Virus record (IMG/VR): IMGVR_UViG_3300048447_000259
Span: 1-25,090 of that record
Origin: a virus
Reading direction: 5' to 3' (one strand)
DNA: 25,090 nt
Below, in pieces: positions 1 to 25,090 of the stretch. Position 1 is the stretch's first letter, and each line of letters starts with the position of its first letter. The notes under the pieces were generated by a model that worked only from the letters and a program-made list of their open reading frames with translations, did not search any database and was not told the origin of the DNA. A program made the position numbers and the translations under genes.

Positions 1-677
1 ACACCTTTAAATCTCATATCTACTAGACATGGAAATAAATCTGTTTCTAAATTAAAAATAGATTCTATATCTTGTTGAACAATTTCTGATTTAAATTTTT
101 GCCACAACTCTAAAGTAAGTTGTGCATCTTTTTCTGCATACGCACCTACATACATTGGTGGTAACTTCCACATATCTGCTTTAGGATCTAATCCTCTAGA
201 TTTTGCTTCATCATTCAATGCAGCTTCATTTTTACCATGACCTAAATATTCCCATGACAATGCATTTAATGAGTATGCAAATCTATTTTCATCTATAAGA
301 CTACCTGCAATCATAGTATCTACCACTAAACCATTGATTTTTATACCTAAATTACGTATCCAACATACGTCATACATTGCATTATGAAAGATTTTCATAG
401 CTGGACAAGCCATAGTATCTGCAAACCATGCTAATACTTTTTTTCTATCCATGTTGCTCCCCGATCCGTGAGCAATAGGAAAATAAAAATTTCTACCTGT
501 AACTGCAACAGCTATACCAACAACTTCACCATTACCAATAACTGAACCAGATCCTTTTGATTTTAAATCTGGATCCCTAGTTTCTAAGTCAACTGCAATT
601 TCATCGTATTGTCTTAAATCTGGAAACTCTTCTGGCTCAATCCATTCTGTTTGTGCTGTAAACATAGGTACTTTCAT
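1..677 (-). CDS. DNA polymerase A, 3'-5' exonuclease domain (partial)
   Basis: This is the N-terminal 225 residues of a family A phage DNA polymerase; the polymerase palm lies beyond the left edge. The three DnaQ-type proofreading motifs are visible. Exo I is VDLET (Asp30, Glu32), Exo II is HNAMYD (Asp103) and Exo III is YAEKDA (Asp184), so the exonuclease should be active. The ATG at 677 follows an AGGAG eight bases upstream and overlaps the stop of the 53-aa gene by one base (TAATG). It is the last visible gene of the replication operon, after DUF3310 and helicase genes, which fits a replicative role. The exonuclease motifs are certain. That a polymerase domain follows is inferred from the family and context; a stand-alone exonuclease is the alternative. 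Confidence 0.85.
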   Translation of the reverse strand, partial: MKVPMFTAQTEWIEPEEFPDLRQYDEIAVDLETRDPDLKSKGSGSVIGNGEVVGIAVAVTGRNFYFPIAHGSGSNMDRKKVLAWFADTMACPAMKIFHNAMYDVCWIRNLGIKINGLVVDTMIAGSLIDENRFAYSLNALSWEYLGHGKNEAALNDEAKSRGLDPKADMWKLPPMYVGAYAEKDAQLTLELWQKFKSEIVQQDIESIFNLETDLFPCLVDMRFKG

Positions 678-838
678 TATATTTTCTCCTTTAAAGAATC
701 TAAATAATCTTGTTCATCTTTATCTAATTCTTTTGATGTATCTTCATCACCAAAAATTTCATTCCATCTTTTTTTATATATATCATTAGTAGGTCTAGAT
801 TTACCATCCCACTGTCTACCCTTTTCTTTTTTTGTCAT
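677..838 (-). CDS. 53-aa basic phage protein, unknown function
   Basis: The frame starts at an ATG preceded by a strong AGGAGG and ends in a TAATG stop-start overlap with the DNA polymerase. The protein is small, charged and basic at the N-terminus (MTKKEKGRQWDGKSRP), with an acidic C-terminal half rich in Asp, Glu and Lys. Short proteins with this KGRQWDGKSRP type of opening are, to my recollection, common beside polymerase genes of uncultured marine phages. Its start lies 23 bases inside the end of the DUF3310 gene. The strong ribosome site, the coupling to polA and the compact gene order argue that it is real. No function can be assigned; a polymerase accessory role would be pure inference. 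Confidence 0.75.
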   Translation of the reverse strand: MTKKEKGRQWDGKSRPTNDIYKKRWNEIFGDEDTSKELDKDEQDYLDSLKEKI

Positions 839-1085
839 TCTTTTCCTCCTCTTTTAAATGATTAATTTCTAAATCGCAATAGTGTTTTATTTTTTCTAAG
901 TCTTCTATTGCTTTACCTTTAGACAAATATCTACAAACATATTTAATTATATTTGCTTGTAATGGATTCAATTTATTTTTTCTTATAAATGTCCAGGGTT
1001 GAATGAAAAACTGTTTGTAGTGAGATCCTCCAATTTGTTTTTCATTTGCTGTTTTAATTTCATTAAAAATACTACTATCTGTCAT
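816..1085 (-). CDS. DUF3310 family protein
   Basis: This 89-residue protein carries the DUF3310 pattern: GGSHYKQ near residue 19, then PWTFI, then NIIKYVCRYLSKGKAIEDLEK and a final HYCDLEI. DUF3310 proteins are common in phage replication and nucleotide-metabolism regions and are sometimes labelled nucleotide kinase without experimental support. The length matches stand-alone members of the family. The ATG at 1085 has an AGGAGAAAG sequence just upstream. A charged, lysine-rich tail follows the domain and overlaps the start of the 53-aa gene. The gene lies directly downstream of the structured GC-rich intergenic element. Family assignment is fairly secure, function is not. Confidence 0.8.
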   Translation of the reverse strand: MTDSSIFNEIKTANEKQIGGSHYKQFFIQPWTFIRKNKLNPLQANIIKYVCRYLSKGKAIEDLEKIKHYCDLEINHLKEEEKNDKKRKG

Positions 1086-1124
1086 TACTTTCTCCTATAA
1101 GTTATTTGTGGCAGTTGTTGATTT

Positions 1125-1226
1125 AACGGGTAAATAAAAAATGGGAGTCGAAGGACCCGAACCAACTCTGCTCGTCAAAGCCCGAAGCTGCCACTCTCCG
1201 TGAGATAACACCCCTTCTATCCCGTT
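1125..1226 (-). ncRNA. GC-rich structured intergenic element, possible small or degenerate tRNA-like RNA
   Basis: This non-coding spacer is about 56% G+C between 1141 and 1226, far above its AT-rich surroundings, as structured RNAs in AT-rich genomes usually are. Read on the minus strand it is closed by AACGGG (1226-1221) with CCCGTT (1130-1125), or alternatively by GGGA (1223-1220) with TCCC (1146-1143). The second pairing continues as GAAGGG with TCCTTC. Inside are short hairpins such as TCTC-ACG-GAGA and AGC-TTCGG-GCT. It contains GGTTCGGGTCC and TTCGACT, which recall tRNA T-loops. I could not fold a proper cloverleaf with a consistent acceptor and T-stem, so no amino acid is named. A regulatory or processing element, or an attachment-site remnant, is also possible. 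Confidence 0.4.
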
Positions 1227-1236
1227 CTGTTTAAAA

Positions 1237-2712
1237 CTACAAAGGATACCCATAACGCTCCTTTTTTGGTTTTAATATGTATAAATTTTCTTTAGCTCTA
1301 GTTGCACCTACATACCAAACTCTATGCTCTTCATCAGATTTTTCAATACTGTTTTCTATAGAGTCTCTTATCTTTTTAGCATTATCTAAAACTAAAATAA
1401 CATTTTCACATTCACCACCTTTTGCTGCATGAATAGTAGATACTTCTATTCTTGGTAGTTGTGATAATTTTTCTCCATTGGCTAACATAGTTCTAATATA
1501 AAAACATTCGTCCTGGTCTGCTCTTGTAAATAAGTTATACCAAATAGCATCACTACCATAACCAAAATCATCCATAGTATAATATTGTTTGTCCTCTTTA
1601 AATTTAAAGAATGGACTATCTGGTAGGTATTCATGTATCTCTCTTACATCTGCTAAACTAAGTGTTGAACCTCCACATAAAGCATTAAAATTTAAAACTG
1701 CTTTATATAGTCTTGAATCATAACTCTTTCCAAATCTACAATTGTAATAAAGATTATTTTTTTTCAATTGTTTTGATATTTCATCAGAACGATAAGTAGT
1801 TCTGGTTAATATTAACCACTGATCTTTTGATAAATCTAAATGTTCTATATTATAAATTGGTTCAACTTTTCCTGGAGATCCATCTTTAGGTTCATATCTT
1901 TTTTCTTTTCTGGTGTTTATTCTACTTACAATTACTTCTGATATTTCTTGAATATTCTTAGGTACTCTATTTGATTTTGGTAATACTTGTTCTATAGCAG
2001 GTTCATTTAAAAATCTACTTACATCTGCACCAGCCCATGCAAATATAGCTTGGTCATCATCACCAGCTAGATAAACATCTTCAGATTTTTCTTTAAGTAC
2101 ATCAAACATTTCCCATTGTATTGGAGATAAATCTTGAGCTTCATCTATAAAAATTACATCAAACTCTTTACATTTATGTTTTTCTTCTACAAAATTTTTA
2201 ATCATATCATTGAAGTCATATAAAGTGTCACCTTTAAAATGATTGTAGTTTAGATATATGTGTCCTAATGTTTCATAATCTACATCATCACTCCATTCAT
2301 TTGTATTAAACTCTTCTTCCGGAGAAATATTTTTGACTCTAGCTTTATTGATAAGTTTAAAATATTCACTATTAAAATTTAAATAACCAGACTCATCACC
2401 TGTATCAGTGACTCTTAAATTTAATTCTTTACCTAGTTGTTCGTAGTGTACTGGTTGCATAACTTTTTCTTCACTCATACCTAATGTATGAAATGCAAAA
2501 GAATGTAAGGTTTGAAAGTATCTTAAATCTTTTTTTTCTAGTTGAGGGTTTCTATCTAACATTCTATTTTTTGCTTCATTAGCAGCCTTTTTTGTAAATG
2601 CAAAATAACCAATTCTATTTAAGTCGGTACCTTTTTTAATATACTCATCAACTAAATCTAATAGAGTAGTTGTTTTACCTGTACCTGGAGGACCAAATAT
2701 TTTTTTAATCAT
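1237..2712 (-). CDS. SF1 DNA helicase, UvrD/Rep type
   Basis: An ATP-dependent DNA helicase of superfamily 1A, 491 aa, with the motif set complete. Walker A is GPPGTGKT (residues 7-14), Ia is FAFTKKAANEA (37-47) and Ib is TLHSF (68-72). Motif II is DEAQD (190-194), III is GDDDQAIFAWAGAD (217-230), V is TIHAAKGGE (426-434) and VI is YVGATRAKENLYI (467-479, Arg472). The glutamine of GDDDQ and motif VI distinguish it from SF1B Dda/RecD-type enzymes. It is shorter than bacterial UvrD (about 720 aa), with compact 1B and 2B insertions, as in many phage forms. The ATG at 2712 shares one base with the primase stop, so the two are translationally coupled. The likely role is strand separation or repair during phage DNA replication. 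Confidence 0.9.
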   Translation of the reverse strand: MIKKIFGPPGTGKTTTLLDLVDEYIKKGTDLNRIGYFAFTKKAANEAKNRMLDRNPQLEKKDLRYFQTLHSFAFHTLGMSEEKVMQPVHYEQLGKELNLRVTDTGDESGYLNFNSEYFKLINKARVKNISPEEEFNTNEWSDDVDYETLGHIYLNYNHFKGDTLYDFNDMIKNFVEEKHKCKEFDVIFIDEAQDLSPIQWEMFDVLKEKSEDVYLAGDDDQAIFAWAGADVSRFLNEPAIEQVLPKSNRVPKNIQEISEVIVSRINTRKEKRYEPKDGSPGKVEPIYNIEHLDLSKDQWLILTRTTYRSDEISKQLKKNNLYYNCRFGKSYDSRLYKAVLNFNALCGGSTLSLADVREIHEYLPDSPFFKFKEDKQYYTMDDFGYGSDAIWYNLFTRADQDECFYIRTMLANGEKLSQLPRIEVSTIHAAKGGECENVILVLDNAKKIRDSIENSIEKSDEEHRVWYVGATRAKENLYILKPKKERYGYPL

Positions 2713-4355
2713 TAAAAATTACTCTGTTCAACATTACTTTTAATAACTTGTTCTGGTTGTATTTTATCTTCTAATAAATCCGGAAACTTATCTAAAGATA
2801 TTTTAACTACACTAACTGGAGAATGTGAGGTTTTATCTCCAGATTTTTTTGGAAATCTTTTACCTATACCAAACTCCGCTTTAAATAATCTTGTTAGTCT
2901 TTCAGCTGTTAAACCTTTACTCTCTTTCCATTCTTTATTTTTTAAAGAATCAAAAAAACTATTGTAAATAAAAAATGCTTCCATACCTTCTATTAGTACA
3001 GCACCTGTTTTAAATGCTGCGTATGTTGCTGCCTTTGGTCCATTTAAATATTTAAGTAAATACTCTTCAATCATTTCATCATCTGATGTACCTTTTGGTG
3101 GAGGAGTTGTTAATTTAGGTGGAAATAAATTATCTAAAATATCTTGAAACTCATTTGTTTTTATTTTAGGTGGTATCATATCAGCTGCTGCACCAATGAT
3201 TGCTCTTATGTTATCTAGTTCAATTATTTGTTTTATATTTTTTGCTCTGACTTCTTTTGTTGTTTGTCCATCTGCTAAAGTTACATTGAATGTATATTGT
3301 GGTTCTGGATAAGTTATTTTTTGTAATCCAGATAATGCTGGAAACAATCTTTGTTTATCAGATAAGTAACCAAATTTTCTTTTTCTACATTCTGCTTTCA
3401 TACATACTGGTTGTATTGGATCTTCATTACAAGTATGTCCTTTTGTTTCTCTTGCCCAAGATTTTAATTTCTTTTTAGTTTTATCTTCTGTCCAATCGAT
3501 AACACCATTTGCTCCGGGTTCAAAATATTTTCCTGGTGCTGCAATAACCATTCTCTCCCAATCATCTGGATATTTCTTTTTAGCAAACACCATATAGTTA
3601 TATAAGAATCTATCTCTACCATCTTTTAGTTTATCTTTAGTTAGTATTGAAAGACATGGTGGGCCATCATTAAACTCTTCACCACCACCATTTAATAAAT
3701 TTTTAGTATGCTCTAAAGAAAATTCTTCTAGTTGATCAGCGGTGTATGTATTAGCATCTATAACATCTACAAATTGATCAAATGTAAATGTTGTACCATC
3801 TAAATTAAACCCAACTCTTTCTGTTTTATTGTAGTAAGGTAAATTTATATATTGACCCATGTTCCATTTACCTTCTGAGTCTTTACCTAATTCAGTTTGT
3901 TTAGGATATATTTCAATGTTGGTAGGTAGTTTTAAAGTAAATAATAATCCTTCTAAAAAGTTTCTAATTGCAACTGCTCTAATAGGTTCTTTAACAAATA
4001 AATATAAATGTAATCCACCGCTTTTAGATTTAACTGGAACAATTGGTAGTTTATGTTCTGCAATAATATCTAAATATTTTCTATATGGAAAATTAGAATA
4101 ACTGTGTTGCTTATCATCAATATCAATAGCACCAAACCTAGCCATACCTTTATCATCACAAGGTTGAATACCTATTGATTGTTTACCTTGTAAGTGATCT
4201 AAATAATCTTGATCTTTAATTTCTCTATGAGCCCAACCATATACTGGTTTAGCTTTACCTGTACTAGGATCTATTTGTAAATTAGATAAGTCTGCTTCAC
4301 CAAATGCTCTTTGTAGTCCTGTAAATGCTTCTATAAATTTTTTATCTCTATCCAT
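2712..4355 (-). CDS. Archaeo-eukaryotic-type primase (PrimPol) with PriL-like Fe-S region
   Basis: This 547-aa protein has the three AEP active-site motifs. Motif 1 is AIDIDD (76-81), motif 2 is KSGGLHLYLF (111-120, catalytic-type His116) and motif 3 is NIEIYPKQ (146-153). The order and sequence are closest to the TOTE/BT4734-like primase domain as I know it. C-terminal to it are four cysteines: Cys234 in GPPC, Cys309 in HTC, Cys318 and Cys323. The PPC and HxC context resembles the 4Fe-4S domain of the primase large subunit PriL. The last 150 residues are a helical domain of unknown role. It should make primers for the phage polymerase. It sits between the 271-aa protein and the SF1 helicase. 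The catalytic domain is confident; the Fe-S proposal is inference. The start has only a weak AGAGAAAG. Confidence 0.85.
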   Translation of the reverse strand: MDRDKKFIEAFTGLQRAFGEADLSNLQIDPSTGKAKPVYGWAHREIKDQDYLDHLQGKQSIGIQPCDDKGMARFGAIDIDDKQHSYSNFPYRKYLDIIAEHKLPIVPVKSKSGGLHLYLFVKEPIRAVAIRNFLEGLLFTLKLPTNIEIYPKQTELGKDSEGKWNMGQYINLPYYNKTERVGFNLDGTTFTFDQFVDVIDANTYTADQLEEFSLEHTKNLLNGGGEEFNDGPPCLSILTKDKLKDGRDRFLYNYMVFAKKKYPDDWERMVIAAPGKYFEPGANGVIDWTEDKTKKKLKSWARETKGHTCNEDPIQPVCMKAECRKRKFGYLSDKQRLFPALSGLQKITYPEPQYTFNVTLADGQTTKEVRAKNIKQIIELDNIRAIIGAAADMIPPKIKTNEFQDILDNLFPPKLTTPPPKGTSDDEMIEEYLLKYLNGPKAATYAAFKTGAVLIEGMEAFFIYNSFFDSLKNKEWKESKGLTAERLTRLFKAEFGIGKRFPKKSGDKTSHSPVSVVKISLDKFPDLLEDKIQPEQVIKSNVEQSNF

Positions 4356-4377
4356 AACTTTCTCTTATAATTGTTGA

Positions 4378-4399
4378 TGTGGGCGATTGCTCGCCCACA
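4378..4399 (-). other. Perfect 9-bp GC-rich hairpin upstream of primase
   Basis: Bases 4378-4386 and 4391-4399 pair perfectly around a four-base loop, giving a GTGGGCGA/TCGCCCAC stem extended by one T-A pair. It lies in the 66-bp gap between the 271-aa gene and the primase. No U-run follows on either strand, so it is not a standard intrinsic terminator. On the minus strand it is followed at once by ATCAACAA and the primase leader. An attenuator, an mRNA-stabilising or processing hairpin, or a protein-binding site are possible. Confidence 0.6.
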
Positions 4400-4421
4400 A
4401 TTAAAAACAAATAAAAGATAA

Positions 4422-5237
4422 TTAAAAGTTTGATGAACCTTGACTAGTTTCTGAAGTACTAGCCTCACCATGTTTAACTTTAACATCACCTTTTGATACA
4501 TTCTCAGCAAAACGCTTAGCATCATCATAAAGATTCTTACTAGACACTGGGCCAATTTTACTGACCTCCCATCCAAACCAAGTACCTTTGTCATTAGACA
4601 TTTGAGTAGTTCTTAATTTGTATGTGTGACTATAGAAAGCAGGAGTAAACATCCCATTCTTTCCGTTCATCTTTATGCTTGCCATCATGCTGTTCCACTT
4701 TCTACTAATCTTTAATTGTGTTGATTTCATGGTAATCAACGCAGTAGAAGGTGTATCACTATTTACTATAACAAAATGACTTGCAGTCTTTTCGATATAA
4801 TTACCATTAGGTAATCTATCTTTATAAGACGCATCTCTTTTTGTTTGAGATAGTATATCACTAGATGATGAGTGAATAGCAACTGGAGCACCAGAACCTT
4901 CGCCTCTATCTTGCCATTCAATGTATTCTAATTTGTAATGACAAGGAATAACTTCGATTCCTTTTTCTCCATCAAACAATTCTCCAGTTACAGAATTGTA
5001 AATCATGCCTGGTTCTGCACCATCAACATATTTACCATCCCTTTTATTAACTTCTGGAGATAGTTGTCCGAGTATTTTTAAGAATGGTAATGCTAAATCT
5101 TCATGAGTTAGATTCTCCACTCCTTGGTTTGCATCTGCTTCAAACATATTTACAGATAGCGCACCTGCTGCAACTTTTTCAGTTACTGCATTTGTTTTCT
5201 TTGGTTCCTGGTTCTTTTTTAGTTGTTCTTGTGACAT
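4422..5237 (-). CDS. Replication-associated protein, possible ssDNA-binding protein
   Basis: The start at 5237 (MSQEQLKK) is chosen over an ATG seven codons earlier because an AGGAG lies at the right distance from it, giving 271 aa. The N-terminal 30 residues are polar and lysine-rich. The core is beta-rich, with alternating hydrophobic stretches (GIEVIPCHYKLEYIEW, FVIVNSDT, ALITMKSTQLKISRKW) and several Trp and Tyr residues. The tail is Ser/Thr/Glu-rich and ends in Phe. A flexible tail ending in Phe is typical of phage and bacterial SSBs, but this one is not strongly acidic. Its position directly upstream of the primase fits an SSB. I do not recognise the family by sequence, so SSB is an inference from layout and tail; a recombination or annealing partner is an alternative. 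Confidence 0.7.
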   Translation of the reverse strand: MSQEQLKKNQEPKKTNAVTEKVAAGALSVNMFEADANQGVENLTHEDLALPFLKILGQLSPEVNKRDGKYVDGAEPGMIYNSVTGELFDGEKGIEVIPCHYKLEYIEWQDRGEGSGAPVAIHSSSSDILSQTKRDASYKDRLPNGNYIEKTASHFVIVNSDTPSTALITMKSTQLKISRKWNSMMASIKMNGKNGMFTPAFYSHTYKLRTTQMSNDKGTWFGWEVSKIGPVSSKNLYDDAKRFAENVSKGDVKVKHGEASTSETSQGSSNF

Positions 5238-5245
5238 ATTTAGTT

Positions 5246-5250
5246 CTCCT
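5246..5250 (-). promoter_or_regulatory. Shine-Dalgarno that fixes the start of the 271-aa gene
   Basis: An AGGAG lies eight bases before the ATG at 5237 and immediately after the TAA of the preceding gene. The upstream in-frame ATG at 5258 lies inside the previous gene and has no such site, so 5237 is preferred. Confidence 0.75.
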
Positions 5251-5805
5251 TTATGCACGGGTTATTTTTGTTCTGTTTCCTGCGAACACATTAAATAGAT
5301 CAGAGGGCATATCTTGGCCCTTCTCGATACGCTCTCTGACCAACGCTTTAAGTGTCATAGGTTCAACCTTTAATTTTTGGGCAGGTTGATAGCCTTGACC
5401 TTGTGCAAGGACAGCATATTGTGCCGCCTTGTTATCTTCGTTACGACCAAAGGAAACAGTAACCTCATTTTTAATAAGGTCACCCAAGCCGTTTTCTCGA
5501 AGCCAATTAAATGCTTCTTCCTTTTTATCTGCAGGAATTGAAGCACCGTAGACTGGTTTAACTTCTATAGCTGAACCGTCTGCTAATTTCATTGTACTGA
5601 TATTCATTTCAGTCATCATAGTAGGTATGACTTCACCCGAAAGTGAATCAGCTTTTGATTTTAGTTTTTTCAAACTATCTTCTGTACTTTTTATTTGATC
5701 TTCTAAGTTTTTAAGTTTCTCAACTTGTTCACTTAAATCTGCTTTGTCATTATCTGATGACATCTTAAGCGGATTATGTTTGTCTTCTTCAAAGTTTATA
5801 CTCAT
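5251..5805 (-). CDS. 184-aa coiled-coil phage protein, unknown function
   Basis: The N-terminal third is acidic and then a predicted coiled coil (about residues 22-55, heptad-like KADLSEQVEKLKNLEDQIKS and onward). A compact alpha/beta region follows, with KPVYGASIPADKKEEAFNWL and a hydrophobic, Gly/Gln-rich stretch. The layout recalls small phage proteins such as the Gp157-type nuclease or recombination helpers, but I cannot assign it to a family. The ATG at 5805 has GGAG about nine bases upstream and overlaps the preceding gene by 17 bases. It is followed within 14 bases by the possible SSB gene, so the two probably form a translational pair. A replication or recombination accessory role is inference from position. 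Confidence 0.7.
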   Translation of the reverse strand: MSINFEEDKHNPLKMSSDNDKADLSEQVEKLKNLEDQIKSTEDSLKKLKSKADSLSGEVIPTMMTEMNISTMKLADGSAIEVKPVYGASIPADKKEEAFNWLRENGLGDLIKNEVTVSFGRNEDNKAAQYAVLAQGQGYQPAQKLKVEPMTLKALVRERIEKGQDMPSDLFNVFAGNRTKITRA

Positions 5806-6103
5806 AGTATTGTATCTCCTGTGTTAGTGTTACTATTTCTTTCTTAGCTTTTTTAATTGTTTTAAAAGCTTTGTACTTCATATAATAAAAACCAAAAACT
5901 TTGTCAAGATGTAATAGAAAAAAAATTATAATAGATATAAAAATATGTCTAAATTTAGTTTCTTCTTCAACTTCAAATAGTTTAAAATTTTTTAAGAATG
6001 TTACTTCGTCCTTTGTTAATTTTAAAAATGTTTCTAGTTTTGCCTTTCTCTCTTTCATACGATACAATTTATTTTGTATCAACCATCGTTCTTTATCCGT
6101 CAT
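5789..6103 (-). CDS. Small membrane protein with flanking coiled coils
   Basis: This 104-aa protein has a charged helical N-terminal half (residues 1-50, rich in Lys and Glu) and a hydrophobic stretch at about 54-75 (HIFISIIIFFLLHL, then VFGFYYM, interrupted by Asp-Lys). A basic helix follows (KTIKKAKKEIVTLTQE). There is no signal-peptide cleavage pattern. The topology suggests a single membrane anchor with helices on both sides. The start at 6103 has AAGGA upstream and lies 11 bases inside the previous gene; the end overlaps the 184-aa gene. No known family is recognised. A membrane protein inside a replication operon could tether replication complexes or act on the host envelope; neither can be shown here. 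Confidence 0.65.
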   Translation of the reverse strand: MTDKERWLIQNKLYRMKERKAKLETFLKLTKDEVTFLKNFKLFEVEEETKFRHIFISIIIFFLLHLDKVFGFYYMKYKAFKTIKKAKKEIVTLTQEIQYYEYKL

Positions 6104-6452
6104 CTATGTTTCCTTTTTCGTATAAGTTTATTTCAACTGGGTAGTATGTATGTTCTTGTCGATCCCATTTCAAGAGATTATATTTACCTCCAGTAATGTC
6201 TGCGGCAATAGAACACGCAACACCTATTATAGCAGGATCACCTGTTAATAACAAATAATCTTTTTCTGTATAATTTTTTAAAAGTTTTCTTAACTTAAAA
6301 ATTAATGGACCAGGTGACAAAATAATTTGGCTAAATTCAGGCAACAATGTGACAAGTTTGCCATACTTTTGTGCACCCATAATATTAAATTTAGGTTTGC
6401 CTATTCTTGTTCCTGGTAACTCTTGTATAATATAAACTGTTGTATCACTCAT
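6093..6452 (-). CDS. 119-aa conserved marine phage protein, unknown function
   Basis: This is the first gene of the leftward replication operon, starting about 30 bases after a predicted transcription start. It is a compact alpha/beta protein. It opens with a beta strand (VYIIQELPG), continues through LLPEFSQIILSPGP and DYLLLTGDPAIIGVACSIAA, and ends with LLKWDRQEHTYYPVEI. The LSPGP, TGDPA and KWDRQE blocks are, to my recollection, a conserved pattern of a small protein found in many marine phages, with no known function. The Shine-Dalgarno is weak (AGAAAG). Being the promoter-proximal gene next to a likely operator, it could be an early regulator, but no DNA-binding motif is visible. Confidence 0.75.
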   Translation of the reverse strand: MSDTTVYIIQELPGTRIGKPKFNIMGAQKYGKLVTLLPEFSQIILSPGPLIFKLRKLLKNYTEKDYLLLTGDPAIIGVACSIAADITGGKYNLLKWDRQEHTYYPVEINLYEKGNIDDG

Positions 6453-6464
6453 AATTTATTTTTA

Positions 6465-6515
6465 CTTTCTATTGACAAGTAATTACCTTTTATTATATAG
6501 AATGTCAATAGAAAG
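6465..6515. repeat. Perfect 13-bp inverted repeat, candidate operator
   Basis: CTTTCTATTGACA at 6465-6477 is matched exactly by TGTCAATAGAAAG at 6503-6515, with 25 bases between. The left arm contains the -35 hexamer of the rightward promoter, and the right arm overlaps the -35 region of the leftward one. This is the only intergenic space between the divergent early genes. The arms could be half-sites for a dimeric regulator; this is inference. Confidence 0.75.
6472..6501 (+). promoter_or_regulatory. Sigma70-like promoter for the plus-strand helicase gene
   Basis: A consensus TTGACA at 6472-6477 is followed by a TATATA (6494-6499, spacer 16) or TATAGA (6496-6501, spacer 18). Transcription would start near 6507, about 27 bases before the helicase ATG. 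The perfect -35 suggests strong recognition by host RNA polymerase. Confidence 0.65.
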
Positions 6516-6519
6516 ACAA
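6492..6519 (-). promoter_or_regulatory. Leftward promoter of the replication operon
   Basis: On the minus strand a TTGTCT (6519-6514) is followed, after 16 bases, by a perfect TATAAT (6497-6492). Its -10 overlaps the -10 of the rightward promoter, so the two polymerases would compete. Transcription would start near 6485 and the first gene begins at 6452. Confidence 0.55.
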
Positions 6520-6533
6520 TAGGAAAAATTATT

Positions 6534-7967
6534 ATGAATTATAAATTTAAAACTAAACCTTATGCGCATCAAATAACTGCGTTAGAAAAGTCATGGAATA
6601 AAGAAGTATATGCTTACTTTATGGAAATGGGTACTGGTAAATCAAAAGTATTAATTGACAATATATCCATGCTTTATGACAAAGGTAAAATTAATGGTGC
6701 TTTAATTATTGCACCAAAAGGTGTTTACCAAAATTGGTATGATACAGAAATTCCTGTTCATATGGCTGACCATATTGAAAGAGACGTTGTGCTATGGAAA
6801 GCAATGATTAATCAAAAACAACAAAACGAATTAAATAAACTATTTGAGTCTACAGAAAAACTTCATGTTCTTTGTATGAATGTTGAAGCTTTCTCTACCA
6901 AAAAAGGATTAGAGTTTGCAGCTAAATTTATGAGTTGCCATAATACTTTAATGGCTATTGATGAGTCTACTACAATTAAAAACCCAGATGCTAAGCGTAC
7001 TAAAAATATTGTATTGTTAGGTAAGCATGCTAAATACAGAAGAATATTAACTGGTTCTCCAGTTACTAAATCACCTTTAGATTTATATAAACAGTGTGAG
7101 TTTCTTGATCCATATTTATTGGACTACAGTTCTTATTATGCATTTAGAACTAGATATGCTTTAATGAGATCCGCTAACTTTGGTGGAAGATCAGTTCAAA
7201 TAATAGTCGGTTACAAAAACTTAGGAGAACTTTCTCAAAAACTAGAACCATTTTCTTATCGTTGTTTAAAAGAAGATTGTTTAGATTTACCAGATTATAC
7301 TTATACAAAACGTATAATTCAATTAACACCAGAACAAAAAAAGTTATATCAACAAATGAAAACTTTAGCCTTAGCTCAGTTAGATGGAAAACAAATGACT
7401 ACTCAATCTGCTATGGTTCAATTGATGAGATTGCATCAAATTACTTGTGGTCATTTTACTGCTGATGATGGAACTATAAAAGAAGTTAAGAATGAAAGAC
7501 TAACTGCTTTAGTTGATATCTTAGAAGAAGTTGAAAACAAAGCGGTTATCTGGGCTCACTATAGACACGATATCAATGCAATTGTTAATGCAGTAGAAAA
7601 AAACTTTGGTAAAGACTCATATGTAACTTACTATGGTGACACAACTAATGAAGAAAGACAAAATGCTATTAAACAAATTCAAGATTCTAATAGTCCTGTA
7701 AGATTTATTATTGGTACGCCACAAACCGGTGGATATGGTATCACATTAACTGGTGCTAATACAATGGTTTATTATGCTAATGGTTATGATTATGAAAAAA
7801 GAATACAATCAGAAGCAAGAATAAATCGTGCTGGTCAAACTAGAAAAATGACTTACATAGATATTATTGCAGAAGATACAGTTGATGAAAAAATTGTAAA
7901 AGCATTAGTAGGTAAAATGAATATTGCTAGTAAAATAACTGGTGACGATTTAAAGGACTGGCTATGA
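6534..7967 (+). CDS. SNF2-like SF2 helicase/ATPase
   Basis: A 477-aa superfamily 2 ATPase with both RecA-like lobes. A Q-like PYAHQ (9-13) precedes Walker A MGTGKS (32-37). Motif II is DEST (143-146) rather than DEAH/DEAD, and motif III is TGSPV (173-177). The C-lobe has motif V GTPQTGGYGITLTGA and motif VI QSEARINRAGQTRK. Together with the INRxGQ signature this points to the SNF2 branch seen in many phages, where DExx variants are common. The start has an AGGA upstream and lies just behind the rightward promoter, so it is probably expressed early. It and its overlapping neighbour are the only plus-strand genes. A role in fork remodelling or removing bound proteins is family-based inference; it is not a hexameric DnaB-type helicase. 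Confidence 0.88.
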   Translation: MNYKFKTKPYAHQITALEKSWNKEVYAYFMEMGTGKSKVLIDNISMLYDKGKINGALIIAPKGVYQNWYDTEIPVHMADHIERDVVLWKAMINQKQQNELNKLFESTEKLHVLCMNVEAFSTKKGLEFAAKFMSCHNTLMAIDESTTIKNPDAKRTKNIVLLGKHAKYRRILTGSPVTKSPLDLYKQCEFLDPYLLDYSSYYAFRTRYALMRSANFGGRSVQIIVGYKNLGELSQKLEPFSYRCLKEDCLDLPDYTYTKRIIQLTPEQKKLYQQMKTLALAQLDGKQMTTQSAMVQLMRLHQITCGHFTADDGTIKEVKNERLTALVDILEEVENKAVIWAHYRHDINAIVNAVEKNFGKDSYVTYYGDTTNEERQNAIKQIQDSNSPVRFIIGTPQTGGYGITLTGANTMVYYANGYDYEKRIQSEARINRAGQTRKMTYIDIIAEDTVDEKIVKALVGKMNIASKITGDDLKDWL

Positions 7968-8272
7968 TAACACCTTTACATATTGTAGCAGCATTACCTG
8001 TTAAGTTTTGGTACCCCAAACAATTTAGTTTAATTTGGTTTTCAATTACTAATGTTTTAATAGACATAGAAGTTTTATATTATATGGCATTACTTGAATG
8101 GCCAATACATAGATTCTTTCATAGTTTAGTTGGTGTTACTATAATAGGGGTAGTTTGTTTTGGTTTATCTTTGATTTTAAAACACAAAAAGTTACCTAGT
8201 TTTTTAGGTTGTTTTATAGGTGTATATTCACACTATATTATTGATGGTTTTTATCATGGTCAATGGATGTAA
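7964..8272 (+). CDS. DUF457/YdjM-like membrane-bound hydrolase-like protein
   Basis: This 102-aa protein has a TPLHIVAALP opening, three hydrophobic segments and a scattered set of His/Asp residues: His6, Asp34, His49, His53 (HRFFHS), His90, Asp94 and His98 (SHYIIDGFYH). This pattern matches the YdjM/DUF457 family of small inner-membrane proteins annotated as metal-dependent hydrolases; the activity is poorly characterised. It is shorter than cellular members (about 170-200 aa). Its ATG overlaps the helicase stop (ATGA), so it is translated by coupling. Its last 35 bases overlap the end of the convergent SpeD-like gene. Membrane location is clear; the enzymatic role and its purpose in infection are unknown. 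Confidence 0.75.
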   Translation: MITPLHIVAALPVKFWYPKQFSLIWFSITNVLIDIEVLYYMALLEWPIHRFFHSLVGVTIIGVVCFGLSLILKHKKLPSFLGCFIGVYSHYIIDGFYHGQWM

Positions 8273-8645
8273 TATCAACTAAACCAGTCTCTCTATTTAA
8301 AAATTTATATTCTATTTTTTCTATATTAAAATCAGATTTAATTTTACTGCATATTTTTTCTACATCAAATTTACCACAAGAATAAACATCAAACTGCATT
8401 AATGCAGGTGAAGGTTCATCCCATACATGCATGGCAATATGTGAAGTTTCTATGATAGCAACAGCTGTAATACCTCTGTTACCTTCCATTTGACAATACT
8501 TAACATAAGGACCCATGAACACTTTCATATCTATGAAAGAAATAAAATCTTTCATCCATTCTGTTAATTGCTCTTCATCTGTAGGAGGTTTAATTGCTTC
8601 AGCACGAATGATTAAGTGCTGATGCACCAATAAACTATTTTTCAT
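8238..8645 (-). CDS. S-adenosylmethionine decarboxylase-like protein (SpeD family)
   Basis: A 135-aa homologue of the prokaryotic pyruvoyl-dependent AdoMet decarboxylase, about the usual length of the short class (115-135 aa). The self-cleavage context is present: TSHIAMH contains Ser68, the would-be pyruvoyl precursor, and His73; Cys90 lies in DVYSCG. The usual HTWPE after the histidine is replaced by HVWDEPSP, adding two residues before the cysteine. Classical enzymes supply decarboxylated AdoMet for spermidine synthesis, but many SpeD homologues have become ornithine or arginine decarboxylases. As an auxiliary metabolic gene, speD is well known in marine phages. It starts right after the XhlA-like gene without its own clear Shine-Dalgarno. 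The fold is confident, the substrate is not. Confidence 0.85.
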   Translation of the reverse strand: MKNSLLVHQHLIIRAEAIKPPTDEEQLTEWMKDFISFIDMKVFMGPYVKYCQMEGNRGITAVAIIETSHIAMHVWDEPSPALMQFDVYSCGKFDVEKICSKIKSDFNIEKIEYKFLNRETGLVDITSIDHDKNHQ

Positions 8646-8843
8646 TTAAAGTTTTTGTAGTAATACTATTATAACACCGGCCATACCTGACATTAATGCG
8701 CCTGCTGATACTAAAAATATTTTTTCAATTCTATCTATTTGATTTTCTATTTTATGAATTTTATCATGAGTTTGTTTTTGCATAATACGACAAAGCTTTT
8801 CGTGAGATTCTATTTTTTCTAAAGCTAAATTGTTTTTAGGCAT
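8646..8843 (-). CDS. XhlA-like coiled-coil membrane protein, possible holin component
   Basis: A 65-aa protein with an amphipathic helix and coiled coil over residues 5-41 (many Lys, Glu, His, with heptad-like KIENQIDRIEKI). One transmembrane segment follows at about 43-62 (FLVSAGALMSGMAGVIIVLL) and a short Gln-Lys-Leu tail. This is the layout of XhlA-type haemolysin/holin accessory proteins and of small phage membrane proteins at the end of tail modules. No endolysin gene is recognised next to it, so a lysis role is only inferred. It starts one base after the stop of the 409-aa gene and its stop is directly adjacent to the SpeD-like start, so all three are probably co-translated. Confidence 0.7.
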   Translation of the reverse strand: MPKNNLALEKIESHEKLCRIMQKQTHDKIHKIENQIDRIEKIFLVSAGALMSGMAGVIIVLLQKL

Positions 8844-8844
8844 T

Positions 8845-10074
8845 TTACTTTTTACTAAATAGCGTTGCTATTCCATTATTGTTATAGTTATCAAACTCAT
8901 TTCGATAAATTTGTTCTGCAGTTGTTTGATTAGGGGTACCAAAACTTCCTCTAAAATTAGCAACTAAATCTTCACCTATTTCTCCAAGGTTCTGTTTATT
9001 TAATCCTCTAAATAAAGCAGGAACTTCATTAATTGCACCTGCGGTAAAAGCTCCAACATCTCCAATAAATTCACCGAATCTATTATTAAAAGGACTTAAT
9101 GTATTACTTAAATTATTCATTGCTGCCATATGTCTAGCATCTGATATAATTCCACCGCTTGTATTATTAATGTTATATTGATTAGAATATAAATTTTCTA
9201 AGGCTGCAATTTCTTTAGGATTATATAAACTATCAACAAAAGTATTTGTTCCTTCGGCTATATTTTTATAAGTTTGATCTCTAAATTCTTCTACTGGAGT
9301 TTTAGCAAGCATATTATCAGGAACAGCTGCTTCCGCTGATCCATAATTTGGAAATCCATAATTAGTATAGTCGTAAGATATTTCTGGTTTACCTTTAGGT
9401 ACAATTTGTTGTCCTGGAGGTACTGGTGCAATTGATCCTATTTCTTCAAATGTATATGTTTCATTTACTGGGTCCACTGGTTCAAGACCTGCCATTGCAT
9501 AGTCTCTAGGACTCATTGTAGCCGAAGGTCTATCTACCATATCTTTTTGAATACCTCTAGCTTGAGCCATTATTTGTGCAGCTTTGTCTTCTCTTTCTCG
9601 AAGACCACCAAACTTTCTCATGTCAAGATAATCCATTAAACTTGATGCTTGTCCAAAATCAGAATTTTGTAATCTATTATTTAAACCCATAATTCCATCT
9701 TTTAATGCACTACCTTGATTAAATAGAAAACCAGCTCCTGGAATAGCAAAACCTAATGCTGTTTTTAATAATCCTCCTAAGCCTTGAAAAGGTTGTGTAA
9801 CGTTTCTCGATCCACCTTGATATGGTGTGAATCTTGTATTTGATTGAGCTGCTCTTCCTTGATTATTTGCATTTAAATTATCTACAAAGTTTTGTCTAGA
9901 AGACCTTAATGTATTTCCACTAACAGTAGATGTCTTAGAAGTTCCCGATGAAGTGTGCGGATTAGATCTTGTAGCAGTTCCAGTGCTTCGACTTCTACTT
10001 GGAGCTTCAGCACTTCCAGGAGCTCCACTGCCCTGTTGATATGCTCCACCGCCTCTAAAATTTATTCTTTTCAT
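8845..10074 (-). CDS. 409-aa probable virion/internal protein
   Basis: I do not recognise this protein. The first 60 residues are low-complexity (Gly, Ser, Thr, Arg, Ala) and begin MKRINFRGGGAYQQGSG, a Gly-rich opening like those of the neighbouring virion genes. A hydrophobic Gly-rich stretch (GLGGLLKTALGFAIPGAGFLF, about residues 98-118) could enter a membrane. The rest is polar with many Asn and Tyr residues, as in structural proteins. It is the last large gene of the virion operon, starting three bases after the 1402-aa gene. Position, composition and the shared motif suggest an internal or ejected virion protein. Confidence 0.65.
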   Translation of the reverse strand: MKRINFRGGGAYQQGSGAPGSAEAPSRSRSTGTATRSNPHTSSGTSKTSTVSGNTLRSSRQNFVDNLNANNQGRAAQSNTRFTPYQGGSRNVTQPFQGLGGLLKTALGFAIPGAGFLFNQGSALKDGIMGLNNRLQNSDFGQASSLMDYLDMRKFGGLREREDKAAQIMAQARGIQKDMVDRPSATMSPRDYAMAGLEPVDPVNETYTFEEIGSIAPVPPGQQIVPKGKPEISYDYTNYGFPNYGSAEAAVPDNMLAKTPVEEFRDQTYKNIAEGTNTFVDSLYNPKEIAALENLYSNQYNINNTSGGIISDARHMAAMNNLSNTLSPFNNRFGEFIGDVGAFTAGAINEVPALFRGLNKQNLGEIGEDLVANFRGSFGTPNQTTAEQIYRNEFDNYNNNGIATLFSKK

Positions 10075-10076
10075 AG

Positions 10077-13000
10077 TTAAAAATTCATTCCAAATTTTTT
10101 AAGTTGTTCTATAGTTTTTTCTGTTTGATTTAAACCAAACTGTTGTCCTAAATTTTGATTAGATATTATACCAGTATTTACTGGAGTTCCACTTATTTGT
10201 GAAGGTAAATTAGGTGCTTGAGCCGTGGTTGTTATAGGTTGAAACAAGGTATCTGTTGATGGTAGTCTTCTAACTGACGGTAAATCAAACCTAAAAATAC
10301 TGTCCACAAGAGCAGATATTTCATCCATTGGTCTATTTAAATCAATAAAATTTAATTCTCTTTTTACTTCATCAAAAACTTCTGTAACTCTGTCAATATT
10401 ATTTTCTAGTCTAAAAGCAGATCTTAAATCTTCGTTCTCTACTCTTCTTATTAAAGATTTATATCTCTCCTTAGAATAGTTAGGTGGTTTAAACTGACCA
10501 TCCATAAGTTTATTTGTTTCGTTTTTATTTTTTAATCTATCTTGTACTAATGATTTTACTTCAAATTCATCAATACCTAATCTTTTTGCATCTCTAACTG
10601 TGTTGTACATTTTAGTTTGAGAGTCATAAGACTCCATCACATATGTTTTCCAAGCAGACAAAGCTTCTTCAGGACTAGTTCTTGCAGAGTAAGCTGTTCT
10701 TGCAAACTTACCACCGATGTTTTGTTTATCTTTAGAATAAGAAGATAATATAAAAGGCATACTAGCTAAAGGTTTAACTTCTTGTACACGAACACCAGAC
10801 ATTATAGCAGCAATTTCATCTACAGTATTTCTTGCAGTACCTGCATCTGTAAATTGTCCTGTTGCACCCTCCCAAACTCTTCTAGCCTGGTTAAATGCTC
10901 CTGGTTCTAATCCACCTATTATATGATTTAAACTTTTATTTATTTTAACTCCTATTGTATCTTGAGGATTATAGATTCTAGATCCGTTAACACTTTCACC
11001 TTTTCTTAAAGTTACATCAGCGATTCTTTCAGTACCAATTGATTCTGATATAAATGGAGAGAAAAATTCTGATAAAGCACCAGGTCTATTTGTAACTGCA
11101 TTACCAAACAATGCGCTAAATACTATATCTTCCGCATTATCATTTGTTAATGTACCATCAGAAAAAGCACCTAAGACCGCATTAAAAGGTCTTACTAATG
11201 TATCGTAAGGATTTGAATAAGAGAAATTAAAATATTTAAATTTACCTTGTCTATCTGGAGCTGATAATGGAATTAGTGTTGCATTTTTTTCATATACAGG
11301 AACAAAAGATCTTTTTGCTGCATCTAATTTTTCTTTATCTACACCAGTTACATATTGAGCTACTGCACCAACTGTAGTTCCAATACCACCTAATGTTGCA
11401 GAAGCTCCAATAATTCTTCTTGCTCCCATTTGTCTTATATATGGATTAGTACTTGTTAACTCTTTTGCACCTAAAGACAATACATTAGATGATGTTCTTA
11501 AAATTTCAGCTGGAAAAGCTATGAAGTTACCTAAAGGTAAATTTCTGATTGCTTGAATAACTTGAGGAACTTTACTGTAAGTTGGAATTGTGTTTGTAAC
11601 TAAATATGCAGATACATCTTTTAATGCTTCATCAGCGGTTTTAGCTTGACCAGTAAAAATACTATTTTCTACAAAATCTTCTTTAGCAATAGTTCTATAC
11701 CACTCTTTAATATTTTCTAATTGTAAAGCATCATCTCCACTTTTTAAACCTCTTGCTGCTTGTTCTGGTGACACATAACTAAATGCATCTTTTAAAGCTG
11801 ATTGATAAAACTTATCTGAATAAACTTTCCAAACGTTATCACCACCTTGATACACATCTACAAACTTTTTAACTGTAGGATTGTTCATAAATGATTCCAT
11901 AGTAAGGACACCATCTTTTGCCTTATTTAAAATACTTCTAATTTCATTTACCTGTATGTTTTGATCTATTACACCTCTTCTAACCATGTCTTCAATTTCA
12001 GCATTTAATTTAGGTAAATTTGTTTTAGCTCCAGAAAAAATATCTTCAGCAACTAATTTAAAAGAATCACTTACAGAAGCTCTACTACCAATTAGACCAT
12101 TCATTAATGGAAAAAATGAAGCTGTAGTTACGTTTCTAATTTGTGTCATTGGAGAGAAAATTGTTTTAGCAATTTGAGCTCCTGCTTTAACACTCATTAT
12201 TGATTTATAAAAAGAATTAGTAAAGAAGTTATCAAAAGCTACTTTAGTTTCAACTAAAGCATTTGCAATTTCTGGGTAAGTATAGTTACCATCAAATAAA
12301 CTACTTTTAAAAGCAACATCTACATCAGGATTAACACCTGATTTTCCGTTATATTTTGCTATAATTGGACGAAGTCCTGGTCTACTAACTTGTTGTTCTT
12401 TAGTAAATAAAGCACCTTTACTTCTTAGTATTTTCTCTACTTCATCAAAATAGTTTTTTGCATGATATTGTTTAGATTGATATAAAACAGTATCTACTAA
12501 AGCATTTTCATAATCTTTTATTGCAACCTTAGAATTTTTTTCTTGATTTAAAAATCTTTTAATAGCATCTGGAAAACTCTCACCTGGCTTTAATAAATTT
12601 GGTGCACCTTCTTCACTTGTTCTTAACAGACCACCTACTCTTTTAATATATTGATCTGGATCTACTCCAGCTCTAATAGTTGCATATTTAACTTCATTTA
12701 AAATTCTTTTTGAGTTTTCTTCATAGGCTTTTTCTAAAGCATCTTTAGCTTTTAATTTTGGATTTTTTTTCATTAAATTATCAGCTAATTGAGAAACCTC
12801 ACTTCTATAAAGAGGATCTCTTTTAACAATATCTTTAACTGCTTTTAATGCCCTGCTTCCAAGAGGTCCCGTTATTGGATCAAATTGAAAACTTTTATTA
12901 TTAAAAGCTGCAAATCTTTGTTTAAAAAAACCATCCATATTTTCTACTAAAGCGTTAGCTAATTCTTTATTAGCAGTAGATGTATTAGCAGAAATTAAAT

Positions 13001-14285
13001 TGTAATATCTTTTATTAGAATCTATTAATATTTTTTTTAATTGTTTTGCTTCAGGTATAATACTTTTCTCAACTTTTGCTAAAGCTGTATCTGCTTCCTT
13101 ACCTTGAGCTAATAAGTAATCAAAAAGTTTATTTTTTTCAGCAGTTAGATTATCCATAATATTACTATAGTTCCCGGTCCTTGTTGCTTTATACTGTGCT
13201 ACATCATAAAAATTTGTTTTAAATTTAGAAACAACTCCATAAAGAGTATCATTAATACGTTCTTGAATTCTTTTTAAGTTCCTAACTTCTGAGTTAGAAA
13301 CAGCATCTACTTCAGCTTGTATCTTCTTAATTTCAGGAAATTGAACACCTCCTGTAGAAGTAAAATTAGTTTTAATATCATCTATTTTTTTTAATAACCT
13401 TTCAGTAAAATTACCGGACCCTGCATCAAAGTTTTTCCATTCACTAGCTGGAGGTAATCCTGTTTTATCATAAACAGTTTTTAAAGCGTTACCAGATTTA
13501 TTTATAATATCTGAAGCTAAAGATTTACTTCCTTTACCTGCTATTCCTTTTGCTAATGGATTAAATACTGCTTTATCTAAAACTCTAAGTGTAGTTCCAG
13601 CGATAGGAGAAGCTACTTTAGCTACTGGCTTAATACCATATTTATAACCTAGACTACCTGCTGTAGGTAATAAAGGTATACCTCCACCTATAATTGCACC
13701 TTCAGCACCAAACTTTAATTTTTGTTTAAATATCTCTGCAGCTCTTTCTCTACCATCTAATCTATCAATGTCTTTTGATTCAGTTAAACCTAATGAGTCT
13801 GTTAATGATTTTTGATCACCTGGATTAGACACAGCAAGATCTACAACACCACCTAAGCCACCAAAATAACCAGCTCTTTTTGCAAGTTCTGCACCTTTAG
13901 CAGCACCACTTAAAGAAGATAGTTTAGTAACTTGAGCACCTTTTAAAATTCTTATTCCGGGTGCAACTTTAGATGCTACACCTAAAGGTAAACCAAATTG
14001 AACTAATGTTTGTACTACTTCTCCAACTCCAGTTCTTGCATCAGGAGTATATTTATCAAAAAAATTATCTATGTTTTTAGTTAGATTAGTATCTAAGGCA
14101 TAATCAATTGGAAGAGCACCTAGAGTTATTAAACCTTGGATAGCATCACTTACCCCACCTAATGGAGCTCTAACTATATCAGCAATATAGTCACCAAAGG
14201 ATACTTCATTAGTTACAGGTTCTACTTCTTTTTCAGGAAGACTTGGTTTGTTAAAGTTTATGTCTAAATCGAAATCAAGAGCCAT
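10077..14285 (-). CDS. 1402-aa giant internal/ejection protein candidate
   Basis: The largest protein in the window. The N-terminus is acidic, followed by amphipathic, Gly/Ala-rich stretches (near residues 40-60, 88-105 and 195-230). A long helical, Lys/Asp-rich middle part follows, then another hydrophobic segment (GASATLGGIGTTVGAVAQYV, about residue 955). The C-terminus is a Pro/Gln/Asn-rich tail. There is no lysozyme or transglycosylase motif that I can see. Size, helical content and intermittent membrane-like segments resemble T7 gp16-type internal core or ejection proteins of podoviruses. A tape-measure protein is the alternative, though the surrounding genes look podovirus-like. It sits between the 495- and 409-aa proteins with gaps of a few bases. 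Function is inference. Confidence 0.6.
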   Translation of the reverse strand: MALDFDLDINFNKPSLPEKEVEPVTNEVSFGDYIADIVRAPLGGVSDAIQGLITLGALPIDYALDTNLTKNIDNFFDKYTPDARTGVGEVVQTLVQFGLPLGVASKVAPGIRILKGAQVTKLSSLSGAAKGAELAKRAGYFGGLGGVVDLAVSNPGDQKSLTDSLGLTESKDIDRLDGRERAAEIFKQKLKFGAEGAIIGGGIPLLPTAGSLGYKYGIKPVAKVASPIAGTTLRVLDKAVFNPLAKGIAGKGSKSLASDIINKSGNALKTVYDKTGLPPASEWKNFDAGSGNFTERLLKKIDDIKTNFTSTGGVQFPEIKKIQAEVDAVSNSEVRNLKRIQERINDTLYGVVSKFKTNFYDVAQYKATRTGNYSNIMDNLTAEKNKLFDYLLAQGKEADTALAKVEKSIIPEAKQLKKILIDSNKRYYNLISANTSTANKELANALVENMDGFFKQRFAAFNNKSFQFDPITGPLGSRALKAVKDIVKRDPLYRSEVSQLADNLMKKNPKLKAKDALEKAYEENSKRILNEVKYATIRAGVDPDQYIKRVGGLLRTSEEGAPNLLKPGESFPDAIKRFLNQEKNSKVAIKDYENALVDTVLYQSKQYHAKNYFDEVEKILRSKGALFTKEQQVSRPGLRPIIAKYNGKSGVNPDVDVAFKSSLFDGNYTYPEIANALVETKVAFDNFFTNSFYKSIMSVKAGAQIAKTIFSPMTQIRNVTTASFFPLMNGLIGSRASVSDSFKLVAEDIFSGAKTNLPKLNAEIEDMVRRGVIDQNIQVNEIRSILNKAKDGVLTMESFMNNPTVKKFVDVYQGGDNVWKVYSDKFYQSALKDAFSYVSPEQAARGLKSGDDALQLENIKEWYRTIAKEDFVENSIFTGQAKTADEALKDVSAYLVTNTIPTYSKVPQVIQAIRNLPLGNFIAFPAEILRTSSNVLSLGAKELTSTNPYIRQMGARRIIGASATLGGIGTTVGAVAQYVTGVDKEKLDAAKRSFVPVYEKNATLIPLSAPDRQGKFKYFNFSYSNPYDTLVRPFNAVLGAFSDGTLTNDNAEDIVFSALFGNAVTNRPGALSEFFSPFISESIGTERIADVTLRKGESVNGSRIYNPQDTIGVKINKSLNHIIGGLEPGAFNQARRVWEGATGQFTDAGTARNTVDEIAAIMSGVRVQEVKPLASMPFILSSYSKDKQNIGGKFARTAYSARTSPEEALSAWKTYVMESYDSQTKMYNTVRDAKRLGIDEFEVKSLVQDRLKNKNETNKLMDGQFKPPNYSKERYKSLIRRVENEDLRSAFRLENNIDRVTEVFDEVKRELNFIDLNRPMDEISALVDSIFRFDLPSVRRLPSTDTLFQPITTTAQAPNLPSQISGTPVNTGIISNQNLGQQFGLNQTEKTIEQLKKFGMNF

Positions 14286-14291
14286 TAGTTA

Positions 14292-15779
14292 TTATCCTTG
14301 CTGTGGTGGTAATACTAAATTAACTCCATACTTAAGATTAAAATCATTGATATCAGTTTGTGTTTTAATATAAGCAAAATCTTGTAAAGCTTCTTCACTA
14401 TTTGCAATTAACTGCACAATATCATTTGTTATTTCTTCTGGTAGCTTTTGTCTTAGCTCAGCAAAAGATAATTTTTCAACTGTTTTAGTTGGAAAAATAT
14501 TTGATCCACCTTTAGTTTCATCTGACTCTACTGTAGGAGCATTTGGATCTTGTGAGCCTTCTGCATATTCTGCTCTACCTCCTTCTGCAAAACTAGTACT
14601 AAAACCTAAATCTTTTTCATATTGTTTTAATATTGAGTACTCTGTTATGTAATTTTCAAGTGCAGTTTTTTCTTCATCATCTAATTTTTTCTTCCCTTGA
14701 AGATCTTTTATTTTTCTTTCTAATGAAGGAATTGAATCTCTTTTAGATAGATATATATCTAATTTTCCTTTAATATTAGCTTTTTCAGTAATAGTTTCTT
14801 CATCTAGTTTTTCTTCTAATAATTTCATTTCATTTTTTTCTGAAGCTGATAACAGATTTGGATCTGTAGCTTTTAAATCAGCTAATCTTTGTATTGTTCT
14901 ACCTAATGGAGGTAACTCTTTTCGTTTTGCTTCAGCGATTTCTTTTTCTTTAACTGATTGATATGCTAATAGTTTAGCTTGTTTGTCTTCTTTAGATTTT
15001 CTTCTAGCAATACTCATTGCATCATTAACAGCAACATCTATTTTATCAGATATAGACCCTGGAGTTTTTAAAGCTTTAGATACTAATAATGCAGCTTCTG
15101 CTTTATTTAAATCTTCATCTTTAAGCATATTCATAATTTCATCTGCTTCTTTTTGTACCTCAGTTCTTAGATCTGCTTCTTCATATTTTGGTTCTTTACC
15201 ACCATCTGGTTTTTCTACTGCCTCAGAAGCAGCAGTTTCAGTTTCTATTTTTTTTGCAATCTCATCTAATGATGTAGCACCACCGAATCCTGGTGTTCCA
15301 TCTTCACCTTTCTTTGATGCATTTAGTTTTGCACCTAAAAAATAAGTATCGTCTTGGTTTACTCCGTCTACATTAAAAAATCTTGCTCCAGAAAAATTAG
15401 GAGATTTTCCTGTAAAATATTTACTTATTACATTTAAAGGAACACCCGCTAAATCATACCCAGCGGCTGCTGCTTTTTTTAATTCATTTACTGTACCAGC
15501 TAACGTTTTACCAAATCCAACATCCTTAAAATAATCTAATCCTTCTTTTTTATTATTTTGTCGTAAAAGTTCTAATCCAGATTTTGTTTCTTGATTTAAT
15601 GGTTCAGACATGTATGGACTTTTTTCAAAAGGTAAACCTACACTATAGTTTCCAAATGGAAAACCTGTTTTAGCTTTAACTCTTTCGACTCCTCTAGGTT
15701 CAACATGAGACATGATCCCTGTTCCTTTAGTAGATCCGCCTCGTTTAAACATAGGTCTTTTAAAAACATTATATGCCAT
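14292..15779 (-). CDS. 495-aa charged helical virion protein with GGR motif
   Basis: The protein opens with MAYNVFKRPMFKRGGS and ends with a short Pro/Gln tail. Residues about 190-395 are very rich in Lys and Glu and predicted helical or coiled coil (KEADEIMNMLKDEDLNKAEA and similar). At about 397-409 it carries FAEGGRAEYAEGS, the same Phe-Ala-x-Gly-Gly-Arg motif found in the 578-aa protein upstream. I recognise this motif as recurrent in virion proteins of marine phages, with no assigned role. Hydrophobic segments are few. It lies between the Ala/Gln-rich 305-aa gene and the giant protein gene with gaps of a few bases, and is probably an internal or ejection-complex protein. Confidence 0.65.
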   Translation of the reverse strand: MAYNVFKRPMFKRGGSTKGTGIMSHVEPRGVERVKAKTGFPFGNYSVGLPFEKSPYMSEPLNQETKSGLELLRQNNKKEGLDYFKDVGFGKTLAGTVNELKKAAAAGYDLAGVPLNVISKYFTGKSPNFSGARFFNVDGVNQDDTYFLGAKLNASKKGEDGTPGFGGATSLDEIAKKIETETAASEAVEKPDGGKEPKYEEADLRTEVQKEADEIMNMLKDEDLNKAEAALLVSKALKTPGSISDKIDVAVNDAMSIARRKSKEDKQAKLLAYQSVKEKEIAEAKRKELPPLGRTIQRLADLKATDPNLLSASEKNEMKLLEEKLDEETITEKANIKGKLDIYLSKRDSIPSLERKIKDLQGKKKLDDEEKTALENYITEYSILKQYEKDLGFSTSFAEGGRAEYAEGSQDPNAPTVESDETKGGSNIFPTKTVEKLSFAELRQKLPEEITNDIVQLIANSEEALQDFAYIKTQTDINDFNLKYGVNLVLPPQQG

Positions 15780-15781
15780 TC

Positions 15782-16699
15782 TTATCTCCCAAATAAACTT
15801 CCTAAACCATAAATACCAGCAGCACTAGATAATGCTTGACTTAACGGCCCCACAGTTCCTGCAGAAGGAGCTGAAGTTTGAGTTGAGTAAGCTTGAGGTT
15901 GACCAGATAATAATCCTCCTACAACTGATTGACCGAATTGTATTCTGTTGTATGGTTCAAAAGCTGCCATTTGATTTGCTTGTGCTTGTGCATCTAGAAC
16001 TGCTTGTTGGTAACCAAGGTTCGCTGTTCCTGCTCCACCTATTTGTTGGATATTAGCTGCTGCTAAACTAGGTTGTAATGATGCTAATCCTACTTGTTGC
16101 TGTTGCGCTTGAGCCGCTGCATTTTGTGCTTGTGCAAATGCTTGCGCTTGTAACTGTGCATTTAATAATGTTCTGTCTTGTAAAGACTGTGCACCAAATT
16201 CTGCTTCTGCAACTTGTCCTCTTCCTTGGCCAAAGGCTCCTTGAGCAACTTGACTTCCCATTAATTGATTTCTTGAAATTTCTCTTTGTCTATCAAACTC
16301 TGCTAATGAAGTATCAATTACTTCTTGTTGATATGGTGACATAAATTCTTGATAAGCATTTGGACCTGAATAAGCTGCAGCTTGATCTAAGAATGGTTGA
16401 TATCCTGCAATACCTGTACCTGCTCCAATTCCTGTTACAGCTCCAGTTTCTGGATCAAATTGTAATTGACCTAATCCCGCTTGATCTGCTGCTAGTTGTT
16501 GTGCTCTTTGTGTTAAAACATTTTGTTCTGCAACAGAAGGTGCAAATGCTCCTGTATCAATGGGTTTAGATATAAGACCTGGGGTAATAGTTCCATCAGC
16601 TTGTTTTTTACCTAAAACTGTTTCTAATAAAGTTTCTCCAGCTGCCTCTAAATAAGGTGCTGGTCTTGATATGGAAGTTTGTATTACATCATCAGCCAT
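15782..16699 (-). CDS. 305-aa Ala/Gln-rich internal virion protein
   Basis: Residues about 140-250 are strongly biased to Ala and Gln (QLQAQAFAQAQNAAAQAQQQQ region, truncated here), with long helical character. The first 100 residues include a Pro/Gly-rich loop, and the C-terminus is Gly-rich, ending FGR. There is no catalytic motif. Ala/Gln-rich helical proteins at this place in a podovirus tail module resemble the small ejection proteins (T7 gp14 or P22 gp7 type), which form helical bundles that insert into the host membrane. The ATG at 16699 shares one base with the stop of the 578-aa gene (TAATG). The compositional bias produces long open frames on the opposite strand that are not genes. 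Function is inferred from composition and order. Confidence 0.65.
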   Translation of the reverse strand: MADDVIQTSISRPAPYLEAAGETLLETVLGKKQADGTITPGLISKPIDTGAFAPSVAEQNVLTQRAQQLAADQAGLGQLQFDPETGAVTGIGAGTGIAGYQPFLDQAAAYSGPNAYQEFMSPYQQEVIDTSLAEFDRQREISRNQLMGSQVAQGAFGQGRGQVAEAEFGAQSLQDRTLLNAQLQAQAFAQAQNAAAQAQQQQVGLASLQPSLAAANIQQIGGAGTANLGYQQAVLDAQAQANQMAAFEPYNRIQFGQSVVGGLLSGQPQAYSTQTSAPSAGTVGPLSQALSSAAGIYGLGSLFGR

Positions 16700-18435
16700 T
16701 ATGCTTTTCCTTCTAGAGCTTTCATAGTTTGATACATACGTTGAGCTCCTTTATTAATATTTCCACCGCCTGCTGCTCTTACAGCATCAGCAGTAAAGAC
16801 AAATTCATTATTAGATAACATTGCAGGAATATCATCAGCTTTTTCTTTTACACCAATTGGTGGAACAAATCCACCTGTTTCTCTAAAATCCATTTCTTTT
16901 ACACCTACTGGATTTTCTCTGATAGGTACTTCAGATCCCATAGCATAGTTGTTTCTAATACTTGTAATACCACCATCTTTAAAACCCATTATTTCTCTAT
17001 ATTCTTCTTCTGATATTTGACCTTTTTTATAAGCTTTTTCTGCATACATTCTCATAGCTTCGTCTCTAGTATTTTCTGATAATGTATTCATACCTTTTTC
17101 ACTCATAACTTCATCTAACATAAACCTATCCATAGGTTTTTCTTTTGGTATAATTATTTTTTCTTGAGCTAACAATCCAATACCACTAGAGTCATCACTT
17201 GGAAGAGCTCTATACATTGTTGTATCAGAGTCATCACTTGGAAGAGCTCTATACATTGTTGTATCATCATCTTTATCTTTTTTTAAAAATTTACGAAGAA
17301 AAGTAATAGGAGATAATCCCATTAATAAATCATTTGTCAAAGGAGTCATATCTTCTCCAATCATTTCTTCATTTTCTTCTAAAGTAATACTTGGTATTCC
17401 ACCACCTTCTAAATTAGCTCTACCGCCTTTAGCAAATTTTTTAAAGTATTGTTCTGCAAATTCATCTATAGTCATACCAGTTCCTTTTTCACCACCTAAT
17501 TCCATATACATTTTAGTAACCATAGAATTATATTTAGTATTACCACTTCCACCTTCTAAGAAATTAACTCGACCACCTTGAGCAAAGTTCGCTGGATCTA
17601 ATGTTACCGCAAATGCTTCTTTATAACCTTCTTTGTCAGCGTTATACATATCTTCTGTATATTCATCATCTTCTAAACCTGCTTCGTCAGCTAATTTTTT
17701 AGCTTCTATATAACTACTAACTCCAGCTAATGTTGAATACAATGCTGTAGTATCTAAACTACCATCTTTTTTTGTGTAAATAGATTTTAATGCTTTACCA
17801 CCAAGTTCTTTTGCAGCATTACCCATTTTACTAATATCACCACTTATTAAATCTTTACTTAATTCTCCAACTGTTTTTTTACCTGTATCAACTGCAGTTT
17901 TTTCAAATACAGATAATGCATCATCTGTTAAGTACTGAGCTGGGTCACCGGACATTGGAGGAGCATTTGATACAACATCAGAAGGTGGAGTACCACCAAA
18001 CATTTCATATTGACCTAGTTTTAATCCTGTGTCCACACCAATAGGTGAGCTTCCTAAACTTTTAATACCTGACATCATACCACCAGAAAAATCTGCACCT
18101 GCAAATGGATTAATACCTTTTTGAAAACCTGCCCCACCTGCAAATCTAGCTAATTGTCCACCACCATATGTTAGAGCGGCGTTTCTTAATGATTTACCAA
18201 TACGACCTGTTTTATCAAAACCACCTATACCTGCCATACCTGCTGCAAGTAATGGGTTAAAAGGTGCAACAAATGGTGCGGCCTTTGTAGCAATTTCTGC
18301 TAGTTCATTAGGTATAACTTTTCTTACAAATTTTTTAAGTTTACTTCCTAATCCAAATTGTTCTCTTGGAGCGACATCCATTATACCGCCTCCTGCTCGT
18401 AATTGTCTGTTCATTTGCATTCTAGATATTGTCAT
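16699..18435 (-). CDS. 578-aa virion protein with GGR motifs and DDIPAMLS-type C-terminus
   Basis: It opens with a basic, Gly-rich stretch (QLRAGGGIM), followed by helical and Ala/Gly-rich hydrophobic regions. Related motifs occur at about 283-295 (FAQGGRVNFLEGG), 334-346 (FAKGGRANLEGGG) and 483 (FKDGG). A 13-residue tandem repeat with core TMYRALPSDDS lies at about 390-415. The C-terminus (524-578) carries VPPIGVKEKADDIPAMLSNNEF and then a conserved Gly-rich helix. A DD-[IV]PA-[ML]-LS-x-x-EFV pattern is recurrent in phage structural proteins, but its role is undefined. There is no Shine-Dalgarno at the ATG; other Met codons lie at residues 6 and 8. It is probably the first gene of the internal-protein cluster. 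Confidence 0.65.
   Translation of the reverse strand: MTISRMQMNRQLRAGGGIMDVAPREQFGLGSKLKKFVRKVIPNELAEIATKAAPFVAPFNPLLAAGMAGIGGFDKTGRIGKSLRNAALTYGGGQLARFAGGAGFQKGINPFAGADFSGGMMSGIKSLGSSPIGVDTGLKLGQYEMFGGTPPSDVVSNAPPMSGDPAQYLTDDALSVFEKTAVDTGKKTVGELSKDLISGDISKMGNAAKELGGKALKSIYTKKDGSLDTTALYSTLAGVSSYIEAKKLADEAGLEDDEYTEDMYNADKEGYKEAFAVTLDPANFAQGGRVNFLEGGSGNTKYNSMVTKMYMELGGEKGTGMTIDEFAEQYFKKFAKGGRANLEGGGIPSITLEENEEMIGEDMTPLTNDLLMGLSPITFLRKFLKKDKDDDTTMYRALPSDDSDTTMYRALPSDDSSGIGLLAQEKIIIPKEKPMDRFMLDEVMSEKGMNTLSENTRDEAMRMYAEKAYKKGQISEEEYREIMGFKDGGITSIRNNYAMGSEVPIRENPVGVKEMDFRETGGFVPPIGVKEKADDIPAMLSNNEFVFTADAVRAAGGGNINKGAQRMYQTMKALEGKA
17189..17266. repeat. Exact 39-bp tandem duplication in the 578-aa gene
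   Basis: Two identical 39-base units, 17189-17227 and 17228-17266, duplicate 13 codons in frame (core TMYRALPSDD, acidic ends). No base differs between copies, so the event is recent or maintained. It lies in a Gly- and Asp-rich linker. Confidence 0.95.
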
Positions 18436-18488
18436 AGTTTAATAGTTTATAATGTAAAAGAGCAGGGAATGAAACCTGTAATTATTGG

Positions 18489-18517
18489 AATTTACTAGAT
18501 TTTACTTAACTAGTCAA
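18489..18517 (-). promoter_or_regulatory. Weak candidate promoter upstream of the internal-protein genes
   Basis: The 74-bp gap 18436-18509 is one of the few real spaces in the virion cluster. A TTGACT (minus strand, 18517-18512) and TAAATT (18494-18489) are separated by 17 bases, so transcription could begin about 45 bases before the 578-aa gene. The -35 overlaps the end of the glycosyltransferase gene, and the -10 is weak. Confidence 0.3.
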
Positions 18518-19334
18518 TCTTTTTAAGATTATGTTTCATGTCTGTATATAGGTTTCCAGTGTACCTATATTCACCAATATGAGTAATATCATCACCTACA
18601 TATAAGTGACATTTACCTCCTATTTCAGTCCATCTTTTACAGAATCCAAAATCTTCACCATAATATCTTTTATTTTCTGGATCATGATATGTATCAAAAA
18701 AATTATAATAAAAAGGTTTATTAGATCCTTCTCCATTTATAATAGTAGGTTGATTTATTTTTAGACTAGGATATGCTTCAATCATTTTTTCAAACACATT
18801 TTTCTGAATCAACATACATCCTGTTGGTGCATGAGATACTTCCATAACATGTTGTTTTACAGAGATATGTTCTTTATTCTCTAATTTAATTGGCCATGTA
18901 AAACCCATCTTAGAAAGTAATTCTGGAGTCATTTCAGGATTCATTCTTTTATGAATCTTTTGCCAATCTATTGATTTTAAAGGATACGGAGCAGCTATAA
19001 CTTCTTTATCTGCTTTTACCATACTAAATATAGTTTCAGCATTAAATTCAATATCTGAATCTACAAATAAAAAATGAGTGTATGGTACCTTCTTTGATTC
19101 TTCCATAAAATTAGATACACATAAGTTTCTACCTTGTGTAACTAAAGAAGATTTTAATAATGCAAAGCTTACACCTACTCTTTCTTGTGCACATCTTTGT
19201 TGAAATGATAATAGAGCTTGTGTAAAATGAATTGAACATTCACTATGTACTGGTGTTGCTACAAAGATAATTGGTTTTTTTTCTGATAAAGATTCTTCTT
19301 TATTTACCCATATAGGTTTACTTGGATCTTGCAT
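18510..19334 (-). CDS. GT-A type glycosyltransferase
   Basis: A 274-aa soluble protein with the GT-A layout. A first strand (IIFVATPVHS, 22-31) leads to the conserved TQGRN block (66-70). A DxD-type metal and sugar-nucleotide motif follows (FVDSD, Asp92 and Asp94). Later come TGCML (171-175) and a Gly-Glu-Asp acid motif (GED, 226-228), then a His (THIG, 251-254) that could be a metal ligand. It resembles phage-encoded GT2-like transferases. Substrate and acceptor are unknown. It overlaps the preceding GT-B gene by 17 bases, so the two are a pair. It may modify the virion or the host surface. Confidence 0.8.
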   Translation of the reverse strand: MQDPSKPIWVNKEESLSEKKPIIFVATPVHSECSIHFTQALLSFQQRCAQERVGVSFALLKSSLVTQGRNLCVSNFMEESKKVPYTHFLFVDSDIEFNAETIFSMVKADKEVIAAPYPLKSIDWQKIHKRMNPEMTPELLSKMGFTWPIKLENKEHISVKQHVMEVSHAPTGCMLIQKNVFEKMIEAYPSLKINQPTIINGEGSNKPFYYNFFDTYHDPENKRYYGEDFGFCKRWTEIGGKCHLYVGDDITHIGEYRYTGNLYTDMKHNLKKID

Positions 19335-20253
19335 TTAACGCTCCTTCTAAAAATCTTGACCAAGAACCACCTTGTCTGTCCCAGTTATAGAAACTAGTTG
19401 TGTAGTTCATTTGGTTATATAAATGACTCTGTATTTTTTGTGAATTTAGGTTTGGTGCTATTCCATCTATTGCTGCTGCAAAATTAGCTGCTAAAGATTT
19501 AAAATCTTTTTGATATGGAATGTAAGCAGGATACTCAGCTCCTGTTTCATACAAAGCTCCATAATTTGTTGTAATACAATATAAACCTGCAGTCATTGCT
19601 TCAACTAAAGATATACAAAAAGTCTCTTCCCATATATTAGGATAAACGAACATGTCATATTTGTGTAAGTTTTCTTTTATGTATTCATTTGGTTTGTAAC
19701 CAATATAATTAACATTAGGTAAATTTCTTGCTTGTTCATACAATTCAAGGTAATGTTTATCATTATTTTCTTTAAAAGCTTGACCATATACTTCACAAGA
19801 AGAATAAACATCTAATTCAACATTAGGACTCTTAACCATCTGCATAGCAGCTAACATTACATTCAAACCTCTCCACGGAGTTGGGTGAAATATAAGTCTT
19901 ATTTTTTCTCTTGGTTGTTCCAGGTTTCTTGGTTTAATTTTATCTACACCATTTTTTATAACTACAGATCTATCTGTCGGTATATCAAAAAACATTCTAA
20001 ACTTTTCATAATTCCAATGACTATTGAATACATACCAATCATATTTTTTATGATTGTTCTTATCTTTAAACCATGGGTTTAAATTAGGTTGATCATATGA
20101 ATTTTTCTGCCACAAGATATTCATCTTTGTTGGATGAAGTGGAATCTTTTCTGGTACCGATGTTGTAATTTGAACTTGATCCAATAACTTTGAATCAACA
20201 TATTTTCTTAAATACTCTAACTGAAGTTCAGTTCCGCCTCTAGCTTCTTTCAT
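19318..20253 (-). CDS. GT-B type glycosyltransferase (GT4-like)
   Basis: A 311-aa retaining-type transferase. The N-terminus has the GGTE (6-9) block normally found near the start of GT4 domains. NGVD (101-104) precedes the nucleotide-sugar half, a HPTPWRG block (123-129) follows, and EEX7E (Glu210-Glu218, EETFCISLVEA) is the classic EX7E signature. It is shorter than most GT4 enzymes (about 370-400 aa), mainly in the N-terminal half. The start has AAAGGA upstream. It lies just after a 56-aa gene and overlaps the GT-A gene by 17 bases. Probably cytoplasmic and active on an unidentified glycan. Confidence 0.85.
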   Translation of the reverse strand: MKEARGGTELQLEYLRKYVDSKLLDQVQITTSVPEKIPLHPTKMNILWQKNSYDQPNLNPWFKDKNNHKKYDWYVFNSHWNYEKFRMFFDIPTDRSVVIKNGVDKIKPRNLEQPREKIRLIFHPTPWRGLNVMLAAMQMVKSPNVELDVYSSCEVYGQAFKENNDKHYLELYEQARNLPNVNYIGYKPNEYIKENLHKYDMFVYPNIWEETFCISLVEAMTAGLYCITTNYGALYETGAEYPAYIPYQKDFKSLAANFAAAIDGIAPNLNSQKIQSHLYNQMNYTTSFYNWDRQGGSWSRFLEGALNARSK

Positions 20254-20268
20254 ACTATCCTTTATGTT

Positions 20269-20439
20269 TTATTTTTTCATTAAATTCTGTAAAACTTCTA
20301 ATCCTTTATTTGTTACAGTAACTGTAACATCTTCTACTATGTCTGGTCCTTCCATTTTTTCTTTAGAAACTTTTCCTGTTTTTTTGTTTCTATAAGAAAT
20401 TTCTGTCTCGCACTCTATTTTTGGTATTTCTTTATCCAT
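20269..20439 (-). CDS. 56-aa hypothetical protein
   Basis: The frame starts 8 bases inside the end of the 111-aa gene and ends just before the Shine-Dalgarno of the glycosyltransferase. It is a small, acidic/basic mixed protein (MDKEIPKIECETEI) with a regular beta-like part (VEDVTVTVTNKGLEVL) and a Lys-rich end. No Shine-Dalgarno is clear, so translation probably depends on coupling to the preceding gene. Filling the only 178-bp gap between genes and keeping an open frame with ordinary codon use are the main support. Function unknown. Confidence 0.6.
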   Translation of the reverse strand: MDKEIPKIECETEISYRNKKTGKVSKEKMEGPDIVEDVTVTVTNKGLEVLQNLMKK

Positions 20440-20767
20440 TTTCTTGTGATCTATCTATCAGAAGATAGCTCACTTGTCCAGTGATCTCGTTAGCATTATC
20501 TGCTTGCAATTTTAATATATCACCTTCTTCCATATTAATTACATCTTTAGCTAAATTTTCTGTGGATTTATTTAATTCAGCATGTGCTATTTCAATATCA
20601 GATCCTCCATTTTTTTTTAAATATAAATCTACATCAACATTACTAGATGTAGCATGACTAACTTGTACAGCTTTTACAATAGCTATTGATGAAGTATTAA
20701 TTGTTAAAACAGTTGTAAGACCTGTAGTTGTTAATTCAAACGTTTCACTTTTATAAAAATTTGCCAT
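20432..20767 (-). CDS. 111-aa beta-rich small virion protein
   Basis: The start is MANFYKSETFELTTTGLTTV, then alternating hydrophobic and polar strands (IAIVKAVQVSHATSSNVDVDLYLKK). Next come a GDILKLQ block and a strand (QVSYLLIDRS) at the end. The alternation suggests a small beta sandwich. Similar short proteins with an MANFYKS-type start and a GD-x-x-K-x-Q block are, as I recall, recurrent in marine phage structural gene sets, with no assigned function. Its start and the 54-aa gene stop form a TAATG overlap. Its position between the tail protein and the glycosyltransferases fits a tail or capsid decoration component. Confidence 0.7.
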   Translation of the reverse strand: MANFYKSETFELTTTGLTTVLTINTSSIAIVKAVQVSHATSSNVDVDLYLKKNGGSDIEIAHAELNKSTENLAKDVINMEEGDILKLQADNANEITGQVSYLLIDRSQENG

Positions 20768-20931
20768 TAACTAAAAAACCAGTTTTTCCGGTCCTCCTCA
20801 TTTCTTAAATCTTGTTGATAACCAAAATTAAGTTGGTTCTTCATTGTATCTAATGCTTCTAATTGTTGACGTTGATTAGAGGCATCGTATTCTTGTGATG
20901 GTTCTGGTATATATATTGTAACTTTAGCCAT
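20767..20931 (-). CDS. 54-aa hypothetical protein in tail cluster
   Basis: The frame has one-base stop-start overlaps (TAATG) with genes on both sides, which strongly supports its reality. The protein starts MAKVTIYIPEPSQEYDASNQ, has a Gln/Asn-rich helical middle (RQQLEALDTMKNQLNFGYQQ) and ends in a charged, aromatic tail (RKNWFFS). It has no membrane segment and no known family. Tight translational linkage to the 646-aa tail protein suggests a role in tail assembly or a minor virion component, by inference. Confidence 0.7.
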   Translation of the reverse strand: MAKVTIYIPEPSQEYDASNQRQQLEALDTMKNQLNFGYQQDLRNEEDRKNWFFS

Positions 20932-22871
20932 TATCTTCTTCCGTCTGGTTGTACATCTACTCTAAATGTACCATATCTCCAGTTTTCATCAACCAGAGTA
21001 TTCTCAATTTTTATATTTGCAAGTCTTCCTCTAACTCTAGTATCTATTTTATCTGTATTATTATCTACATTAAAAACAGAAGTGGTACTATTTCCTGCAA
21101 TTGGATAATCTTTTGTATTTATAGTTACTTGTGATGTTCCCTGTAAGTTTTTAAAGTCAGGTAAAAATCTTCTTACTTTAACAAAAAACTCTCCTGTTCC
21201 TTCGGGTCCTAGAGGTAAATCAAAATCCCCTGATTTAACAAAAGCTTGTATAGCATTTGTTGTTCCATTTAATAATACTTCATTAAGACCAATTTCATGT
21301 AAGAATAAAGTACCTGCTCCAAATCTATTTGTTACTCCATTGACAGTTGGAAAGCTTGGTGTTGCTGTAGGGTCATATGAAGTTGCATAAGGATTTGGAT
21401 ACACATCTGAATCAACATACGAAGATCTTTTTAGACTAGATATTGACCAAGTGTTTTCTACATAATTATAACTAATCATTCTATCGTTTTGAGTTGAAGG
21501 ATTGTCCGTTGGAGTACCTTGTGGGTAGAACCAAATTATTTCATTAAACAAAGAGTTATGAGAACCATAAACAATTTCTGTAGAGTTAAAATTTAAACCT
21601 AAATTATTACCAGTTACTGAAAATACAAAGTCTTCTATTAAAGATGGTAATATTTTTACAGTACCATCATAAACAAAGAATCCACCAGATAGACCCATCC
21701 AATAAACTTTACCATCTGCATATATAGCAGCATGTTGTCCTAAACAACCACAGTTGGTACCTACTTGTCTAATAGAGAAAGTAAAAGGTGGACCAACGAA
21801 TTGTATTACATAAGCAGCTGTATCAGTTAAAACTAATGTATAATCTTTTCCTGGAACAGCAGTTACAATTTTGTTACCAGCATCTAATCTAAATGTACCA
21901 GCAGTATTAGTTGCTGTTGGTTGATAAACAGTAAAATCTTCTTGATCAGAAAATCTAATAAACATTGGATCTTGTGTAGTTGGATCACCAAGTGTCTGTT
22001 CAGTTCCAATATGCATTAAATGTCTATCTCTATCTGAAACAACTGTTAAACGAGAAGCTGTAGGAGCTCCTGACATTATAGTTGCTCTATTATCTAATGG
22101 GTTAGATACTCCAGGATTCCATATAAATGTTTCACCATCTTTTATAGTAGCAACCAGAATTTGTCCAAAGTTGTCTAATGACCATGAAGCGGGATCAAGT
22201 ACAATACCTTCTTCAGTAGAAGATGTATCTTCACCCCAACCAAAGTCAGAGTCATCCCAAACACCTGTACCCCAACCATAACCATATGTTTGAATAGTAG
22301 GACCAATAGATACATAAGGATTTATTGTAGCTCCTCCTGCTGCAGTCATTCCTGTTCCTGTTTCAGTAGAAGGCATTGTTATTGTAAAAGTATTTGAAGT
22401 TGGAACAGTAATTACTTCAAAAGTATTAGTTGTAAAATCATCTGTAGTAAAACTTGTAGCTCCTCCACCTGGTAATGTTACAGAAGTAAATGTAAAATAA
22501 TCTCCAACAGCTAATGTATGTCCTGTTGCATTAACAGTTACAGTTGCTGATCCATTTGTTGAAGTAAAAGTAGCTCCTGTTATAGCAGTTCCTAATGGAG
22601 TTGCATCGTAATATCTTCCTTCATAATAAATAAGTAAAAGTTTTGAAGTTCCAATGGCCATGTAGTTTCTACCATCTAGAGCTGACCAAGTGTGTATAGC
22701 TCTTGCAGGACCTGAAAAAGTATCTGAACCTGTAGCTTGCCAACCACCTATTTTTTCTGGTTGACCATATCTAAACCTAATAAAGTCTGCATCTATCCAT
22801 TGTCCTTCTGCTCCAGAAGGAGTATCTGATTTATTTATTCCAGGTGTGATTTTAACAGTTTGTAAAGCCAT
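20931..22871 (-). CDS. 646-aa beta-rich tail protein, nozzle/DNA-stabilisation type
   Basis: The N-terminus (GINKSDTPSGAEGQWIDADF, 11-30) followed by repeated short beta strands with Gly-Trp and Gly-Gly turns resembles podovirus tail nozzle or packaged-DNA-stabilisation proteins such as P22 gp10 and T7 gp12, which are beta-propellers. Residues about 98-185 form a separate Thr/Ser/Val/Gly-rich beta domain (for example VGDYFTFTSV) that looks inserted between propeller strands. The C-terminal part ends with RYGTFRVDVQPDGRR. A 47-bp gap with a small AT hairpin precedes the gene, and the next gene overlaps its stop by one base. Tail location is well supported by composition and order. The exact homology is not proven. 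Confidence 0.65.
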   Translation of the reverse strand: MALQTVKITPGINKSDTPSGAEGQWIDADFIRFRYGQPEKIGGWQATGSDTFSGPARAIHTWSALDGRNYMAIGTSKLLLIYYEGRYYDATPLGTAITGATFTSTNGSATVTVNATGHTLAVGDYFTFTSVTLPGGGATSFTTDDFTTNTFEVITVPTSNTFTITMPSTETGTGMTAAGGATINPYVSIGPTIQTYGYGWGTGVWDDSDFGWGEDTSSTEEGIVLDPASWSLDNFGQILVATIKDGETFIWNPGVSNPLDNRATIMSGAPTASRLTVVSDRDRHLMHIGTEQTLGDPTTQDPMFIRFSDQEDFTVYQPTATNTAGTFRLDAGNKIVTAVPGKDYTLVLTDTAAYVIQFVGPPFTFSIRQVGTNCGCLGQHAAIYADGKVYWMGLSGGFFVYDGTVKILPSLIEDFVFSVTGNNLGLNFNSTEIVYGSHNSLFNEIIWFYPQGTPTDNPSTQNDRMISYNYVENTWSISSLKRSSYVDSDVYPNPYATSYDPTATPSFPTVNGVTNRFGAGTLFLHEIGLNEVLLNGTTNAIQAFVKSGDFDLPLGPEGTGEFFVKVRRFLPDFKNLQGTSQVTINTKDYPIAGNSTTSVFNVDNNTDKIDTRVRGRLANIKIENTLVDENWRYGTFRVDVQPDGRR

Positions 22872-22892
22872 GATATTCTTATTGTTATAATA

Positions 22893-22912
22893 CTATATAC
22901 CTAAATATATAG
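22893..22912 (-). other. AT-rich 7-bp hairpin between oxygenase and tail gene
   Basis: CTATATA (22893-22899) and TATATAG (22906-22912) pair perfectly around a six-base loop. It occupies the 47-bp gap upstream of the tail protein gene. No T-run follows in the transcribed direction, so termination is unlikely. A role in ribosome access or as part of a weak promoter is possible. Confidence 0.35.
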
Positions 22913-22918
22913 AAAAAT

Positions 22919-23596
22919 CTATAATTTTTTCCAGGTGTCAGGAGAAGGAAAACAATGCTCTGATTTTAAACCGGGTTTCATTGTAATTAAGACATCACCA
23001 GATATAGAAATTCTAGGTATTTTAGTCTGATTTATCTCTGTTTCATGAGACATATTACTTGGGAATATTATAATACTGCCAGTCTGAGCTGGTACAGTCA
23101 TACTGCTGTAATTAACTTCATTAAACTCTGTAAAATATTCTTTTCTAGAAGGTATATATAAATGATTATTATATTCTAGATTAGATACAAATTTTAAATT
23201 ACCTTGGTTCTCGGCTCTTGGATAATAAACAAAACTAATATGAGAAGCCATGTGTTTATGGTTATGTATATATTGTTCATTAATAGATAATGTAGCCCAT
23301 GATTTTAATATATAAGTATCAAAAACATCAAGGTTATATTTTTGAATATTTAAATACTCTAAAATATGTAATCTAATTTGATCATACAATGGTTTAAATT
23401 TTTTATTTAAATGTAAATTGTCATCTATTTCTTGCAACTCTTTAGGTTTAACATCTGTAGTTCTTGCAAATTGAGAATTAGTTGGAGTTATATCTTTTTC
23501 AATAATAGGTATTATTTTATTATTTATTTTTTCAAAATCATCTACATAGGACATGTAAACATTCTCACCAAAAAACTTATTGAACTGAACTTTCAT
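22919..23596 (-). CDS. Putative 2OG-Fe(II) oxygenase
   Basis: A 225-aa protein with the layout of the small phage 2OG-Fe(II) oxygenase family. A helical N-terminal part is followed by a double-stranded beta-helix with YIHNHKHMASHISFVYY (110-125) and IIIFPSNMSHETEINQ (175-190), then RISISGDVLI. Candidate metal ligands are His111/His113/His115 and His184, and Arg195 may bind the 2OG carboxylate. The usual HxD is replaced by HxH-type spacing, as in TIGR02466-like phage families. It follows a weak GAAGAA Shine-Dalgarno. It lies between the Gly-rich protein and the tail protein, so it may hydroxylate a virion protein or a host component. Catalysis is inferred. Confidence 0.65.
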   Translation of the reverse strand: MKVQFNKFFGENVYMSYVDDFEKINNKIIPIIEKDITPTNSQFARTTDVKPKELQEIDDNLHLNKKFKPLYDQIRLHILEYLNIQKYNLDVFDTYILKSWATLSINEQYIHNHKHMASHISFVYYPRAENQGNLKFVSNLEYNNHLYIPSRKEYFTEFNEVNYSSMTVPAQTGSIIIFPSNMSHETEINQTKIPRISISGDVLITMKPGLKSEHCFPSPDTWKKL

Positions 23597-23642
23597 AATT
23601 TCTTCAGTTAGTATATCAGTAGTCTATTAATTTTTCAATAGG

Positions 23643-24488
23643 TTAAAATACATTTAAAAATCTGTATCTCATTTCTCCTTGGCCTCCGCCACCTCCTAAA
23701 GTGTTTCCACCACCTGAAACTTGGGCAGCTCCTCCGCCACCACCAGATCCTCGTGTTCCTACGCCACCATTTGTACCACTACCTGATGAACTACTTGCAG
23801 TTCCTCCGGCAACTGATCCTCCATAAGAAGTAGCTCCTGCTCTTCCACCAATTCTACAGTTATCTCCACCACAGTTTCCATTCCAACCGCCCGCAGATCC
23901 ATTACCAGAACTATTGAAAGTACCTCTAGGACCACCTCTTAATTCGCTAACATTACCTATAGTAATTAAAGCATTAGATGAATTAAAAAAAGATCCACTT
24001 GTAATTCTTGTTCCTGTAATACTAAGACTTCCAGCACTTCCGTTTGATCCACCTGTAGCTAAAGGTCCTTGTACACCTCCTCCAGTTAAACTTGCACCAC
24101 CGCCTGGATTAAGTTGAAACAACCCATTTACTCTTGATCTAGTACCTGGATTAGCGACTTTAGGATGACCAAAATTAGATGTCTGGTTTCCTCCTGCTCC
24201 TCCGGCTCCTGTATTTGCAGCGTAAGAAGATCCTTCGCTAACTGAAAAAATTACATCTGATAAATAAGCTCCTGATCCTCCCGATCTTCCAGAAGATTCA
24301 CCACCTGCTTTATCATAAGAAATACCACCAGTACCACCACCTCCTCCACCAACAGCATATTGAATGTGAAGAGCGTTGTACCCTGTAGGAATAGTTATAG
24401 TAAAAGATTGATTTGCACCTTTTGTTGTATATCCAGTGGCTTCTTTTCCACCAGCTGTTGAGCTCATTAATAATGAATAATGTGTCAA
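23643..24488 (-). CDS. Glycine-rich adhesin/tail-fibre tip protein
   Basis: The start at 24488 is TTG (MTHYSLL), chosen because an AGGAG lies six bases before it; the first in-frame ATG is residue 8 and lacks that site. The N-terminus holds a small beta strand region (NQSFTITIPTGYNALHIQYA). The rest is dominated by Gly-Gly runs with Ser, Thr and Asn, and ends in a beta strand (EMRYRFLNVF). Gly-rich polyglycine-II sandwiches form the host-binding tips of some phage fibres (for example T2-type gp38). The gene lies beside a fibre-like protein and the oxygenase. A receptor-binding role is inference; a packed structural decoration is the alternative. Confidence 0.7.
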   Translation of the reverse strand: MTHYSLLMSSTAGGKEATGYTTKGANQSFTITIPTGYNALHIQYAVGGGGGGTGGISYDKAGGESSGRSGGSGAYLSDVIFSVSEGSSYAANTGAGGAGGNQTSNFGHPKVANPGTRSRVNGLFQLNPGGGASLTGGGVQGPLATGGSNGSAGSLSITGTRITSGSFFNSSNALITIGNVSELRGGPRGTFNSSGNGSAGGWNGNCGGDNCRIGGRAGATSYGGSVAGGTASSSSGSGTNGGVGTRGSGGGGGAAQVSGGGNTLGGGGGQGEMRYRFLNVF

Positions 24489-24494
24489 GTTATA

Positions 24495-24499
24495 CTCCT
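24495..24499 (-). promoter_or_regulatory. Shine-Dalgarno overlapping a stop codon, sets TTG start
   Basis: An AGGAG at 24499-24495 (minus strand) overlaps the TAG stop of the preceding fibre-like gene and lies six bases before the TTG at 24488, supporting TTG rather than the later ATG. Confidence 0.75.
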
Positions 24500-25090
24500 A
24501 TGACAATAAACCGCCAGTTATAACAAATGTATTAGATGATACACAAACGATAGTTGCAATTCCCCTAGTTTGAAGATCTCTATTTGCATTAGCTCCTGTT
24601 TGTGCCCAATACATAACCACACCAGACCCTCTGTTAATATCTATTTTTGAACTACCGTTAGCATAAATTGAAATTGTTTGACCTGCACTAAAAACACTTG
24701 GTGGAACAGTTATATCTCCAGCTGATATAGAAATTATTTTACCAGCATCTGATGCAATTAAAGTGTAGTTTGATGACTTTGAAGAAAGTGGAACTTCTCT
24801 AATTTCACCTTTTGAATCATTTAATTCACCATCCGTTGTAATGTCTCCTACTGCATCTATTGTTGAACTTGCTGAAATAGTATTTACTGTTGTGGAAGCT
24901 GTGACTGTAATATTAGATACATTAATTGTATTATCTGAAATATTTCCATTATCTAAAACATTATCTAGTGTTAATCCTCCAAGTTGAGAACCTGAAACTG
25001 GGTTTATATTTGTTCCATCCGAATAACAAAAGAAGCTTTTACCTTCATCTAAATCAAAACCTGTACCTGATACAGTTTTAAAAGTTAGAG
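24498..25090 (-). CDS. Tail-fibre-like protein, C-terminal part (partial)
   Basis: The last 197 codons of a gene that continues past the right edge. The protein is a Ser/Thr/Asn/Ile-rich beta structure: a repetitive block (DNGNISDNTINVSNITV) like a beta-helix or triple-stranded fibre, then strands with KIISISAGDITVP and ISIYANGSSKIDI. It ends ITGGLLS at a TAG. Cysteines are rare and there is no catalytic motif. The composition and the position directly before the Gly-rich adhesin suggest a tail fibre or tail-associated structural protein. The missing N-terminus would hold any virion-attachment domain. Confidence 0.65.
   Translation of the reverse strand, partial: LTFKTVSGTGFDLDEGKSFFCYSDGTNINPVSGSQLGGLTLDNVLDNGNISDNTINVSNITVTASTTVNTISASSTIDAVGDITTDGELNDSKGEIREVPLSSKSSNYTLIASDAGKIISISAGDITVPPSVFSAGQTISIYANGSSKIDINRGSGVVMYWAQTGANANRDLQTRGIATIVCVSSNTFVITGGLLS

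Follow-up and report, generated by a model that had tools for sequence, protein, structure and literature searches.

A phage primase that joins an AEP-TOTE-type core to a PriCT-1-type domain with a PriL-like set of four cysteines

Herpesvirus UL52 is an AEP primase that works with the SF1 helicase UL5, and the role of the iron–sulfur cluster in primases is debated. Single chains that join an AEP core to PriL-like cysteines are already known: PolpTN2, from the Thermococcus plasmid pTN2, combines an AEP core, a PriL-like four-cysteine region and a C-terminal winged helix (PMC3973330, PMC5862659). Conserved cysteines are likewise known from the C-terminal PriCT domain of the CRISPR-associated Prim-Pol (CAPP) of Marinitoga (PMC8211822). 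A model of full-length CAPP gives its C-terminal domain (CTD) a Pri2/PriX-like role, in which it is proposed to hold the initiating triphosphate (PMC10345425). PriX is a relative of the N-terminal part of the PriL iron–sulfur region, and a kinship between PriCT and PriL has been argued before, mainly via PriCT-2, with two of the four cysteines aligned (PMC5862659). Here we analyse a marine phage primase whose four-cysteine domain ties PriCT-1 to PriL, two accessory domains of only suspected kinship. A literature search, outside which most subscription papers lay, found no account of this domain in the phage primase family concerned.

The window (the whole stretch of DNA analysed here, 25,090 bases) comes from an IMG/VR virus record, which is likely a fragment. 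It encodes a 547-residue primase in which the AEP motifs and four cysteines that an earlier note had picked out were all found in place:

2712–4355, minus strand: primase ORF, comprising an AEP core, a four-cysteine domain and a C-terminal winged-helix-like domain (translation, profile matches and model)
3693–4355, minus strand: AEP (Prim-Pol) catalytic domain, residues 1–221 (AEP-TOTE PF22548; CAPP 7nqf_B)
4116–4124, minus strand: motif I, D78-I-D80, metal ligands, within AIDIDD (invariant in alignments)
3996–4022, minus strand: motif II, SGGLHLYLF with H116 (H116 invariant in alignments)
3897–3914, minus strand: motif III region, EIYPKQ with E148 (E148 and P151 invariant in alignments)
3366–3668, minus strand: PriCT-1/PriL-type four-cysteine helical domain, residues 230–330 (profiles, model and cysteines)
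3654–3656, minus strand: Cys234, in PPC (invariant)
3429–3431, minus strand: Cys309 (invariant)
3402–3404, minus strand: Cys318 (invariant)
3387–3389, minus strand: Cys323 (invariant)
2778–3095, minus strand: C-terminal winged-helix-like domain, residues 421–526 (5vfx_D, Z 7.9, 87 aligned, rmsd 3.0; a modest score)

The PHROG 21866 'primase' profile spans the whole protein (residues 5–524, E 3.7e-123), and relatives occur in 24 records of phages and in more than 110 stretches from IMG/VR. The nearest annotated relative, gp04 of Pelagibacter phage HTVC027P, is 45% identical; the primases of HTVC027P and HTVC023P belong to the same protein family, lie in a similar gene order and are annotated simply as 'primase', and differ from the window protein only by sequence divergence. 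A contig labelled as a Thermoplasmatales archaeon (L093) encodes a primase 82% identical to that of the window together with an SF1 helicase; the contig probably stems from a phage but was placed in the archaeal bin.

The window primase is a member of the AEP superfamily, of the AEP-TOTE PF22548 branch, with a Prim-Pol fold, as the earlier note had proposed for its core. The Pfam model matches residues 44–179 (E 6.9e-14, 52.4 bits against a cut-off of 27), and D78, D80, H116 and E148 are unchanged across all 51 rows of an alignment (A2) that reaches down to 21% identity; E148 would be the third catalytic acidic residue. An AlphaFold model of the full-length protein, predicted with 51 sequences drawn from IMG/VR and genome loci, has a mean pLDDT of 89.8. 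In a fold search, its residues 1–219 match the CAPP Prim-Pol 7nqf_B with Z 20.3 (rmsd 3.2, 196 aligned); the AEPs ranked next score much lower, with Z about 10. Whereas the AEP cores of CAPP (7nqd/7nqf) and the window primase are alike at Z 20, the window primase has no N-terminal TPR (the AEP fold starts at residue 1, and no TPR match was found), lies among phage replication genes and carries an extra winged-helix-like tail; the cysteines of the two proteins are likened here from the published description of CAPP. The same fold search aligned the AEP domain with Helicobacter pylori HP0184 (PDB 2atz, an entry whose title gives just the locus; Z 10.5, 158 aligned, rmsd 5.8), which possibly has an AEP-type fold.

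The four cysteines behind the core, whose loss in homologues would have spoken against the earlier note, are identical in 86 of 86 aligned phage homologues and in every row of A2. Most full-length relatives in bacterial and archaeal assemblies retain them as well, often on short contigs with a phage-like gene order. Cys66 varies among homologues and was dismissed as a ligand. The spacing in the window primase is PPC-75-C-9-C-5-C; across 51 family members, the first interval is 67–77, the second 9 (49 of 51) or 11, and the third 5 throughout. The archaeal PriLs compared have [FL]PPC-72/73-C-9-C-6 to 14-C, whereas the eukaryote-type Asgard PriLs have 80/81-9(10)-41 to 50, so that the PPC context and spacing follow the archaeal pattern and not the eukaryotic one, and only the archaeal half of the 'eukaryotic/archaeal' spacing originally suggested stands. 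Canonical TOTE proteins of Bacteroidota (most of 640–1000 residues) show no four-cysteine motif behind their AEP domain.

We suggest that the domain most likely binds one [4Fe-4S] cluster, although we infer the type of metal. The same four cysteines might instead bind structural zinc, like PrimPol's UL52-like finger or other AEP zinc motifs, with no redox-active cluster. Four-cysteine sites commonly bind zinc, and PrimPol has a zinc finger beside its AEP core (PMC4027207). However, CxxC knuckles are absent, the interval between the first and second cysteines is long, and the 9-residue interval between the second and third equals that of PriL, which binds an Fe–S cluster; furthermore, intact PolpTN2, whose motif is of this kind, has a brown colour (PMC3973330). 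Whereas UL52 has a zinc finger, the window primase has the PriL-type set: no histidine after the AEP core is invariant in the 51 rows of A2, where four cysteines are, in contrast to the Cys-His-Cys-Cys finger of UL52. We regard structural zinc as unlikely.

By sequence, the region that the earlier note had called PriL-like has the cysteine set of PriL but is a domain of the PriCT-1 type. In hhalign, the four-cysteine profile matches the cysteine-less PriCT-1 domain of AEP relatives with P 4.4e-7, and masking the PP and cysteine columns leaves P unaffected. Pfam PriCT_1 (PF08708) matches 25 of the 51 family members (best E 1.1e-6), whereas the window protein, searched alone, has no Pfam match within the four-cysteine domain. 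The profile also matches a CAPP-like bacterial protein (P 1.4e-5, 89 columns), eukaryote-type Asgard PriL (P 5.3e-5, 32 columns) and archaeal PriL (P 0.004, 89 columns, the four cysteines in register). Masking PPC and the cysteines abolishes the archaeal PriL similarity (P 0.34), and shuffles with the motif columns fixed equal the real archaeal PriL score in 4 of 40 cases; none of the 40 reaches the real score for Asgard PriL, the CAPP-like protein or PriCT-1. In a profile search of 1,281 ORFs that included 60 PriLs, PriLs made up 45 of the 62 weak matches, against 2–33 PriLs when the search was run with ten motif-fixed shuffles. Neither the window protein nor any family member matched PF04104 (DNA_primase_lrg) up to E 1, and a search of PDB sequences with the four-cysteine profile gave a single, meaningless match (E 0.85). 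Judged from these profiles, the direct similarity to PriL appears to rest mostly on the PPC and cysteine motif. Compared with the PriL/Pri2 iron–sulfur domain (PF04104), the window domain has the PPC-C-C-C set with archaeal spacing in common but comes without a PriL N-terminal domain or a Pfam PriL match, and is fused to the catalytic core. PolpTN2 differs in another way: as described, its PriL-like domain is distinct from its PriCT-1 domain and its motif II has no histidine, whereas in the window primase a single domain shows PriCT-1 and PriL-type traits together.

Modelled alone, the four-cysteine domain has a pLDDT of 84.7 and a pTM of 0.82. Foldseek against the PDB returned seven matches at E up to 10, with PriX first and sixth (weak, E 5.6 and 8.8), and PriX likewise headed the VIA list, again weakly (Z 5.0, 85 aligned, rmsd 3.5). 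It is unlikely that a primase subunit would head a search of 350,542 chains by accident; solved C-terminal domains of eukaryotic PriL were absent from the matches, an absence that excludes nothing. We read the domain as a module of the PriCT-1 type with the cluster ligands of PriL, either retained or shared. Convergence, in which a cysteine-less PriCT-1 domain acquired four cysteines independently, would explain why the archaeal PriL similarity hinges on PPC and the cysteines, but it accords poorly with the Asgard PriL score that no shuffle matched, with the rank of PriX and with the PPC context and 9-residue interval common to PriL, and we consider it improbable.

Two further loci carry related arrangements. 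In a Bacteroidota genome (L220; 1105–2175, minus strand), a 357-residue protein, the CAPP-like match mentioned above, joins an AEP to a C-terminal four-cysteine domain related to the phage one, and its gene adjoins that of an ATPase of conjugation-like appearance. In a bin labelled Lokiarchaeota (L197; 1018–1869, minus strand), a 284-residue open frame is another AEP–PriL fusion: its AEP-TOTE-like core is followed by a tail that resembles archaeal PriL (profile P 5e-9; cysteine spacing 75-9-5).

The primase gene lies near the following genes, which include the SF1 and SF2 helicases that the earlier note had recognized nearby:

1237–2712, minus strand: SF1 UvrD-type helicase (PF00580, E 1.1e-33; conserved neighbour)
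4422–5258, minus strand: Pam3 gp34-like gene, directly upstream of the primase (PF23977, E 2.8e-72)
6534–7967, plus strand: SNF2-type (SF2) helicase (PF00176, E 9.6e-22)

The helicase start and primase stop share one base (TAATG), and the two genes are probably translationally coupled. An SF1 helicase lies downstream in 125 of the 129 four-cysteine loci that have enough downstream sequence, most of the 125 being related IMG/VR contigs and thus not independent, and in 0 of 19 AEP relatives without the four cysteines (L135–L158). The surmise that this single-chain layout next to helicases is out of the ordinary among phages therefore does not hold: relatives of this layout are widespread in phages, the PHROG 21866 profile covers the whole protein, and CAPP and PolpTN2 provide parallels. 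Within this family, the pairing is the norm. The pairing of an AEP primase with an SF1 helicase resembles UL52/UL5 by analogy, the pairing in the window being known from gene order. All 11 phage records that carry a window-type primase have a UvrD-type helicase, whereas none of the 11 has DnaB_C (DnaB-type helicase) or a DnaG zinc ribbon above the cut-off. In a longer relative (L018), a PolA (family A DNA polymerase) gene follows the helicase gene. The conserved helicase neighbour, the absence of DnaB and DnaG and the PolA gene together place the primase gene in a replication cassette. Replication in the phages examined seems to rely on neither a DnaB-type helicase nor a DnaG-type primase encoded by the phage itself, and some phages of the family infect very abundant marine bacteria.

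These neighbours also bear on whether the phage carries a CAPP- or TOTE-like polymerase for defence or repair rather than a fork primase. The best structural match is indeed a CRISPR-associated Prim-Pol, and the Pfam family is named for TOTE conflict systems. However, nine proteins of the replication region scanned around the primase include no cas-type domain and no CRISPR-type or nuclease partner, a helicase gene adjoins the primase gene and, in the longer relative, PolA follows, the phage records are without a DnaG-type primase above the cut-off, and the CAPP model NF040561 scores the window primase at 55.8 bits, below its cut-off of 200. A defence or repair role is thus highly improbable. 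When NF040561 was searched against another phylum, all matches fell short of the cut-off, most of them lying in open frames of about 700–1000 residues.

The gene probably supplies the phage with a replicative primase of its own, in which the AEP core primes and the PriCT-1-type, PriL/PriX-related four-cysteine domain, most likely holding a [4Fe-4S] cluster, acts like Pri2/PriX. Primer synthesis would fall to residues 1–221, where D78, D80 and E148 would bind two metal ions and H116 the incoming nucleotide. Across from the active site, the four-cysteine domain (about residues 230–330) would bind the 5′ triphosphate of either the initiating nucleotide or the primer end. The winged-helix-like tail would anchor DNA or the partner, template opening would be the task of the SF1 helicase, which is probably translationally coupled to the primase, and the primer would be extended by a family A DNA polymerase, as encoded in the longer relative. 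We infer this division of labour, as well as physical contact between primase and helicase. Since the core of CAPP primes in the absence of the CTD (PMC10345425), the four-cysteine domain may modulate priming rather than make it possible; PolpTN2 without its PriL-like part is altered in activity and stringency (PMC3973330).

The cysteine-less relatives are built differently. In AEP–SF3 fusion primases, PriCT-1 occupies the same position after the same type of AEP but lacks the four cysteines, and the two such relatives examined carry PriCT_1 and DUF5906 or DUF927 in one chain, that is, a fused SF3-type helicase. In an AEP tree, cysteine-less forms are nested in the four-cysteine group at several places, and well-supported branches force at least 2–3 changes, the tree being unrooted with several long branches. 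This interleaving suggests repeated switches between an AEP plus four-cysteine protein with a separate SF1 helicase and an AEP plus PriCT-1 protein with a fused SF3-type helicase, although domain recombination could yield the same tree picture. More tentatively, and on balance doubtfully, PriCT-1 and the PriL iron–sulfur domain might form one family, of which this phage lineage keeps the iron–sulfur form in a single-chain primase that makes up a herpesvirus-like primosome together with an SF1 helicase; the cysteines would then have been lost more than once upon gain of a fused SF3-type helicase. Relatives with and without the four cysteines in a one-chain phage enzyme offer a natural comparison for the role of the cluster.

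Upstream of the primase, the window also contains a Pam3 gp33-like gene (5251–5805). Relatives of gp34 occur in 504 phage records, many of them from Pseudomonas phages, so that the gp34- and gp33-like genes may code for factors of general use in replication or recombination. An S-adenosylmethionine decarboxylase gene (8238–8645, E 3.3e-16) is a possible polyamine-related auxiliary gene of the phage.
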